From: Nitrosococcus watsonii C-113
GTDB taxonomy: Bacteria > Pseudomonadota > Gammaproteobacteria > Nitrosococcales > Nitrosococcaceae
Assembly: GCF_000143085.1 (NCBI RefSeq)
Contig: NC_014315.1
Span: forward strand, 3,068,001-3,132,000
Direction: 5' to 3'
DNA: 64,000 nt
Both the position numbers and the translations under genes were made by a program. Positions 1 to 64,000 of this stretch are shown here, one piece after another. Numbering within the stretch: position 1 is the stretch's first letter; each line of letters opens with the position of its first letter. The notes beneath the pieces were generated by a model that was not told where the DNA came from, did no database searches, and worked only from the letters and a program-made list of their open reading frames with translations.

Positions 1-1
1 C

Positions 2-58
2 TTGCACGGCGGTGAACCTATTCATGAAGCATTATTTTTAGCCCGAAGGCGACGATAA
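2..58 (+). CDS. Possible 3' end of a gene upstream of csy1
   Basis: An open frame enters from the window edge and ends at a TAA at 56-58, giving a short tail that ends in LFLARRRR. In type I-F loci the gene before csy1 is normally cas2-3, so this could be its C-terminus, but 18 codons are too few to recognise the family. The remaining bases up to the csy1 start are AT-rich and hold no other gene; they may carry the csy promoter. Frame and identity are guesses. Confidence 0.25.
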   Translation: MHGGEPIHEALFLARRRR

Positions 59-198
59 CTTTAGCACGCTCAGCCGTAAAGAGGGATTTGATCGATGGAT
101 ACATTTTTTTATTTAAAAATAAAACCAAAACGGTATTGCTTTAAACAACAGGTAAGTCTATATTGCTCTCTGTATTTAAGGCAACGGAGTTATAAACC

Positions 199-1548
199 GT
201 GTTGATAGATAATTTAACCCAAGCGCTTAGCGCCAGTGAAGGCTCATCCGCCGAGCAGTTGAAACAGATAAAATCCCAATTTTTAGGCCATTGCCGGGCG
301 CCTGTCAAGGTTGCGGATGAGGACGTTTCTCCTCTGCTTATTGCCGCGATTAATTTCGCTTACGGCAGCCCTACTTCCTCTGAGCAGTTGCTAAGCGGGG
401 AAAGCGCCAAAGCCGCGCTGACCGCCAAGGTAATCGATAAAACTATTGCGGGCACATTTATTTGGGCCGCCTTGGCTTCCCATATGGGCACCCACCATCC
501 CAAGTCTCGTAATGATAAGGTCAGTTCCGGACCCATTGTGGCTCGTTCCTTAACACCGCCGCCGGCAGGCTTGGTAACCTCGGCTAACCTCAGAACGCGC
601 CAATTCTCCGGCTCCGGTAATGGCGCCAATACCGCCCATTATCAATGGTTGGCGTTCACCTATGAAGACTCGGCCGGAGTATTCAGCGTGATTGAGCGCG
701 CCGCTAGCCAGGATGAGCGTCTGGGCGAAACGGTGCTGACTTTGGGCATTCAGGAAAGTCAGTGGCAAGCCTTCCAGGAAGCGGCGAAGGCGCATTTAGA
801 GACCACCAATCTTGCACCCTTGGATCGGCAATTAAAACAAGTTTTTATTCCTGATCCAGGCCAGAATAACGATTTTATCGTCATCACACCCCTTGCCGCC
901 ACGGCAGTCATCGGCGCGTTTGAGCAGCATCGGAGCAAATTGCGGGAACAAGACGCTAACCTAAATTTTCACCGGATAGGTGTTGGTGGCGCTAAGCCGC
1001 AAAATGCCGGCAGCCTGATGAACGAACTAGGCGGTAATCTGCGGCAATTAACCATGACCATACCCCGGCTTGATCTCACCCAGCGGCAGCGGCGGCTTTG
1101 GCATTTGCAACAGGGACGGTTGTTCCAGCCCCTACCGAAAAAAGAGGCGCGGCGCTTTCAACAGTGGCTGGCGCTGGAGTGGACTCAGCGCTATGGCAAT
1201 CGGCAAGACCATCTCCAGCGCCTTGAACAGCGGATCGATGAATGGCTATCGCCGGAACTTGAGGAACAGGACCAACTCTTTGCCTGGCTATCCTCCGACG
1301 CCCTGGATGCTAATAACGAGCGCCAAAAATTTGAAACAGGGAATGTGCCTAACTGGATTTTAACCTTGGCGGGGATCAGTAAAAACCCGGAAACAGGGCA
1401 CAGCGTTTACGAAGCACGGCAAGAAGCGGCCTATGATGCGCTTATTTTTCATTTGAATTCACCGGGCGATGAAATCAATAAGCTGATTAGGGACGCCTTG
1501 GAAAGCCTGTTGGCTACCCGCCATTCAGTGGGGGAGGCAGTAGCATGA
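199..1548 (+). CDS. csy1: Type I-F CRISPR Cascade large subunit Csy1 (Cas8f)
   Basis: Csy1 is the large subunit of the type I-F surveillance complex. With Cas5f it holds the 5' handle of the crRNA, and it takes part in PAM recognition. The 449-residue length fits the family (about 430-450), and the protein is the first of four consecutive csy genes followed by a type I-F array, which is the strongest evidence. The start is GTG at 199 with a CGGAG element about 10 bases upstream. The stop overlaps the csy2 start (ATGA), so the two are translationally coupled. No frameshift is seen, so the interference complex looks intact. Identification rests on position and overall sequence character, not on a catalytic motif, as Csy1 has none. 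Confidence 0.93.
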   Translation: MLIDNLTQALSASEGSSAEQLKQIKSQFLGHCRAPVKVADEDVSPLLIAAINFAYGSPTSSEQLLSGESAKAALTAKVIDKTIAGTFIWAALASHMGTHHPKSRNDKVSSGPIVARSLTPPPAGLVTSANLRTRQFSGSGNGANTAHYQWLAFTYEDSAGVFSVIERAASQDERLGETVLTLGIQESQWQAFQEAAKAHLETTNLAPLDRQLKQVFIPDPGQNNDFIVITPLAATAVIGAFEQHRSKLREQDANLNFHRIGVGGAKPQNAGSLMNELGGNLRQLTMTIPRLDLTQRQRRLWHLQQGRLFQPLPKKEARRFQQWLALEWTQRYGNRQDHLQRLEQRIDEWLSPELEEQDQLFAWLSSDALDANNERQKFETGNVPNWILTLAGISKNPETGHSVYEARQEAAYDALIFHLNSPGDEINKLIRDALESLLATRHSVGEAVA

Positions 1549-2474
1549 GTTCTTATCATCTTCTCTTACCCACTTTAAATGTGACTGGCTGCAACTGGGA
1601 AAGCAGCCACCTCACCCGTTCATTGCCCTTAACCGCCATGGCGGGTTTTGTCGATTATTTGATGTCTTTTGAGCTTGCCGATAACGCGGCGGAGGCTGGC
1701 GCCAACTTGGAAGGGTTCGCAATCTGTCTCCATGGCGGACAAATCTATGAAGGCTTGAGCAAAAACCCCCTTGCCTTGTGCAAGGGTAATGGGCTCAGTC
1801 AAGCCCGGGATGATTTGCTGAACCCGCCTCTCACTCCGGAAGTCAAGGGTTCCGTGTCCCTTAGTTTGGTGGTGGCTTTGGAGCTGGAAGATAAATCCGC
1901 CTTGAATGAGTGGCTGAAAAACCGCGCAACAGCATTTTTACAGACTTGCCGTTTAGCAGGGGGGGATATTATTGGAATAGGTCAGCCAAAAGTTTACATC
2001 GAAAGATCCAAACTAGCGCAGGAAATACGGCGGCTGCCGCCTGGTTGGTTTATTGGTAATGGTGCTGAGCTCATCAGCAATGCTCCTGATCCCTTTGCCG
2101 CCCTGCTCAATGCCGTGGCTTGGTTTCCGGTGAAAGATAAAGAACCCCAAACTACCTCCGCTCATCCTTCCCCATCCAGGCAACGCCCGTATCCTGGCCA
2201 TTGGCTCTATGCCACCTGCGTCGGCTACCAACTCCTGGAATCACCCCAACCGCGCCGTAACCGCAGCCATGCTTCTTCAGATGCCGATTCTGCTACGAAT
2301 CATGCCTACGCCGAACCTGTACACAGCCTGGCTGAGCTGGTCTGGGCGCGAAATTTGTTACGGCCCCAGGATGATTCCACAGCCGATGACTGGCTAACGG
2401 AAAACAATCTACTGTGGCGCTGGGAGAGCGATGCTCCTAGCCGCACGGTTTATCTTTCAACGCAAGCGCTTTAA
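1545..2474 (+). CDS. csy2: Type I-F CRISPR protein Csy2 (Cas5f)
   Basis: Csy2 is the Cas5-like RAMP subunit that pairs with Csy1 at the 5' end of the crRNA. The protein has 309 residues, normal for the family. It starts at the ATGA overlap with csy1, and csy3 follows after a 22-base gap carrying its own TAAGGAG ribosome site. A Gly/Leu-rich opening with FVDYLMSF and a GFAICLHGG segment near residue 60 fit Csy2. It acts in the cytoplasm as part of a 1:1:6:1 Csy1:Csy2:Csy3:Cas6f complex (family knowledge). No damage is visible. Confidence 0.93.
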   Translation: MSSYHLLLPTLNVTGCNWESSHLTRSLPLTAMAGFVDYLMSFELADNAAEAGANLEGFAICLHGGQIYEGLSKNPLALCKGNGLSQARDDLLNPPLTPEVKGSVSLSLVVALELEDKSALNEWLKNRATAFLQTCRLAGGDIIGIGQPKVYIERSKLAQEIRRLPPGWFIGNGAELISNAPDPFAALLNAVAWFPVKDKEPQTTSAHPSPSRQRPYPGHWLYATCVGYQLLESPQPRRNRSHASSDADSATNHAYAEPVHSLAELVWARNLLRPQDDSTADDWLTENNLLWRWESDAPSRTVYLSTQAL

Positions 2475-2496
2475 ACACTATTAAGGAGTTTCCATT

Positions 2497-3561
2497 ATGG
2501 CGACTGTTCAGCTTCCCTCATTACTCAATTATACCCGCAGCATTGTTCCCAGCGAAGGCACCTTCTGGGTGGCCAATGCCGATAACCGGCCATTGCTTAT
2601 CCAGGATAAAACGGTGCTAGGCACCATCGCCAACTACAGTTCAGTCTATAAAAAAGATAAACAGCGTGATGAAGATGCAATCAATAAGGAAATGATGGCC
2701 GGAGACAACAACATTCAGCGGGTGGATAGCTGTCATCTGCCCGCTGATGTGGATACTTTTGAACTTCGTTTTACGCTTAAATTTCTGGCGAATGCCAACG
2801 GCCCTGAAGCCTGCGAAGGTGCTGAATTTCGAGAAGACCTAGAAAGCATAGCACAAGCATACGCTGACAAAGGGGGTTTTACCGTATTGGCCGAGCGTTA
2901 TTTGGCTAACCTTCTAAACGGACGGTTTTTATGGCGTAATCGTTATGGCGCCCAGCGTCAAATCACCCTGCGCGCGCCTTATAACGAGGAGATCAAAGAA
3001 ACAACTTTTGAGATTATTGACCGTTCGGAACCCACACTGCCGCAAGGGCGGATGGATAAGCTTAAACCCTGGATCGAGCATATTACCCAGGCGCTCAGCG
3101 GCAAAATTCCGTATTTCCTTATGGAAATCAGCGCCAGGGTAACCATTGGCCTCGGGCAAGAAGTATATCCCAGCCAGGAGTTTGTTGATAAGGATTCGCG
3201 AGGGCAGGGGAAAAAGTCCAAAACTCTCTTTTCTGTGCAAGTCGCCGATCAACAGGTCGCCGCCATGCACAGTCAAAAAATCGGTAACGCTATCCGCACC
3301 ATTGATAATTGGTACCCAAACGCCAGTGCTGATCGCCCGCTCGCGGTTGACCCCTTTACCGTCGATAAGCGCCGGGCCCGTACCGTGCGGTTGCCAGATC
3401 ATGAAAAATCGGACTTCTATAGTTTTTTAAAAAATTTACCTGCTTTAAAGGATGACATCGAGTGTGCTCCAGATGCCAAAGCCATACCGGGACATGCTCA
3501 TTATTTTATGGCCGTGTTGATACGCGGGGGAGTGTTTAGCGGAGAGAAAAAAGCTAAGTAG
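2497..3561 (+). CDS. csy3: Type I-F CRISPR backbone protein Csy3 (Cas7f)
   Basis: Csy3 is the backbone subunit; six copies form the helical filament along the crRNA spacer. The length of 354 residues is typical. The N-terminus (LPSLLNYTRSIVPSEGTFW) and the central ARVTIGLGQEVYPSQEF segment near residues 215-231 are recognisable Csy3 features. A good ribosome site (AAGGAG) precedes the ATG. The gene sits between csy2 and cas6f with a short gap on each side, as in the standard type I-F operon. The reading frame is intact. Confidence 0.95.
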   Translation: MATVQLPSLLNYTRSIVPSEGTFWVANADNRPLLIQDKTVLGTIANYSSVYKKDKQRDEDAINKEMMAGDNNIQRVDSCHLPADVDTFELRFTLKFLANANGPEACEGAEFREDLESIAQAYADKGGFTVLAERYLANLLNGRFLWRNRYGAQRQITLRAPYNEEIKETTFEIIDRSEPTLPQGRMDKLKPWIEHITQALSGKIPYFLMEISARVTIGLGQEVYPSQEFVDKDSRGQGKKSKTLFSVQVADQQVAAMHSQKIGNAIRTIDNWYPNASADRPLAVDPFTVDKRRARTVRLPDHEKSDFYSFLKNLPALKDDIECAPDAKAIPGHAHYFMAVLIRGGVFSGEKKAK

Positions 3562-3575
3562 AGGAAATATTACCC

Positions 3576-4181
3576 ATGTTTTCAGATTATTTTGAAATCC
3601 AATCAATAGGACTGCCTGAAGACACGCATTTTATTCTAAGCAAGCTTTTTACCCGGATACATGGCGTGCTGAAATCCGAGTCGTTAAATATTGGCCTTGG
3701 ATTTCCTGAGCTTAGCCGACATTCCCCTGGAAGCATTGTGCGGTGTTTTGGGGTATCTCGGGAATTGGAACAGTTGCAGCGCAATAACGGTATCACTCAT
3801 CTTGAAGGGCGCGGAATGATTGCAATCAAACCAATAGCAACCGTGCCTCCCGATGCGATTGCAATTGCTTATCGACGCGATCGTAGCGCAGAGAAAGATT
3901 TAGCAGGGTTTAGGCAGCGGCAGATGCGCCGCCGAGTCCGGCGCGCCGAACATGCCCAAAACCAGCCGGAAACGAGCTTGAGAATAGAGGCAAAGAGCAG
4001 GCTGCAAGATAACGAGAAGGCGGAACGGCCACCTTATTTACTATTAGAACGGGAGGGCCGACGGCTGCCTATTCATATTAATACGGCAAGCCTTCAGATT
4101 AATACGAATATTTGTCAGTTCAGTAGCTATGGATTAGCCAGGAAGGTTGAAGATAAATATTCGGCCGTACCCATGTTCTGA
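3576..4181 (+). CDS. cas6f: CRISPR pre-crRNA endoribonuclease Cas6f (Csy4)
   Basis: Cas6f cuts the CRISPR transcript at the base of the repeat hairpin and stays bound to the crRNA 3' end. The protein has 201 residues. Its catalytic-type histidine is H29 (LFTRIHGVL), the position known for Csy4, and a C-terminal FSSYGLAR segment matches the family's FxSYGLS-like motif. An Arg-rich stretch around residues 110-130 (RQRQMRRRVRRAEH) fits the RNA-groove helix. The ATG has GAGGAAAT upstream. The array lies 131 bases downstream on the same strand. Confidence 0.95.
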   Translation: MFSDYFEIQSIGLPEDTHFILSKLFTRIHGVLKSESLNIGLGFPELSRHSPGSIVRCFGVSRELEQLQRNNGITHLEGRGMIAIKPIATVPPDAIAIAYRRDRSAEKDLAGFRQRQMRRRVRRAEHAQNQPETSLRIEAKSRLQDNEKAERPPYLLLEREGRRLPIHINTASLQINTNICQFSSYGLARKVEDKYSAVPMF

Positions 4182-4312
4182 CCTTACTTTATTTTATGGA
4201 ACAAAAAATCCAATAATAACAAATAATTAAATGAATTTTAAAAAAGGAAGGTTGTAGGCTAATATTCGACACAAGACTTTATCATTGCTACAGTTTTTAG
4301 CTTTAATTTACT
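4182..4312 (+). promoter_or_regulatory. CRISPR leader
   Basis: This AT-rich 131-base stretch lies between the cas6f stop and the first repeat. New spacers are normally added at this side, and array transcription normally starts here. The four repeats next to it are identical to each other while older, distal repeats vary, which supports the polarity. No specific promoter could be assigned with confidence. Confidence 0.65.
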
Positions 4313-4812
4313 GTTCACCGCCGCACAGGCGGTTTAGAAATTTGGGCGAGATGTTGTGGGCCGGTTGCCAAGGTTCACCGCCGCACAGGCGGTTTAGAAA
4401 AGTAAGCAGAAGTCGAACGGGTCATTGCACTGGTTCACCGCCGCACAGGCGGTTTAGAAACCTATCTTGACGTTAGAGAGTATGTCTGGACGGTTCACCG
4501 CCGCACAGGCGGTTTAGAAAACGATGGGCAGGTTACAAGCAATGCGGTTAAAGTTCACCGCCGCACAGGCAGCTTAGAAAAGTATGTTTAATTAACTGCT
4601 TTTACATTAGATGTTCACTGCCGCACAGGCAGCTTAGAAACTTAGGACAGCAGCGAATGGACGCAAAACAGAGTTCACTGCCGCACAGGCAGCTTAGAAA
4701 CATCAGTTGCCGGAGTTATTTCATGTATTTCTGTTCACCGCCGCACAGGCGGTTTAGAAATAGATTTCTTTCCGTTGCAGCCATTTTACGGAGTTCACTG
4801 CCGCACAGGCAG
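4313..4812 (+). CRISPR. Type I-F CRISPR array, 9 repeats and 8 spacers
   Basis: Repeats of 28 bases start at 4313, 4373, 4433, 4493, 4553, 4613, 4673, 4733 and 4793, with 32-base spacers. They begin GTTCAC and end TTAGAAA, typical of type I-F. Two versions occur: stem CCGCC/GGCGG in repeats 1-4 and 8, and stem CTGCC/GGCAG in repeats 6 and 7. Repeat 5 mixes the halves (CCGCC with GGCAG), leaving one mismatch in the stem. Repeat 9 keeps 20 bases (GTTCACTGCCGCACAGGCAG) and then degenerates, 5 bases from the lpxD stop codon. The loop GCACA is constant. The leader side is at 4313. Spacer targets cannot be told from the sequence alone. Confidence 0.98.
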
Positions 4813-4817
4813 TAAAG

Positions 4818-5861
4818 TTAACAGCTTTCGGCTTGCTCCAGCGTCGTGAGTCGCTGCTCCAACTCACGGACCTTTTTGCGCAAATCCGAAAGCCGGTTTA
4901 GCTCCGCCAGCGCCCTGCGGTTTTCCATCATAGGCTGGACGGGGCTACCAGTCATAATGGCCTTGGGTGGCACATCTTTAGCCACCCCGGATTGAGCAGT
5001 TATCACAGCCCCATCACCAATCCGAATATGACCCACTAACCCTACCTGGCCCGCCAGGGTCACCCAATTACCAATTTTGCTACTCCCGGAAATACCCACC
5101 TGGCTAACAATAATGCTGTGCTCGCCGATCTCTACATTATGGCCAACTTGAACCAGGTTATCGATTTTGGTGCCCCGACCGATTCGGGTCGGTCCCAACG
5201 CCCCCCGGTCAATGGCGGTATTGCACTGTACCTCTACATCATCGGCAATCTCCACCCATCCCACTTGAGGCACCTTAAAATAGCCGTGAGGAGGGTCCGG
5301 CGCAAAGCCAAAACCATCGCCGCCAATAATCACGCCAGAGTGAAGAATAACCCGGTGCCCAATCCTCACCCGCTCCAGCAGGGTAACGCGCGGATGGAGC
5401 AAGCAATGCTCACCGAGAATCGTCTTAGCGCCCACATAACAAAAGGGAAACAAGACAGTATGAGCTTTGATAATTACTCCGTCTTCAATCACGCAATAGG
5501 CGCCAATACTACAGTTTTCCGCAATTTGTACGCCTTCCCCCACAATAGCCGTGGGATGTACGCCTGGCGCCGGGCGGTAAGAGCGATTGAACCATCGAGT
5601 TACCACCCGCGCAAAATCACGGTAAGGGTTGTCTGAAATAAGCAGGCAACGGTCCGGGAATTGTTCCCGATGATCGGCCCCTACTATGAAAGCTCCCGCC
5701 TTTGATAACCGAGCCTGGGCCGCATACTTACGATTAGTATAAAAGCTTAAGTCACTCGCCTGGGCCTGATCGAGGGGCGCAATCCCCTGGATGAGGGTGT
5801 CTTCATCGCCCTCAATAGCACAACCCAAAAACTGGGCAATCTCCGAAAGACGAATTTCCAT
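4818..5861 (-). CDS. lpxD: UDP-3-O-acylglucosamine N-acyltransferase LpxD
   Basis: LpxD adds the second hydroxyacyl chain in lipid A synthesis, using acyl-ACP, in the cytoplasm. The 347 residues show the N-terminal uridine-binding domain (to about residue 100), then hexapeptide repeats of a left-handed beta-helix (about 105-300) and a C-terminal helix. The likely catalytic histidine is H241 in DNLVQVGHNVEIG. The usual bamA, skp and fabZ neighbours are missing: an IS200/IS605 element begins only a few bases before the start codon and a CRISPR array ends at the stop. No purine-rich ribosome site is seen before the ATG. It may be a displaced or second copy. Confidence 0.93.
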   Translation of the reverse strand: MEIRLSEIAQFLGCAIEGDEDTLIQGIAPLDQAQASDLSFYTNRKYAAQARLSKAGAFIVGADHREQFPDRCLLISDNPYRDFARVVTRWFNRSYRPAPGVHPTAIVGEGVQIAENCSIGAYCVIEDGVIIKAHTVLFPFCYVGAKTILGEHCLLHPRVTLLERVRIGHRVILHSGVIIGGDGFGFAPDPPHGYFKVPQVGWVEIADDVEVQCNTAIDRGALGPTRIGRGTKIDNLVQVGHNVEIGEHSIIVSQVGISGSSKIGNWVTLAGQVGLVGHIRIGDGAVITAQSGVAKDVPPKAIMTGSPVQPMMENRRALAELNRLSDLRKKVRELEQRLTTLEQAESC

Positions 5862-5882
5862 AAATTAATTGAGCGCGGGGAG

Positions 5883-5900
5883 TGCCTGCTTTAGCTGGCA
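5883..5900 (+). repeat. Left-end subterminal hairpin of the IS200/IS605 element
   Basis: Stem TGCC/GGCA around loop TGCTTTAGCT. The same loop occurs in the right-end hairpin. In this family TnpA binds such hairpins to locate the cleavage sites. Confidence 0.7.
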
Positions 5901-5966
5901 GCGGAAGCGCTCACCTCCTCTAGTTAAGTTATTAAAGTAAGTTTCTAGCGAATCCATAATAGCCAG

Positions 5967-6362
5967 ATGAGTAGATATGCCAAAAATGCCGGGGCGGTTT
6001 TTAGTCTTAAATTGCATCTTGTGTGGTGCCCCAAATATCGCCGCGGGGTTCTTGTGGGTGAGATTGCCGAACGCCTTTGTGCCTTGCTCCACAAGAAGGC
6101 AGATGAGCTGGAAATGACGCTTCATGCTTTGGAAGTTATGCCGGATCATGTCCACCTGTTCGTTGAGTTTGATCCTCGTTGGGGCGTGGCCGAAATCGTT
6201 AACAGGTTCAAGGGCTTCACGAGTAAGGAATTGCGAAAAGAATTCCCTATCCTCCGATCCAGGCTCCCCACGCTTTGGAGCCGAAGCTACTACGCCGTCA
6301 CGGTCGGCCACGTATCCGAAAGCACTGTTCGCGCTTACATCGAAAACCAGAAAGGCAAATAG
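5967..6362 (+). CDS. tnpA: IS200/IS605 Y1 transposase TnpA
   Basis: TnpA is a single-strand DNA transposase of the HUH superfamily. The 131-residue protein has the HUH motif in DHVHLFVEF (about residues 60-68) and the catalytic tyrosine near the end in RAYIENQKG (about 125). The opening SLKLHLVWCPKYRRGVL is typical of IS200. The tnpB start follows the tnpA stop directly (TAG then ATG at 6363), so the two are probably cotranslated. Length and motifs are complete, so the element may still be mobile. Confidence 0.95.
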   Translation: MSRYAKNAGAVFSLKLHLVWCPKYRRGVLVGEIAERLCALLHKKADELEMTLHALEVMPDHVHLFVEFDPRWGVAEIVNRFKGFTSKELRKEFPILRSRLPTLWSRSYYAVTVGHVSESTVRAYIENQKGK

Positions 6363-7484
6363 ATGATCAAGGCATTCAAATACCGTCTTTATCCGAATGC
6401 CCATCAGGCGCGCGAACTGGAGATTGCGCTTGAAACGCACAGGCGGCTTTACAACGCCCGCCTTGAACAGCGAAAGGCGGCTTACGAGTTGGAGAAAAAG
6501 TCGGTCAAATACGCCGAGCAATCTTCGTGGTTCAAGCACGAGCGATCTACGAATCCCTACTTTGCGCGTCTTAACTTCTCCTCCGCTCAGGCCACCATGC
6601 GCCGCCTGGATAAAGCCTTCCAAGCGTTCTTCCGGCGCATTAAGGCAGGTGAAAAGCCCGGTTATCCACGCTTCAAGGCCCGTGGCCGATTCGATAGCTG
6701 GACCTATCCGGCGCACGGTGACGGCGCCCGGCTGCTCCATGACCAATTGCGCTTTCAGCATGTGGGCCTGGTCAAAGTACGCCAGCATCGTCCTGTGGAA
6801 GGCGCGGTCAAAATCGTGCAGGTTAAAAACGAAGCCGGGAGGTGGTTTGTCATCGCCAGTTGCGATATCGGCGATGGGCCAGCCCCCCGCGCCGAGGATA
6901 CCTCGGTCGGCCTGGATGTTGGGTTGGAATATTTTCTGTCCACCGATCAAGGCGAGCGCGTCAATAATCCGCGCTACCAAAAAGAAGCATTGCGCCGATT
7001 GAGGATTGCTGGACGCGCGGTTTCGCGTAAGAGAAAGGGTGGCCGGAACCGAGCTAAAGCGGTTGCTAGATTGCGCGCGATACAGGCGCGCGTAGCCAAC
7101 AAAAGACGGGACCACCACCACAAAGTAGCCCGCGATTTGGTGAGTCGATACGCCTTCATCGCGGCGGAGAGCCTGACTGTGCGCAATAGGGTCAGGAACC
7201 GTCGGTTGAGCCGGTCGATTTCGGATGCTGGCTGGCGCCAGTTTCTGAACATACTCCGCGCCAAGGCTGAAAGCGCCGGGTCGGTGTTGGTTGAAGTTCC
7301 TCCGCAGGGCATCTCGCAAGCGTGCTCCGGCTGCGGCGCGGTGGTACGTAAAGCGCTGTCCGTGCGTACGCATAAATGCCCGGCATGCAGCTTGCGCCTG
7401 CAAAGAGATGTCAACGCGGCCAGAAATATCTTGGCCCGTGGCCAGGCCCGGTTGGAGTCTGTGCGGCTTAACGTGGCGCAATAG
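6363..7484 (+). CDS. tnpB: RNA-guided nuclease TnpB of the IS200/IS605 element
   Basis: TnpB proteins are RNA-guided DNA nucleases, ancestral to Cas12, that cut the empty donor site and favour retention of the element. The 373-residue protein has an N-terminal helix-turn-helix (KAFKYRLYPNAHQARELE), RuvC-I aspartate in VGLDVGLEYF (about residue 188), RuvC-II glutamate in FIAAESLTVRN (about 270), a zinc finger with CSGCG and CPAC (about 325-345) and RuvC-III aspartate in RDVNAARNI (about 352). All three catalytic residues are present. It is directly downstream of tnpA. A guide RNA is expected from the right end of the element, overlapping the tnpB 3' end. Confidence 0.94.
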   Translation: MIKAFKYRLYPNAHQARELEIALETHRRLYNARLEQRKAAYELEKKSVKYAEQSSWFKHERSTNPYFARLNFSSAQATMRRLDKAFQAFFRRIKAGEKPGYPRFKARGRFDSWTYPAHGDGARLLHDQLRFQHVGLVKVRQHRPVEGAVKIVQVKNEAGRWFVIASCDIGDGPAPRAEDTSVGLDVGLEYFLSTDQGERVNNPRYQKEALRRLRIAGRAVSRKRKGGRNRAKAVARLRAIQARVANKRRDHHHKVARDLVSRYAFIAAESLTVRNRVRNRRLSRSISDAGWRQFLNILRAKAESAGSVLVEVPPQGISQACSGCGAVVRKALSVRTHKCPACSLRLQRDVNAARNILARGQARLESVRLNVAQ

Positions 7485-7530
7485 CGCGTGCGTGCCGCAA
7501 GAAGCCGTCTGCTTTAGCTGACGGTGCATC
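7420..7530 (+). ncRNA. Predicted TnpB guide RNA (reRNA/omegaRNA) region
   Basis: In this family the guide RNA scaffold comes from the tnpB 3' end and the element's right end, and the guide is the flanking DNA just beyond it. Here that region ends with the hairpin CCGTC-TGCTTTAGCT-GACGG at 7505-7524. The 5' limit is not visible; the call rests on family knowledge plus the hairpin. Confidence 0.45.
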
Positions 7531-7586
7531 ACACCTTCTTCCCGCTCGATTGTCTTATTTTTTTGTTTTATAAGCACGCGCTATCT

Positions 7587-8006
7587 TTAAAAAGGCTTTA
7601 CTACCACTAGAATCACCGCACCAATCAGGATTAACACCGGAAACTCATTAAACCAGCGATAATACACATGACTGTGGCGGTTACGTTCCTCGCGAAAGGC
7701 GATCAACAGCCAGCCGCAATAAAGATGATAGGCAATCAAAAGCAGAACCAAGGAAAGTTTGACATGGAGCCACCCCGCCTCCATCCAAGCCGGCGTTAAA
7801 TAAATCAGCCACACACCTAATCCCACCGCCAAAATAGCACTAGGGTGCATAATACCGCGATAAAGCTTGCGTTCCATGACTTTGAAACGCTCCCGCCCTG
7901 GCTTATCCTGGCACTGGGCGTGATAGACGAATAGCCGTGGCAAATAAAACAGGCCAGCGAACCAGGTCACCACAAAGATAATATGGAAGGCTTTGATCCA
8001 AAGCAT
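7587..8006 (-). CDS. hemJ: Protoporphyrinogen IX oxidase HemJ
   Basis: HemJ is a membrane protein that oxidises protoporphyrinogen IX in haem synthesis in many proteobacteria lacking HemG and HemY. The 139 residues form four membrane segments. The opening MLWIKAFHIIFVVTWFAGLFYLPRLFVYH carries the conserved histidines (H8 and H29 region), and LYRGIMHPSAI near residue 50 is also typical. It stands alone between the IS element downstream and a 347-base gap upstream. Confidence 0.9.
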   Translation of the reverse strand: MLWIKAFHIIFVVTWFAGLFYLPRLFVYHAQCQDKPGRERFKVMERKLYRGIMHPSAILAVGLGVWLIYLTPAWMEAGWLHVKLSLVLLLIAYHLYCGWLLIAFREERNRHSHVYYRWFNEFPVLILIGAVILVVVKPF

Positions 8007-8353
8007 GCTATTTTGATTACTCCAAGCTAAAAGTATTATTTATGAGCCCTAGCGCCTGCTAGATTAGCAAATCTTTAGCACAGCTCCTACTGTCATCAAC
8101 TCTCAGAATCCGCTAAAAGCTGCAGCCAAGATTGTTTTTTATCTGCTATTTGTAACTACTGGGCGCCAAAAACGGCTAAGATAAGGGAAACAAAGCTAAC
8201 CGATTGACCGAGCGTCTTGCTGGCATAGAAGGAATACAGGGATGTATGACGACCCCCTAGCGAGCGTGCGAAACGAAGTGGCGCATCGAGCGCGACCTGC
8301 CTGCAGCAGGCAGGGGGCAGCATTAAAATTTTGGCGGCGGCGATTTTCCGAAG
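8007..8353. other. Intergenic stretch, probably including the left part of a decayed tnpB element
   Basis: No gene is supported here. The half nearer 8354 is GC-rich and contains a hairpin, CCTGCC-TGCAGCA-GGCAGG, near 8297-8315, just before the start of the deleted tnpB. It may be the left end of that element. Two short open frames on the minus strand show no family features and were left out. Confidence 0.4.
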
Positions 8354-9034
8354 ATGAAAGCCTATCAATTAAGACTCTACCCCACACTCAAACAGCGGCG
8401 GCAGCTAGAGAAAGAATTTAGCGCCTGCCGGTATGTGTGGAATTGGGCGTTAGATAGACGCACCAGGGCCTACAAGGAAAAAGGAGAGTCCCTGAACGCC
8501 ATTGCGCTTTCTCGGGAACTGACGGCGCTCAAATTAGCCAAAGCGGCCAGAGGTGGCCACAACCGTCGTAAGCAAAGGAGCCGCGTAGCTCGACTCCACC
8601 AAAGAATAGCCAGCAAGAGGGCGAACTTTCTGCACGGGCTGAGTACTTCGATCGTACGCGAAAACCAAGCCATAGCGATTGAGGACCTGAACGTGCGTGG
8701 CATGATGGCCAACGGAAAGCTAGCTCGATCAGTTGGGGACTGCGGTTGGTACGAGCTACGACGGCAGCTCACCTACAAAGCGAAGTGGTACGGACGGCAG
8801 TTGAATGTCGTCCCGAGGTTTCAGCGTACCACGGGCGTTTGTCCCGATTGCGGGACGGTAGGGGAAAAGCTGCCGCTGAGGGTGCGGTCCTGGACATGCG
8901 GGCATTGTGGAAGCGCGCATGACCGGGATATTGCCGCCGCCCGGGTGATTGATTTAATGGGCAATACCGCGAGGAGCGTGGGAATAGATGCCTGTGGACT
9001 GGCACACAAACCGGAGGAGGCTGTCACTCCATGA
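8354..9034 (+). pseudogene. tnpB: TnpB with a large internal in-frame deletion
   Basis: The 226-residue frame starts like a TnpB (MKAYQLRLYPTLKQRRQLE) up to about residue 60. It then jumps to the region before RuvC-II (HNRRKQRSRVARLHQRIASKR), skipping the rest of the N-terminal half and the RuvC-I aspartate. It keeps the RuvC-II glutamate (IAIEDLNVRGM), a zinc finger (CPDCG, CGHCG) and the RuvC-III aspartate (DRDIAAARVI). Normal TnpB is about 370-400 residues. Without RuvC-I it should not cut DNA. There is no tnpA beside it. It is probably a dead relic, although the frame has stayed open. Confidence 0.85.
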
Positions 9035-9154
9035 CGAACTACCCAAGGGCCGGATCGAAGCAGGAAAAGCGCAGTGAGCGAGAGCGCAGGGATGCGCTCA
9101 TGGGGCGATTAGCCCCGGTCGCGAACGTTAGCCGCCAACTCCAATTACAGAGAA
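9035..9154 (+). ncRNA. Possible guide-RNA scaffold or right end of the deleted tnpB element
   Basis: Two clean hairpins follow the tnpB stop: GAGCGC-AGGGAT-GCGCTC at 9082-9099 and GGGGC-GATTA-GCCCC at 9102-9116. Consecutive hairpins after tnpB fit the right-end RNA of these elements. The boundary with the next gene near 9140 is unclear. Confidence 0.4.
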
Positions 9155-12148
9155 ATGGGGGGTAAACCCTTAACAAGAGCACAGGGAATCCGTTTTCTGG
9201 CAGTCGGCCTAGCTTATTTTCTGACTGCCTTGCTCGAAATTACGCTGACCAGCCAAGGCGATAATATCGCTGTGCTTTGGCCACCAAACGCCATCCTCAT
9301 CGGCGTATTATTGCGGGCTAAGTCCTGCTATCGGCCAGTTTACTTCGGAATCTGCCTGCTAGCTGATCTAGTGGCAAGCAAAGTGATGGGCGAGGCGACC
9401 AGCATCGCACTAGGGTTTATGCTGGCCAATGGTTTAGCGGTTGCCGTGACAGTCGCTTTTATGCAGCGGCTAATACCCCTGCCGGTTACACTCCACGAAC
9501 CCTGGCAATTACTGGCGTTGGTAGGTGCGGGCCTGCTTGGCACTGCTGTGGGCGCAGCTTTCATTGGCGTGACCTATGGTACATTTTACTGGGCCGCGTG
9601 GCCGACTTGGTGGCTTGCCGATGTGGTCAGTATCGCTCTCATCACACCGGTCCTGCTAAGCGCCTCCTGGCCGGTGGCGAAAACGCTACTGACGAAGCGC
9701 ACTGCTGAAACGGCAGCGGCCTTGCTGATCGCTGCGGCGGTTACAGTCGGCGTGTTCCACAGTTCATCTTACGCCCTCGTGTACTTAACGGCCCCCGTGA
9801 TGCTCTGGTTCAGCTTCCGTCTCGGGCTATTTGCGTGTGGGGTGCTGGGACTCGTTATCACTATCATTGTGGTTGCGCTCACGCTGCAAGGCGTGGGTCC
9901 CATCGCCAGTCAAGTCGGCGGCATTTCCCTAACCACCATTCAAACCCTGCAAATTTATCTAAGTCTAGTCATCCTGCCAGCGCTGATGATCAGCATCGAG
10001 CGTGAAAACCGGCTCCGTGCGGAGGCAGAGATAATACAAAGTCAGGCGCGCTATCGCTCTCTTTACCATGATACCCCAGCCATGCTGCACTCAATTGATC
10101 GTCAAGGACGGCTACTCAGTGTCAGCGCTTACTGGCTCACCATCATGGGCTATGAACGCGATGAGGTTATTGGGCGGCGCTCCACGGATTTTATGACCGA
10201 TGCCTCGCGCCGCTATGCGATCGAGGTTGTACTACCGGCATTTATGCGTAGCGGCGTTTGCCGCGACATTCCTTACCAAATGGTAAAGAAAAATGGCGAA
10301 GTGTTTGATGTCCTGCTATCGGCCACAGCCGAGCACAACCCTGACGGCAGCGTGGCTCACTCGCTCACAGTCATGCACGATGTCACTGCCCGTAAACGAG
10401 CCGAGACCGCGCTGGTTGCCGAGAAAGAGCGGGCTCAGGTGACCCTGGAATCCATCGGTGACGGGGTGATTACCACTGATGCTAATGGTCGTATCAACTA
10501 CCTTAATCCAATTGCCGAGGCGATGACCGGCTGGTTGCTGGCGGCTGCCCAGGACAAAGCATTACAGGAGGTATTTCAGATTATCAACGAGTCCACCTGC
10601 GAGCCAGCAGCTGATCCTCTCGCCCCTTGCTTGACCGGAAACCCCATCGTGAGATCGACCCACTCTACCGTACTTATCAATCGCCACGGCACTGAATATT
10701 CAATTGAAATCTCCGCTGCCCCTATTCGCGACAGCAACCGCCAGGTGTTGGGCGCGGTGCTGGTATTTCACGATGTTAGCGAGCAGCGCCGGTTGCAGCG
10801 GGAGATTGCCCATCAGGCGCAACATGATGCCCTCACGGGGTTAGTGAATCGCCGCGAGTTTGAGCAGCGTTTGCAAAGAGTGATCGAGGCCGCTCAGACG
10901 CAAAACAGCGAGCACGCCCTATGCTATCTTGACCTCGACCAGTTTAAAGTCGTCAATGACACCTGCGGGCATACCGCGGGTGATTCCCTGCTACAACAAC
11001 TAGCGACGCTGTTCGAGAAAAATATCCGCCGACACGATACGCTGGCGCGGCTGGGAGGGGATGAATTTGGGCTGCTATTAGAACACTGTCCGTTGGACAG
11101 CGCGCTACGAATAGTCAATACCTTACGACAAACGGTTGAGGATTTCCGTTTTTGCTGGAATGGGCAATATTTTCGGATCGGCGTCAGTATTGGCCTGGTG
11201 CCCATCAACAGTGCTAATTCAAGCGTCGCCAGTGTCTTACGAGCGGCTGACAGCGCCTGTTACGTTGCTAAGGACAGCGGCCGTAATCGAATTCACATTT
11301 ACCGCGAGCACGATGTAGATCTAGCCCGCCGCCACGGTGAAATGCAATGGGTGGCGCGTATTCAGCAGGCCTTGGAAGAGGATCGTTTTCAGTTGTATGC
11401 GCAACCGATAGTGCCGTTTAAGAAGCTGCCATCCGGTGGCATACACTGCGAATTGTTGCTACGGCTAGTAGAAAACGACGGTAAAATATCGCCGCCAGGC
11501 GCATTTATGCCTGCCGCCGAACGCTATAACCTGGCCGTTGCGATTGACCGCTGGGTCGTCAGCCAGGCATTACGCTGGCTGGCCACCCATCCGGCGCTGC
11601 TTGACCGGATCATGTTATGCACTATAAATCTGTCGGGACGCTCTATCGGTGATCGCTTTTTCCACGCTTACGTGCTGCGGCAATTTGACGATACCGGCCT
11701 GTCGGCTAAAAAAATCTGCTTCGAGATTACGGAAACAGCCGCCGTGGCTAATCTTGCTGACGCCACCCGATTCATGCAGGCGCTGAAAAAACGCGGCTGT
11801 CGTTTCTCTCTCGATGATTTTGGCAGTGGTCTGTCTTCATTTGCCTACCTTAAGGCCCTACCCGTTGATTTTCTCAAAATTGATGGCCTGTTTGTTAAAG
11901 ACATTGTCCATGATCCCATTGATCTGGCTATGGTTCGTTCAATCAATGAAATCGGCCACCTGTTAGGGAAAAAAACCGTTGCTGAATACGTCGAAAACAA
12001 CGCTATCTTGGATAAACTACGCAACCTCGGTATAGATTATGGACAAGGCTATGGTCTTGGTCGTCCACAGCCCTTGTCCGCACTGCTTAAAATAAACCCT
12101 AGGTCGGCTAATTCCATAAAAACGGGAGCGGATGCCCATTTCATATAA
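9155..12148 (+). CDS. MASE1-PAS-PAS-GGDEF-EAL membrane c-di-GMP enzyme
   Basis: This 997-residue protein probably makes and/or breaks cyclic di-GMP in response to a membrane signal. An N-terminal MASE1 region (about 10-285) has eight or so membrane segments and the typical VLWPPNAI motif. Two PAS domains follow (about 300-420 and 430-550). The GGDEF domain has an intact RLGGDEF at about 634. The EAL domain has ELLLR instead of EALLR at about 766 but keeps NLSGRS, EITE, DDFGSG and KIDG, so phosphodiesterase activity is plausible. It stands alone, convergent with radA. The effect of the ELL change is unknown. Confidence 0.9.
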   Translation: MGGKPLTRAQGIRFLAVGLAYFLTALLEITLTSQGDNIAVLWPPNAILIGVLLRAKSCYRPVYFGICLLADLVASKVMGEATSIALGFMLANGLAVAVTVAFMQRLIPLPVTLHEPWQLLALVGAGLLGTAVGAAFIGVTYGTFYWAAWPTWWLADVVSIALITPVLLSASWPVAKTLLTKRTAETAAALLIAAAVTVGVFHSSSYALVYLTAPVMLWFSFRLGLFACGVLGLVITIIVVALTLQGVGPIASQVGGISLTTIQTLQIYLSLVILPALMISIERENRLRAEAEIIQSQARYRSLYHDTPAMLHSIDRQGRLLSVSAYWLTIMGYERDEVIGRRSTDFMTDASRRYAIEVVLPAFMRSGVCRDIPYQMVKKNGEVFDVLLSATAEHNPDGSVAHSLTVMHDVTARKRAETALVAEKERAQVTLESIGDGVITTDANGRINYLNPIAEAMTGWLLAAAQDKALQEVFQIINESTCEPAADPLAPCLTGNPIVRSTHSTVLINRHGTEYSIEISAAPIRDSNRQVLGAVLVFHDVSEQRRLQREIAHQAQHDALTGLVNRREFEQRLQRVIEAAQTQNSEHALCYLDLDQFKVVNDTCGHTAGDSLLQQLATLFEKNIRRHDTLARLGGDEFGLLLEHCPLDSALRIVNTLRQTVEDFRFCWNGQYFRIGVSIGLVPINSANSSVASVLRAADSACYVAKDSGRNRIHIYREHDVDLARRHGEMQWVARIQQALEEDRFQLYAQPIVPFKKLPSGGIHCELLLRLVENDGKISPPGAFMPAAERYNLAVAIDRWVVSQALRWLATHPALLDRIMLCTINLSGRSIGDRFFHAYVLRQFDDTGLSAKKICFEITETAAVANLADATRFMQALKKRGCRFSLDDFGSGLSSFAYLKALPVDFLKIDGLFVKDIVHDPIDLAMVRSINEIGHLLGKKTVAEYVENNAILDKLRNLGIDYGQGYGLGRPQPLSALLKINPRSANSIKTGADAHFI

Positions 12149-12201
12149 TGCCGAACCGACTCATCCACGAGCCTGCCATTTACCCGTTCAAAACAAGAAG
12201 T

Positions 12202-13572
12202 TTATTCCTTAAGGGCCTCCAGCACTTCAGCGAGACGGGTCACCGGAACAATAGCAATATGCTCGATTGGCCGTCTCGGAGTATTTCCTCGAGGCAGAAT
12301 CGCCTTTTTAAAACCATGTTTAGCGGCAGCAGCCAGGCGTTCTTCCCCCCCCGGCACTGGACGGATTTCTCCTGTCAACCCTACTTCTCCAAACAGCACT
12401 AATTCCTGATCTAACGGGCGATCCCGCAAGCTGGAAACAATGGCAGCGAGAACCGCCAGATCAGCGCCCGTTTCGTTTACCCGCACTCCCCCTACTACAT
12501 TTATAAAAACATCCTGGGCCCCTGGCATGACTGCGCCATGGCGGTGAAGAATGGCGAGCAACATGGCTAACCGGTTGGGCTCCAGGCCCACCGTAACCCG
12601 CCGGGGATTGGCAAGATGGCTGTCATCCACCAGGGCCTGAACTTCTACCAGCAAAGGACGGCTCCCTTCCCGGATTACGGTGACGGCGCTCCCGGGAACC
12701 GCTTCTTTCCCTCGAGACAAAAAGATAGCAGAAGGATTGGTGACACCCCGTAGTCCTTGCTCGGTCATGGCAAAAACCCCCAGCTCATTCACCGCGCCAA
12801 AGCGATTCTTAGCTGCCCGCAACACCCGTAGCCGCTCGCCCCCATCGCCCTCGAAGTAAAGCACCGTATCCACCATATGTTCCAGGACTCGGGGGCCAGC
12901 CAAGGCGCCCTCCTTAGTCACGTGGCCCACAAGAATGACCCCGGTCCCGCTTTGCTTGGCAAAACGCAGCAATTGCCCGGCGCTTTCCCGCACTTGAGTC
13001 ACCGTGCCTGGCGCTGATTGCAGCTGTTCCGTATATAAAGTCTGGATAGAGTCCACCACCATCACCTGGGGCCGTTCTTGCCGGGCAACAGCTAAGGCCC
13101 GTTCCACCAAGGTGTCCGCTAATAGCCGCACCGGCGCTGTTCCCAAACCCAGACGCTGGGCCCTGAGACTGATTTGCGCCAGGGATTCCTCTCCGGTTAA
13201 ATACAACACTTTACCTTCCTGGAGCGCCCCCATGTTAGCCAGGGCCTGCAATAATAGAGTGGATTTACCAATCCCCGGCGCACCGCCAATCAGCACCACC
13301 GAACCTGTTACTAACCCTCCGCCTAAGACCCGATCCAATTCGGATAGACCCGTTGACAAGCGCACCTCACCGGTTACCTGCACCTCCGCCAAGGGCTGCA
13401 CCGTGCTCAATGCACCGGCGTAGTGGGCATAACGTCCAGTCCGTTTCGGCAGCTCGACGCTTAGCTGCTCCTCCAGGCTATTCCAGGCGCCGCAGCCAGC
13501 ACATTGGCCGGCCCAACGAACTGATTCAGCGCCGCACTGAGTGCATTGGTAAACAGTCTTAGGTTTTCCCAC
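12202..13572 (-). CDS. radA: DNA repair protein RadA (Sms)
   Basis: RadA is a RecA-like helicase that processes recombination intermediates. It shows an N-terminal zinc finger (CTQCG...CAGCG), Walker A GGAPGIGKST at about residue 85, the KNRFG signature (AAKNRFGAVNE) and a C-terminal Lon-like domain. The frame can be read from 13617, but that would overlap alr. The GTG at 13572 is better: it gives the usual family N-terminus (VGKPKTVYQCTQCG), starts five bases after the alr stop, and has TATGGAGTAAG as ribosome site. It ends the dnaB-alr-radA group. Confidence 0.93.
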   Translation of the reverse strand: MGKPKTVYQCTQCGAESVRWAGQCAGCGAWNSLEEQLSVELPKRTGRYAHYAGALSTVQPLAEVQVTGEVRLSTGLSELDRVLGGGLVTGSVVLIGGAPGIGKSTLLLQALANMGALQEGKVLYLTGEESLAQISLRAQRLGLGTAPVRLLADTLVERALAVARQERPQVMVVDSIQTLYTEQLQSAPGTVTQVRESAGQLLRFAKQSGTGVILVGHVTKEGALAGPRVLEHMVDTVLYFEGDGGERLRVLRAAKNRFGAVNELGVFAMTEQGLRGVTNPSAIFLSRGKEAVPGSAVTVIREGSRPLLVEVQALVDDSHLANPRRVTVGLEPNRLAMLLAILHRHGAVMPGAQDVFINVVGGVRVNETGADLAVLAAIVSSLRDRPLDQELVLFGEVGLTGEIRPVPGGEERLAAAAKHGFKKAILPRGNTPRRPIEHIAIVPVTRLAEVLEALKE

Positions 13573-13577
13573 CCCGC

Positions 13578-14648
13578 TTACTCCATAGTTCGTGGCACCC
13601 GGGCGGTGACCTGGCATAGCAATTCATAGGGGATGGTCGTGGCATGGCGGGCTACCTCCTCTACCGGCAAATCGGGCCCCCAGGCAATCACTGGATCGCC
13701 TACCTTCGCTTCTGGCTGAGTACGCAGATCAAGGGTAATCATATCCATGGAAACCCGCCCCACCAGGGAAACCGGCCGGCCGTTCACTAACACTGGCGTC
13801 CCTGACCTAGCATGACGGGGATAACCATCACCGTAGCCAAGGGCCGCCACCCCAACCATCATCGCCTCGGGGCATACCCAAGTCGCCCCATAACCAATAC
13901 TATCGCCAGGGCGCAGGTGATGGGTGGCGATAAGGCGGGTTTTCAGGGTCATAACGGATTTAAGCCCCACGGCAGCGCCGGTACCATGGGCAAAAGGGGA
14001 CGCGCCATAAAGCATCAGGCCCGGACGTACCCAATCAAAATGGACGTGAGGGTAAATTATCACAGCCGCGGAATTAGCCATGCTGCGCAACAATCCCGGC
14101 GCTGCTATTTCTTCGAAAACTTGCAACTGAATAGGCGTCAGGGAGTCCTCACTTTCATCCGCGCTGGCAAGATGAGTCATCACTCCAACCACAGAGGCCA
14201 CCGCCGGACAACCACGCAGGCGGGCAACTGCCTCGGCCGCTACCTCGGGGGAAAAACCGAGGCGGTGCATCCCGGTATCCGCCTTGAGCCAAACCGGTAG
14301 GGGGGAGATTATCGGAACCCGTTCTAGCAACTCTAATTGGGCAAATTCATGGACCACCAGGGTCAGGCGATGGGCGGCGGCAAGTTGCAACTGTTCCTTA
14401 TCAGCAATACCACCCAGCAAAACGACGGGGCAACGATGACCGGCTTGGCGCAACGCCATAGCCTCCTCTAACCGTGCCACGGCAAAAGCATCGGCTGCGA
14501 CCAACGCGCCAGCTACGCTTGTTAATCCATGGCCATAACCATCGGCCTTAACGACCGCCATGATTCGGCTGCGGGGTGCCAGTTCGCGGACTCGTTGCAG
14601 ATTATGACGTAATGCGCTGGCATCAATAATAGCTTGAGGAAAATTCAA
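13578..14648 (-). CDS. alr: Alanine racemase
   Basis: Alr interconverts L- and D-alanine for peptidoglycan, using PLP. The 356-residue protein carries the PLP lysine K34 in AVVKADGYGHG, and downstream GYGDGYPR and GRVSMDM motifs of the C-terminal beta domain. The start is TTG at 14648, as no in-frame ATG lies upstream before a stop; the ribosome site is weak. The gene lies 29 bases after dnaB and five bases before radA, so all three are probably one transcript. Confidence 0.94.
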   Translation of the reverse strand: MNFPQAIIDASALRHNLQRVRELAPRSRIMAVVKADGYGHGLTSVAGALVAADAFAVARLEEAMALRQAGHRCPVVLLGGIADKEQLQLAAAHRLTLVVHEFAQLELLERVPIISPLPVWLKADTGMHRLGFSPEVAAEAVARLRGCPAVASVVGVMTHLASADESEDSLTPIQLQVFEEIAAPGLLRSMANSAAVIIYPHVHFDWVRPGLMLYGASPFAHGTGAAVGLKSVMTLKTRLIATHHLRPGDSIGYGATWVCPEAMMVGVAALGYGDGYPRHARSGTPVLVNGRPVSLVGRVSMDMITLDLRTQPEAKVGDPVIAWGPDLPVEEVARHATTIPYELLCQVTARVPRTME

Positions 14649-14677
14649 GGAAACCGCAAGCCCATGGATACTGCTTG

Positions 14678-16099
14678 TTAATTCATCTTATTACCCGCGG
14701 CCGGGAACCCAGAACCTGCTCCATAGGCATCCTGCACATAATTTTCAAAACGGGTATATTGGCCACGGAAAGTGAGGCGCACGGTTCCAATGGGACCATT
14801 ACGCTGCTTGCCAACAATGATTTCCGCCGTTCCCCGATCAGGACTTTCTTCATTATAAACTTCATCGCGATAGATAAATACTATCACGTCCGCATCCTGC
14901 TCAATAGCACCGGATTCACGTAAATCCGACATTACCGGCCGCTTATTAGGCCGTTGTTCCAGGCTCCGGTTAAGCTGGGAGAGGGCCAGCACGGGAACTT
15001 TGAGCTCCTTGGCTACCGCCTTGAGATTACGTGAAATTTCAGAGATTTCAGTCGCCCGGTTTTCCCGATGTCCCGGCACCTGCATTAGCTGCAAATAATC
15101 AATGAGGATCAAACCCAGGCCATCTTGCTCCCGCATCAGCCGCCGAGCCCGCGCCCGCAGTTCGGTCGGGGAAAGAGCTGGCGTATCGTCAATAAAAAGC
15201 GGCGCCTCGGTCAATAGGCTGATCGCCGAGGTGAGGCGCGGCCAATCGTCATCCTCCAGGCGGCCTGTCCGGACGCGATGTTGATCAATATGTCCCAGAG
15301 AAGACATCATGCGCATGGCTAGCTGCTCTCCTGGCATTTCCATGCTAAATACCGCCACGGGAACCCGGCGCTTAATCGCCACATGCTCAGCAATATTCAT
15401 GGCAAAGGTGGTTTTTCCCATGGAGGGCCTACCCGCGGCAATAATCAAATCCGATGGCTGAAGACCAGAAGTCAGCAGGTCGAAATCCGCAAAGCCAGAG
15501 GATAGTCCCGTAATGGGACTATCCTGCTCGAACAGGTGATCAATCCGATCCACCACCTTACCAAGCAGATTTTTTATGTTGACAAAACTCCGCTGGCCGC
15601 GGGCGCCTTGCTCGGCAATTTCAAAGACCCGCTTCTCGGCTTCATCTAACAATTCCCCGCTCTCTCGCCCTTCCGGCTGATAGGCACTGCCAGCAATATC
15701 AGTGCCCACCCGGATAAGCTGGCGCAACACCGAACGCTCCCGGACGACCTCGGCATAGGCCTTGATATTAGCGGCAGTAGGGGTATTGCGGGCCAGATTC
15801 GTGAGATAGGCTAAACCGCCTGTTTCTTCCAGTAACCGTTTATTTTTAAGCCACTCGGAGAGGGTCACCACATCGCAAGGCCGGGATTGTTCAAGCATCT
15901 CACCGATAGAAAGAAATAAGAGACGGTGGTCCTGGCGGTAGAAATCCTTCGAATCCAGAATGTCGGCGATCTGCTCCCACGCTTGATTATCGAGTAATAA
16001 CCCTCCTAATACCGATTGCTCGGCCTCCATCGAATGGGGAGGAATTTTTAGCCCTTCGACGAATTGATCTTTCTTTTCCTGGTAGGCGAGTTCCGGCAT
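14678..16099 (-). CDS. dnaB: Replicative DNA helicase DnaB
   Basis: DnaB is the hexameric helicase that unwinds DNA at the replication fork. It has 473 residues: an N-terminal domain binding DnaG/DnaC-type partners (PPHSMEAEQSVLGGLLLD at the start), a linker, and a RecA-like ATPase with Walker A GRPSMGKTTFAMN at about 222 and Walker B LILIDYLQLM at about 330. AGGAGGGG lies just before the ATG. It follows rplI, as in many gammaproteobacteria. No intein is present. Confidence 0.96.
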   Translation of the reverse strand: MPELAYQEKKDQFVEGLKIPPHSMEAEQSVLGGLLLDNQAWEQIADILDSKDFYRQDHRLLFLSIGEMLEQSRPCDVVTLSEWLKNKRLLEETGGLAYLTNLARNTPTAANIKAYAEVVRERSVLRQLIRVGTDIAGSAYQPEGRESGELLDEAEKRVFEIAEQGARGQRSFVNIKNLLGKVVDRIDHLFEQDSPITGLSSGFADFDLLTSGLQPSDLIIAAGRPSMGKTTFAMNIAEHVAIKRRVPVAVFSMEMPGEQLAMRMMSSLGHIDQHRVRTGRLEDDDWPRLTSAISLLTEAPLFIDDTPALSPTELRARARRLMREQDGLGLILIDYLQLMQVPGHRENRATEISEISRNLKAVAKELKVPVLALSQLNRSLEQRPNKRPVMSDLRESGAIEQDADVIVFIYRDEVYNEESPDRGTAEIIVGKQRNGPIGTVRLTFRGQYTRFENYVQDAYGAGSGFPAAGNKMN

Positions 16100-16179
16100 C
16101 CTTCCCCTCCTGATGAGTTACCGCCAAGCCTCATACCCGGCAAACAGACCCGTTTCAGATGAGCACATGGAGAAAAAAG

Positions 16180-16635
16180 CTACCCCTCCTCTCCCGTCAC
16201 CACTACCTTGATAGGAGCCTCTACCGTAGGATGTAAATGAATCGCTAGCTCATATTCGCCTACCTGGCGTAGCGCGCCTTCAGGCAGCCGCACTTCCTTT
16301 TTATTTACCTCTACCCCGGCGTTGGTTAAAGCCTCGGCAATATCGGCAACCCCCACCGATCCAAATAACTTGCCTTCGGTACCGACCTTGGCTGCAATGG
16401 TAACGCTGCCAAGATCCGCTAATGCTTGCTTACGCCGCTCTGCTACCGCAACCTTATCACCAGCAGCTTTTTCCAACTCGGCCTTCCGGGATTCAAAATA
16501 AGCCTCATTCTCCTTCGTCGCGCTCACCGCCCTTCCTTGGGGTATCAAGTAATTGCGGGCGTAACCGGATTTTACCGTTACCTTATCCCCAAGTTTGCCT
16601 AAATTCACCACCTGTTCCAGCAATATCACTTCCAT
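16180..16635 (-). CDS. rplI: Large ribosomal subunit protein bL9
   Basis: bL9 sits at the base of the L1 stalk. The 151-residue protein has the standard N-terminus [30 protein letters not shown]-like region, the long connecting helix and the C-terminal RNA-binding domain. It follows rpsR in the rpsF-rpsR-rplI operon and precedes dnaB. Confidence 0.97.
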
Positions 16636-16715
16636 TTTCTATCCTTCACTCTTTTCCACCGCGCCAAACTAGCCCTATTTTCCCGTATTCCATCATTAAC
16701 TATTCCAAAATTGGA

Positions 16716-16940
16716 TTAGTGGCGATCGCAATAAGGAAGTAATGCTAGGTAACGGGCCCGCTTGACCGCCCGGGATAATTGCCGCTGATATTTAGCCTTA
16801 GTACCAGTAATCCGGCTCGGTACGATTTTACCGGTTTCCGTAATATAGTCTTTAAGGGTAGCTAGATCTTTGTAATCAATCTCTTTCACTCCCTCGGCTG
16901 TAAAGCGGCAAAACTTTCTGCGTCGAAAAAAACGTGCCAT
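16716..16940 (-). CDS. rpsR: Small ribosomal subunit protein bS18
   Basis: bS18 binds bS6 on the 30S platform. The 74-residue protein has the typical [12 protein letters not shown] opening and [27 protein letters not shown] core. It lies between rpsF and rplI on the same strand. No priB gene is present between rpsF and rpsR, unlike in enterobacteria. Confidence 0.97.
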
Positions 16941-17072
16941 GATTCCACCTTCAATGAATTGATTTCTTTCAACCCGGCCAACACGACCGGGCTATCCTCA
17001 TTTATAAAAATGTACTGTCAGAAGCGACCGCAAAATCATTCCAATCTTAGCATTGGCTAGAAAACATCTGGT

Positions 17073-17543
17073 TTATTCTGAGTCCTCGCTCTGCTCATCC
17101 TCATCCGTGTTCTCTGTAGCTTCATCCTGATCCCTGTCAGAGTGTGCATCGCCATAACCACGGCCACTGGATTCACCCCGATCCCTGCCAGGACGCGTGC
17201 CGTCATAACTGCGGCCACTGGACTCCTCTCCTTTCGCCAAGGGCGAAGTCTCGGTGATAGCTTCCTCTCGCTGAATGACCATATCCCGTAACACTGCGTC
17301 ATTGAACCGAAAAGCGCTAGTGAGTTCTTCAATCGCCCGAGGGGTACACTCAATATTCATCAATACATAGTGGGCCTTGTAAAGCTTTTGGATGGGATAG
17401 GCGAGCTGGCGCCGACCCCAATCTTCCAAACGATGAATCCGTCCTCCGTCAACCTCAATCATCTGGCGGTAGCGATCCATCATAGCAGAGAGCTGCTCAC
17501 TCTGGTCTGGGTGAACTAAAAATACAACTTCATAATGCCGCAT
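17073..17543 (-). CDS. rpsF: Small ribosomal subunit protein bS6 with long acidic tail
   Basis: bS6 pairs with bS18. Residues 1-100 form the normal fold ([18 protein letters not shown], then [23 protein letters not shown]). The protein then carries an extra tail of about 50 residues rich in Ser, Gly, Asp, Glu and Arg, with a partly repeated SSGRSYD/SSGRGYG unit and an acidic end. E. coli bS6 has a shorter acidic tail that receives extra glutamates from RimK; whether that happens here is unknown. It is the first gene of rpsF-rpsR-rplI. Confidence 0.95.
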
Positions 17544-17655
17544 CGATTTGACTCCTTACGGTCTAGACAGCCATCCTATTTAAAGAATGGCAAGGAGGTT
17601 AGTAAAAGGGTGGAGAATTATACGCCAGCTACTTGCAGATCACAAAAATCGGGAT

Positions 17656-18510
17656 CTAACCCCCCTCAAGAGGCGTTTTGCTCTTCAAACTAGGCGCCAA
17701 CCCACGCTGGCGTTGCGCCTCAAAAAGGCACACTCCCGCTGCAACCGAAACATTGAGGCTACCTACCGCTCCTTGCATGGGAATTTGCACCAGGCAGTCA
17801 CAATGCTCTTGAGTTAGACGCCGCAGGCCACGGTCTTCAGCGCCAAGCACTAACCCAAGGGGACCCTGAAGATCGGTCTCATAAAGAGTAGCATGAGTTC
17901 CACCGACTACGGCACCCACTAGCCAGAGTCCGCGCTCACGCAGCGCGCGCATTACCCGGGCCAGGTTAGTCACACGCACTAAGGGAACCCGTTCTGCCGC
18001 GCCGCTTGCCACTTTACGCGCCACAGCCGTTAAACCTGCCGCACGATCCTTAGGCACCACGACCCCATGGACCCCAGCAGCCTCCGCGGTACGCAAACAG
18101 GCCCCAAGATTATGGGGATCTTGAACGCCGTCCAGGAGCAACAATAAAGGTGGCGTCCCTAGTTGATCCAAAAAAGCTAATAAGCCTTCCTCCGTCAGCG
18201 CCGACTGCACGGAGCAACGGGCTACGACTCCTTGGTGACGCGCTCCAGGAACTAACTCATCAAGCTCCTCCCGCTTCACCGGTTGGGCCTTTAGACCCCG
18301 ATCAAAAGCAAGCTTTGCCAACTTTTGAAGGGATTGATCCATCCGGGTTTGATCCAGCCATAGGGCCATGACTTGAAGGGCAGGCTGTTCCAGCGCCGCA
18401 CGGACGGCATGTAACCCATACCGCAATCCACTACTCGAACGGCTATCATCCCTGGACTTCTCCAAACCCGGGGAAGGATGAAGGCGCTCAAATCTGCGTT
18501 TCCTGCTCAC
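17656..18510 (-). CDS. rlmB: 23S rRNA (guanosine-2'-O-)-methyltransferase RlmB
   Basis: RlmB methylates G2251 of 23S rRNA (E. coli numbering). The 284-residue SpoU-type protein has a basic N-terminal extension, the YGLHAVRAAL substrate-binding domain, and the three SPOUT motifs: LDGVQDPHNLGACLRTAEA (about 150), LVLGAEDRGLRRL (about 225) and IPMQGAVGSLNVSVAAG (about 245). The GTG start at 18510 has AGGAT about nine bases upstream. It follows the amylosucrase gene by 25 bases on the same strand and leads toward rpsF. Confidence 0.93.
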   Translation of the reverse strand: MSRKRRFERLHPSPGLEKSRDDSRSSSGLRYGLHAVRAALEQPALQVMALWLDQTRMDQSLQKLAKLAFDRGLKAQPVKREELDELVPGARHQGVVARCSVQSALTEEGLLAFLDQLGTPPLLLLLDGVQDPHNLGACLRTAEAAGVHGVVVPKDRAAGLTAVARKVASGAAERVPLVRVTNLARVMRALRERGLWLVGAVVGGTHATLYETDLQGPLGLVLGAEDRGLRRLTQEHCDCLVQIPMQGAVGSLNVSVAAGVCLFEAQRQRGLAPSLKSKTPLEGG

Positions 18511-18535
18511 AACCGTTTATCCTAAAACTATTTGT

Positions 18536-20488
18536 TTATCTGCCAGGCCGGGCCAGCACCATAAAAGCGTAGGGCTCCAGGCTCAATTCACGGGTGGCAG
18601 TAACGGTTTTGCCTGCAAAAAGGTCCACCTCGGTTTTGCGCAACCCCAACATCCGTAGCCGCCGAGCTTCCAGATGCTGGGTGGAGTCGCTGAAATTAGC
18701 CAGTATCAGTACCGTGTATTCATCGTGGTTGCGGAAATAGCCAAACACATGATCATTACCCGTATCGACAATTTCCGTTTCAGCCCGGGTAAAGGCCATA
18801 TTTTGCTGGCGGATTTGAATCAGCCGTAACAAACCTTGGTAGATTCGGCCAGGAACAGTTGTAAAATCCCAACGCTGTTCAGCCCGCGCCTCATCAAAGG
18901 GCAATCGGTGCAACCAGCGGGTATCGCCAATTTTAGCCAAATCTTTTTCGTAGTCATAATTATTTAAAACGCCAATTTCATCACCCAGATAAATGAGAGG
19001 TATGCCACCAATAGTCAAAATCACACCATGGAGCAACAAGATTTTGCGGATCGCATACTCGATCTCTGTTTCATCGTTATGATAAAGGCCCTTTTCCAAG
19101 CCTGCCAAAGAAGCGCAAGTGCCTGACACCCGGGCATCCCCAGTAGCCAAATTTTCCTGGAAAGGCATTCCCCGGGCGAAACTGCCTTCAAACCGTGCGG
19201 TATAAAACTGGCTAAGAAACTGGCGATGAGCCTGGGGATCGAGATCCAGAACACGTGCATCATCATCAGAAAAGGTCCACCCAATATCGTCGTGGCAACG
19301 AACATAATTCACCCAGGCGCAACCGGACGGGAGGGCAAAACGCCGCTGCAACCCATAACGCAGAAGACGGATGTCCCGGCTTGCCAAGGCGTCCCATAAT
19401 AAGGCCATGAGCTGGGGATTATAGGAAAGCTGGCATTCCTCCTCGCTAATGTACTTTCTCACATCGTCTGGATGCACAATGGCCTCGGACTTAAATACCA
19501 TAGCCGGCGCAGCGATACGCACCAAGGCATTGAAAGCCTGGATAATGATGTGCGCTTCAGGCAAATTTTGACAACTGGTACCTAGCTCCTTCCAGACAAA
19601 AGCCACTGCATCGAGACGCAGAATCTCCACACCCTGATTGGCAAGAAAAAGCATTTCTTCCAGCATCCGGTTGAAAACTACCGGATTTTCATAATTTAAG
19701 TCCCATTGGTAATTGTGGAAACTGGTCCAGATCCACTTGCGGATGCGATTACGGTAAGTAAACGATCCTGGATGTTCATCGGGAAAAATAGGATTGAGGC
19801 TACGCTCATAAGCATCTGGCAATTCCCGATCAGGGAACATGCGATAATACTCCTGATACTCTGGATCACCAGCCTGGGCCCGGCGGGCCCAGTCATGCTC
19901 ATCGGCGGTATGATTAAATACAAAGTCCAGGCAGAGAGAAATACCTCGATAGCGCAGCTCATCGGCCAGCCGGGCCAGATCTTCCATCGTTCCCAGATTA
20001 GGGTTGACCTCACGATAGCTACTTACGGCATAACCCCCATCACTATCTCCTTCGGGCACCTTAAATACTGGCATGAGATGTAAATAATTAATCCCCAGCT
20101 CAGTTAAATAGGGAATACGCTCGCGCAGACCCACCAAATCGCCAGCAAACAGATCCGCATAGCACATAGCGCCCACCAAACGGTGGGATTGGTACCAATA
20201 GGGGTCGGCAGTCCGTAGCGCATCCAACGCCTTGAGTTCGGCGGGGCGCACCCACCACATTTCCGTGGCCGACGCCAGAATGCTTTCTAGGTGGAAGAAA
20301 AAGTCATATTGCCGACCATAGAGGCGGTATAGGCAACCAAACAGTCTTGGAAAATGGGTCTCCAAGCGCTGCACGTAACCCTGCCACTCGTCAGGATCGA
20401 CCTGGGCCTTGAAACGCGCCTCCAGACGAGGCATCAGGCGCCTGAGTGAAGCAGTACTGTGCCGCTCTATCCAGCGGGCATCATTCAT
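18536..20488 (-). CDS. Amylosucrase (GH13)
   Basis: Amylosucrase builds an alpha-1,4-glucan from sucrose and releases fructose. The 650-residue length and the all-helical N-terminal domain fit this subfamily. GH13 regions are visible: LDFVFNHTADEHDWA, the nucleophile aspartate in LRLDAVAFVWKELGTSC, the acid glutamate in FKSEAIVHPDDV, and VRCHDDIGWTF. The stretch after the nucleophile is specific to amylosucrases and argues against sucrose hydrolase or trehalose synthase, though sucrose hydrolase remains possible. The nearest neighbour is rlmB. A debranching-type enzyme is encoded at 37240, so a glucan store is plausible. Confidence 0.87.
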   Translation of the reverse strand: MNDARWIERHSTASLRRLMPRLEARFKAQVDPDEWQGYVQRLETHFPRLFGCLYRLYGRQYDFFFHLESILASATEMWWVRPAELKALDALRTADPYWYQSHRLVGAMCYADLFAGDLVGLRERIPYLTELGINYLHLMPVFKVPEGDSDGGYAVSSYREVNPNLGTMEDLARLADELRYRGISLCLDFVFNHTADEHDWARRAQAGDPEYQEYYRMFPDRELPDAYERSLNPIFPDEHPGSFTYRNRIRKWIWTSFHNYQWDLNYENPVVFNRMLEEMLFLANQGVEILRLDAVAFVWKELGTSCQNLPEAHIIIQAFNALVRIAAPAMVFKSEAIVHPDDVRKYISEEECQLSYNPQLMALLWDALASRDIRLLRYGLQRRFALPSGCAWVNYVRCHDDIGWTFSDDDARVLDLDPQAHRQFLSQFYTARFEGSFARGMPFQENLATGDARVSGTCASLAGLEKGLYHNDETEIEYAIRKILLLHGVILTIGGIPLIYLGDEIGVLNNYDYEKDLAKIGDTRWLHRLPFDEARAEQRWDFTTVPGRIYQGLLRLIQIRQQNMAFTRAETEIVDTGNDHVFGYFRNHDEYTVLILANFSDSTQHLEARRLRMLGLRKTEVDLFAGKTVTATRELSLEPYAFMVLARPGR

Positions 20489-20679
20489 AATACGCCCACC
20501 CTCTTTTTAAGGGCTGCCCGCAGAAATCAAGGAAACAAAGCATAAACCGGAATAGAGTTTGGCTTTCCCTAGCATGGAACGTAGTTGTATACATAGCCAC
20601 TTTAAATTTGATCTTAAGCTATTAAAAATAAAAATTTTACAAAAACAGGATCTTTAGAACGGAACAATACAAATCTCCC

Positions 20680-21354
20680 CTAGGCTCGTTTTTTTTTGGA
20701 ACCGCTAGCAAGCTTATCGGCAAGACGCGTCGTCTCTGGAAGCCGATAACGCGTAGTACACGCCATTACATACTGGATGGCGGTAAGTAGGCTAATCCGG
20801 TGGCCTATCGAGATAAAAACAGGGCGGACTTTGAGGCGCGTGCGTAATACAGCGCCTATCGTCTCACCCTTATCGGCTAAGGGTGTCCAGCCGCCGCGCT
20901 CATCCGGTGCCGGCCCATGTTGGCCGGTCAAACGGGTTTTAGCCACGCCAATGCTCGGCAAGCCGGTAAGCACCCCGAGATGGCAAGCGATCCCAAAACG
21001 GCGCGGATGAGCGATTCCCTGACCATCGCAAAGCAGCAGATTTGGCGTCACGGTTAATTTCTCCAGCGCCGCCAATACCGTGGGACACTCCCGGAATGAT
21101 AATAGTCCGGGAATATAAGGAAAGTGGGTGGGCCGCCGGGCAACGACCTGCTCAACCAAGCTCAAATCAGCAAGCTGGAGAACCACCACCGCAGCCCGGG
21201 TGATCTTGCCCTGCTCTTCAAATCCCACATCGACCCCGGCAACAAAACGAACTCGGCCCAAGCGATCTTCAGTAATCACTTGACCAGCAAGCCGTCGCTG
21301 CAACGCTACGGCCTCCTTAGGCGATAAATTCCAGGAATGGGTTCTCACTAACAC
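20680..21354 (-). CDS. nfi: Endonuclease V
   Basis: Endonuclease V nicks DNA near deoxyinosine from adenine deamination. The 224-residue protein has the active-site aspartate in [13 protein letters not shown] (about 41), the [12 protein letters not shown] wedge segment, the [21 protein letters not shown] metal-binding core and SIGVAKTRL. It is divergent from the glutaredoxin-like gene, sharing a short intergenic region. Confidence 0.94.
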
Positions 21355-21446
21355 GCCGATGCTATACTACCCATGATTTAAGAGCGAAATCCCTAAGAAA
21401 CCAACCATTACTTTTGGCCACCAACCCTGACTCAGTTGCTTATCCA

Positions 21447-21704
21447 ATGACTATGACTACTCATTCGACGAAACGACTTATTCTCTACCATACCGCAGGC
21501 TGCCATCTGTGCGAAGAGGCGCGCCGACTGCTGGCGCAACTTCCTGAAATTACCGCCGAGGAAGTAGATATCGGGGATGATCCTTTGCTAGCCGAGCGCT
21601 ATGGAACCGAAATTCCCGTACTCCTGCAACCCGCTTCGGGACTCACTTTGAAGTGGCCTTTCACGCTTGAAACTATTCGCCAGTGGACTCCCGCTGGACA
21701 GTGA
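21447..21704 (+). CDS. Glutaredoxin-family (DUF836-like) thiol protein
   Basis: A small thioredoxin-fold protein with the redox-type motif CHLC (LYHTAGCHLCEEARRLL) and a cis-proline in TEIPVLL. Members are about 80-90 residues. The frame opens at a TTG (21414), but the ATG at 21447 gives a more usual 85-residue length; a further ATG lies two codons on, and none has a clear ribosome site. The specific substrate is unknown. Confidence 0.8.
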   Translation: MTMTTHSTKRLILYHTAGCHLCEEARRLLAQLPEITAEEVDIGDDPLLAERYGTEIPVLLQPASGLTLKWPFTLETIRQWTPAGQ

Positions 21705-21760
21705 TAACCCCGCCCTGCATGAAGAATATACTTTTCTGTACTTAGGAGGATTTTAGGAAG

Positions 21761-22009
21761 ATGCCTGACTACATCCCCATAAATTGTAACTTTCATGACC
21801 GCCTTGAAGCACTTGCTACCCTCCGCAAGCAGTGCCAAATCGTTTACCAAACTGCTGACGGCAAAGTGATTGAAACGCTAGATACCATCGCCGATATTTA
21901 TACAAAAAATAAGGAGGAATTTACAGTGCTAGGCTCAGGCGAAATTATCCGCCTGGACAGACTGCTCGAAGCCGATGGACAATCTTATCTAGAGATGGAT
22001 GCTTCTTGA
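21761..22009 (+). CDS. rof: Rof-like (Rho-binding antiterminator) protein
   Basis: Rof inhibits Rho-dependent termination in E. coli by binding Rho. This 82-residue protein shares the opening YxPINCxFHDRLE and a small Sm-like beta barrel pattern (ITY...DGKVIETLDTIADIYTKNKEEF...GEIIRLDRL). A strong TTAGGAGG lies before the ATG. It follows the glutaredoxin-like gene by 56 bases on the same strand. The homology call rests on the N-terminal signature and length. Confidence 0.7.
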   Translation: MPDYIPINCNFHDRLEALATLRKQCQIVYQTADGKVIETLDTIADIYTKNKEEFTVLGSGEIIRLDRLLEADGQSYLEMDAS

Positions 22010-22122
22010 GAGCATTAAATTAAATGCCAGCTACTTTTGTCCCGTTGCACAACGGATCAATGGCCGAAGGTCACGGCAATCAAAAATGAGATATACCAGC
22101 CCTGCTAAAAGAGCTGCAAGCG

Positions 22123-22413
22123 CTAAACCTGCTGAAACATAAGTCCGAGCCCCTGCTGAGAACGGTGCACCACGATAGCGGATAGACGGTGTATTTTAAT
22201 CAAAGAGTCAATCGGGAGCACGAAAACCAGCTTAATGATCCTATCCTCAGGAATTCGTAGCGCTCCAACTTCGATAAATGCGCCGGTTGCGCTAAGATTT
22301 TTCACGCGGCAGCATTGGGGTTCCTGTCCTAACCAGGATAAATAAACTTTAACCGCGCTCTGTCTTCTTGAATTTTGGCGGCGTTCCATTTTTTTGCTAG
22401 GAAAGCGTGACAT
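22123..22413 (-). CDS. PilZ-domain protein
   Basis: A 96-residue single-domain protein of the c-di-GMP-binding PilZ type. The RxxxR part is seen in RRQNSRRQSAVKVY and the second motif in VKNLSATGAFIEVG (D/NxSxxG). Asn replaces the usual Asp in DxSxxG, so binding may be weak. It could respond to the GGDEF/EAL protein encoded at 9155, but they are not linked. Confidence 0.82.
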   Translation of the reverse strand: MSRFPSKKMERRQNSRRQSAVKVYLSWLGQEPQCCRVKNLSATGAFIEVGALRIPEDRIIKLVFVLPIDSLIKIHRLSAIVVHRSQQGLGLMFQQV

Positions 22414-22622
22414 TGCTCATTTACTCCCAGAATAATAATAGTTTGAGAGCAAGATAAACCCACCGAAAGAAAATTCCAAGGCTACAGCGGACGCCTTCAG
22501 TTTTTCAGCCTGCTTGCTCTTTATAACAAAATTTGAGCACGATTCATGCCATTCCGATTTTATTTACCTCACCTTGAGAAGGTGCCTCCATAGAATGTAT
22601 TTTATACCCTATCCTTCCTAAA

Positions 22623-23216
22623 TTACACCTTATCGGGCTGGGTAAAATATTGCCAACCAACCACAATAGCAATGATGGGCGTAATCAGGGCTGCCACCAA
22701 CAATAATAGAGCTAAACCATCCAGCCAGGTTATCAACGGTAACAAATATAAAGTATCTTCAGGTTCAAAACCCGCAAAACCAGGCTGCTTTGTCGCTGCT
22801 TTCCCGGAACGTTGTTCAATTTCGTTACGAAAATGAAAAATAATAGCGATGGCAATTCCTGCGATCGCTCCCATAAACAATGCCCATCCTCCCAACAGGG
22901 AACTGCTGAGACCCCAGCCAATCCCTATAAAGAGACCAATAGTTGCAACCGCATCCGTTATAAGATCATAAAAATGGCCAGCACGGGACTGCTTGCCGCT
23001 CATTCGGGCTAGTTCACCATCGGTATGATCGAGAAAAGTCGATATAACCCACAACCAAGCGGCCAAATTGAGCCACTCCCCACTCCCAAAACACAGCGCC
23101 GCGCCAAGTCCTGTCACCAGCCGTAAGGTTGTCAGATAATTAGGTGTAACCCAAGTGTTACAAAGAGGCCGGACAAGTAAGGCCGCAAGGCGCGCATCCC
23201 ACGGAGTATTGATCAT
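22623..23216 (-). CDS. CDP-alcohol phosphatidyltransferase family protein
   Basis: A 197-residue membrane enzyme that transfers a phosphoalcohol group from a CDP-alcohol. The full signature D-x2-D-G-x2-A-R-x8-G-x3-D-x3-D is present in DHTDGELARMSGKQSRAG and the HFYDLITDA that follows (about residues 63-89). About five membrane segments are predicted by eye. The substrate cannot be told; the family includes PgsA, PssA and others. It stands alone. Confidence 0.88.
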   Translation of the reverse strand: MINTPWDARLAALLVRPLCNTWVTPNYLTTLRLVTGLGAALCFGSGEWLNLAAWLWVISTFLDHTDGELARMSGKQSRAGHFYDLITDAVATIGLFIGIGWGLSSSLLGGWALFMGAIAGIAIAIIFHFRNEIEQRSGKAATKQPGFAGFEPEDTLYLLPLITWLDGLALLLLVAALITPIIAIVVGWQYFTQPDKV

Positions 23217-23379
23217 TAAGAGATTAACCGGATTTTAAGATCGCTTTGTAAAAAAATGATAGCTATAGAGTGTTTTTTAAAGAGGAAAAATAACTAACAA
23301 ACCAAGGGTAATACGATAGAATCAAGGCTGCTATATGTAGTTGCTATATTTTTCAGGTTTTTTTTAAAACCTTATTAAT

Positions 23380-24843
23380 TCATAAACCTAACCGATCCCA
23401 CATCTCATCAACCCGTTTTTTAACTGCATTATCCATGGTAATGGGCTGACCCCACTCACGCTGGGTTTCACCTTTCCATTTATGGGTAGCGTCAAAACCG
23501 ATCTTGGAGCCAAGGCCCGAAACCGGCGAGGCGAAGTCTAGATAATCAATGGGCGTGTTTTCAATGATGACGCAATCCCGCGCTGGATCCATGCGAGTTG
23601 TCATAGCCCAAATGATATCCTTCCACTCCCTGGCGTTGATATCCTCATCCGTGACAATCACAAACTTAGTGTACATAAACTGGCGCAAGAAAGACCAAAC
23701 ACCGAACATCACCCGTTTCGCATGTCCAGGATATTGTTTCTTCATGGTTACCACGGCCAGCCGGTAGGAACAACCTTCGGGAGGCAAATAAAAATCGGCA
23801 ATCTCCGGGAATTGCTTCTGCAAAATAGGGATAAAGACTTCATTGAGAGCTACCCCCAGGATCGCGGGCTCATCCGGAGGACGTCCCGTATAGGTACTAT
23901 GGTAGATAGGGTGCCGCCGATGGGTAAGACGCTCAATAGTAAAGACGGGAAACCGCTCTACTTCATTATAATACCCGGTGTGGTCGCCAAAGGGACCCTC
24001 CTCGGCTTCATCACCAGGCTTCAAGCAGCCTTCCAGCACGATTTCGGCGCTAGCGGGAACCTGCAATTCGCTACCAAGGCAGCGGGTCAATTCGGTTTTT
24101 GACCCTCGTAACAATCCAGCAAAGGCATATTCCGATAAGGTATCAGGTACCGGAGTCACGGCGCCAAGAATAGTCGCCGGATCAGCACCTAGAGCAACCG
24201 CTATGGGAAAAGGCTCGCCAGGATAAGCTTGCTGCCAGGCTTGAAAATCTAGCGCCCCACCCCGGTGAGCGAGCCAGCGCATAATGACCCGGTTAGGTCC
24301 TAAAACTTGCTGGCGATAGATACCCATATTCTGCCGCTCTTTATAAGGCCCTTTAGTTACGACTAAACCCCAGGTAATCAAAGGGGCCACATCCCCGGGC
24401 CAGCAAGTCTGGATAGGAATCTGGCTTAGATCTACCTGGGAGCCTTCAAGAATGATCTCCTGGCAGGGGGCAGAGCGCACTATTTTTGGCGCCATATCCA
24501 GCACCTTTTTAAAAATGGGTAAAGCCCGCCAGGCTTCTTTCATACCCCGGGGCGGATCGGGCTCCTTAAGAAAGGCAAGGAGCTTACCTATTTCCCGCAG
24601 TGCGGCTACCGATTCCTCCCCCATGCCTTGGGCTACCCGCCGGGGAGTGCCAAACAAGTTGCCTAGCACAGGCATCGACGCCCCCTTGGGGCGCTCAAAT
24701 AACAAAGCTGGACCTCCCGCCTGGAGCACCCGATCACAAATCTCGGTCATCTCCAAATAAGGGTCTACCTCCACCGTAATCCGCCTCAGCTCCCCTTCTG
24801 CTTCCAGCTTGGCAATAAAATCACGCAGATCTTTATATTTCAT
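23380..24843 (-). CDS. ubiD: 4-hydroxy-3-polyprenylbenzoate decarboxylase UbiD
   Basis: UbiD decarboxylates the ubiquinone precursor using the prenylated flavin made by UbiX. The 487-residue protein matches the family in length and opening ([22 protein letters not shown]). The conserved [12 protein letters not shown] region and the E[10 protein letters not shown] motif near residue 280 contribute the flavin site. It is monocistronic here. Confidence 0.95.
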
Positions 24844-24926
24844 TGACGAAGTTTAACTGGGAATTTACAACGGATCACCACTCATAAAGATTTAAGAAGG
24901 CCGGCCTTGCGCTTGGCTCCTATGGC

Positions 24927-26408
24927 CTATCGTATATCTACTCCCAAGCAGTTTAAAATAGCATCCCGGCTTGGTGCTTCTAGTGCGATGAAAAACGCTA
25001 ACAGCCACTCACGGTAAGGCATGAGACACTCATTTCGAGCAATAAAATATTTGCTCCCTGCAAAGGCCCATTCCAGCACAAAATTCCCAGGCTGATGAGC
25101 AATCGCCATGGATAATCGCTCGAATTTTTCTGAAACGACCATCTTTTGATTTAAACCTAGCAGCGCCGCAATCTCAAAAGCCTGCAAGGGGATCTTTATT
25201 TGAGGATCAAGATCAGGGTTGGCCAGCAATTCCGCAAAATGTTCAATGGCCTCGGCAAAACGACCAGTGGTAAAACACTGTTCCGCCAACTGGCTGCGGG
25301 CTTCCCCATCCTTGGGATGAGAATCGAACCACTGCCGACTAAGAACAAAAGCCTCTTCAAAAGCAAACAGCTTCTCATGATAAAGCATACTGGCTCCATA
25401 ATAGGCTTCTGCATTATCAGGATAGATTTGGAGTAAGCGGACAAAACCCGTGGCTGCTTTGGACCAATCTTCGAGCGCGCACCAAATTTGAATTAAATGA
25501 TACTGGGTTTGCTCCCAATGCCAAGGAAGCGCTTCAGGCGTCTGAACCTCCAGCGCCCCTTGGCAAGCTGCTATCGCTTTTTCCAATAACTGCCGCCCGG
25601 CTTCTCCTTCCGTCTGGATACCTTGTTCCCGCAACGCGATTCCCAGGTGGCTCTGGGTCCACGCCCAGTCCTGGGGTAAACGCCATCGGGTTTGCACCTC
25701 CAGCGCCCGCCGGTAAGCCTCTACTGACCCCTCTAGCAACCGGTGTCCGGCCTCCCCTCCTATCCGGACTCCCTGCTCCCGCAAAGTAGTCCCCAGGTGG
25801 CTCTGGGTCCACGCCCAGTCCTGGGGTAAATGCCATCGGGTTTGCACCTCCAGCGCCCGCCGGTAAGCCTCTACTGACCCCTCTAGTAACCGGTGTCCGG
25901 CCTCCCCTCCTATCCGGACTCCCTGCTCCCGCAAGGTAGTCCCCAGATATGCCTGGGTTCGGGCCCAGTCCTGGGGTAAATGCCATCGGGTTTGCACCTC
26001 CAGCGCCCGCCGGTAAGCCTCTACCGCAGCCGATAAACGATAATGCAGCGCCGCTCCTCCTTTAGCCCGAATGCCCAATTCATGGCAGGCTCTCCCCACC
26101 TGAACCATGATAACCGCCCATAAATGAGGGGTTATCTCTCTCAACACACATGCCAGGGCCTGCTCATAAGCAATTAAAGCTTCGTCAAAAGCGCCATTAT
26201 TGCTGTGGGTATCGCCCGCGAGCCGAAAACTGCTCACGGTTTCTTCCGTGAGTTGCTCCAATTCCTTGCGTACTTTAGCGAGCTGCTTCGCTTTTCCTTC
26301 TGCCGCTTCCCGCAGCAGCTCACCCGCTCCGCTAAAGTTTTTTTGGCAAAGGCGATGCACCCATGTTTTCAGCTCCGCATCTAGTTCGCTTTGATTTTGG
26401 GCACTCAC
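24927..26408 (-). CDS. TPR-repeat protein of unknown function
   Basis: A 493-residue soluble protein made mostly of tetratricopeptide-like helical repeats. The middle (about residues 125-290) holds near-identical 50-residue units of the form SVEAYRRALEVQTRWHLPQD followed by WAWTQSHLGTTLREQGVRIG, encoded by 150-base tandem DNA repeats. The C-terminal third has ordinary TPRs (NAEAYYGASMLYHEK, DGEARSQLAEQCF). Such repeats usually mediate protein contacts. The start is GTG at 26408 without a clear ribosome site. No enzymatic domain is visible. Confidence 0.85.
   Translation of the reverse strand: MSAQNQSELDAELKTWVHRLCQKNFSGAGELLREAAEGKAKQLAKVRKELEQLTEETVSSFRLAGDTHSNNGAFDEALIAYEQALACVLREITPHLWAVIMVQVGRACHELGIRAKGGAALHYRLSAAVEAYRRALEVQTRWHLPQDWARTQAYLGTTLREQGVRIGGEAGHRLLEGSVEAYRRALEVQTRWHLPQDWAWTQSHLGTTLREQGVRIGGEAGHRLLEGSVEAYRRALEVQTRWRLPQDWAWTQSHLGIALREQGIQTEGEAGRQLLEKAIAACQGALEVQTPEALPWHWEQTQYHLIQIWCALEDWSKAATGFVRLLQIYPDNAEAYYGASMLYHEKLFAFEEAFVLSRQWFDSHPKDGEARSQLAEQCFTTGRFAEAIEHFAELLANPDLDPQIKIPLQAFEIAALLGLNQKMVVSEKFERLSMAIAHQPGNFVLEWAFAGSKYFIARNECLMPYREWLLAFFIALEAPSRDAILNCLGVDIR
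25531..26030 (-). repeat. 150-base tandem repeats inside the TPR gene
   Basis: The phrase CCCAGTCCTGGGGTAAA recurs with a 150-base period, ending at 25680, 25830 and 25980, inside nearly identical 150-base units. Outer copies are diverged. The near identity suggests recent duplication or gene conversion, and the copy number may vary between strains. Confidence 0.9.
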
Positions 26409-26444
26409 GGAAAGACAGTAATTAGAATGAGTTCGCTAGGTATG

Positions 26445-27209
26445 CTAAGCAAAAGTCGCGATGACGGGAGCATGATCAGAGGGGCGCGGCAAACGACGAG
26501 GTTCCTTATCAATAACACATCCCATACACTTAGATACTAAAGCTTTACTAATCAAAATAAGATCGATACGCAACCCCCTATTACGATGGAAAGCTCCTCC
26601 CCGATAATCCCACCAACTAAAGGACTGCGCTTGCTGCTCAAACAAACGAAAGCTATCCTGAAATCCTAGAGCAAGAATTTCTTGGAGCGCTTCTCGTTCC
26701 GGCGTGCTGCAAAGGATAGTCTCATGCCAAACTTCAGGATCGTAGACATCCTGGTCCGCTGGAGCCACATTAAAATCACCTAAGACAATGAGTTTGGGAT
26801 ACTCAACCAAAGCTTCCTGTAAATAATCTTTTATCCGTCCCAGCCAGTCCAGCTTATAGGCATATTTTTCTGATCCCACTTCGCTGCCATTGGGAACATA
26901 GAGATTCAGCACGTGAATATCATCCAACGTCACTCCCAGAATGCGCCGCTGGGAATCTACCAAGTTGGGGAGATCGGTCAAGATATCTTTGGGCTCTTGG
27001 CGGCAGAGGATAGCGACCCCATTATAGGTTTTTTGGCCTGAATAAACCGCATGATAGCCGATGTCCTTAAAGGCTTCCTGGGGAAAGTTCTCATCCACCA
27101 GCTTGGTTTCCTGAAGCGCCAGGGCATCAGGCTGATGGATTTCCAACCAATCCACCACTTGGGAGAAACGCACCCGTAAAGAATTGACATTCCAAGTCGC
27201 AATTTTCAC
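26445..27209 (-). CDS. xthA: Exodeoxyribonuclease III
   Basis: XthA is the AP endonuclease/3' exonuclease of base excision repair. The 254-residue protein has the MKIATWNVNSLRVR opening, the metal-binding LQETKL glutamate at about 34, LNLYVPNG, LGDFNVAP (about 146), and the C-terminal RIDLILIS and SDHAPV motifs with the catalytic histidine. It lies nine bases downstream of prlC on the same strand. Confidence 0.95.
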   Translation of the reverse strand: MKIATWNVNSLRVRFSQVVDWLEIHQPDALALQETKLVDENFPQEAFKDIGYHAVYSGQKTYNGVAILCRQEPKDILTDLPNLVDSQRRILGVTLDDIHVLNLYVPNGSEVGSEKYAYKLDWLGRIKDYLQEALVEYPKLIVLGDFNVAPADQDVYDPEVWHETILCSTPEREALQEILALGFQDSFRLFEQQAQSFSWWDYRGGAFHRNRGLRIDLILISKALVSKCMGCVIDKEPRRLPRPSDHAPVIATFA

Positions 27210-27218
27210 CTTTAAAGC

Positions 27219-29258
27219 TCAGGCGGCAATACCACTGTGGCGGAGCAAGGCGTCGATGACAGGCTCTCGGCCCCGAAATTCGATAAATAACTCCAGGGGA
27301 TCACGGCTGCCTCCCTGCTCTAAAATGCTGCTCATGAAGGCCCCACCCGCCTGCCGATCAAAAATACCTTCTTCCTCAAACCGGGAAAAGGCATCCGCCG
27401 ACAAAACCTCAGCCCACTTATAGCTATAATAACCGGCGGCATAACCGCCAGCAAAAATATGACTGAAGCTGTGGGCGAAACGATTAAAGGGCGGCGGCTT
27501 GACAACGGCAACCTGCGCCCGCACCTCCTGCAGCATCTCATCAATCCGGGCGCCTTTTGCAGGGTCATATTCCAGATGTAGGCGAAAATCGAACAAGGCA
27601 AACTCAAGCTGGCGGACCATCATCATCCCCGAGAGAAAATTTTTGGCCGCTAACATACGCTCAAACAATTTCCCGGGGAGAGGCTCATCGGTTTCAACAT
27701 GACGGGCAATGAGATCCAATGCTTCCCGCTGCCAACACCAGTTTTCCATGAACTGGCTAGGCAGTTCCACCGCATCCCAGAGCACACCGCCAATTCCAGC
27801 CACACTAGGATAATCCACCTTGGTAAGCAGGTGATGCAGCCCATGGCCAAATTCGTGGAACAAAGTGATCACTTCATTATGGGTGAACAGAGCGGGCTTA
27901 TCGCCTACCGGTGGTGTCAAGTTACAGGTCAAATAGGCCACCGGAATTTGTAGTTGACTTCCCTGGCGCTTGCGAGATAGGCAATCGTCCATCCATGCCC
28001 CACCCCGCTTGTTGCTGCGGGCGTAAAGATCCAGGTAGAACCGTCCCCGCAACTCGCCGCTGTCATCGAAAATATCGAAAAAACGCACCTCGGGATGCCA
28101 GGTATCCACATCTTTGCGTTCCCGGATATCCAGGCCATAGAGATAATTGACGATGGTAAATAATCCTCCTAGCACCTGTTGGGCCGGGAAATAAGGCTTG
28201 AGTTCCTCCTGGGAAACGGCGTATTTGTGCTGCCGCAGCTTTTCTCCATAATAAGCCACATCCCAGACTTGGAGTTCATCGACACCATACTGTGCTTGGG
28301 CAAAGAATTGAATCTCGGCAAAGTCCCGCTCGGCCACTTTCTTGGAGCGTGCGGATAAATCATTAAGAAAATCCAGTACTTGCTGAGTATTTGCAGCCAT
28401 TTTGGTGGCCAGTGATCGCTCGGCATAATTGGCAAAGCCAAGCAGTTGCGCTACCTCGTGGCGCAAAGCCAGGATTTCTTCCATGATTCGAGTATTATCC
28501 CAACGCCCCCCGTGGAGACCCTGATCCGAGGCGCGGGTAACGAAAGCAGTATATAGTTCCTCCCGCAGCTCCGGATCATCGGCGTAGGTCGTGACCGCAA
28601 TATAGGAGGGTGCTTCCAAAGTCAGCAACCAGCCTTCCAGACCTGCCCGTTCCGCTGCCTGGCGTGCTTGGGTCCGCGCTCCCTCGGGTAATCCCGCCAG
28701 CGCCACCTCATCCGTAAGATGTTTACGCCAAGCTTGCGTCGCATCCAACAGATTTTCCTCGAATTTGGCGCTCAAACCAACTAACCGCTGCTGAATAGCT
28801 TTGAAGCGAGTCTTCTTTTCCGATGGCAAGATCACGCCTGATAGCCGGAAATCGCGTAGGGCATTGGCAATAATTTTTTGCTGGGGAATACTCAGGCTTG
28901 AATACTCAGCGCCTTCAGCAATTGTTTGAAAGGCCCGGTACAAGCCTTCGTTTTGCCTAAGCTCAGTAGTAAATTCGCTAAGCTTAGGCAAACAAGCATT
29001 ATAAGCCCGCCGCAATTCATCGTTATTAACCACCGCGTTCATATGGGAAATGGGGGACCAAACGCGGTCAAGGCGCTCCTGCAGCTCTTCTAATGGCTGC
29101 ACTAGATTATCCCAGGTGTAGGCGGCAGGGCGGGTAAGCAGTTGCTCGATCAAAGTCCGCCCCTCCGCTAGAACGCAGTCAATGGCGGACTCCGCATGGG
29201 CTGGCTGAATCTTTGAAAAGGGAGGTAGGCTCGCAAATTCAAGGAGTGGATTGCTCAT
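27219..29258 (-). CDS. prlC: Oligopeptidase A
   Basis: PrlC is a cytoplasmic M3-family zinc peptidase that degrades signal peptides and other oligopeptides. The 679-residue protein carries the zinc motif HEFGH in TLFHEFGHGLHHLL (about 465), with the third ligand glutamate in VELPSQFMENW about 25 residues later. The xthA gene follows almost directly, so the two may be cotranscribed. Confidence 0.95.
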   Translation of the reverse strand: MSNPLLEFASLPPFSKIQPAHAESAIDCVLAEGRTLIEQLLTRPAAYTWDNLVQPLEELQERLDRVWSPISHMNAVVNNDELRRAYNACLPKLSEFTTELRQNEGLYRAFQTIAEGAEYSSLSIPQQKIIANALRDFRLSGVILPSEKKTRFKAIQQRLVGLSAKFEENLLDATQAWRKHLTDEVALAGLPEGARTQARQAAERAGLEGWLLTLEAPSYIAVTTYADDPELREELYTAFVTRASDQGLHGGRWDNTRIMEEILALRHEVAQLLGFANYAERSLATKMAANTQQVLDFLNDLSARSKKVAERDFAEIQFFAQAQYGVDELQVWDVAYYGEKLRQHKYAVSQEELKPYFPAQQVLGGLFTIVNYLYGLDIRERKDVDTWHPEVRFFDIFDDSGELRGRFYLDLYARSNKRGGAWMDDCLSRKRQGSQLQIPVAYLTCNLTPPVGDKPALFTHNEVITLFHEFGHGLHHLLTKVDYPSVAGIGGVLWDAVELPSQFMENWCWQREALDLIARHVETDEPLPGKLFERMLAAKNFLSGMMMVRQLEFALFDFRLHLEYDPAKGARIDEMLQEVRAQVAVVKPPPFNRFAHSFSHIFAGGYAAGYYSYKWAEVLSADAFSRFEEEGIFDRQAGGAFMSSILEQGGSRDPLELFIEFRGREPVIDALLRHSGIAA

Positions 29259-29334
29259 CTTGATCCCAATTATAATCCAAAGCTAACATACTTCCTAAAC
29301 TTTACCAGATAAAGGCTCTCGCAAGAACAATGAC

Positions 29335-31389
29335 TTACAATACCTGCACCACCACCATAGTAGCATCGTCTTCAAAAGTTCTCCTATGGCGAAAAGCTTG
29401 CAGCCGTTCAATGATGGCCGCGATAATCTCCCGAGGCTCCGATCCCCTTTGATGATATTCATTAAGCAAGTCACAGAGGCGCTCAATTCCAAAAAAATCG
29501 CCTTTTTTATTCTCGGCTTCAGTGATGCCATCAGTGTAGAGAAAAAGCATATCTCCCCGTTGCAGGCTCACGGAGCACTCCTCGAAAACAACCTCTTTAT
29601 TTACGCCAAGCACCAACCCATCCGCGTCCAGTTGCTTGCAGCGTTGCCCTTGTCGAAACAATAATGGTGGAAGATGGCCCGCATTAGCATAGGTCAATTG
29701 GCGTGTCACTGTATCGTAACGCAAATAACAGAGAGTGATGAAAAGATCGGATCGATCCAAATCTTCATAAAGTGTTTTATTAAGGCTAGATAGCGTCTCC
29801 GCCACCGTTCTATGTAAATGAAACTGCGCCTTTAGCGCGCTTCGCGCCTCGACCATCAACAATGCCGGTCCCACGGAATGCCCCGAGACATCCGCAATCA
29901 CAATGTCAATGGTATTATCCCGCCACTGAAAATGATCAAAATAATCTCCGCCCACATGGGTGGCGGGGAGGCAATGGCCCATGATTTTTACCGTCGGCAA
30001 TATCAGCGGGGCGGAAGGAAATAAGGATTCTTGGATTTGCTGGGCGATTCGCATTTCGTTTTGGGCTACTGCCAGCTTCACCCGTGCTTGCCGAATAGCC
30101 TCTTCCGTTTCTTTTTGCTGGGTAAGATCGCGCAGAAAACTGCTAAACATGTAACTGCCCCCTACATTTAAGGGCGAGACGGTCAGCTCAACCGGAAATT
30201 CATGCCCATCTCGATGCAGGGCGCTCAGTTCAATTCGATTACCCAAAATGGGTCCCTTGCCAGTATTTAAAAATCGCCGCAGCCCCTGCCGGTGAGCTTC
30301 CCGATGACGGGGAGGAATAATGGTATCGGCTAATGACGCTCCCAATACCTCCTCCCGCTCCCAACCAAAAATTTTTTCAGCCTGGGGATTCCAGTCGGTA
30401 ATTAACTCGTCGGCATTCATCAGGATGACGGCATCCAAGGCATTCTCAATGATCAACCGGGTTTGGGCTTCACTCTCCCGCAAGGCCACCTCAACCCGCT
30501 TCCGCTCGGTGATATCTTCTTGAATCGCCAAAAAGTGGGTAGGATTACCCTTTTCATCACGAAGCGAGGTGATTGTCTCCAAGGCCCAATAAAGCTCGCC
30601 ACTTTTTTTCCGATCCTGAATTTCATCCCGCCATTCACGACCCGCGCGAATGGTTTCCCATAATCGCCGGTATTGCTCAAGAGGAGTTTTTCCAGATTGT
30701 AGCAAACTCGGATTTTTACCGATCACTTCCTCGGCCTGGTAGCCAGTTAACCGCGTAAAAGAGGGATTCACATATTCGATGTTGCCCTTGAGGCTGGTGA
30801 TCAGAATAGCATTGGGACTTTGCTCCAACGCACGGGAAAGCATAAATACCAGCTCGTCGGTCCGCCGGGTGGCAGTAATATCCCGATCAATACCACGCCA
30901 TTTGAGCAAATGATTTTGCTCATCAAAGATAGGCGTTGCCATCGATTCGGTAAAAACAAGGTGGCCATCCTGGTGCTGGTAGCGGCGGATAAAACGCTGA
31001 ACCCCCTCCCCTGTCTCAGCGCCTTGCTGCATTTTCGAGCGCAGCGCCTCCGCCTCCTCGGCAGGAGCGAATTCATAATAAAACCGCCCCATCAACGTCT
31101 GACAAGAATAGCCCAAAATGGCATTCACACTGGCACTACAATAAGTATAACGGCCCTCGGCATCTTGCTCCCAGATCCATTCCTTTGTCATGGCGGCGAT
31201 CTGGTTAAAACGTTCTTCGCTTTCTTTAAGAGTTGCCTTGACGGCCTCCAGCTCAACCGCTTGCTGAGATAAGCGTTCTTTCAGATTAACGAATTGCCGG
31301 GGTAACGCTTGGTCAGCAAATTTTTCTTTAGCCAACTCGCGCTCTAACTCCAATTCGGCACGGATAGGATCAGTTTCTCGTTTACTCAT
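29335..31389 (-). CDS. PAS-PAS-PAS sensor with SpoIIE-type serine phosphatase
   Basis: This 684-residue protein probably dephosphorylates an anti-sigma-factor antagonist in a partner-switching system, as RsbU does. A short coiled coil (about 1-55) is followed by three PAS domains (about 60-180, 190-310, 315-440) and a PP2C-type SpoIIE domain (about 470-684). Metal-binding aspartates appear in HVGGDYFDHF, IADVSGHSVGPALL and LYTDGITEAEN. No membrane segment is seen, so it senses in the cytoplasm. It is divergent from a GAF-SpoIIE gene beyond a 690-base gap. Confidence 0.9.
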   Translation of the reverse strand: MSKRETDPIRAELELERELAKEKFADQALPRQFVNLKERLSQQAVELEAVKATLKESEERFNQIAAMTKEWIWEQDAEGRYTYCSASVNAILGYSCQTLMGRFYYEFAPAEEAEALRSKMQQGAETGEGVQRFIRRYQHQDGHLVFTESMATPIFDEQNHLLKWRGIDRDITATRRTDELVFMLSRALEQSPNAILITSLKGNIEYVNPSFTRLTGYQAEEVIGKNPSLLQSGKTPLEQYRRLWETIRAGREWRDEIQDRKKSGELYWALETITSLRDEKGNPTHFLAIQEDITERKRVEVALRESEAQTRLIIENALDAVILMNADELITDWNPQAEKIFGWEREEVLGASLADTIIPPRHREAHRQGLRRFLNTGKGPILGNRIELSALHRDGHEFPVELTVSPLNVGGSYMFSSFLRDLTQQKETEEAIRQARVKLAVAQNEMRIAQQIQESLFPSAPLILPTVKIMGHCLPATHVGGDYFDHFQWRDNTIDIVIADVSGHSVGPALLMVEARSALKAQFHLHRTVAETLSSLNKTLYEDLDRSDLFITLCYLRYDTVTRQLTYANAGHLPPLLFRQGQRCKQLDADGLVLGVNKEVVFEECSVSLQRGDMLFLYTDGITEAENKKGDFFGIERLCDLLNEYHQRGSEPREIIAAIIERLQAFRHRRTFEDDATMVVVQVL

Positions 31390-32079
31390 TACCTATAGAC
31401 ACCGATCAAATTGCTCGGCCGGCGCGACTCAATAGCTACCATAACTCCCAATTTACCTATTTCCTTAAAGAATCCTCCACTAACGCACATTAGAGATCAA
31501 TAGCCTTTCCATCCTCCGCCTACCCCCAAAAACTTTCCCTAACGGAGATGGCTTGTTCAAATAACGTTTTTGCTGTGCTTATATTCTAAAAAAGCGCACA
31601 CTTACGTACCGCCTCTATCCTAATAGAAGAGAAACAAGTAGAACTCGTTTAAAGGATAACTCCTTAATAGGAATCTGAGCAAGCGAGAAAAGCAATCGCT
31701 CCCTGCTTAATTAAAATAAGAAATCAACGGGAAATCCCGGCGCTTCAGCAGGACTACGAACATCCCAGATGGCCGTATCTCCTAACTAAAAACAAGCTGC
31801 CCTGATAACCCCTCCCCCTAGAGCAGGAAGTCCTTTGAGTTTATCAAACCGCTAGACTAGAAGAAAGACGGTTTCGGCCAAACCAGAAACCCCGTCACTT
31901 TAAAGATAGGATCTATCCTGAAAATAGTCTATACAAAATATCATATATTATGATTTTTATATGCCGTTAGGCAGGAAGGCCTAATATTTTTCGCAGGAGA
32001 AAAAATGTATATGATTTTTTCTCCTGCGAAAAATATCTCGACGGCAAGGATGAAGTAGCGGTCCCTGGATATAGTATTG
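31390..32079. other. Long intergenic region between two SpoIIE phosphatase genes
   Basis: Nearly 690 bases between two divergent genes show no convincing coding frame. The stretch is AT-rich near 32079 and contains a perfect hairpin (see separate entry). An open frame crossing it on the minus strand is largely antisense to the next gene and was rejected. Promoters for both genes must lie here, but none was clear enough to place. Confidence 0.5.
31984..32036. repeat. Perfect 23-bp inverted repeat with 7-base loop
   Basis: Arms 31984-32006 and 32014-32036 are exact complements around the loop GTATATG; the core reads CGCAGGAGAAAAAAT and its complement. It ends 43 bases before the start of the GAF-SpoIIE gene, so it would lie in its 5' untranslated RNA or promoter. 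It lacks the T-run position of a normal terminator on the plus strand. It could be an RNA switch, a MITE-like palindrome or a dimeric regulator site. Confidence 0.9.
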
Positions 32080-33384
32080 ATGAACTTCAAAAATGGAGCT
32101 ATTCCCGCCATTGTGAATATTTCTCTACCAGAGGGGAAATTAACCGATATTCGGGCTGCAGACTTACTGCGTTTGCTAGAGATTTCTCGACAACTCGCAA
32201 TCATCACGGATCTACAAAAATTATTAACTACCATTGAGCACACGGCATTAAAAATTTTTGCCTGCGAACGAGCCACCGTATTTGTCTTTGACCATGAGAC
32301 TAACGAATTATATAGCTACGTAACTTCCCGATCAGAAAAAATCCGCTTTTCAGCCAAACAAGGAATTGCAGGAGACTGTTTCCATAATAACCACATCATA
32401 AAAGTCTCCGATGCTTATAAAGATCCTCGATTCAACCCCGCTGTGGATGATGAAACTAAATTTAAAACGCAAAGTATACTTGCTTGTCCACTAACCACCC
32501 ATGACCAAACTCCAATCGGGGTATTACAAGTACTGAATAAATACAGCGGAGAATTTAATCAATGGGATGAGATATTACTTAGAACTTTGAGCGCGCAATG
32601 CGGAGTAGCTCTGGAAAGGCAATTTCTTCTGGAACAATTCGTGGAAAAACAGCGTCTTCAGCATGATATAAATATTGCCCGGAAGATTCAACAACATCTT
32701 CTGCCTAAGCAGTCACCAGCAGTAGAGGGCTTTGATATTGCTGCTTGGAATCAGCCGGCAGAAGAAACGGGTGGTGATTTTTTTGATTATCAACCACTCA
32801 TTGACGGCCGTTTGATGTTAACTATCGCCGATGTGACGGGACATGGTATTGGCCCTGCACTGGTTGCCGCGCAATGCCATGCACTGCAAAGAGCAGTTTT
32901 TTCTCTCCTGCCGGAGATTCAACAAGTTGCTACGCTCGTCAATCGTTTATTGTCGGAAGATATTCCAGATGACAGGTTTGTAACAGTATTTTTTGCTTTA
33001 TTATCGCCCCGTGACCAAGAACTTGTTTTTACTTCCGCAGGACATGGGCCAATTTTATTATTTCAAGCAAAAAATAACCAAATACAGAAATTACCCACCC
33101 ATGGACCGCCCATTGGGATACTTCCCACTATCATTTATGAAGGGCGGGATCGGGTACTCTTCAGACGAGGAGATATGCTTATTACCTTTACCGATGGTTT
33201 TTTTGAATGGGTGAATTCAGAGGGTAAACCCTTTGGAATAGAACGGATTTGCAAAATCGTCAAACACTACTCAACGCTTCCCGCAGCTGAAATTATCCAA
33301 CAGATTTACCGTGAACTCCTCGCCTACACCCAAGGTGTTTCCCAGTCTGATGATCTTACAGCATTAATCATCAAAAAGAATTAA
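32080..33384 (+). CDS. GAF-domain SpoIIE-type serine phosphatase
   Basis: A 434-residue RsbU-like phosphatase. The N-terminal GAF domain (about 35-185; CERATVFVFDHETNELYS, GIAGDCFHNN) should bind a small ligand, and the C-terminal PP2C domain (about 215-434) has the metal motifs TGGDFFDYQP, IADVTGHGIGPALV and TFTDGFFEW. The frame opens at a TTG (32077) next to an ATG (32080); the ATG is taken. The ribosome site is weak. It shares its enzyme type with the divergent gene at 29335, which suggests both feed one partner-switch output. Confidence 0.9.
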   Translation: MNFKNGAIPAIVNISLPEGKLTDIRAADLLRLLEISRQLAIITDLQKLLTTIEHTALKIFACERATVFVFDHETNELYSYVTSRSEKIRFSAKQGIAGDCFHNNHIIKVSDAYKDPRFNPAVDDETKFKTQSILACPLTTHDQTPIGVLQVLNKYSGEFNQWDEILLRTLSAQCGVALERQFLLEQFVEKQRLQHDINIARKIQQHLLPKQSPAVEGFDIAAWNQPAEETGGDFFDYQPLIDGRLMLTIADVTGHGIGPALVAAQCHALQRAVFSLLPEIQQVATLVNRLLSEDIPDDRFVTVFFALLSPRDQELVFTSAGHGPILLFQAKNNQIQKLPTHGPPIGILPTIIYEGRDRVLFRRGDMLITFTDGFFEWVNSEGKPFGIERICKIVKHYSTLPAAEIIQQIYRELLAYTQGVSQSDDLTALIIKKN

Positions 33385-33728
33385 AATTAATCATCATTAA
33401 TTTACCCTCTCTATATGAAGAGTTTTTCTGTATAAAACCCAAAACGGAAAGGCCCAAAGTAATAAATGCTGGTAAGAGAAGTATCCACGGGTAAAAAAAC
33501 GGTTCATTCCTGAACCACATCGCGCTAATAAAAACTTGAGTTAGACCCTAAAAAACCATTTTGCAATAATTAGGATCACTATAGCGTATGGCCCCTTAGC
33601 TTGCTGCTAAGAATAAAGCATCCAGGTAACCATCCCCTTGACCTTCCAGTAACTGGAAGGTGGAGAGTCCAACTTATAGTTAGAATAGGCCCGGTACTGA
33701 ACTTAGCTAAAAAGGGAGTGATAGGCTC
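33385..33728. other. Intergenic region upstream of copA
   Basis: The first half is AT-rich with no gene. The second half carries the copper-responsive promoter entered separately, then about 60 bases of leader before copA with AAAAAGGGAGTG as ribosome site. Confidence 0.6.
33638..33668 (+). promoter_or_regulatory. CueR-type copper-responsive promoter of copA
   Basis: A -35 box TTGACC (33638-33643) overlaps a perfect 21-base dyad at 33641-33661, arms ACCTTCCAGT and complement around a central A. With a 19-base spacer the -10 falls at 33663-33668 (GAGAGT, weak). Overlong spacing with a dyad inside it is the hallmark of MerR-family promoters, and ACCTTCC...GGAAGGT is the CueR consensus. The cueR-like gene is the last gene of this operon. 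Confidence 0.87.
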
Positions 33729-36182
33729 ATGTTAGAAATATCACGCTTAACCACGGATCAAGAATCTTCCCCCGCACCCCCCCTTAAGAAAGCGGCACAA
33801 ACACTTGTCTTGCCCATCAAGGGCATGACCTGCGCTACTTGCTCAACGCGGCTAGAGCGAGTACTCAACAAAATCCTTGGGGTAGTAAAATCCCAGGTCA
33901 ACCTAGCATCGGAACAAGCCAACATTACCTTTGACCCGCAACAAACCTCCCCCCAGCGGTTCTATCAAGCCATTACTCAGGCGGGCTTTAGCGTGCCCCT
34001 GGAAGGGATGGAATTCCATATTGGAGGCATGACCTGCGCCACCTGCTCAACCCGGCTGGAAAAGGTATTCTCTCGGCTAACCGGAGTCAGCGAAGTAACC
34101 GTTAACCTAGCGACAGAGCGAGCGCTGTTAAAGGCACCGGCAGGGATGCTGCCTCCCGCCGCTGTCATTGCGGCTGCTCAACGAGCTGGCTTTACCGCAA
34201 CACCCTTGTCCAATCAGTCGGAAAAACGGAACCAGGATGAGACCGAGAAAATAGCCGAGGAACAACGGGAATGGAACCAGTTACTGCTTGCCATACTCCT
34301 TACCTTACCTTTAGCTTTGCCCATGTTGCTCATGCCCTTCGATATCCATGCCGACTTGCCCGCTGGGATTCAATTCCTACTGGCCACGCCAGTACAGTTT
34401 TGGGTCGGCCGCCGCTTTTATAAGGGCGCTTACCGATCATTGCGCGGTGGGAGCGCCAACATGGATGTGCTAGTTGTCCTCGGCACCTCCGCAGCCTGGG
34501 GACTCAGCACCTGGAATACGCTTGTGCCAGGTACGGGTAGCGATCTGTATTTTGAAGCCTCAGCCATGGTCATGACTCTGATTCTACTTGGTAAACGTCT
34601 CGAAGGAAGAGCAAAACGAAGCGCGGCTTCAGCGATCCGTGCTCTAATGGCGCTCCAACCCGGGATTGCCCGAATAGAGCGGGAAGGGAAAATACTCGAA
34701 GTTCCCATTGAGCAAGTCGCAAAAGGCAATAGTGTCCTAGTGCGGGCAGGAGAACGGGTACCTGTTGACGGCGTTATCCTGGAAGGCTACAGCCAATTGG
34801 ATGAGTCTCTCATCACCGGTGAGAGCCTGCCAGTATCCCGGGGAGAAGGAGAGACCATTACCGGCGGCTCAATTAATGGGGGGGGGCTACTGCGCGTTCG
34901 CGCTACTACCGTGGGGGCTGAATCGACGCTGGCGCGTATCATCCGCCTGGTAGAAGATGCCCAAGCCAGTAAAGCGCCGGTGCAAAAATTAGTAGACCGG
35001 GTGGCCCATGTCTTTGTCCCGGTCGTGGTAGCTTTGGCCCTGCTAACCTTTGCTGGCTGGTGGTGGTTAGAGGGATCGACAGATACCGCATTTATAGCAG
35101 CCATCTCGGTACTCGTCATTGCCTGTCCCTGCGCCCTGGGCCTCGCTACACCTACCGCCTTGATGGTAGGAACAGGCGTTGCCGCTCGTTATGGTATTTT
35201 AATTCGGGATGCGGTGGCACTGGAGCGGGCCCAAAATACCAATACGGTCGTGTTTGATAAAACGGGAACACTTACCGAGGGCCAACCCACCCTTGTCGAG
35301 ATACTTGCGGTAGGAGGTATTTCCGAGGAAACATTGCTGCAATGGGTAGCTTCTGCCCAACAGGGCAGTGAGCACTCCCTAGCCAAAGCGGTACTGGCTA
35401 AAGCGCAGGGACTTCCCTTGCATCCGCCTCGGGATTTCCACAGCCTTCCTGGACGAGGTCTCCGCGCTCAAGTCCAGGACCGGACTCTAATAATAGGTAA
35501 TCTTCGTCTAATGCGGGAACACCAGGTGGACGTCACCTCTTTGTCGGTCCGCGCCCAAGGACTTGAGGAAAGCGGCCATACCCTCATGTGGGTGGCGGAA
35601 ATCAACTCAGCAGCCCCATTGCTGGGCGTGCTAGCCGTCACTGATCCCATCAAAAAGACCGCGCCGCAAGCGATAGCTGCATTACGAGCGCAAGGCTTAA
35701 CTACAATGATACTGAGCGGGGATAACCCGCGCGCCGCTCAGGCAGTGGCCGATAAAGTAGGTATCGACCAAGTAATTGCCGAAGTTTTACCTGAAGACAA
35801 GGCGGCACATATTCAGGCATTACGGACCAAAGGTTGCCATGTGGCGATGATTGGCGACGGGGTCAACGATGCTCCGGCCTTAGCTGCAGCGGATGTGGGG
35901 ATGGCCATGGGCACCGGCACCGATGTGGCCATGGAAGCCGCCGGGATTACCCTTATGCGTGGCGAACCCACTTTGGTGGCGGCAGCCTTGTCTATTTCCC
36001 AGGCGACCTACCATAAGATTCGCCAAAATCTTTTCTGGGCTTTTATTTATAATGTCATCGCTATTCCTTTAGCGGCTTCAGGGATGCTAAGCCCAGTCAT
36101 AGCAGGAGCAGCGATGGCCCTGTCCTCGGTAAGCGTCGTTTCGAATTCTTTACTATTGCGGCGCTGGCAACCAGAGAACTAA
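33729..36182 (+). CDS. copA: Copper-exporting P1B-type ATPase CopA
   Basis: CopA pumps Cu(I) out of the cytoplasm. The 817-residue protein has two N-terminal heavy-metal domains, each with GMTCATCSTRLE (about 34 and 100), six to eight membrane segments, TGES in LITGESLPVSR, the transport motif CPCALGLATPTA, the phosphorylation site DKTGTLTEG and the hinge GDGVNDAPALAAADVGMAMG. The conserved HP of the nucleotide domain reads HS here (GSEHSLAKAVL). It is followed at 26 bases by copZ and then by cueR, behind a CueR-type promoter. Confidence 0.95.
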   Translation: MLEISRLTTDQESSPAPPLKKAAQTLVLPIKGMTCATCSTRLERVLNKILGVVKSQVNLASEQANITFDPQQTSPQRFYQAITQAGFSVPLEGMEFHIGGMTCATCSTRLEKVFSRLTGVSEVTVNLATERALLKAPAGMLPPAAVIAAAQRAGFTATPLSNQSEKRNQDETEKIAEEQREWNQLLLAILLTLPLALPMLLMPFDIHADLPAGIQFLLATPVQFWVGRRFYKGAYRSLRGGSANMDVLVVLGTSAAWGLSTWNTLVPGTGSDLYFEASAMVMTLILLGKRLEGRAKRSAASAIRALMALQPGIARIEREGKILEVPIEQVAKGNSVLVRAGERVPVDGVILEGYSQLDESLITGESLPVSRGEGETITGGSINGGGLLRVRATTVGAESTLARIIRLVEDAQASKAPVQKLVDRVAHVFVPVVVALALLTFAGWWWLEGSTDTAFIAAISVLVIACPCALGLATPTALMVGTGVAARYGILIRDAVALERAQNTNTVVFDKTGTLTEGQPTLVEILAVGGISEETLLQWVASAQQGSEHSLAKAVLAKAQGLPLHPPRDFHSLPGRGLRAQVQDRTLIIGNLRLMREHQVDVTSLSVRAQGLEESGHTLMWVAEINSAAPLLGVLAVTDPIKKTAPQAIAALRAQGLTTMILSGDNPRAAQAVADKVGIDQVIAEVLPEDKAAHIQALRTKGCHVAMIGDGVNDAPALAAADVGMAMGTGTDVAMEAAGITLMRGEPTLVAAALSISQATYHKIRQNLFWAFIYNVIAIPLAASGMLSPVIAGAAMALSSVSVVSNSLLLRRWQPEN

Positions 36183-36208
36183 TAAATTATTTCATCTTTT
36201 TAAGGAAA

Positions 36209-36421
36209 GTGACCATGGAAAAAACTTACAAAGTAGAAGGCATGACCTGCGGAGCCTGTGCCCAATCCGTAGAAAAAGCGATTAGTGGGGTAGCGCCTAC
36301 CGCAACTGTCAAGGTCGATTTAGAAAACAACCAAGTGACCGTCACTGGAGTCGAGGACGATAACCTGGTCGCTCAAGCTGTGGAAGACGCTGGCTTTGAT
36401 TACGAAGGGCCGGTCTTTTAA
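36209..36421 (+). CDS. copZ: Copper chaperone CopZ-like heavy-metal-associated protein
   Basis: A 70-residue single HMA domain with the metal motif GMTCGACAQSV (about residues 10-20). Such chaperones hand Cu(I) to CopA. It has AAGGAAAG before its ATG and lies between copA and cueR, so it shares the copper-induced transcript. Confidence 0.92.
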   Translation: MTMEKTYKVEGMTCGACAQSVEKAISGVAPTATVKVDLENNQVTVTGVEDDNLVAQAVEDAGFDYEGPVF

Positions 36422-36445
36422 AAAGGATTAGGAATAAAAATCAAG

Positions 36446-36847
36446 ATGAACATTGGTGAGACCGCAAAACGAGCTGGGCTACCGGCCAAAACTATCCGTT
36501 ATTATGAAAGCATTGGTCTAGTTTACCCTCCGCGGCGAGGAAGTAACGGCTATCGGCGTTACGATCAAGAAACCGTTCATATCCTCCAGTTTATCAGGCG
36601 GGCTCGCGGACTTGGCTTCAGCGTCGAGGAGTGCCGCAATTTGCTCTCGCTGTACCGAGATAAAAACCGGGCTAGTGCTGAAGTTAAACGTCTCACCAAG
36701 CAACGGGTGGCTGACATCGATACCAAAATTGCCGAACTCACCGCTATGCGGACCACGCTTACTCAGCTTATCGAACGTTGCCAAGGCGGCCAGCGGCCTG
36801 ATTGTCCCATTCTGGAAGGTCTATCCCAGCCTCAACCTAGATATTAA
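36446..36847 (+). CDS. cueR: MerR-family copper regulator CueR-like
   Basis: A 133-residue MerR-type activator. The N-terminal winged helix (MNIGETAKRAGLPAKTIRYYESIGL) is followed by a dimer coiled coil and a C-terminal metal loop C-x7-C (CQGGQRPDC), the spacing known for Cu(I) sensing by CueR. It is the last gene of copA-copZ-cueR and should act on the dyad promoter at 33638, giving autoregulation. Confidence 0.92.
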   Translation: MNIGETAKRAGLPAKTIRYYESIGLVYPPRRGSNGYRRYDQETVHILQFIRRARGLGFSVEECRNLLSLYRDKNRASAEVKRLTKQRVADIDTKIAELTAMRTTLTQLIERCQGGQRPDCPILEGLSQPQPRY

Positions 36848-37239
36848 ATAGAAGAAAAGCAATGACTCCCACTATAATAAGCGCGCATCCCTTATTGTAG
36901 ACGATGCAGAAAGGGTATGAGTACCTCCTTTGGCGATGAAGCTTAGAGAGAGGCTTAAAGAAAATAACGGGTGGAGTCATCGCTTAGCGTTGAGAACGTA
37001 GGCGGCGGTTTGATAAATGCGCTGGATAGCATACGGTCTGTCCCCTCTAGTAGCTACGAGTTCGCATAAACCCAATGCTTTATAGCTTATCGAACTCCAA
37101 TATCTCTCGATATGAGCGGAGCATAGAGTCAGCGCCAGCGGTAGGAGACGTATTGGAAATGTTTTTAAGCCAACCTCTACTTATGCCCTGCTGTACGCCG
37201 CATTAAAAGGAGCAGATTAATCCCCCGATGCCACCGTAC
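36848..37239. other. Intergenic region between cueR and a convergent debranching-type gene
   Basis: About 390 bases with no supported gene, RNA or clear terminator. Both neighbours end here (convergent), so a terminator would be expected, but no strong hairpin with a T-run was found. Confidence 0.5.
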
Positions 37240-39369
37240 TTATCCGTTAGCTTCTACTTGCAATTCACCCTCTATATGAGTTACTTCCCATCGCGTTTGC
37301 TCGCCTTCGCGCCAAAAGCGCAATGCCACCTTTGCATCCCTAACAGTTAGATTTGTAAGTTCAAGGTCAGGCAGCCAATCTGGCAAAGTAGGATACACTT
37401 TCAGACGCTGCCTTACAGCATCGGGTTCAAGGCCTAGAATGGCGTTAATAAATAAAAAAATCGCTCCCGAAGACCATCCCTGGGGAATGTTGGCATCTAT
37501 ATAAGGCACAGGAAAATTATTTGGACGACGCTCAATTCCCCCAAAAACCTCCGGCAGCCTACCGCCATCGAAGTACTTAGCAGCGGTAAAGATACCTTCT
37601 GCAATCTGATTAGCCTCTTGAAAGTATCCATACTTCTTCAGTCCATATGCAATCAATGAGTTATCAAACGGCCAAACACTGCCACGTTGATAGCTAATCG
37701 GGTTATAGCCTCTGTTCTTAGACGAGAGAGTACGTATGCCCCAGCCGCACCACATATCTGCTTGGAATAGCCGTTGCGCAATTTTATGTGCTCGTTCCTC
37801 AGGCACAATACCAGTCCATAGCAGTTGACCAGGATTCGAGGTAATAGTGCGAATTTGCTGCTTATGGCTATCTAACCCTAAGCAGTAAAATTCTTCTGAC
37901 TCCATCCAAAAACGCTCATTAAACCGTTGATAAAGATCATTGGCTTTCTGGCGCAGTTGCGTTGCTCGCGCCTTTTCACCCCAACGCTCATAAAGCTCAG
38001 CCGCCTCTTTCCATGCCTTATAGACTTCGCCCTGGACTTCACACAATGCAATCGGAGGGTCAACTAGTTCACCATTTGGATAAATAATCGCCTTGCCCGA
38101 ATCTTTCCATCCTTGATTGCGCGCTCCGCTTTGGGAACGGCTCAGATATTCCACAAATCCATCGCCATCAAAATCACCATAATTGTCAATCCAATCCAGC
38201 GCCTTCTTGAGTGAAGGCTGACACTCATCGAGCATACCGGCGTCAGCGTTCCAACTATAGGCTGCGGCAAGGGTGATAATCCAGAGGATGGTGGCATCCA
38301 CCGTTCCATAGTAAGGCGTGTATGGGAGCACATGTAGTTGCGCCAACTCACCGCACCGGAGTTCATGGGGCATTTTCCCAGGCTGAGCATCCCGCCAATC
38401 ATCTACTTTATTTGCCTGTAGCTGAGCCAGTCGCACAACAGTGGCACTGGCAAATTGGTGATAAACAGACAGGCTCTGTAAACTGACAATTAAAGAGTCG
38501 CGTCCGAATACAGTCATAAACCAAGGAATACCTCCTGCCGGCATCCATAATTGGTTACCTTTGTCCTCTACTTTAATCTGCAATGCCCCTATATCCATAA
38601 GAGCTTGTTGATAGCAAGCTACAACATCCGCGTTAGAGGATTGTATTCGCATTGCTTTTTCAATAAAAGCGTTCCGTTCCTTGCCAGCTTCAGTTGTATG
38701 GTCGAGAGAGTAAACTTCTGGCGGTTTGAATTCTTTACCATCCACTAAGGCAGTATAGTTAAGACCGAGATGCCAACTCTCTCCTGGCTCAAGGGCAATA
38801 TCGAACACGAGGCGACCATTAGCATTATGAGGCGGCGAACTAGCATTATTCGTTGTAATGATTAGTCCCCGGTGGAACGATTCGCCGCTATGATATTGTA
38901 CGGTGAGTTTGCCATCCTGCCATGTTGTTTCAATGTGGCCACGGATCAACAATTGTTTCGACTTGACTTGAAAGATATCAGCAAAATCGGAGCGAATAGA
39001 CAGTACCATTTGAAACATGACCTGTTCTTCATGCCAGTTCGTAATATCAATGTCCTCGTGCATGCAATTGACTAAATCGCGCTGTTGACTAACTACTAAG
39101 CAGTTCTTAGGTAATATCCCCTTTAAAGTTTCTAATTCAGAATTAGTATATACGTAGAGTGCGCTATGATGAGTAATGTTACTAGATGCTAGTAGGAGGA
39201 GTCGGTGACGATTAAGTGTAAGCTCATAGTGAGAAATCAAGCGGGTATCTTGTACAAATAGACCTTCCGCCTGATTTTCATCAATTGCGCCATCGGCAGA
39301 AGTAACAAGGAAGGTAGATCCATCGTTAAGAATGATTCTACCAGGCTTGACCGTAATCTTTGCTAGCAT
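37240..39369 (-). CDS. Amylo-alpha-1,6-glucosidase (glycogen debranching family) protein
   Basis: A 709-residue protein with an N-terminal GDE_N-type beta domain (ILNDGSTFLVTSADGAI, VQDTRLISHYELTLN) and a C-terminal (alpha/alpha)6 catalytic domain of GH63/GH133 type (PWFMTVFGRDSLIVSLQSL, YGTVDATILWIITLAAAY, DGDGFVEY, SYQRGSVWPFDNSLIAYG). It probably hydrolyses alpha-glucan or oligosaccharide linkages; the exact substrate is unsure. The frame can be extended to 39453, but the ATG at 39369 has GAGGTGGG just upstream and gives the usual family N-terminus (MLAKITVKPGRIILNDG). Confidence 0.85.
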   Translation of the reverse strand: MLAKITVKPGRIILNDGSTFLVTSADGAIDENQAEGLFVQDTRLISHYELTLNRHRLLLLASSNITHHSALYVYTNSELETLKGILPKNCLVVSQQRDLVNCMHEDIDITNWHEEQVMFQMVLSIRSDFADIFQVKSKQLLIRGHIETTWQDGKLTVQYHSGESFHRGLIITTNNASSPPHNANGRLVFDIALEPGESWHLGLNYTALVDGKEFKPPEVYSLDHTTEAGKERNAFIEKAMRIQSSNADVVACYQQALMDIGALQIKVEDKGNQLWMPAGGIPWFMTVFGRDSLIVSLQSLSVYHQFASATVVRLAQLQANKVDDWRDAQPGKMPHELRCGELAQLHVLPYTPYYGTVDATILWIITLAAAYSWNADAGMLDECQPSLKKALDWIDNYGDFDGDGFVEYLSRSQSGARNQGWKDSGKAIIYPNGELVDPPIALCEVQGEVYKAWKEAAELYERWGEKARATQLRQKANDLYQRFNERFWMESEEFYCLGLDSHKQQIRTITSNPGQLLWTGIVPEERAHKIAQRLFQADMWCGWGIRTLSSKNRGYNPISYQRGSVWPFDNSLIAYGLKKYGYFQEANQIAEGIFTAAKYFDGGRLPEVFGGIERRPNNFPVPYIDANIPQGWSSGAIFLFINAILGLEPDAVRQRLKVYPTLPDWLPDLELTNLTVRDAKVALRFWREGEQTRWEVTHIEGELQVEANG

Positions 39370-39678
39370 AACCCACCTCGCTTTCTGCACGTTAAGGGCC
39401 CTTAGAGTATCGGGAGGCAACACTAGCGGGCCGAACCTTAGCTCTGCCGGCACGTTAGCAGGCAGCGCGAATATTCAAAAACCAATAACAAAGTATAGGA
39501 GATATAAACCTCTTTTTGTTAATCTAGCATGGGCTAAAAAGGAGGATTGAAGTATCGGAGACGGGATGGTGAGTTATGGAAGAAATAAGCGGATAAGATG
39601 GCGCTCGTAAAGACTCAAAGAGCCACATACTTTTTACGACTCTGGTACTGTAGCTCAAGAGGAGGGGAGGTTGAAAAA
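39370..39678. other. Intergenic region upstream of the debranching-type gene
   Basis: No gene is supported in these 309 bases apart from the promoter that the minus-strand gene must have. Nothing else distinctive was seen. Confidence 0.4.
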
Positions 39679-39783
39679 ATGAGCCGGATTAAACCAGTAG
39701 TGATCAAGTTCCGTAGGTATTTTAAAGATTTAATATGTAAGAAACGCGACGTATATTCGCTAATTATGGCTGCTTATAATTAA
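39679..39783 (+). CDS. Possible 34-residue basic peptide
   Basis: A strong ribosome site, GGAGGGGAGG at 39661-39670, lies eight bases before an ATG that opens 34 codons: MSRIKPVVIKFRRYFKDLI and a short rest. The peptide is basic and has no known family signature. A perfect terminator hairpin lies 60 bases downstream on the same strand, so a short transcript unit is possible. Evidence is only the ribosome site and the terminator. Confidence 0.35.
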   Translation: MSRIKPVVIKFRRYFKDLICKKRDVYSLIMAAYN

Positions 39784-39842
39784 TTCATAGCTCTGGCTAC
39801 TTCCCACGCCCTATCCACTCGGGTAATGGATGTAGCGAAAGG

Positions 39843-39882
39843 AATAAAGGCCCCCGCTTGCATAGCGGGGGCCTTTATTTTT
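39843..39882. terminator. Rho-independent terminator between groEL and a possible small gene
   Basis: A perfect 15-bp stem (core GGCCCCCGC and complement) with a seven-base loop TTGCATA is followed by a T-run on the plus strand. It lies about 30 bases past the groEL stop, so it probably ends the groESL transcript from the other side too, the outer stem giving TTTATT. Confidence 0.92.
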
Positions 39883-39911
39883 AAACGGTCAATAGGTAAG
39901 GATGGGGCTCT

Positions 39912-41579
<1,668 letters not shown>

Positions 41580-41640
41580 TCAATCCTCTGTTGCTAATTT
41601 CGTGATTACTTCAAGCTTTCGTTGCGTTGCCAGCCCGGTC

Positions 41641-41931
41641 TTAACCTTCGAGCACCGCCATGATATCGTCTTCACGCATCACCAGCAGTTCTTCGCTCTC
41701 GACCTTCACATCAGTGCCAGAATATTTGCCAAAAAGCACCTTATCCCCTACTTTCACGTCAAGGGCGCGCACTTCTCCACTTTCAAGAATTTTGCCATTG
41801 CCAACGGCAACGACTTCACCACGAATCGGCTTCTCAGCCGCTGTATCTGGAATCACAATACCGCCAGAGGAAGTTTTCTCTTCCTCCATACGACGGACGA
41901 TAACGCGATCATGAAGTGGACGAATCTTCAT
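41641..41931 (-). CDS. groES: Co-chaperonin GroES
   Basis: GroES caps the GroEL cavity. The 96-residue protein begins [14 protein letters not shown] and contains the mobile loop [15 protein letters not shown] and the [15 protein letters not shown] core. AGGAGAAG precedes the ATG. Confidence 0.98.
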
Positions 41932-42031
41932 TAACTTCTCCTCGTTACTTTATAAAGTTAAATTAAGGAAATACACGAACGCTTGTTATGGGGACGAGCA
42001 CTCCAAGTTTCAAGAGCATTATTAAAAAATA

Positions 42032-42058
42032 TTAGCACTCTCATATAACGAGTGCTAA
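42032..42058. promoter_or_regulatory. CIRCE operator (HrcA site)
   Basis: TTAGCACTC-N9-GAGTGCTAA, a perfect match to the CIRCE consensus, lies about 100 bases upstream of groES. HrcA binds it to repress groESL until heat stress (family knowledge). An hrcA gene is not in this window. Confidence 0.97.
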
Positions 42059-42085
42059 TGATAGCAATATCACAACACGAGTCAA
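42058..42085 (-). promoter_or_regulatory. Vegetative promoter of groESL
   Basis: On the minus strand TTGACT (42085-42080) and TATCAT (42063-42058) are 16 bases apart. The -10 box touches the CIRCE dyad, so HrcA would cover the start site. A sigma-32 promoter was not recognised. Confidence 0.65.
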
Positions 42086-42186
42086 CAGAAAAAACGCGAA
42101 AGAACTCGCCTAGCAGGAGGCGCAAGGCACTGACGAACAGGGATTAAAGTTCGCAGAGAGGAGGTTAGCGGAGGAAAGTCAAGTTC

Positions 42187-42651
42187 TTATTCGTCTTCCC
42201 GTTTAGCTTGGCCGTCAATAATACGAGGACGCTGGCGATGGTCAGAATCTTCCGGCCCCTGGCCCTGGCGGTATAGGGTGACTTCAACGCCATCGCGTTG
42301 CAGGGCGCGCCTTGCAACCCATAACAGAAAGGCCCGGCGGACAGGAGGAATAAGCCCCAAGAATCCTAAGGTATCAGTAAAAAAACCAGGGGTCAGTAAA
42401 AACATGCCGCAGACCAGCAACAATGCTCCTTCCAGCATCTCTAGCGCCGGCACTTGGCCACGGGCTATACTGGCCTGAACTCGGCTTACGGTAGAAAATC
42501 CTTGCTGGCGCAATAAAGCCGCCCCCACCACCGCCGTGACTATGCATAAGAACACGGTCCAGCCAGCACCCACGGCACTGCCAACACGGATCAGCAGGTA
42601 GATCTCAATTAGAGGAAAGGTAAGGAGAAAAACAAAAAGTAAGCGAAACAT
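42187..42651 (-). CDS. fxsA: FxsA-family membrane protein
   Basis: A 154-residue inner-membrane protein of the FxsA family, whose E. coli member affects exclusion of phage T7 by the F plasmid when overproduced. It has about four membrane segments (LLFVFLLTFPLIEIYLLIRVG at the start) and the LLVCGMFLLTPGFFTDTLGFL motif near residue 85. It lies directly upstream of groESL, a frequent arrangement. Confidence 0.92.
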   Translation of the reverse strand: MFRLLFVFLLTFPLIEIYLLIRVGSAVGAGWTVFLCIVTAVVGAALLRQQGFSTVSRVQASIARGQVPALEMLEGALLLVCGMFLLTPGFFTDTLGFLGLIPPVRRAFLLWVARRALQRDGVEVTLYRQGQGPEDSDHRQRPRIIDGQAKREDE

Positions 42652-42713
42652 TTAGTAACCGATATTATCAGTAGTTGATTTCAAGTATACGCGACCTAGC
42701 TTGCGATGTCGCC

Positions 42714-42742
42714 TTGACTTATGGCTGCTAAATCGTTTTAAT
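42714..42742 (+). promoter_or_regulatory. Promoter of tRNA-Phe
   Basis: TTGACT (42714-42719) and TTTAAT (42737-42742) are 17 bases apart and lie 36 bases before the mature tRNA 5' end. The match to sigma-70 boxes is good. Confidence 0.7.
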
Positions 42743-42777
42743 GGCGACCAAACAATTTAAGTATAGCCGGTTTTCAA

Positions 42778-42853
42778 GGCCAGGTAGCTCAGTCGGTAGA
42801 GCAGGGGACTGAAAATCCCCGTGTCGGCAGTTCGATTCTGTCCCTGGCCACCA
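42778..42853 (+). tRNA. tRNA-Phe (GAA), CCA encoded
   Basis: A full cloverleaf: acceptor GGCCAGG/CCTGGCC, D-arm with AGCTC...GAGC, anticodon stem GGGGA/TCCCC with loop CTGAAAA (anticodon GAA), T-arm with TTCGATTC, discriminator A and encoded CCA at 42851-42853. The mature length is 76. A recombinase remnant starts about 100 bases downstream, so the 3' end may serve as an integration site. Confidence 0.98.
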
Positions 42854-42960
42854 AATAAAACAATAGCTTAATTAAACATAGTATCCCTAAAATTAATTTT
42901 TTGTCTGTATAATCCTGCTGTAATTAAGTCCAAAAATTGAGCTTAGGGCACCCCTTTTAG

Positions 42961-43100
42961 TCACTTTTCTAGTTTATCCATCGCACTCTGGATGTGCTCG
43001 CTATTGGCATGAGCATAGCGCTCTACCATCGACAGCGTTTTGCGACCGCTAATCCGTTTGATAGCCATCAGATCGACACCCGCTTGCGCTAAACATCCTT
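42961..43100 (-). pseudogene. 3' remnant of a tyrosine recombinase (phage-type integrase)
   Basis: Reading the minus strand gives about 45 codons, CLAQAGVDLMAIKRISGRKT then LSMVERYAHA, up to a TGA at 42963-42961. This is the conserved C-terminal end of XerC/phage integrases: the GRKTLSMVERYAH segment holds the catalytic tyrosine and the usual GH is GR here. Upstream the frame hits a TAA near 43100, so the rest is lost. It sits just after tRNA-Phe, the usual place for such genes. Confidence 0.8.
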
Positions 43101-43231
43101 AGGCAAGGTTTAAGTTTATCAGGAGCAAGAATATTCATGATTGCAAATCGCCGATAGGGCGAACCGTATTTTCTTAATAAGTAAATCTAAATCAGCATAA
43201 ATTTAGTTTGACGAAGAGTCATCATGGGTGC

Positions 43232-43507
43232 TCAAGGAAAAACCTTATAAATATCTTTCCGATGCGCAATACGCTGGCAAAGGATCGTGTGAGCTTGCTT
43301 ATTCACTGTAATCCCGATCCGATAAGGACCCACGCGAATTTTGTACTTATTTGGATAGCCCATCATTTTTTCAAGGTATCCCCATTCGAAAGGGTGGGTG
43401 GACTTCAGTGCTTGAAAAACAATTCTCTCTACCCGTTGTTGAACAGGGTTTGGTAAGGAGGCGAGTTCTTTTAAGAAACGCTTGGTGTATTCAACCCTCC
43501 ACATCAT
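43232..43507 (-). CDS. RelE/ParE-superfamily toxin
   Basis: A 91-residue toxin-type protein: MWRVEYTKRFLKELASLPNP, then WGYLEKMMGYPNKYKIRVGPYRIGITVN and a C-terminal RIAHRKDIYKVF. The basic R-V-G-x-YRI and H-R-K-D-I-Y segments are the RelE signature (mRNA cleavage on the ribosome). The start overlaps the end of the antitoxin gene by 17 bases. RelE and ParE cannot be told apart with certainty; the C-terminal tail favours RelE. Confidence 0.88.
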   Translation of the reverse strand: MMWRVEYTKRFLKELASLPNPVQQRVERIVFQALKSTHPFEWGYLEKMMGYPNKYKIRVGPYRIGITVNKQAHTILCQRIAHRKDIYKVFP

Positions 43508-43703
43508 TGGCCTTTAATAATTCATAATATTCCCTAGCCGCATCCCCCGAGAGTCGTTCATCGTGTTCCGTTTCATCCATTAGCTTCGCTAATCCAAAAT
43601 TCTCCATGATTTGCTCGATCCGCTGAAACTCATCAAAGGGAATTTGAACGGCCACCGGTTGCTGATTTTCATCTACCAAGATTTTTTTGTGGATTTCGAG
43701 CAT
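43491..43703 (-). CDS. Antitoxin of the RelE/ParE-type pair
   Basis: A 70-residue protein with an N-terminal beta strand and helix (ILVDENQQPVAVQIPFDEFQRIEQIMENFG) and an acidic C-terminus (DETEHDERLSGDAAREYYELLK), a layout like Phd/RelB-type antitoxins. It is first in the pair and overlaps the toxin start. GGAGA lies before the ATG. The pair is complete. Confidence 0.83.
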   Translation of the reverse strand: MLEIHKKILVDENQQPVAVQIPFDEFQRIEQIMENFGLAKLMDETEHDERLSGDAAREYYELLKANDVEG

Positions 43704-44039
43704 ATTGAGATCTCCGTTAAAGGTGATTAATGAACAATATAGCTTATATCCGTAGCCTATGATCGTCGCTTATGCCATCAGGATGGTGATAATTTCTCCT
43801 GGATGCCGGAAGACACTATACAGATCTGTGTCGTTGCTCATGGCATCACCCTACTATGCGGGCGACAACTTGACAGTGCCGGCGCATGGGCGCCAGTAAG
43901 ATTAAGCCGCTACCAATAAAGGGCGTGTAGCTAGGGATAGGGGCACTTAAACTGTTAGATTAAATCTCTTCAATATGGTATTTTCCAAACAAGCGTTTTT
44001 TAGCTTAAATTGACTACTGCTACCAGCAAAGGATTTCGT
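43704..44039. other. Intergenic stretch between toxin-antitoxin pair and DUF1523-like gene
   Basis: About 330 bases with no supported gene. The promoter of the antitoxin should lie at its left end and that of the DUF1523-like gene at its right end. No further structure was recognised. Confidence 0.4.
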
Positions 44040-44432
44040 GTGAACGCATTCAAAAAAACCGCCGCTGCTATTGTCAGCATACTGATATTAGGCGCGCTCG
44101 TGGCACTCATCAGCTATCAATGGCCCAGGACGGCAACCTTTAAAATTGTAGATACCGAAGTCAAGCGCATCGATGGCGGGGATCAGTACCGTATCACAGC
44201 CATTCGCCAAGAAGATGACAAACGGATGGTGTTCCGCAACGAAGACGCCTGGTATCGGTTTAAATTTGATAGCGCCGACATCCAGGGCGATGCCGCCCTT
44301 GCGGAAAAGAATGATTTTATGGTGGAAATGACCTATTATGGCTGGCGTAGCAATCTCCTGTCATGGTTCTGGAATGTGAGCGATCTTGATGTTCTGCGAG
44401 AAAAAGCGCCAACCCCAGTGCCCCAAAAATAG
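44040..44432 (+). CDS. DUF1523-like membrane-anchored protein
   Basis: A 130-residue protein with one N-terminal membrane segment (KTAAAIVSILILGALVALISY) and a periplasmic or cytoplasmic beta-rich domain with WPRTATFKIVDTEVKRID, NEDAWYRFKFDS and YYGWRSNLLSWFWNV. The pattern matches the uncharacterised DUF1523 family. The frame opens at TTG 44010, but the GTG at 44040 has AAAGGA six bases before it and fits better. A hairpin without T-run follows the stop. Confidence 0.75.
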   Translation: MNAFKKTAAAIVSILILGALVALISYQWPRTATFKIVDTEVKRIDGGDQYRITAIRQEDDKRMVFRNEDAWYRFKFDSADIQGDAALAEKNDFMVEMTYYGWRSNLLSWFWNVSDLDVLREKAPTPVPQK

Positions 44433-44433
44433 G

Positions 44434-44454
44434 AGGAGAGATCCGCGCTCTCCT
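44434..44454 (+). terminator. Hairpin after the DUF1523-like gene
   Basis: AGGAGAG-ATCCGCG-CTCTCCT, a perfect seven-base stem starting next to the stop codon. There is no T-run, so termination is doubtful. Confidence 0.35.
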
Positions 44455-44490
44455 CTAAGCCGTGGAACCATTAATTAGCCTCCTTACCTA

Positions 44491-45138
44491 TCATTTTCTG
44501 GCCTCCCAAAATGTCAGTAGGCTGAACCACCGCCCTACCGCCTGCACCTGACGAAAACCCGCCGCGCGCAGGTAATTCGGAATTTCCCCGCGAATATGGG
44601 CAACGAGGGCAGGCATGAATAATTGGGGCCATACTCCCAGCCACCATAGGGGGTGACCCGGTCGGTCAAAATCCACCGCCAGCAGCCGTCCACCGGGCTT
44701 GAGCACGCGATGGATTTCCCCTAATCCCTGCCGTTTCAATTCCGCCGGCAAATGGTGCAGCATTAAGCTGGACAGCACCCCATCAAAATGCCCGCTCTCA
44801 AAAGGAAGGCGCTCCACAACGCCCAGCTTGAACTCCGCTTGACTGTGGGCGCGGGCCGCCTTTTTCCTGGCCAAGGCAATCATGGGAATAGAAGGATCAA
44901 TGCCTATCGCCCTCCCCGAGGAGCTGATCTTCTCCGCCGCCCATTGCGTCAACACGCCGGTCCCGCACCCTACATCCAGAATTTGCTCGCCGGGGCTTAA
45001 GTGGGCATGGCGTAAAGTCTCCCGCCGGAATTTCTTCCTCAAACCAACTAAAGCACACTCCAAATCATAAATGGGCGCCTGCCACTTGAGCACGGCTCCC
45101 TGGGTTTTAGGGGCCACTTCCCGGCTTGAATCCCCCAT
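44491..45138 (-). CDS. Class I SAM-dependent methyltransferase
   Basis: A 215-residue Rossmann-fold methyltransferase of the Methyltransf_11/UbiE-like kind. Motif I is ILDVGCGTGVLTQWA (about 65), motif II GIDPS, and ...RVLKPGGRLLAVDFDRPG (about 150) marks the post-motif. The C-terminus PNYLRAAGFRQVQAVGRWFSLLTFW resembles quinone or lipid methyltransferases. The ATG at 45138 has GGAGAGG nine bases before it; an earlier ATG at 45156 is less well placed. The substrate is unknown. Confidence 0.85.
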   Translation of the reverse strand: MGDSSREVAPKTQGAVLKWQAPIYDLECALVGLRKKFRRETLRHAHLSPGEQILDVGCGTGVLTQWAAEKISSSGRAIGIDPSIPMIALARKKAARAHSQAEFKLGVVERLPFESGHFDGVLSSLMLHHLPAELKRQGLGEIHRVLKPGGRLLAVDFDRPGHPLWWLGVWPQLFMPALVAHIRGEIPNYLRAAGFRQVQAVGRWFSLLTFWEARK

Positions 45139-45179
45139 AGCATTATCCCTCTCCATGCTGCAAACGCTGTACCTATTTC

Positions 45180-45629
45180 CTATTCCACGTATCCCATCAT
45201 CCCTGCGACGTTCGTCGCCTTGATGTATTGGGCCGACTCTTCCGCATCTCTGAAAATTTCCTCAAAATGGCGTTCTCCGCACTTGATTTTCGCCCCTTCA
45301 AGGTGGCGCAAATCGTCCCACCATATGCTACCTTTTGTTTCGACGACGAAGTAGAGCTTTTCCTCACCACCATCTTCCACAACAACAGCCCAATCGGGGT
45401 TATAGGAACCGAGCGGCGTTGGCACCTTAAACCATGGGGGCAGCTTGGCGTAGACCTTCACCTGTTCGTTCTTTTCCAAGTCCTCAGCGAATGACTTCTC
45501 TACGCTACCCGAATCATAGACGACATGGGTATAAACAGACTTTTGCACTTCCAGTGTATTCTTCAGATAGCCTTTCAGCTCTTCCTGCTCAAAAAGCGCC
45601 TGGGCATAGAAGTGATCGCCTCGGCGCAA
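45180..45629 (-). CDS. Type III restriction endonuclease Res, detached C-terminal nuclease part
   Basis: This frame (149 codons from a TTG) encodes the C-terminal end of a type III Res subunit: GDHFYAQALFEQEELKGYLKN, VYTHVVYDSGSVEKSFAEDL, and the PD-(D/E)xK nuclease core SYNPDWAVVV...YFVVETKG (ExK). It overlaps the end of the main res frame by 55 bases in another frame. In intact Res proteins the two parts are joined by a segment of roughly 20 residues around VDGIKY that is absent here. It is therefore likely a fragment after an out-of-frame deletion, unless expressed on its own. Confidence 0.85.
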   Translation of the reverse strand: MRRGDHFYAQALFEQEELKGYLKNTLEVQKSVYTHVVYDSGSVEKSFAEDLEKNEQVKVYAKLPPWFKVPTPLGSYNPDWAVVVEDGGEEKLYFVVETKGSIWWDDLRHLEGAKIKCGERHFEEIFRDAEESAQYIKATNVAGMMGYVE

Positions 45630-48172
45630 TAGTCGATGAATTGCTGCGGGTTGCGCAGGAAGTCTTGTAGACTGCGGCTCTGCCTGAGTATCTGGACAAT
45701 GCTCTTTCGGGTGAGCTGGGTCTTGTCCTGCAAGTCGGTAATGATGTCGGGCAATTCGATATCATTCTCGTGGATTGTCGTGTAGCCGGATGCACTGGTT
45801 TCCTGAACCCCTACGCCACCTTTGCCGATTGCGATATCGGCCTTTCGGAATTGAGCACGAGTCTTGGTAATCGGCGGACAGTTCCTGATTGCAACAGCAC
45901 AATCGTTCAGGAGTTTGAGGTTGTCGAACTCTACGCGGTAAGTCGTCTTGTACTTGATCCGTTCCCAAAGTAGGCGGAAGTCATCGGACTCAAGAACCGC
46001 TTCCCGCGTTCGAATTATCTTCCGGTCATCGGCGTTCTTGATATCCAGCTTGCCTGCCAGCTTGCGCAGAACCCCCTGAATGTCCGAAGCAATAATGTCC
46101 GCCTGTTCCTCTCCGTGATCCTTGACAAGCTCCTGCTTGATGCCTTCCGGCAGTTCAAAGTTACCGTCTTTCAATACTGCGCGGAGACTGTCCTGCACCT
46201 TGCCCTTGGCATCCACAAATTGCTGATCCTTGAGAAACTGCCAAATCTTCTCTGACTGCTCTACACCCAAGGGCGCAACCTCACCTTGATCGTTAAGGGT
46301 TTGGATGGTTGCGAATTGGTGCGGCTCAACAATGCCAAAGCGAATACCCGTGTCCTGCTCGATCTCTTTTTGCAGGTTCTCGGCAAACTTCTCGTAGTTC
46401 TCCGTCGCAATCACAGTCAGCGTATTGACGTCGTTACCGCGAAGTCTTTCACCGCTCTGGTTGACGCAGAGACGCAGACCACGGCCAAGTGTCTGGCGGC
46501 GTTCCCTCTCGCTGCCCATGTCACGAAGCGTGCAAATCTGGAATACGTTCGGATTGTCCCAACCTTCCTTCAGGGCAGAGTGAGAGAAGATGAACTTCAG
46601 CTTGGTATCGAAGCTCAGCAGCTTCTCCTTCTCCTTCTCCTTCTCCTTCATAATCAGATTGTACGCTCGCTCGGCATTGTCGCGGTTTGCCTGATTATTC
46701 TCGGCGGTCTCTACGGATCGACCCTTCTTGTCGATGGAGAAATAGCCGTTGTGAACTTCGTCCGCCTCAGCCTCCAGATCAATCTCCTTGAACAGGCTTT
46801 GGTACTCCGCTGACTTGGCCAGCTTACGGTATTCTTCCTCAAACATCCGAGCGTACTTGCCCTTCACTGCGTTACCGTCTTCGTCGTACTGGCGGTAGTG
46901 CTCGACGCTATCAATAAAGAACAGACTCAGCACCTTGATCGGCTTCTTGTTCGCAGCGAACATCAGCTCCTTATCGAAGTGCTCTTTGATTGTGCGCCGG
47001 ATCATCAAACGCTTGATCTGGTCGGAATCAACACCACCAATGGCATCGCCCGGCCTCAGTAGTTGATCGAACCCGTCACCTTTCACTTCGATGGATTCGT
47101 TGTCTTTGCCGCAGGTAATGGTGCCGATCTGCATATTCTCGTAGATGGATCGACCTGTGATTTGCTCCAGATCGTCGCCGTCCTCTACAGTTAGGAACTC
47201 TCGCCGGACATTCTTTCCACGCTGTACGTCCACTTCGACCCTGGCCGTGATTGATCCTTTCCGACTATGGGTAGAGTCCAACCGGATATAGGGCTTGTTG
47301 TGGCCACTGTCGATCTGGAGCGAGGCCACCTCAATCTGCTTAACCAGGCCGCGCTCATAAGCATCTACGGCATCCAAACGGAATGTCATGTGATGCTTGT
47401 CAACATGGGTAGCGGAATAACGCAGGGTACACAGCGGATTCATCGCTGTGAGCGCTGCTTTCCCAGCCCCTTTCAAGCCGCCGTCAACGCTTTGCGGCTC
47501 ATCGACGATAATGATCGGGTTTGTGGCGCGAACGAGGTCAATCGGCTTCTCACCGCCTGTGTTCTCGTTCTCCTTATAGAGATTGTTGACATCCTTCTTG
47601 TTGATCGCGCCGACCGTCGTGACCATGATCTGGATATTGCTACTGGTCGCAAAGTTACGAACCTGTCCGAGCTTTGAAGAATCGTAGAGAAAGTATTCGT
47701 AGCCCTTGGCCTTTGGGTACAAGCCCTCAAAATGCTCCTGCGTGATTTGTAGCGTTTTGTATGTACCTTCTTTGATTGCAACGGACGGCACGACAATTAC
47801 AAATTTGGTGAAACCGTAGTTCTTGTTTAACTCGAAGATCGTGCGCAAATACACATACGTTTTGCCCGTTCCGGTCTCCATTTCAACGGTAAAGTCACCA
47901 CTGGCCAGCTTCTTGGTAGGTCGCAGGCCATTCTGGAGCTGCACCTTGCGCAAGTTCTCTTCAATTTCCTCATCCACCAACACCAGCCTGTTGCCGATAC
48001 CGAGTGAGGTATCAACTTGCCCTGGACCGGTTTCAATCCAATCTACCGTTACATTCTTAGGCGATATCACAGTGAATTCGGAACGGGAGATTTCCTGCCC
48101 CTTAAACAGACTAACAACCGAGTCTATCGCGGCTTTTTGGTAATCTAGATCGTCTTCGAAATGGAGCTTCAT
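45575..48172 (-). CDS. res: Type III restriction endonuclease Res, helicase part (nuclease domain split off)
   Basis: Type III Res is an SF2 helicase/nuclease that works with Mod. The 865 codons hold Walker A in METGTGKTYVYL (about 97), motif II IVDEPQSV, motif III-like SATHVD, and HSALKEGWDNPNVFQICTLRD with RRQTLGRGLRL (motifs V and VI). The frame ends at 45575 with an abnormal tail (TSMPRRFLSRKS) where the family continues into the nuclease domain, which is found in the overlapping frame at 45180-45629. The start ATG overlaps the stop of the abi gene (ATGA). Helicase motifs look intact. Confidence 0.92.
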   Translation of the reverse strand: MKLHFEDDLDYQKAAIDSVVSLFKGQEISRSEFTVISPKNVTVDWIETGPGQVDTSLGIGNRLVLVDEEIEENLRKVQLQNGLRPTKKLASGDFTVEMETGTGKTYVYLRTIFELNKNYGFTKFVIVVPSVAIKEGTYKTLQITQEHFEGLYPKAKGYEYFLYDSSKLGQVRNFATSSNIQIMVTTVGAINKKDVNNLYKENENTGGEKPIDLVRATNPIIIVDEPQSVDGGLKGAGKAALTAMNPLCTLRYSATHVDKHHMTFRLDAVDAYERGLVKQIEVASLQIDSGHNKPYIRLDSTHSRKGSITARVEVDVQRGKNVRREFLTVEDGDDLEQITGRSIYENMQIGTITCGKDNESIEVKGDGFDQLLRPGDAIGGVDSDQIKRLMIRRTIKEHFDKELMFAANKKPIKVLSLFFIDSVEHYRQYDEDGNAVKGKYARMFEEEYRKLAKSAEYQSLFKEIDLEAEADEVHNGYFSIDKKGRSVETAENNQANRDNAERAYNLIMKEKEKEKEKLLSFDTKLKFIFSHSALKEGWDNPNVFQICTLRDMGSERERRQTLGRGLRLCVNQSGERLRGNDVNTLTVIATENYEKFAENLQKEIEQDTGIRFGIVEPHQFATIQTLNDQGEVAPLGVEQSEKIWQFLKDQQFVDAKGKVQDSLRAVLKDGNFELPEGIKQELVKDHGEEQADIIASDIQGVLRKLAGKLDIKNADDRKIIRTREAVLESDDFRLLWERIKYKTTYRVEFDNLKLLNDCAVAIRNCPPITKTRAQFRKADIAIGKGGVGVQETSASGYTTIHENDIELPDIITDLQDKTQLTRKSIVQILRQSRSLQDFLRNPQQFIDYCAEAITSMPRRFLSRKS

Positions 48173-49104
48173 GGAGCTTCATCCTGCTTGTCGAACTGAT
48201 CGCCCCATACTGGGTGCTGTTTCCAGTTGTCAGGCATTCCCATTGCCGCACACCATCGGGCATTGAGGGCAATAGGTACAATTAATTCATTACATTGCCG
48301 AGTCCAGCTATGGGTATTATTTATTGTTTTAAGCAGGAACTTCAGCATTAACAGGATATAAAAAACCCTGTCATTTCTAGGGGTGATTGGTGGATTCCAC
48401 TCGGGTGCTTTTGACTTCTCTGGGCGAATAGAAAGCTCTCTATTCCATAAACGGCTATGGTGAGCACACACATTGCGGATATACGTCAATGTATGGAGCC
48501 AGTCTCCCAGGCGCTTATGGTGAATGCCTAGCTGATCGGAGATCACTTTTTTGTCCTTGTGATTGAGTCCTCTGTAGCAAAGCGAAAGACTCCCTAGGGT
48601 CATGATTTCGGTCGTCATCCAAATGGGCAAAGTTGGGAATTCGGTATATTTATTCTTATAGTGAGTAATAAACGCATCGTTGGAACGCTGCGCCTCCTTC
48701 TCCAGCTTTGCCAACCACTCTTCATGCCTAAACCCAGTATGAAAATTCCCAGGATCAGCGTGGCCAAATGCTCCATAGGTATGGCCGATATGATATGTGA
48801 TTAATGTTCGTAGATGGACTTCTATACGCTCAATGGCAGCCATAACCAGCAATCGAAGTTCCCGATCAAATTCATACAGCGCCACTACATCTTCAAAACG
48901 TGTACCTTCGATAAATTCACTGCTGATATTTCCCCGCCCATCCCTCACGCGAAATGGATGCCAATAGGCGCTTAGGCGGTAATAGCTAATAGCGCTTAGC
49001 TGCGATAACGCATACGCTGAGTTATTAATGACCAGCCCTCGTTCTCGCATCAACGCCAGCTGATCGTTAAAGGTAAGGGCAGGTTTCTGGTAGGTCTCAG
49101 GCAT
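48169..49104 (-). CDS. Abi-family (AbiD/AbiF-like, HEPN) protein embedded in the type III R-M operon
   Basis: Abi_2-type proteins are abortive-infection factors, believed to be HEPN RNases that stop cell growth on phage attack. The 311-residue protein begins with MPETYQKPALTFNDQLALMR and has SYYRLSAYWHPF and FDRELRLLVMAAIERIEV typical of AbiD/F. The HEPN motif R-x4-H is seen in TYIRNVCAHHSRLWNR (about residue 225). The start at 49104 has GGAGGT five bases upstream; the frame extends to 49152. It ends by overlapping the res start, so it is coupled to res, and mod lies 225 bases upstream on the same strand. Confidence 0.87.
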   Translation of the reverse strand: MPETYQKPALTFNDQLALMRERGLVINNSAYALSQLSAISYYRLSAYWHPFRVRDGRGNISSEFIEGTRFEDVVALYEFDRELRLLVMAAIERIEVHLRTLITYHIGHTYGAFGHADPGNFHTGFRHEEWLAKLEKEAQRSNDAFITHYKNKYTEFPTLPIWMTTEIMTLGSLSLCYRGLNHKDKKVISDQLGIHHKRLGDWLHTLTYIRNVCAHHSRLWNRELSIRPEKSKAPEWNPPITPRNDRVFYILLMLKFLLKTINNTHSWTRQCNELIVPIALNARWCAAMGMPDNWKQHPVWGDQFDKQDEAP

Positions 49105-49329
49105 TGAGCACCTCCAGATGGCGGGCATAAAAAAGCCACCAAGGTTGCGCATTGTTAAGAGGCGTGGCGGCTGTGTTAAGTAAATTATAGACGAAACCAG
49201 CAGACAAGTCCAGATAACCGGTCGGCTGACGATCTACCCTTATGATTTTTAAAAAATTCTTAAAAACCATTCAAAACTGCATCGATTCAGAGAGCACCGC
49301 TACTTTCGGAGCATTCTGTGGCCGCATGC

Positions 49330-51270
49330 TTACAAGCTGCGCACATGGTTTATGCCATTCTGCTCCAGAATGGCGGCCATGTTGGTTTTTGAAACATCAT
49401 CGCTAAAGGCACTGTCTCGGAAGAAAATGTGGGTATCCGAACTAGGCGCAAGCTCCCGATGCCATTCGACGATGCCTTGACTGATCACTTCGACTTGATC
49501 TTTGGTGATCGACTCATCAAGACAAGCAAACAGGACGCCGTAGCCGATGCTGTAGATTGTCTTGCCATTTAGGTCTCGGGATTCAATAGGAACAGCGAGA
49601 TCAACACCTCGTTTTAGTAACAATTCGTAGAGGACATCCTGTTCAGTTCGATCTTGAACGAGGAGTTCCTGATGCGTAAACAAGCTTTCCTCGATGTCGG
49701 AATGGTCAGGATTCCATACATTGATATTAGATTTTCCGAGTTTGAAAAACTTCACTCCAAGATCACCAGAAAATTCAGGGGAGTTATCTCTGATACTTTT
49801 TGCCGCTAAACGTATTCGCTCGATGGCAAGCTTAGAAATAGCTCTAAATCCCGCCTTAAACGCTTCACTACCTTCATCTATTAGCTCAGGCAGCTGTACG
49901 CTAATGAATCGGCGGCTTCCATTATCTTTACTGTTCTCAGCCATCATGGCATGAGCAGAACTACCAGATCCCGAAAAAAAATCTAGCACAATCATATCTT
50001 TGTCTTGACATATGGCGATCGCATCGCCAATAACATCGAGCGATTTTGGAGACTGGAAGAGTTTAGATTTTGTACCGAATAGGTCATTAAAAGCTTTTTG
50101 TCCTTTCTCGGTATGATGCCTTTTTTCTGACCAAATCGACTTAAGCTGTTTAGTGGGGAGTTCGCCATCATCAGAAGCATAGCCTTTCCTATATATTTTC
50201 CATCTTGAACTAACTTTTTTGGCAACAAGCTCAGAAAGCTGCTTTCTAGCCTTCTCCTTCCCCCATGTCCAGCACCCCTCAAACCCATCATCCCAAACTG
50301 GCAGCACGGCGGTGGAGCTTCTGAAGTCTTCTAGCTCAATGCAGCCTTCCTCATCAACATAGAACGGATAGTAAAGATTCGGCCTGTTGAACTTCCCGAA
50401 CTCTCGATGTGTGTTACGAAGTTCGAGCTCGCGGTACACACCGCGTTCATCCTGAAATGGATAATCCTTCGCAATTTCATCTTTGGATTTGGGAGCGTTA
50501 AGCTGGCCTTTATCGAGTACGCTTTTCGTATAAATTAGTAAGTATTCATGACAGGATGCCAAATACTTATCTTGAGATCGCCCCTTTGGGTTACAAAGTA
50601 CAATAACTTTTCCAGCGAAACACTCTTCACCGAAAATATCATTACACAACAACTTAAGGTTAGCGATTTCATTATCATCTATAGAAATGAAAATAACGCC
50701 ATCATGTGTCAGCAAATTTCTGGCCAGTTTCAGTCTCGGCAGCATCATATTCAGCCAATTTGTATGCTTGCGACCAGTTGACTCGGAGTTAGAGGAAAGC
50801 TTCATTCCCTCATCATCAACTTGCCCTGTGTACTTGAGGTAGGTATCCAGATTTTCCTGAAACTTATCGGGATAAATAAATTCTTTTCCGGTGTTATACG
50901 GCGGGTCGATATAGATCATCTTGACCTTGTTGGCGTAGCTCTTCTGAAGCAGCTTGAGGACTTCCAGATTGTCGCCCTCAATAAACAGATTCTTGGTCGT
51001 ATCCCAATCTACACTTTCTTCTGGACAAGGCAGCAACGTCCCTGTGGATGGTGTAAGTGCGATCTGGCGAGCCTTTTTCTTACCATGCCAATTGAGGCCA
51101 TACTTTTCTTCACCTTCGTCCAACACCTTGGCATCATCGAGCAGTTGACGAAGCACATCAAAATTGACACCGCTCTCTCTGAAAGCCTCGGGGAACAGCT
51201 CTTTTAATCGTTCAATATTCTCTGAAACGATATCGGCGCTTTCGCCTTCTTCTGGTTGTATTTTTTTCAT
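49330..51270 (-). CDS. mod: Type III DNA modification methyltransferase Mod
   Basis: Mod methylates adenine N6 in its target and provides sequence recognition for Res. The 646-residue beta-class enzyme has the catalytic DPPYNTG motif (YIDPPYNTGKEFIYPD, about 120) before the SAM-binding LDFFSGSGSSAHAMM (about 425), with the target-recognition region between. The ATG at 51270 (MKKIQPEEGESADIV) is preferred to the upstream start at 51306, which lies in a repeat. No simple-sequence repeat that would cause phase variation was seen. Confidence 0.93.
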   Translation of the reverse strand: MKKIQPEEGESADIVSENIERLKELFPEAFRESGVNFDVLRQLLDDAKVLDEGEEKYGLNWHGKKKARQIALTPSTGTLLPCPEESVDWDTTKNLFIEGDNLEVLKLLQKSYANKVKMIYIDPPYNTGKEFIYPDKFQENLDTYLKYTGQVDDEGMKLSSNSESTGRKHTNWLNMMLPRLKLARNLLTHDGVIFISIDDNEIANLKLLCNDIFGEECFAGKVIVLCNPKGRSQDKYLASCHEYLLIYTKSVLDKGQLNAPKSKDEIAKDYPFQDERGVYRELELRNTHREFGKFNRPNLYYPFYVDEEGCIELEDFRSSTAVLPVWDDGFEGCWTWGKEKARKQLSELVAKKVSSRWKIYRKGYASDDGELPTKQLKSIWSEKRHHTEKGQKAFNDLFGTKSKLFQSPKSLDVIGDAIAICQDKDMIVLDFFSGSGSSAHAMMAENSKDNGSRRFISVQLPELIDEGSEAFKAGFRAISKLAIERIRLAAKSIRDNSPEFSGDLGVKFFKLGKSNINVWNPDHSDIEESLFTHQELLVQDRTEQDVLYELLLKRGVDLAVPIESRDLNGKTIYSIGYGVLFACLDESITKDQVEVISQGIVEWHRELAPSSDTHIFFRDSAFSDDVSKTNMAAILEQNGINHVRSL

Positions 51271-51283
51271 ATTTTTCTCTTTA

Positions 51284-51353
51284 ACCACGGAACACACGGA
51301 ATACACTGAAAAAACATGTTATCCCTTCCGTGTTATCTGTGTATTCCGTGGTT
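51284..51353. repeat. Inverted copies of the GxxExxY-associated repeat
   Basis: One copy (51284-51309, AACCACGGAACACACGGA...) and an opposite copy (51326-51353, ...GTGTATTCCGTGGTT) form an imperfect palindrome between mod and the GxxExxY gene. The second copy ends at the stop codon of that gene. A third copy lies at 51726-51754. Confidence 0.85.
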
Positions 51354-51758
51354 TACATAACAATTCGTTCAATTTCAACTTTGGGATAGTGCCCAAAATT
51401 TACCAGCAACCCTAAACGCATGCCAGTTGCTTTTAGGTAATTATGAAGCTGCGCCCTGTGCTCGCCAGCGATGCATTTCACCGCTTTAATTTCAACAATA
51501 ATTTTCCCATAGCAAACAAAATCCGGTTGATAGGCTTGATCCAGCGCTTGACCTTTATATTGAATCTGTAAATTGGCCTGAGCAACGAAAGGGACCGCTT
51601 TCAACCTGAATTCTCTGCCCAAACATTCCTGATACACCGCTTCCAGAAAGCCGCAGCCCATTTCCCTATAGACTTCGAATATAGCACCACGGATAGTATA
51701 ACTTTCTTTCTCGTAAATAATTTCTTTCCGTGTCTTCAGTGTAATTCCGTGGTTCCAT
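51353..51758 (-). pseudogene. GxxExxY-family protein gene, probably frameshifted near its start
   Basis: The family is named for GxxExxY and has a PD-(D/E)xK-like core of unknown function. Here G-C-G-FLEAVY, YQPDFVCYGKIIVEIKAV and the HRAQLHNYLKATGMRLGLLVNFG end are all clear from 51661 on. Upstream codons in the same frame also match (YEKESYTIRGAIFEVYREM), but no ATG opens that frame. The proper ATG at 51758, with AAGGAAGG before it and EPRNYTEDTE after it, is one base out of frame; an extra A in the run near 51722-51725 would explain this. Translation from a rarer start codon is the alternative. Confidence 0.75.
51726..51754. repeat. GxxExxY-associated repeat, upstream copy
   Basis: TTCCGTGTCTTCAGTGTAAT and CCGTGGTT, the same orientation as the copy at 51326-51353. 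It covers the first codons of the GxxExxY gene, so the gene is bracketed by two direct copies. Confidence 0.8.
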
Positions 51759-52093
51759 CAAAGCCCTTCCTTAACCTCGGCTATTCTGTCGTTAATTTCT
51801 TTTACCTTGGTATTCAGCGACCTGTTTGAAGGTCATGATTCCCTTGTTCACTACTTTATCTTTACCACACCTAAGCGATCGGCGAGAAAATAAGGGAAAA
51901 GTGGAGAAACGACGACCACAAAACTCTTTAAGCCCTGGTCGAAGCTTATCCGGCCATCCCTCCAATGATAAAGCTAAAGAAATGCCATCTATTAAAGAAG
52001 CCGAATTAAATGAGGTAGATAAGAAACTATTGTGGGGACGGCAGTTTTTAAATCGTTACGCCACACGATAAAATCACCCCTGGTGTGAATGTC
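51759..52093 (-). other. Gap with a possible decayed gene on the minus strand
   Basis: Minus-strand frames near 51775-51900 read like coding sequence in two frames: GKDKVVNKGIMTFKQVAEYQ, then RSLNTKVKEINDRIAEVKEG ending in TGA just before the GxxExxY start. This could be the frameshifted tail of a lost gene. A plus-strand frame of 81 codons over the same bases has no family features. Nothing else was recognised. Confidence 0.3.
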
Positions 52094-53137
52094 TCATACC
52101 GCATGCAGTAAACCCTCTGCCGGGATTGATTCGCTCTCCAACGCCGCCAATAAGCGCTGCCAAATGGCATCTTCCCCCTGCTCCGGTAGGGACGGGCTGA
52201 ATATCCGCAGCACATTCTCTCCCGTCCAATTATACAACTCCAGGCAGGCCGGTGTATCCTTACCCTCTGACTTACGCACCAACCAAGCACTGGCAATTCC
52301 CGTCCTTTGTACGTAAAGGGTAAAATCGGTATCCAGGGCCGTAAGCCAGAGTCCGGTAGACTCCACCTGTTTGATGGTTCCCTCGTGAATTTGCATTGCA
52401 CCCCCATTATCCACCTGGAATATTACAGGCAGCTCGGTTTCCCATAATACTTCCATAAAGGCTCGCAAATCGGTTAAGGTCACAGGGGTAGCAAGGTCGC
52501 GTCCCGCCAGCCGCAAGCCTTGAATCCGGCTCACTCCAAAAGATCTAAAAAGCGCGGGTAGATCTCGGAGATCTTGAAGTTCTCGCCATGCCTCCCGAAG
52601 CCAAGTGACATCAATCGCTTCATCGGCGCGGGGGAGCAGTCGCGGCACGGGCGCCACTGCTTGGCGGGGTCTCTGATCAGCGCTGCGATAACAGTTCACT
52701 AGGTTTTCATAAGCCTTCCGGTCGCTCTCGGTCGTGAGATGAATCTTATGTACGCTGGCGCCATCCCGATCAAAAAACTGCAAGCTATGACGGACCCCAT
52801 CGTCCCATAGTTCTCGGGCGGCAAAGCCATAGTGCCAGTGATTGAGAAACAAGCGCAGATCGATACCCCCTCCTTGTATCCGCCCCAGGGAATCAAATAA
52901 TCTAATGGCCTGATACTGGCCGGTCTGCTCGTGTACCGCATGGCGGTTACCTGTCACGGCCCTCACTTTGCCTAACTGGGGTAATTCCTTAAGGAGATCC
53001 CGCAGGCCACATAAACGAGTGACCATGTCCCCACAAGAAGCCGCCAGCGTCTCAGCTTCACTAACTTTCCTAGGAATAATGCTTTGCAAGCAAGCCTTGG
53101 ACTTTGCTTGATCATGCGGCCATTGCGTCCTCAGCAT
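52094..53137 (-). CDS. HemS/ChuS-family haem-handling protein
   Basis: A 347-residue protein of the HemS/ChuS/HmuS family, which degrade or carry haem in the cytoplasm after uptake. The two-fold repeated layout is visible: VRAVTGNRHAVHEQTGQY...RLFLNHWHYGFA in the first half and MQIHEGTIKQVESTG...LYVQRTGIASAWLVRK in the second. NRHAVHEQTGQY (about 62-73) holds a candidate haem-binding histidine. Fur-box-like sites lie just upstream, so iron control is likely. It diverges from a membrane protein gene. Confidence 0.87.
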   Translation of the reverse strand: MLRTQWPHDQAKSKACLQSIIPRKVSEAETLAASCGDMVTRLCGLRDLLKELPQLGKVRAVTGNRHAVHEQTGQYQAIRLFDSLGRIQGGGIDLRLFLNHWHYGFAARELWDDGVRHSLQFFDRDGASVHKIHLTTESDRKAYENLVNCYRSADQRPRQAVAPVPRLLPRADEAIDVTWLREAWRELQDLRDLPALFRSFGVSRIQGLRLAGRDLATPVTLTDLRAFMEVLWETELPVIFQVDNGGAMQIHEGTIKQVESTGLWLTALDTDFTLYVQRTGIASAWLVRKSEGKDTPACLELYNWTGENVLRIFSPSLPEQGEDAIWQRLLAALESESIPAEGLLHAV

Positions 53138-53174
53138 CTCAGGCTTACCTCCCTTTAGAGAATTATTGTCATAT

Positions 53175-53193
53175 AAATATGATAATCATTCTC
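53175..53193. promoter_or_regulatory. Fur box upstream of the HemS-like gene
   Basis: AAATATGATAATCATTCTC matches 15 of 19 bases of the Fur consensus GATAATGATAATCATTATC, with the central TGATAATCATT exact. It lies about 40 bases before the HemS-like start codon. Confidence 0.8.
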
Positions 53194-53226
53194 ATTTGAG
53201 AGATCAATAAATATCTATTAAGTTAA

Positions 53227-53250
53227 AATAATGATAACGATTTGCATTTA
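53227..53250. promoter_or_regulatory. Second Fur-box-like site, on the side of the membrane protein gene
   Basis: AATAATGATAACGATTTGCA contains NATNAT-type repeats (GATAAC-G-ATTTGC core) as in many Fur targets. It lies about 120 bases before the plus-strand gene at 53370. The match is weaker than that of the first site. Confidence 0.6.
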
Positions 53251-53369
53251 TTCTCAAATTGACTAGGATCCCTAAGTAAGCGGTAAAATAAAGGCCAAAA
53301 TGTTGCAGTAGGCCCACTGCGCGCACAAGAAAAGGCCAGCAATCTAAATTCAATCGAAGGAATACTACC

Positions 53370-54014
53370 ATGCGCTTTTTCGTTAATGGGGAACAACGCC
53401 GCAATACTTTGTTAAATACCATTATCCTGCTATTTCTGGGCTATATTGCCCTGCTCTGGGTAAGCAATGGATTAATGTATTTTCACAAGATGGGACTAAC
53501 GCCCAGCTCCGTCACAAACTATTACCTGGGCTCGGAAGCCGACTTCACCCAACCCATTAGCTACCAAAGCCTGCTGGAAGTTTCCCACTTCCATCTTTTT
53601 TCCATGGGTATTCTGGTGCTTACCCTGGCCCATCTTATGCTGTTTACGGAGCTGTCCACCACGCTCAAGGTCTGGCTATCCGGCCTGACTTTCTTTGCGG
53701 CAGTCGCCAACGAAGCTGGGGGCTGGCTGGTGCGCTTTGTCCATCCGGCATTCGCTTATTTCAAAATTGGTACTTTTTTGCTATTAGAAGCCAGCCTGGC
53801 TGCTCTGCTCATCTTCGTGAGCGCCTCACTCCTCCAAGCAAGACGCCGTTCCCGCGCCAGCCAGCCTGCTCCAAAACGGAGAGAGGATTATGCGCCCCAG
53901 ATGCAAATGTCTGCCCAGCATGAAAATAACCAAGCGGGCAGATCCGCCTTTGATAGCCATGCTGGTAGTCCCCCGCTACATGGAGCCTCTCGCCCATTCA
54001 TAAAGGAAAATTAA
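53370..54014 (+). CDS. Unknown four-helix membrane protein, probably Fur-regulated
   Basis: A 214-residue protein with about four membrane segments (LLNTIILLFLGYIALLWVSN; LFSMGILVLTLAHLMLF; LKVWLSGLTFFAAVANEAGG; IGTFLLLEASLAALLIFVSA) and a hydrophilic tail from about 155. Histidines sit at segment ends (YFHKMG, EVSHFHLFSMG, LAHLM), so it might bind haem or metal. It diverges from the HemS-like gene across two Fur-box-like sites, which suggests a role in iron or haem handling. No family was recognised. Confidence 0.8.
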   Translation: MRFFVNGEQRRNTLLNTIILLFLGYIALLWVSNGLMYFHKMGLTPSSVTNYYLGSEADFTQPISYQSLLEVSHFHLFSMGILVLTLAHLMLFTELSTTLKVWLSGLTFFAAVANEAGGWLVRFVHPAFAYFKIGTFLLLEASLAALLIFVSASLLQARRRSRASQPAPKRREDYAPQMQMSAQHENNQAGRSAFDSHAGSPPLHGASRPFIKEN

Positions 54015-54205
54015 GAGTGCTCGGAAAATATAGTGGTAACCCGTCCTCAGAACGACAATAAGCTCACCGGCAGAGGTTTTGAGAAGAGAGGGTGGAAAGC
54101 TGGAGGGGCAAATCATACCACAAAAGCGTAAATCAAATCTTTTTCAAGGAGAAAAGCAGGTTTGGGGAATCCCTCTTCCCTCACTCTATACCACCCCTAA
54201 TTTAT

Positions 54206-55117
54206 TCATAAATACTCGAGCTGCTCCCGCGTTAACAGAAAAACGCCCTGGCCACCCCGCTCAAATTCCAGCCATAAAAAAGGTACCTGGGGCAGGCGTT
54301 CGGTTAGAGCCGCTTCACTATGGCCCACCTCAACGACAAGAATTCCTTTTTCATTGAGATGCTCGGGAGCTTGCTGCAAAATTTGCAGGACAATGCTTAA
54401 CCCCTCCTCCTCGGTTTCCAGAGCCTGCCGGGGTTCATGATGGTACTCCCTCGCCAAGGCGGCCAGTTCCGCCTGACCTACATAAGGGGGATTACTGACA
54501 ATGAGATCATAGCGCCGCCCCCCAAGTTTCTGGAAAAGAGAGGAAGAGAAGGCATGGACCTGGGCTTCAAGACCATGGCGCTCGATATTCATGCGCGCTA
54601 CCGCTAGCGCTTCTTCACTGATATCAGTGGCATCTACTTGCGCTTCGGGGAAGGCATGGGCGGTGGCAATAGCGATACAACCACTGCCCGTGCACAGATC
54701 AAGCAGGGTGTGTACGCTTTCGAGAGTAACAAAAGGCGCGAAGCGTTGAGCAATGAGTTCAGCCAGGGGCGAGCGGGGAATTAAAACCCGCTCATCCACA
54801 TAAAAGCTCAGTCCGGCAAACCAGGCTTCGCGGGTAAGATAAGGGACCGGAATCCGCTCTCGAATCCGACGCTCCAGCAAGGCCAATACCTTATGTTTTT
54901 CTACTTCAGTCAGGTGGGCGCCAAAAAGCTCCGGCGGCAGATCCCGAGGGGGTAGATGAAGGGTATGAAGAATCAAGGCGGTGGCTTCGTCAATGGCATT
55001 GTCGGTACCATGGCCAAAAAAAAGCCCCGCCTCGTTAAAGCGGCTAGCGCCCCAGCGGATAAAATCCCGTAAGGTATGTAATTGATCCACTAGCGGCTGC
55101 TCCCGCGGGGCGCTCAC
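54206..55117 (-). CDS. prmB: 50S ribosomal protein uL3 glutamine methyltransferase PrmB
   Basis: PrmB methylates a glutamine of ribosomal protein L3. The 303-residue protein has an N-terminal helical domain and a SAM fold with LLDLCTGSGCIAIATA (about 140) and the catalytic NPPY in LIVSNPPYVGQAEL (about 205). The opening HTLRDFIRWGASRFNEAGLFFGHGTDNA is the PrmB form rather than PrmC. It lies 12 bases after leuC. Confidence 0.93.
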   Translation of the reverse strand: MSAPREQPLVDQLHTLRDFIRWGASRFNEAGLFFGHGTDNAIDEATALILHTLHLPPRDLPPELFGAHLTEVEKHKVLALLERRIRERIPVPYLTREAWFAGLSFYVDERVLIPRSPLAELIAQRFAPFVTLESVHTLLDLCTGSGCIAIATAHAFPEAQVDATDISEEALAVARMNIERHGLEAQVHAFSSSLFQKLGGRRYDLIVSNPPYVGQAELAALAREYHHEPRQALETEEEGLSIVLQILQQAPEHLNEKGILVVEVGHSEAALTERLPQVPFLWLEFERGGQGVFLLTREQLEYL

Positions 55118-55129
55118 TAACTTTCCTTC

Positions 55130-56539
55130 TTAATGCTTAAGAGTCGAGACATCCATAAAATGGCCGGCAATAGCCGCCGCCGCGGCCATGGCGGGGCTCA
55201 CCAGATGGGTCCGTCCCCCTTGCCCTTGACGGCCTTCAAAATTACGGTTGGAGGTGGAAGCGCATCGCTCCCCAGGTTCTAGGCGGTCGGCATTCATCGC
55301 TAAGCACATGGAGCAGCCTGGCTCCCGCCATTCAAAGCCCGCTTCTTTAAAAATCTGATCCAAACCCTCGGTTTCAGCCTGGCGTTTCACCAGCCCGGAA
55401 CCGGGAACCACCAGCGCCTGCTTAATATTGCTGGCCACCTTATGGCCCGACACCACCTTGGCGGCTTCCCGCAGGTCCTCAATCCGCGCATTGGTGCAGG
55501 AGCCAATAAAGATGATATCGGGCCGAATCTCACTGATAGGGGTATTGGCGGTAAGTCCCATATATTCCAGCGCCCTTTCCATGCCGCCCCGCTTGGTGGG
55601 ATCGGATTCTTGCCGGGGATCAGGCACCCGGCCATCAATGGACGCCACCATCTCGGGGGAAGTGCCCCAACTTACTTGGGGTTTAAGCACGGCGGCATCA
55701 ATGGTGATTACCCGATCAAACGAAGCATCCGGATCGCTCTGCAGCATCCGCCAAGCATTAACGGCCTGCTCCCAGCTATGAGGAGAGGGGGCGAAAGGCC
55801 GACCCTTAAGATAATCAATAGTCGTCTCATCTACCGCCACCAAACCTGCCCGGGCCCCAGCCTCGATAGCCATATTGCAGAGCGTCATGCGCCCTTCCAT
55901 GGAAAGAGCGCGAATGGTTTCGCCGGCAAATTCAATGGTGTAACCGGTACCACCAGCGGTGCCAATCTGGGCAATAATAGCCAGAATGAGATCCTTGCTA
56001 TACACGCCGGAGGGCAGCTCGCCGCTAACCTGGATCAACATATTTTTCGATTTTTTCTGGAGCAGGCATTGGGTAGCCAGCACATGCTCCACTTCGGAAG
56101 TACCAATGCCAAAGGCAAGGGCGCCAAAGGCGCCATGGGTGGCAGTATGGGAGTCACCACAAACCACCGTCATACCCGGCAAGGTGGCCCCCTGTTCCGG
56201 GCCAACGATGTGAACGATACCCTGACGGGGATCATCCATTCTGAATTCAGTCAGGCCCAGTTCCTGACAATTCTGGTCCAACGCTTCCACTTGAATGCGG
56301 GAAATGGGGTCTTGAATGCCCTGGCTACGATCGGTAGTCGGCACATTATGATCCGGTACCGCCAAATTGGCCCCTTTCCGCCAGGGCTTGCGGCCGGCAA
56401 GGCGTAGTCCCTCAAAAGCTTGCGGAGAGGTGACCTCATGAACCAGATGCCGATCGATATAGAGCAATGCGGTACCGCCTGGATTAGTACGCACTACGTG
56501 AGAATCCCAAAGTTTGTCATACAGAGTTTTTCCAGCCAT
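55130..56539 (-). CDS. leuC: 3-isopropylmalate dehydratase large subunit LeuC
   Basis: LeuC with LeuD isomerises 2- to 3-isopropylmalate in leucine synthesis. The 469-residue protein has the opening [37 protein letters not shown], and the 4Fe-4S cysteines in [13 protein letters not shown] (about 347) and [13 protein letters not shown] (about 407). A leuD gene is not next to it; prmB follows instead, so leuD must be elsewhere. Confidence 0.96.
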
Positions 56540-56679
56540 TGTTACTTTTTCACCTCTCTAAATCCGGTCGCCGGCTGCTGGAATCCAGCACCGGCATTAT
56601 ATCGATTCAATTTTACCCATTTTCCCCAGCTTGCACCTCTTTAACAGCGATAGTGCGGCCCTCCCGGAGAGGAAAGCGT

Positions 56680-59600
56680 TTATTTGGGAATACCTGATAT
56701 ATGGTGGACAGGGGCTTGCGTGGCACCTTCACCAGCTTCAAGCTCTGGGGCAATATCCTCTTCCGGGGGTGGTTTAAACCAGAGCAAGGTACGCTCATAA
56801 ATGGAGAGCAAGGCGGGAATGACCAATAGCACCAGCACGGTAGAAAACATCAAACCAAAGGAAATGGAAACCGCCATGGGGATCAAAAACTGGGCCTGGA
56901 AGGAGTGCTCAAAGAGTAAAGGCGTCAAACCAGCAATGGTGGTCAAGGAAGTGAGCAGTACGGCCCGCAGACGTTGGCAGGCTGCTTCTATCAGGGCGGT
57001 ATCATAGGGCTGGCCCTGTTCCCGGAGCTGCTTGTAAAAGGTGACTAAAATAATAGAATCATTGACTACGATACCCGAGAGGCCAAAGAAACCAAACAGG
57101 GATAAAATCGTGAGATCGATCCCCATGACATAGTGGCCCAAAATAGCCCCAATCAAACCGAAGGGAATGGCAGCCATGACCACTAAAGGCCAACCGTAGG
57201 AAGAAAACACTCCAGTCAGAATTAAGTAGATCATGGCCAGCGCCAACAACAGCCCATGCTGCATATCGCCGAGGGTATCCCGCTGTTCCTCGGCCCGGCC
57301 CTCGAACAGGGTTTGAATCCCATAGCGGGCGCGAAGCTCCGGCAAAAAGCTGTGTTCTAGTCCAGCGAGAATGCGGTTGCTATTGTTGACCCCCCGATCC
57401 ACATCGCCGGAAACATGAACCGCTAACCTGCCCTGGGTATGGCGCAGGACATCAAATCCCCGCCGGGACTCTAGATCGACGACCGTATCCAAGGGCGCGA
57501 TACCGCCATTGGGAAGCTGGATAGCCAGGTGGGTGAGACTGGCCAGACGATAGCGTTCATGGTCGGGCAGGAGTACCCGCACCTCAATCTCATCTCCCCC
57601 ATCCTGAAATATCTGCACCAAGCGGCCTTCATAGGCCGCCCGGAGCTGCCTGCCCACGGCCTCTACCGTAAGCTCCAGGGATTGGCCTTCTGGAGTTAAA
57701 CGGTAAATGAGCTGCTCTTGGCCGTAAGGCAGATCGTCTTCCACCGCGGAAACGCCGGGAATCTTTCTTAATGCCTCCGCCAATTCTACCGCCGCCCCTT
57801 TCAAGGCCCGTTCATTTTCCCCTACTAAGACAATATCTAAATCCTGGCCGGGCGGTCCCATCTGCCGTTCTGAGAGCGTAAAACTTTCAATACCAGGAGG
57901 CAGTTTGATCCGCTCTTGCCAGGCTTGCATAAAAGCTTGATTCCGCACCTCGCGCCGGTCAGGGGAAACGAACTCCACGGTAATCGAGCCAAAACGATCC
58001 CCGTTACGGGCAGCGCGCCCCCCAGCGGTGGTCGCCGAACCCAGCTTTACAATAGACGCCGCAATCAAGTCTTGCTTAAAAGCCGCCTCCGTGTCATAGA
58101 GCGTCCGTTCCAGCTCCATAATAAAAGCCGCAACCCTCCGAGGCGGGGTGCCAGGCGCAAAACTGGCATTAGCATAAATGACTTTACCTTCGGGGGAGGG
58201 AAAGAAGGTAAAATTGATGCGTCCCCCAAGCAGCAGGCCCAATACTACCACCAGCAGCCCCAAGGTTGCGCTCACCGTGATCCACCGGTTTTGAATCGCA
58301 AACACCGCCAGGGACCGAAAAACCCGCTCCCGAAAACGGTCAAAAGCTTGATTCAGCCACAAGCGGATCTTGCCTTCCCGGCCAATTTTCATTTTCTCGA
58401 AGCTATATCGCAGGTGGCCAGGCAGTACGAGAAAACTTTCAACCAAAGAAGCCAGAATGACGCAGATCACCACCAGGGGAATATCGAACAGAATATTACC
58501 GGTCACATCGCCTATAAGCATCAAGGGGAGAAAAGCGGCAACGGTGGTCAAAGAGGAAGCAAGAACCGGCAGGAGCATACGGCGAGCGCCACCTTCGGCC
58601 GCCGCCAATGGGGACAACCCCTGCTGATGCTGGGCGAGGGCATCTTCACCCACCACAATGGCATCATCAACGATGATTCCAAGCGCCATGATCAAGGCAA
58701 ACAGGCTGATCATGTTGATGCTACCATTCGCAGCCCAGAGAACCGCCAGGGTCGCCAGGAAAGAGACGGGAATTCCGATAGCCACCCAGATGGCGACCCG
58801 GCCGCTGAGAAATAGAAAAAGGATACCGACCACCAGGACTAAGCCGCCGCCGCCATTTTTGAGCAGCAACCCGATGCGTTCCTTCACTAGCTCCCAGGAT
58901 TGATCAAAAAGATGCAGCTTGATGCCTTCCGGTAAAGTGGGACGTACGGCTTGCAACCATTGGGTTAAAATCTCGGCGCCTTGGAGCGAGTCTCCCGATT
59001 CGGTACGCTTCAGTTGCAACTCTACCGCTGGTTTTCCTTGATAAAGTAACCGGGTCTCTCCATCCCGATCCCGGCGCTCAATCGTGGCCACATCGCCCAA
59101 GCGAATCAAGCGGCCATCGCTCTGCGCTGTTAGCGGTATATCGGCAAACGCCCGACTGTCGCGCCGCTGGTCCAGGCTACGGAGCTGGCGAGCCACATCG
59201 TTGCGGCCAATGGTGCCCGCCGGCAGATCTCGGCTGATGTCCGCCACCCGGTTAGCCACCTGTCCCAGGGACATTTCCAGCTCTCGCAGATTCCCCACGG
59301 GTATCTGGATAGCGATCTCTTGCTGGGGAAGGCCAACGATATCAACTTTAGCGATTCCCCGATTAAGCAAGTCCCTTTCAAACTTATGCACCAATCGCCG
59401 TAATTCCTGGGGATTCTCAGGGCCTGTGACCAACACCCGGGCAATATTTTCATAGCGCGACACCAAGCGGATTTCAGGGGTTTCCGAATCAAGGGGAAGC
59501 TCCCGGATTTGGCCTATTCGCTCTTTGACCTTATCCAAAGCAATCCCCATATCGGTGCCTTCATAGTATTCCAAGGTCAGGGTCGCCAGGCCATAAGCCG

Positions 59601-59871
59601 AAGTTGAATCAAGTTTTTTAAGATCATCCAAGGCCCGAAGCTCTTCCTCAAGGCGCTCGGTGATAGAGCGGGCAACGTCTTCGGCACTGGCGCCACGCCA
59701 AACCACACTTACGGTGATAATATCCAGAGCAAAATTGGGGAAAAACTGCCGGTTAAGCTGAGAAAGCGCCCAGGTTCCAGAGAGGATCATGATCACCATC
59801 AGCAGGTTGGCGGCCACCCGATGCCGAACAAACAAGCCCATCAACCCCTCTGGGGACGGCGGAGTACTCAC
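56680..59871 (-). CDS. RND-family efflux pump inner-membrane protein
   Basis: A 1063-residue proton-driven exporter of the AcrB/MdtBC superfamily. There are twelve membrane segments in two halves with two large periplasmic loops. The TM4 aspartates of the proton relay are in LGIIVDDAIVVGEDALAQH (about 405), and a matching GIVVNDSIILVTFYKQL is seen in the second half. The gene starts by overlapping the adaptor stop (ATGA). No outer-membrane channel gene is adjacent, so a TolC encoded elsewhere is needed. The substrate is unknown. Confidence 0.92.
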   Translation of the reverse strand: MSTPPSPEGLMGLFVRHRVAANLLMVIMILSGTWALSQLNRQFFPNFALDIITVSVVWRGASAEDVARSITERLEEELRALDDLKKLDSTSAYGLATLTLEYYEGTDMGIALDKVKERIGQIRELPLDSETPEIRLVSRYENIARVLVTGPENPQELRRLVHKFERDLLNRGIAKVDIVGLPQQEIAIQIPVGNLRELEMSLGQVANRVADISRDLPAGTIGRNDVARQLRSLDQRRDSRAFADIPLTAQSDGRLIRLGDVATIERRDRDGETRLLYQGKPAVELQLKRTESGDSLQGAEILTQWLQAVRPTLPEGIKLHLFDQSWELVKERIGLLLKNGGGGLVLVVGILFLFLSGRVAIWVAIGIPVSFLATLAVLWAANGSINMISLFALIMALGIIVDDAIVVGEDALAQHQQGLSPLAAAEGGARRMLLPVLASSLTTVAAFLPLMLIGDVTGNILFDIPLVVICVILASLVESFLVLPGHLRYSFEKMKIGREGKIRLWLNQAFDRFRERVFRSLAVFAIQNRWITVSATLGLLVVVLGLLLGGRINFTFFPSPEGKVIYANASFAPGTPPRRVAAFIMELERTLYDTEAAFKQDLIAASIVKLGSATTAGGRAARNGDRFGSITVEFVSPDRREVRNQAFMQAWQERIKLPPGIESFTLSERQMGPPGQDLDIVLVGENERALKGAAVELAEALRKIPGVSAVEDDLPYGQEQLIYRLTPEGQSLELTVEAVGRQLRAAYEGRLVQIFQDGGDEIEVRVLLPDHERYRLASLTHLAIQLPNGGIAPLDTVVDLESRRGFDVLRHTQGRLAVHVSGDVDRGVNNSNRILAGLEHSFLPELRARYGIQTLFEGRAEEQRDTLGDMQHGLLLALAMIYLILTGVFSSYGWPLVVMAAIPFGLIGAILGHYVMGIDLTILSLFGFFGLSGIVVNDSIILVTFYKQLREQGQPYDTALIEAACQRLRAVLLTSLTTIAGLTPLLFEHSFQAQFLIPMAVSISFGLMFSTVLVLLVIPALLSIYERTLLWFKPPPEEDIAPELEAGEGATQAPVHHISGIPK

Positions 59872-61124
59872 GAGTCTGCGACGACCTCTACCCGCAACCC
59901 TTCCATGGCATTGGGAAGCTGGGTGGTGATAACTTGATCATTTTCTCCCAGTTGCGGGCTTTTCACGAGCACCTGAATTTGCCCCTCCTTATCTGGATAC
60001 TCGCCAATTCGCTCCACTGCAACGGCCTGCATCCGTCCTCCCACCAGCTTATAAACCCGATCCAGACCGTAGATGGCTTCAAAGGGCAGCATCACTACGT
60101 CTTCTGCTAGCGGTAGTTGTAATCGCAACTCGACAAAATTGCCAAGGGGCAAGGCAGCATGTTCTGGCTTCTTTAGCTTAAGCAACGCATCAACGCCGCC
60201 GCTGCCTCTCTCCACCCGCCCTGCCAGCCGATCAAGGGAAAAGAGCAACGCGCTTCCATCCACCTTGGCAGCAGCCCGTAGTGGTACATTTTGCGCTAAT
60301 GCCTTACGGATTTGACCAGCATAGCTAGAAGGAATTTGCGCCCGGACCTCCAAAGCATCGGTATCATAAATTTCAAGTAATTCATCACCGGACTGCACCC
60401 GGTCCCCCGCAGCGATGGCAACCGATGCAATCCGGCCCGTATAGGGAGATGTAATTCGAGTCCGTTCCAGATCTAGCTTGGCCTGATCCAACAGCGCCTG
60501 AGCCCGAAGTTGCCGGGCTTTGAGTTGCGCCAAGCGGGCCTGGTGATCATCAATCGCAAGCAGGCGGTTATTAAGCTCCAAGGCTTGCCGTCCGGCAGCC
60601 TGCTGTGCTTCATCCAGGACTGACCGGGGGGTGAGCTTGCGCTGCTCTAGGATTTCGGCCCGCTCTACCGCCCGGCGGCTTAAGGCCAATAAGGATTTCT
60701 CGTGCTTTAACGCTTTTAAATCATGAGTATGCCGAACTTTCTCGCTTGCAATAAACGCTTCAATCTCTTTTAAATCTGCTTGACGCTGCATCCACTCCAG
60801 CTTGACTTCCTGCTCATCGAGCTGAACCAGCAATTGACCACGGCGAACGAGATCCCCCTCTTCTACCTTAACCTCCTGAACATCCGCCGTGATGGCAGCC
60901 CGAAGCTTGCTCGAACGGGGAGTTTCAATACGGCCATATAGGGGAAGCATGGGTCGTCTTGGACGGGGATCGACTTGTGTGACCGCCACCCGCCACACGG
61001 TTTCTTTCTTGCTCACCGCAGGTTTGGTCGGCCTGCTTTGAAACAAGCCCGCAAAGATGGCCACGGCAACAAGTAGAATAATGAAAGGGGATGCTATTTT
61101 TACAACCTTACCTCTGGCTGGCAT
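59868..61124 (-). CDS. RND efflux periplasmic adaptor (membrane fusion) protein
   Basis: A 418-residue adaptor linking the pump to an outer-membrane channel. It has an N-terminal membrane anchor (IASPFIILLVAVAIFAGLF), a split lipoyl domain (ADVQEVKVEEGDLVRRGQLLVQLDE and ITSPYTGRIASVAIAAGDRV), a long coiled-coil hairpin (about 110-210) and a C-terminal beta domain. It is the first gene of the two-gene operon. Confidence 0.92.
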   Translation of the reverse strand: MPARGKVVKIASPFIILLVAVAIFAGLFQSRPTKPAVSKKETVWRVAVTQVDPRPRRPMLPLYGRIETPRSSKLRAAITADVQEVKVEEGDLVRRGQLLVQLDEQEVKLEWMQRQADLKEIEAFIASEKVRHTHDLKALKHEKSLLALSRRAVERAEILEQRKLTPRSVLDEAQQAAGRQALELNNRLLAIDDHQARLAQLKARQLRAQALLDQAKLDLERTRITSPYTGRIASVAIAAGDRVQSGDELLEIYDTDALEVRAQIPSSYAGQIRKALAQNVPLRAAAKVDGSALLFSLDRLAGRVERGSGGVDALLKLKKPEHAALPLGNFVELRLQLPLAEDVVMLPFEAIYGLDRVYKLVGGRMQAVAVERIGEYPDKEGQIQVLVKSPQLGENDQVITTQLPNAMEGLRVEVVADS

Positions 61125-61336
61125 AAAACTTCCTTAACTCTCTCTCTGGATACCAGGAGCTACTAGAACCTTACTCCACAGAAAATAAATCCTGTCACTG
61201 TTTCAGCAAGTTAAAGGACATTATCGTATGAAGGAGTTTCTTACCGGATTTCTTGGTAAGAAGTCTTTGTGCTGCTGGTTAGACCGCCCGCGGGCAGCAG
61301 AGTTTTTCTCTCTTAAGCGGCTGGAAGCAAGCTGGC

Positions 61337-61552
61337 TCAGGCTGCCCGTTTGCTACTGCGCCTGGGAAGCTTTTTGCTAGTCTTAGAAATGTTAGGGAGT
61401 TGCGGCTCCTTGGAAAAAAGCAGGATTAAAAGCGCCAGAGGACCAAAAAAGAATCCCAATCCCGCCCAGAAGACCGGTTCGCGGCCTTTTTTTCGCGCCA
61501 CGAAGTAAAGGATAATGGCAAAGGAAAAATAAAAAAGAAAAAGATATATCAT
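61337..61552 (-). CDS. Small two-helix membrane protein of unknown function
   Basis: A 71-residue protein with two membrane segments (IYLFLFYFSFAIILYFVARK and PVFWAGLGFFFGPLALLILLF) and a basic tail (SKTSKKLPRRSSKRAA). The G-L-G-FFFGPLALL pattern is common in small bacterial membrane proteins. It lies between aroC and the RND operon. Real gene status is likely from its composition, but no function can be given. Confidence 0.7.
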   Translation of the reverse strand: MIYLFLFYFSFAIILYFVARKKGREPVFWAGLGFFFGPLALLILLFSKEPQLPNISKTSKKLPRRSSKRAA

Positions 61553-61603
61553 AGTTGCTCTAATCTCTCATAGTAGAATTTTACCAGCCCTATAGGACTA
61601 GCG

Positions 61604-62713
61604 TTAACCGCCACCACCGGGATAAGCGGGAATGGACGGCAAACTCGGCTGAACGTCCATATTTTGGGCGCGGTGGCGCAACAGATGGTCCATCAGCACC
61701 AAGGCAGCCATGGCTTCGGCAATAGGCGTTGCCCGAATGCCAACGCAAGGATCATGGCGGCCCGTAGTAATGACTTCCGCCGCCTCGCCCCGGCTGTTAA
61801 TGGTACGCTCGGGTAAACGGAGACTGGAAGTAGGTTTCAGGGCAATACTGGCAAGAATATCCTGCCCCGTGGAAATCCCCCCCAGGACGCCGCCCGCATG
61901 GTTACTGAGGAAACCTTCCGGGGTAAGAGGGTCACGATGGCTAGTACCCTTTTGGGTCACCGCGGCGAAACCGGCACCGATTTCCACGCCCTTAACGGCG
62001 TTAATGCTCATAAGGGCATGGGCCAAATCCGCATCGAGACGATCAAAGACTGGCTCGCCCAAACCGGGAGGGACTCCGGTAACCACCACGTTAATCCGGG
62101 CGCCAATGGAATCACCTTCTTTCCGGAGGGCATCCATATAGGCTTCAAGTTCGGGTATTTTATCCGGGTCCGGGCAGAAAAAAGGATTTTTCTCTACCGT
62201 TTCCCAGTCAAATCGTTCAGCCCGAATGGGGCCAAGCTGAGCCAGATACCCTCGAATTTTTACGCCATGCCGCTCGGCCAAGTATTTCTTGGCAATAGCG
62301 CCCGCAGCTACCCGCATGGCCGTCTCCCGGGCCGAGGAACGCCCCCCTCCCCGGTAATCCCGCAGGCCATATTTTTGCAAATAAGTATAGTCTGCATGGC
62401 CGGGCCGGATTTGCTCCTTGATTTTATCGTAATCCCGGGAGCGTTGATCGACATTTTCAATGAATAAACCGATGGGAGTGCCGGTAGTTTTTCCCTCGAA
62501 CACCCCGGAGAGGATCTGGACCTGATCCGGTTCCCGGCGCTGGGTAGTATGACGGGACTTACCGGGCCGGCGCCGATCCAGGTCAATTTGAATATCCGCT
62601 TCGCACAGGACCAAACCTGGCGGGCAACCATCCACAATACAGCCCAAGGCCGGCCCGTGGCTTTCGCCAAAGGTGGTTACGGTAAAAAACTTGCCAAGAG
62701 TATTGCCAGACAT
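61604..62713 (-). CDS. aroC: Chorismate synthase
   Basis: AroC makes chorismate from EPSP with reduced FMN. The 369-residue protein has all signature blocks: [18 protein letters not shown] (about 16-33), [30 protein letters not shown] (from about 103), and GGISTGQDI...LKPTSS. It is the last core gene before the cassette-like DNA at the window end. Confidence 0.97.
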
Positions 62714-62835
62714 GGCGGTTATTGTAAGTCCATTAGACGCTGAGGGCTAGGTGCGAGGGTGAGACTCCCCACCCGCGCAAACGAGGGTTGACGCGGATTT
62801 TGCTCAAATCCCAAATATACCTTGGAATATAAAGG

Positions 62836-62911
62836 GCGCAACCGCTTTAGCTCAGTTGCCGCCAGAGGAGCGCCAACGACATAGGCAGTCAACTGCAGCG
62901 ACCTGTTGGGT
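62836..62911 (-). other. Degenerate attC-like site after brnA
   Basis: On the minus strand, ACCCAAC (R''-type RYYYAAC) starts five bases after the brnA stop. It is followed by a foldable centre with CAGTTG/CAACTG arms, TGAGCTAAAGCG, and GTTGCGC (one base off GTTRRRY) 76 bases in total. This layout is that of integron cassette recombination sites. A minus-strand open frame across it (62719-62958) is an artefact of the site. Confidence 0.55.
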
Positions 62912-62915
62912 GCCC

Positions 62916-63131
62916 TTATTTCCAGGAAAGGTCGGGCTTCCGACCAGCAGCCATGCAATCTCGAAGATACAGATTGATTAAGCTTTGATACGGAATGCCC
63001 GTTTCTTTGGACATGTCTTTAAAATACGTAATGACATCATCCCGCATACGAATCGTGACCTGACGTTTGAGTTTCGCAGCGTAGGGATTTTTTCGAGACC
63101 TCATTTTCGAAAAATCATACTCTTTTCTCAT
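62916..63131 (-). CDS. brnA: BrnA-family antitoxin
   Basis: A 71-residue ribbon-helix-helix protein: KRQVTIRMRDDVITYFKDMSKETGIPYQSLINLYLRDC, the DNA-binding and dimer part of BrnA. It starts in an ATGA overlap with the stop of brnT, the normal BrnT-BrnA order. Its likely operator is at 63416. The antitoxin frame is intact although its toxin is broken. Confidence 0.88.
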   Translation of the reverse strand: MRKEYDFSKMRSRKNPYAAKLKRQVTIRMRDDVITYFKDMSKETGIPYQSLINLYLRDCMAAGRKPDLSWK

Positions 63132-63414
63132 GGCATTGGACCTTCATAGTACGCGCGCTCGTTCGAGGTTGCTTTACGAGCCGAGATAAGCCGAATAGAT
63201 TGTCCTTGAGCGCGCTCGCAGTGACATACGACAAGAACGCGTGAGTGGTCGCTTAGTCCTAGCAGGATAAAACGCTCCCAGACCCCGAGTGATCCTCATC
63301 AAAAAACTGGCGCGCGTATTCATCATAGAATACAGATTTCGCCTCTTCGAACGAGACCCCGTGCTTATTAACGTTAGAGTGCGCCTTAGCGATGTCCCAT
63401 TCGAATTCAATCAT
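63128..63414 (-). pseudogene. brnT: BrnT-family RNase toxin gene with a frameshift
   Basis: The first 44 codons read MIEFEWDIAKAHSNVNKHGV, then SFEEAKSVFYDEYARQFFDEDHSG, as in BrnT. The frame then runs to a stop after 51 codons. In the adjoining frame the protein goes on as WERFILLGLSDHSRVLVVCH, then IRLISARKATSNERAYYEG, the BrnT active-site half. The one-base shift lies near 63275-63290, next to a CCCC run at 63283-63286. The full gene would have about 95 codons. Confidence 0.85.
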
Positions 63415-63415
63415 A

Positions 63416-63428
63416 CATACATTGTATG
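63416..63428. promoter_or_regulatory. Operator dyad of the brnTA module
   Basis: CATAC-ATT-GTATG, a perfect dyad, overlaps the -10 box of the brnT promoter. BrnA-type antitoxins repress their own operon from such sites. Confidence 0.7.
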
Positions 63429-63448
63429 CCGAACCACCAATAGGTCAA
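63421..63448 (-). promoter_or_regulatory. Promoter of brnT-brnA
   Basis: On the minus strand TTGACC (63448-63443) and TACAAT (63426-63421) are 16 bases apart, just before the brnT ATG at 63414. The transcript leader would be very short. Confidence 0.7.
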
Positions 63449-63454
63449 TATGGC

Positions 63455-63518
63455 GCCCAATGACCAAGCTCAGCGGCCGAAGGCTGCGAGGGAAACCCAT
63501 ATACGCGCCTTGTTAGGC
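63455..63518 (-). other. attC-like recombination site between the ceramidase-like gene and brnT
   Basis: On the minus strand GCCTAACAAGGCGC begins in the stop codon of the upstream gene (the TAA is part of GCCTAAC), and the site ends GGCCGCTGAGCTTGGTC-ATTGGGC 64 bases in all. GCCTAAC is a perfect R'' box; ATTGGGC differs by one base from GTTRRRY. The inner part is not fully complementary. A stop codon merged with R'' is typical of integron cassettes. Confidence 0.65.
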
Positions 63519-64000
63519 AGGTAGTGCGTCATGCTTTCCGTTCCATTTTATCACCAGCACGGCCATGGTTAGGCAGCCAGCAGAGGCAAGCAAATGCTTC
63601 AGCGTATGGCCGCTCACAGTTGCGCCAAGCAGTTGGAAGATTTCAGCATCGTAATACTCGACTACTTTCGCCAATACATAGCAACCAAGGGCAATCAGGA
63701 GAAGCCCATTCTGCTCAAAACGCGACCGGTATAGGGTGAGCAGCATTGCAATCATTGTAAGGGGCATGAACTGAACCCAGGCATAGAATCTCAGATCATC
63801 CATGAAATGCCAGTAAACCACTGAACACGCCCCTATCAAAACGGCGGGATAAAGAAGTCTTTGAACGAGGCGCCGATCAAGGTACTCGCCGAGGAGCGCG
63901 ACAAACAAGCTCATGAAACCCACCGTCATCGGGAGTCTGTCCCATACCAGCGTGTCGTTGTCAGGTGCCCAGTGATAATACGCAGACCCGACACCGACCA
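63513..64000 (-). CDS. Ceramidase-like membrane protein, cut by the window edge
   Basis: At least 161 codons enter from beyond 64000: VGSAYYHWAPDNDTLVWDRL, then PMTVGFMSLFVALLGEYLD and about five membrane segments. The SxYYHxxP and DRLPMTxxFM patterns resemble the alkaline ceramidase/CREST hydrolase superfamily, whose zinc site uses conserved histidines; HTLKHLLA near the end would supply two. An internal ATG at 63929 is probably not the start. It lies just before an attC-like site, as cassette genes do. Function is inferred from the motif pattern only. Confidence 0.7.
   Translation of the reverse strand, partial: VGVGSAYYHWAPDNDTLVWDRLPMTVGFMSLFVALLGEYLDRRLVQRLLYPAVLIGACSVVYWHFMDDLRFYAWVQFMPLTMIAMLLTLYRSRFEQNGLLLIALGCYVLAKVVEYYDAEIFQLLGATVSGHTLKHLLASAGCLTMAVLVIKWNGKHDALPA

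Follow-up and report, generated by a model that had tools for sequence, protein, structure and literature searches.

An AbiF toxin gene with an abiF RNA as apparent cargo between mod and a broken res gene in Nitrosococcus watsonii C-113

Results

Gene content of the locus

The stretch of DNA analysed here (the window) comprises 64,000 nt of Nitrosococcus watsonii C-113 (NC_014315.1, positions 3,068,001 to 3,132,000 of the forward strand) and carries on its minus strand the genes of a type III restriction-modification (R-M) locus together with a gene of the Abi_2 family (Table 1). An earlier note on this DNA had described the order mod, AbiD/AbiF-like gene with an R-x4-H motif (RNVCAHH) and res; the locus reads in that order and the profiles agree. 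The ATGA overlap of Abi stop and res start described in the same note was likewise recovered, the Abi stop lying at 48171-48169 and the res ATG at 48172-48170.

Table 1. Features of the mod-abiF-res locus in the window, and loci of related gene arrangements
Feature	Position in the window, or loci	Strand	Remarks
mod, type III DNA methyltransferase	49330..51270	-	646 aa; DPPY...FSGSGSS; full-length open frame
Stretch absent from congener G748 (100-nt spacer there)	48173..49329	-	Between mod stop and res start
Predicted sigma-70-like promoter, TGGACT-17-TATAAT	49184..49212	-	10/12 matches; expected start ~49178
abiF RNA (RF03085) hairpin	49134..49171	-	Rfam 41.9 bits, gathering 37; followed by six U
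abiF toxin gene, Abi_2 HEPN family	48169..49104	-	311 aa; R-x4-H = RNVCAHH
10-bp tandem duplication TGAAGCTCCA	48162..48181	-	Spans Abi stop and res start; read directly
res, helicase part of type III restriction subunit	45575..48172	-	865 aa to stop past the frame shift
res endonuclease domain RE_endonuc (PF19778)	45180..45629	-	Out of frame after 61-nt deletion
R gene next downstream of abiF	Window, L002, L043, L045, L126, L129, L130, L137, L142, L148		237-nt gap in L129
RhuM cargo in mod-res gap	L103, L107, L110, L112, L162, L164, L165, L167; piece in L166		Pfam
Fic cargo	L100, L162, L163, L171, L178		Pfam
AAA_21 cargo	L101; L104 with DUF4276		Pfam
GmrSD cargo	L099		Pfam
SLFN_AlbA_2 + HATPase_c_4 cargo	L108		Pfam
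HATPase_c_4 cargo	L114		Pfam
HAD with RelB-YafQ cargo	L117		Pfam
Nucleotidyltransferase-HEPN (MNT-HEPN) cargo	L166; L170 with UPF0175		Pfam
ORF6N cargo	L118		Pfam
Bro-N cargo	L175		Pfam

The mod product is a full-length type III methyltransferase (MTase_III PDLC03634, E 6e-202) covering profile positions 5-620 of 621, and the res product matches REase_III (PDLC03647) with an E-value of 0. The Abi protein scores 205 bits against Pfam Abi_2 (PF07751; E 1.6e-60, curated cut-off 25.6), matches the PADLOC AbiD profile with an E-value of 6.4e-79 and aligns through residues 5-300 with chain 8vz6_A (E 2.1e-37), its RNVCAHH falling on RNSCCHH of 8vz6 at the HEPN site; judged by this alignment, 8vz6 is a clear homologue of the window AbiF. 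The ATG at 49152, given as the Abi start in the list of open reading frames, lies inside the abiF RNA, and the ATG at 49104, which is preceded by GGAGG, is the likely start. At the other end of the gene, the Abi stop codon is located in the second copy of the 10-bp duplication, a repeat of the res start, and the C-terminal 11 residues (after HPVW) have no counterpart in the AbiF proteins of loci L002 and L003, both of which end in HPLWK.

The restriction gene is broken in the window. With reference to a congener (G748), 61 nt of res are missing between two short CGAT copies and the loss is out of frame, while the G748 res reads through 1010 aa without interruption, its product sharing 92% identity with that of the window in residues 1-861; the helicase and the PD-(D/E)xK domain are therefore not found in one res frame in the window. 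A one-base sequencing error in res was rejected in favour of a 61-nt deletion between the CGAT copies. Restriction by this system is probably dead because the deletion separates the nuclease domain from the res frame. The methyltransferase next to AbiF is apparently intact, and in this strain AbiF is probably the sole effector left in function.

The abiF RNA and the promoter-like site before the toxin gene

The hairpin preceding abiF exceeds the Rfam gathering score of RF03085, and some 30 nt separate its 3' end from the ATG at 49104. Its folding energy of -13.3 kcal/mol (z -2.19) was equalled in 5 of 200 shuffles, and our own covariance model, which has the window sequence among its training rows, scores it at 60.8 bits (E 2.3e-13). 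The hairpin and its U tract look like an antitoxin RNA and a terminator-like element combined. Set beside a type III toxin-antitoxin system, the locus has a single RNA motif and hence no repeats, and a hairpin with a U run precedes the gene. Two scans count against a self-contained module: promoter-like sites show no excess in the region (4 found versus 6.1 in shuffles), and a generic terminator scan, covering loops of 3-8 only, does not list the abiF hairpin.

The layout of -10-like box, AACA, hairpin, U run and gene recurs before many of the sampled AbiF genes. In a pattern test the hairpin passed in 48 of 74 AbiF loci and a -10-like box was present in 36 of these 48; pattern-based finding mis-set several hairpins, and a covariance model was used instead. 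Comparison of 43 loci revealed ten pairs formed in 99.3% of the cells, a paired share which is biased upward by the initial choice of these rows through a stem search, along with double changes in seven pairs (48 cells versus 8.2 in shuffles); this covariation counts for a module. Pairing dropped to 36-50% in slid controls of the alignment.

At E-values up to 0.1, the covariance model detected the RNA in 57 of 75 AbiF loci, made up of all 43 used for training plus 14 of the remaining 32. By script, 55 of the 57 matches were checked, all 55 of which lie on the AbiF strand and directly upstream of AbiF; among 42 sources of res loci the only match is in the window. The 18 of 75 AbiF loci without a model match count against a module, and 14 of these 18 coincide with one complete clade of 14 rows in the AbiF tree, while L136, L150 and L158, also RNA-less by the model, are cut at a contig end. 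Besides the window, R-M-linked AbiF loci carry the RNA in 22 cases out of 29, the other seven being without a match. By their sequence features, the gene, the promoter-like site and the RNA look like a toxin-antitoxin module of AbiF and abiF RNA that has a switch of its own.

An empty site in a congener and recurrence of mod-abi-res

In G748, of the same genus, mod and res lie 100 nt apart with no Abi gene between them, and flanks common to both genomes give matching pieces over 39.9 to 56.8 kb of the window; the AbiF-like genes of G748 are elsewhere in its genome. The AbiF gene was either gained in the lineage of the window or lost in G748, because G748 shows the same locus without it. The mod DNA of the two genomes is about 85-95% identical at both ends and 0.35-0.67 in the middle, a divergence that looks like an exchange of the recognition domain.

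Co-location was surveyed with res relatives at E <= 1e-20, each count including the own genome. Abi_2 was found in 37 and a res relative in 26 of the 369 genomes of the class sample, in 50 and 44, respectively, of the 398 genomes of the phylum sample, and in 3 and 6 of 29 relatives. Across all three samples Abi_2 and a res of this family were co-located in the window only, with the proviso that, per genome, only a part of the initial candidates was scored in the res search and that contig breaks can hide neighbours. A recurrent mod-abi-res composite was rejected on the basis of the sampled genomes and the empty site of G748. The neighbourhood search proposed in the earlier note as a check on a composite system gave, in these samples, no second co-located case with this res family, and the adjacent mod and res of G748 come close to the result named in that note as the mark of a chance insertion, namely relatives with the two genes adjacent and the Abi gene present only here.

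AbiF is found also in type III-like operons of another Mod/Res subfamily and gene order. L192, of the same taxonomic order, has helicase-abiF-mod-res with an abiF RNA (its helicase and res being named by eye), L048 has abiF-mod-res, and in L036 and L133 abiF stands before a type III mod.

AbiF relatives and their R-M genes

The AbiF set comprised 74 loci, the window and L002 included, in which R-M genes were labelled by local HMMs within 6 kb. A type I or III R-M gene was present in 30 of the 74, a raw count taken without a background rate of R-M proximity; the labels can catch non-R-M helicases, probably including the gene upstream in L048, and the tag of L138 is a short fragment 3.9 kb away. 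In the other 44 loci, some of which end at a contig edge, no R-M gene was detected within 6 kb. An R gene is next downstream of abiF in ten loci (Table 1), all ten of which have the abiF RNA.

On the AbiF tree, which is a quick one with SH-aLRT support only and with long branches for L060, L146 and L156, L002 and L043 form a group with the window AbiF (SH-aLRT 96) that is part of a wider clade of 12 rows (SH-aLRT 99) made up of the window, seven type I abi-R rows and four rows without detected R-M genes. The closest AbiF kin of the window are found in type I operons, with hsdR immediately following. The R start (likely) overlaps the AbiF end in six of the seven type I members, with an ATGA joint in L137, L142 and L148 and a 35-nt gap instead in L126; HsdR identities in this clade are 44 to 89%, the values of L130 being taken from the first piece of its split hsdR. 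The abiF-R joint of the type I loci looks old because the overlap is kept in 6/7 despite such divergence of HsdR, and such joint inheritance of abiF and hsdR suggests that the gene is more than a passenger. Type I abi-R rows cluster on the tree (6 changes versus a shuffled mean of 8.7, with 2 of 500 shuffles as low), and rows with the other R-M labels do not, type I loci except abi-R requiring 15 changes versus a shuffled mean of 15.5.

DNA homology between the window and L002 amounts to 75.5% over 49204-48205 and takes in the -10 box, the RNA and the toxin gene. It starts between the -35 and -10 boxes and stops at the AbiF C-terminus, the -35 box and the 3' tail of the window unit being outside it. 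Among the best 40 of 417 matching records, the closest plasmid AbiF is that of a Legionella fallonii plasmid (49%), for which no R-M gene is listed within 7 kb in an incomplete gene table.

The mod-res gap as a cargo slot

For 40 fetched res relatives, 20 each from the class and phylum samples chosen by rank and upstream room, the space between mod and res was inspected; two had no mod upstream, leaving 38 informative loci. The premise that mod and res of type III systems are usually adjacent does not fit this res family, in which only 13 of 38 relatives have them so (gaps up to 154 nt; L174 and L176 by a re-read start). In L161 a gap of 249 nt holds an 89-aa frame which by eye resembles the start of RhuM and has no Pfam match. 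The remaining 24 loci have gaps of at least 600 nt holding other genes, and 13 of these 24 have an overlap of exactly 4 nt between res and the cargo gene next to it; many rows are related and do not represent independent events. The cargo is diverse (Table 1); Pfam gave no name to the genes of L116 and L173 or to one of the frames in L162 and in L163, and Abi_2 is absent from all 24 filled gaps. The AbiF unit of the window appears, by comparison of these loci, to be interchangeable cargo in a mod-res slot.

Discussion

All component kinds at this locus are known. In Clostridioides difficile phi027, AbiF_Cd is toxic and is bound by the RNA RCd22, which neutralises it both in cis and in trans and without which abiF mRNA rises 17-fold; a terminator is suggested by the authors to limit read-through into abiF (PMC12373285, portions available). 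Like the window, where promoter and terminator are predicted, that system has Abi_2 with an upstream RF03085, a promoter before the RNA and a terminator before the gene; it differs in that RCd22 has two motifs and a separate terminator, whereas the window has one motif whose hairpin runs straight into a U tract, which counts against the module reading, and in that AbiF_Cd belongs to a prophage lysis module and the window AbiF to a type III R-M operon (same portions of PMC12373285). No phage protection by AbiF_Cd was found in the available part of that source (PMC12373285), which counts against reading the window genes as a defence module. PbAbiF has been solved with its RNA as PDB 8VZ6 (review PMC12737573, seen in part). 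It is homologous to the window AbiF over residues 5-300 with the R-x4-H aligned. The primary paper on the PbAbiF-AbiFr complex is reportedly that of Zilberzwige-Tal et al.

Embedded toxin or defence genes have precedents in type I operons: PrrC, RloC, DarTG2 and GmrSD-like genes occur in type I loci (PMC12707154, PMC2610378, PMC12255303 and PMC11411939, each in its accessible part), with PrrC in ecoprrI and DarTG2, TgvAB and RloF between hsdS and hsdR, a place considered a potential recombination hotspot for defence systems (accessible part of PMC12255303). Several of these genes adjoin hsdR; the window likewise has an embedded toxin or defence gene, and differs by its type III mod and res and by its apparent RNA antitoxin. 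Also close are the seven type I loci of the window's own AbiF clade (L002, L043, L126, L130, L137, L142 and L148), which carry the RNA in 7/7 and an overlapping or near R start, with HsdR instead of Res and hsdM plus hsdS upstream instead of mod. Some type III systems have a further helicase gene 5' of mod (PMC8259958, in the part accessible), an arrangement to which L192 adds AbiF in another Mod/Res subfamily than that of the window. Abi2/AbiF/AbiD were listed as embedded in R-M operons in 2013 (PMC3710099), and 8 of 72 RloC genes map to type I or III loci (PMC2610378), as far as the accessible parts of these two sources go. Neither mod-abiF-res nor an abiF RNA before a restriction gene was found described in the open-licence literature searched, and what we did not find described is the type III mod-res gap as a slot with these contents, including AbiF and its RNA.

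The explanation that we hold to be fairly probable is that a self-contained unit of AbiF toxin and abiF RNA sits as portable abortive-infection cargo between mod and res and is restrained by its RNA. It draws on what can be read in the sequence, that is the anatomy of the locus, the empty site of the congener, the cargo slot of the relatives and the AbiF kin before hsdR, and on a mechanism carried over from AbiF systems already studied, in which its own promoter would supply an excess of the ~50-nt abiF RNA ending at its own hairpin, occasional read-through past the hairpin would give toxin mRNA, and the RNA would bind AbiF and block the toxin. A phage that halts or swamps host transcription would let the short RNA run out, whereupon the freed AbiF dimers would cut RNA and growth would stop ahead of phage release. 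The ~50-nt RNA is a prediction, as are its promoter and its termination. Such a unit would be active with or without restriction, and read-through transcripts of AbiF would carry res as well, because the AbiF end is joined to the res start. A backup role that depends on restriction or on Mod being lost, as put forward in the earlier note, is not needed with what look like a promoter, an RNA antitoxin and a terminator of the gene's own and with res broken. What stands of that earlier interpretation is a HEPN toxin-family gene inside an R-M operon, joined to the R gene, in a linkage that recurs; the fixed composite does not.

Were the unit instead a neutral or selfish passenger that landed in a permissive slot and is kept by addiction, with no functional link to R-M, the empty site in G748, the unrelated cargo in the same slot of relatives and the restriction of mod-abi-res with this res family to the window among the sampled genomes would all be expected. 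We consider this unlikely, since in one AbiF clade the position before hsdR is retained and the exact 4-nt overlap with res in 13/24 cargo loci suggests selection on the joint, an argument weakened in turn by overlaps of 4 nt being common in operons. Most of the Pfam-named cargo belongs to families which we take to be linked to toxins, toxin-antitoxin pairs or defence, which counts against a passenger as well. A PrrC-like guard, in which the R-M complex masks AbiF or is sensed by it, with release of AbiF on phage anti-restriction or Mod loss, could claim the R-M linkage in 30/74 AbiF loci with the R gene next downstream in ten, the R start overlapping the abiF end in 6/7 type I clade members with HsdR 44-89% identical, and the precedent of PrrC, RloC, DarTG2 and GmrSD-like genes in type I loci as far as the sources cited above describe it. 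It is nonetheless improbable in our judgement, as AbiF carries its own abiF RNA in an anatomy that suggests masking by RNA, 44/74 loci (some at a contig end) have no detected R-M gene in 6 kb, the AbiF tree shows no clustering of R-M linkage in general, the prophage-borne AbiF_Cd is neutralised by its RNA (available part of PMC12373285), and res is broken in the window.

The 61-nt out-of-frame deletion in res could also point to an assembly error behind the mod-abi-res order, or to a decayed locus without any working part. This is hardly credible: mod and abi are full-length open frames, residues 5-300 of the Abi protein match a solved AbiF, base pairing in the RNA is preserved, the genome is in 3 contigs, and a deletion between short CGAT copies is unlike a single-base read error.

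Beyond the self-contained unit, the abiF hairpin might act as a shared switch, ending transcripts after the modification gene and ahead of the restriction gene, in which case the R subunit would be made, along with AbiF, only on read-through, an idea to which we give a low probability. The R starts fused to the AbiF end bear in its favour, as does the scan in which no minus-strand promoter-like site is listed inside abiF; but R promoters can hide in upstream genes, since the promoter of EcoP1 res lies inside mod (PMC3874151, accessible part). The R subunit concerned would be Res in the window before its breakage and HsdR in the type I clade. If true, modification would come first, restriction later and arrest on loss of the RNA, all via one antitoxin RNA.

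Overall, the defence slot known between hsdS and hsdR is extended by these observations to the type III mod-res gap, and one toxin lineage with an antitoxin-type RNA is placed before the restriction subunits of two R-M types. They also give rise to the idea that an antitoxin RNA could govern a restriction subunit, and the broken res of the window suggests that the restriction gene which an Abi gene seems to serve can be lost before the Abi gene itself.

abiF RNA matches and AbiF genes

Some AbiF genes were found to be preceded by a tandem pair of covariance-model matches to the abiF RNA, and the pairs in L142, L055 and L036 resemble the two-motif layout of RCd22, the abiF RNA of Clostridioides difficile. 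No covariance-model match was obtained in any row of one 14-row AbiF/AbiD clade of the tree (L040, L044, L053, L056, L121, L134, L138, L141, L144-L147, L151, L152); a hairpin similar to that of the abiF RNA is present in L044 and L147. Members of this clade are either RNA-free toxins or toxins with a diverged RNA. In L040 and L053, hsdS lies a few nucleotides ahead of the AbiF/AbiD gene.

Ten abiF RNA matches, 3 of them scoring under the gathering threshold, lie on contigs without an Abi_2 match (G231:C17, G072:C2, G114:C279, G114:C146, G073:C20, G225:C61, G169:C1, G263:C4, G182:C8 and G307:C8). These may be orphan antitoxin RNAs, or the AbiF genes may have been lost at contig ends.

Surroundings of mod

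An operon ordered helicase-abiF-mod-res, its abiF preceded by the abiF RNA, occurs in L192, from the same taxonomic order as the window. In the congener G748, an AbiF-like gene carries an in-frame TAG. The window also holds a type II toxin-antitoxin pair.

A short palindromic element, ACCACGGAA...TTCCGTGGT, is located ahead of mod in the window; a similar element fills the mod-res spacer of G748 (L187), and it is possibly a mobile intergenic repeat. The PDDEXK_3 gene directly upstream of mod has a similar ORF preceding mod in G748. Both ends of mod match this congener while the middle diverges, which likely reflects recognition-domain exchange.

Coordinates of the features discussed
Feature	Source	Position
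RelB-like / ParE-like pair	window	43232-43703
Divergent mod middle	window	~49640-50740
Palindromic element	window	51281-51358
PDDEXK_3 gene	window	51353-51661
Similar palindromic element	L187	8634-8715
helicase-abiF-mod-res	L192	5078-13525
AbiF-like gene with in-frame TAG	G748:C2	2044152-2045093
Tandem abiF RNA	L142	8561-8624 + 8804-8879
Tandem abiF RNA	L055	9826-9892 + 9673-9732
Tandem abiF RNA	L036	8714-8774 + 8831-8897
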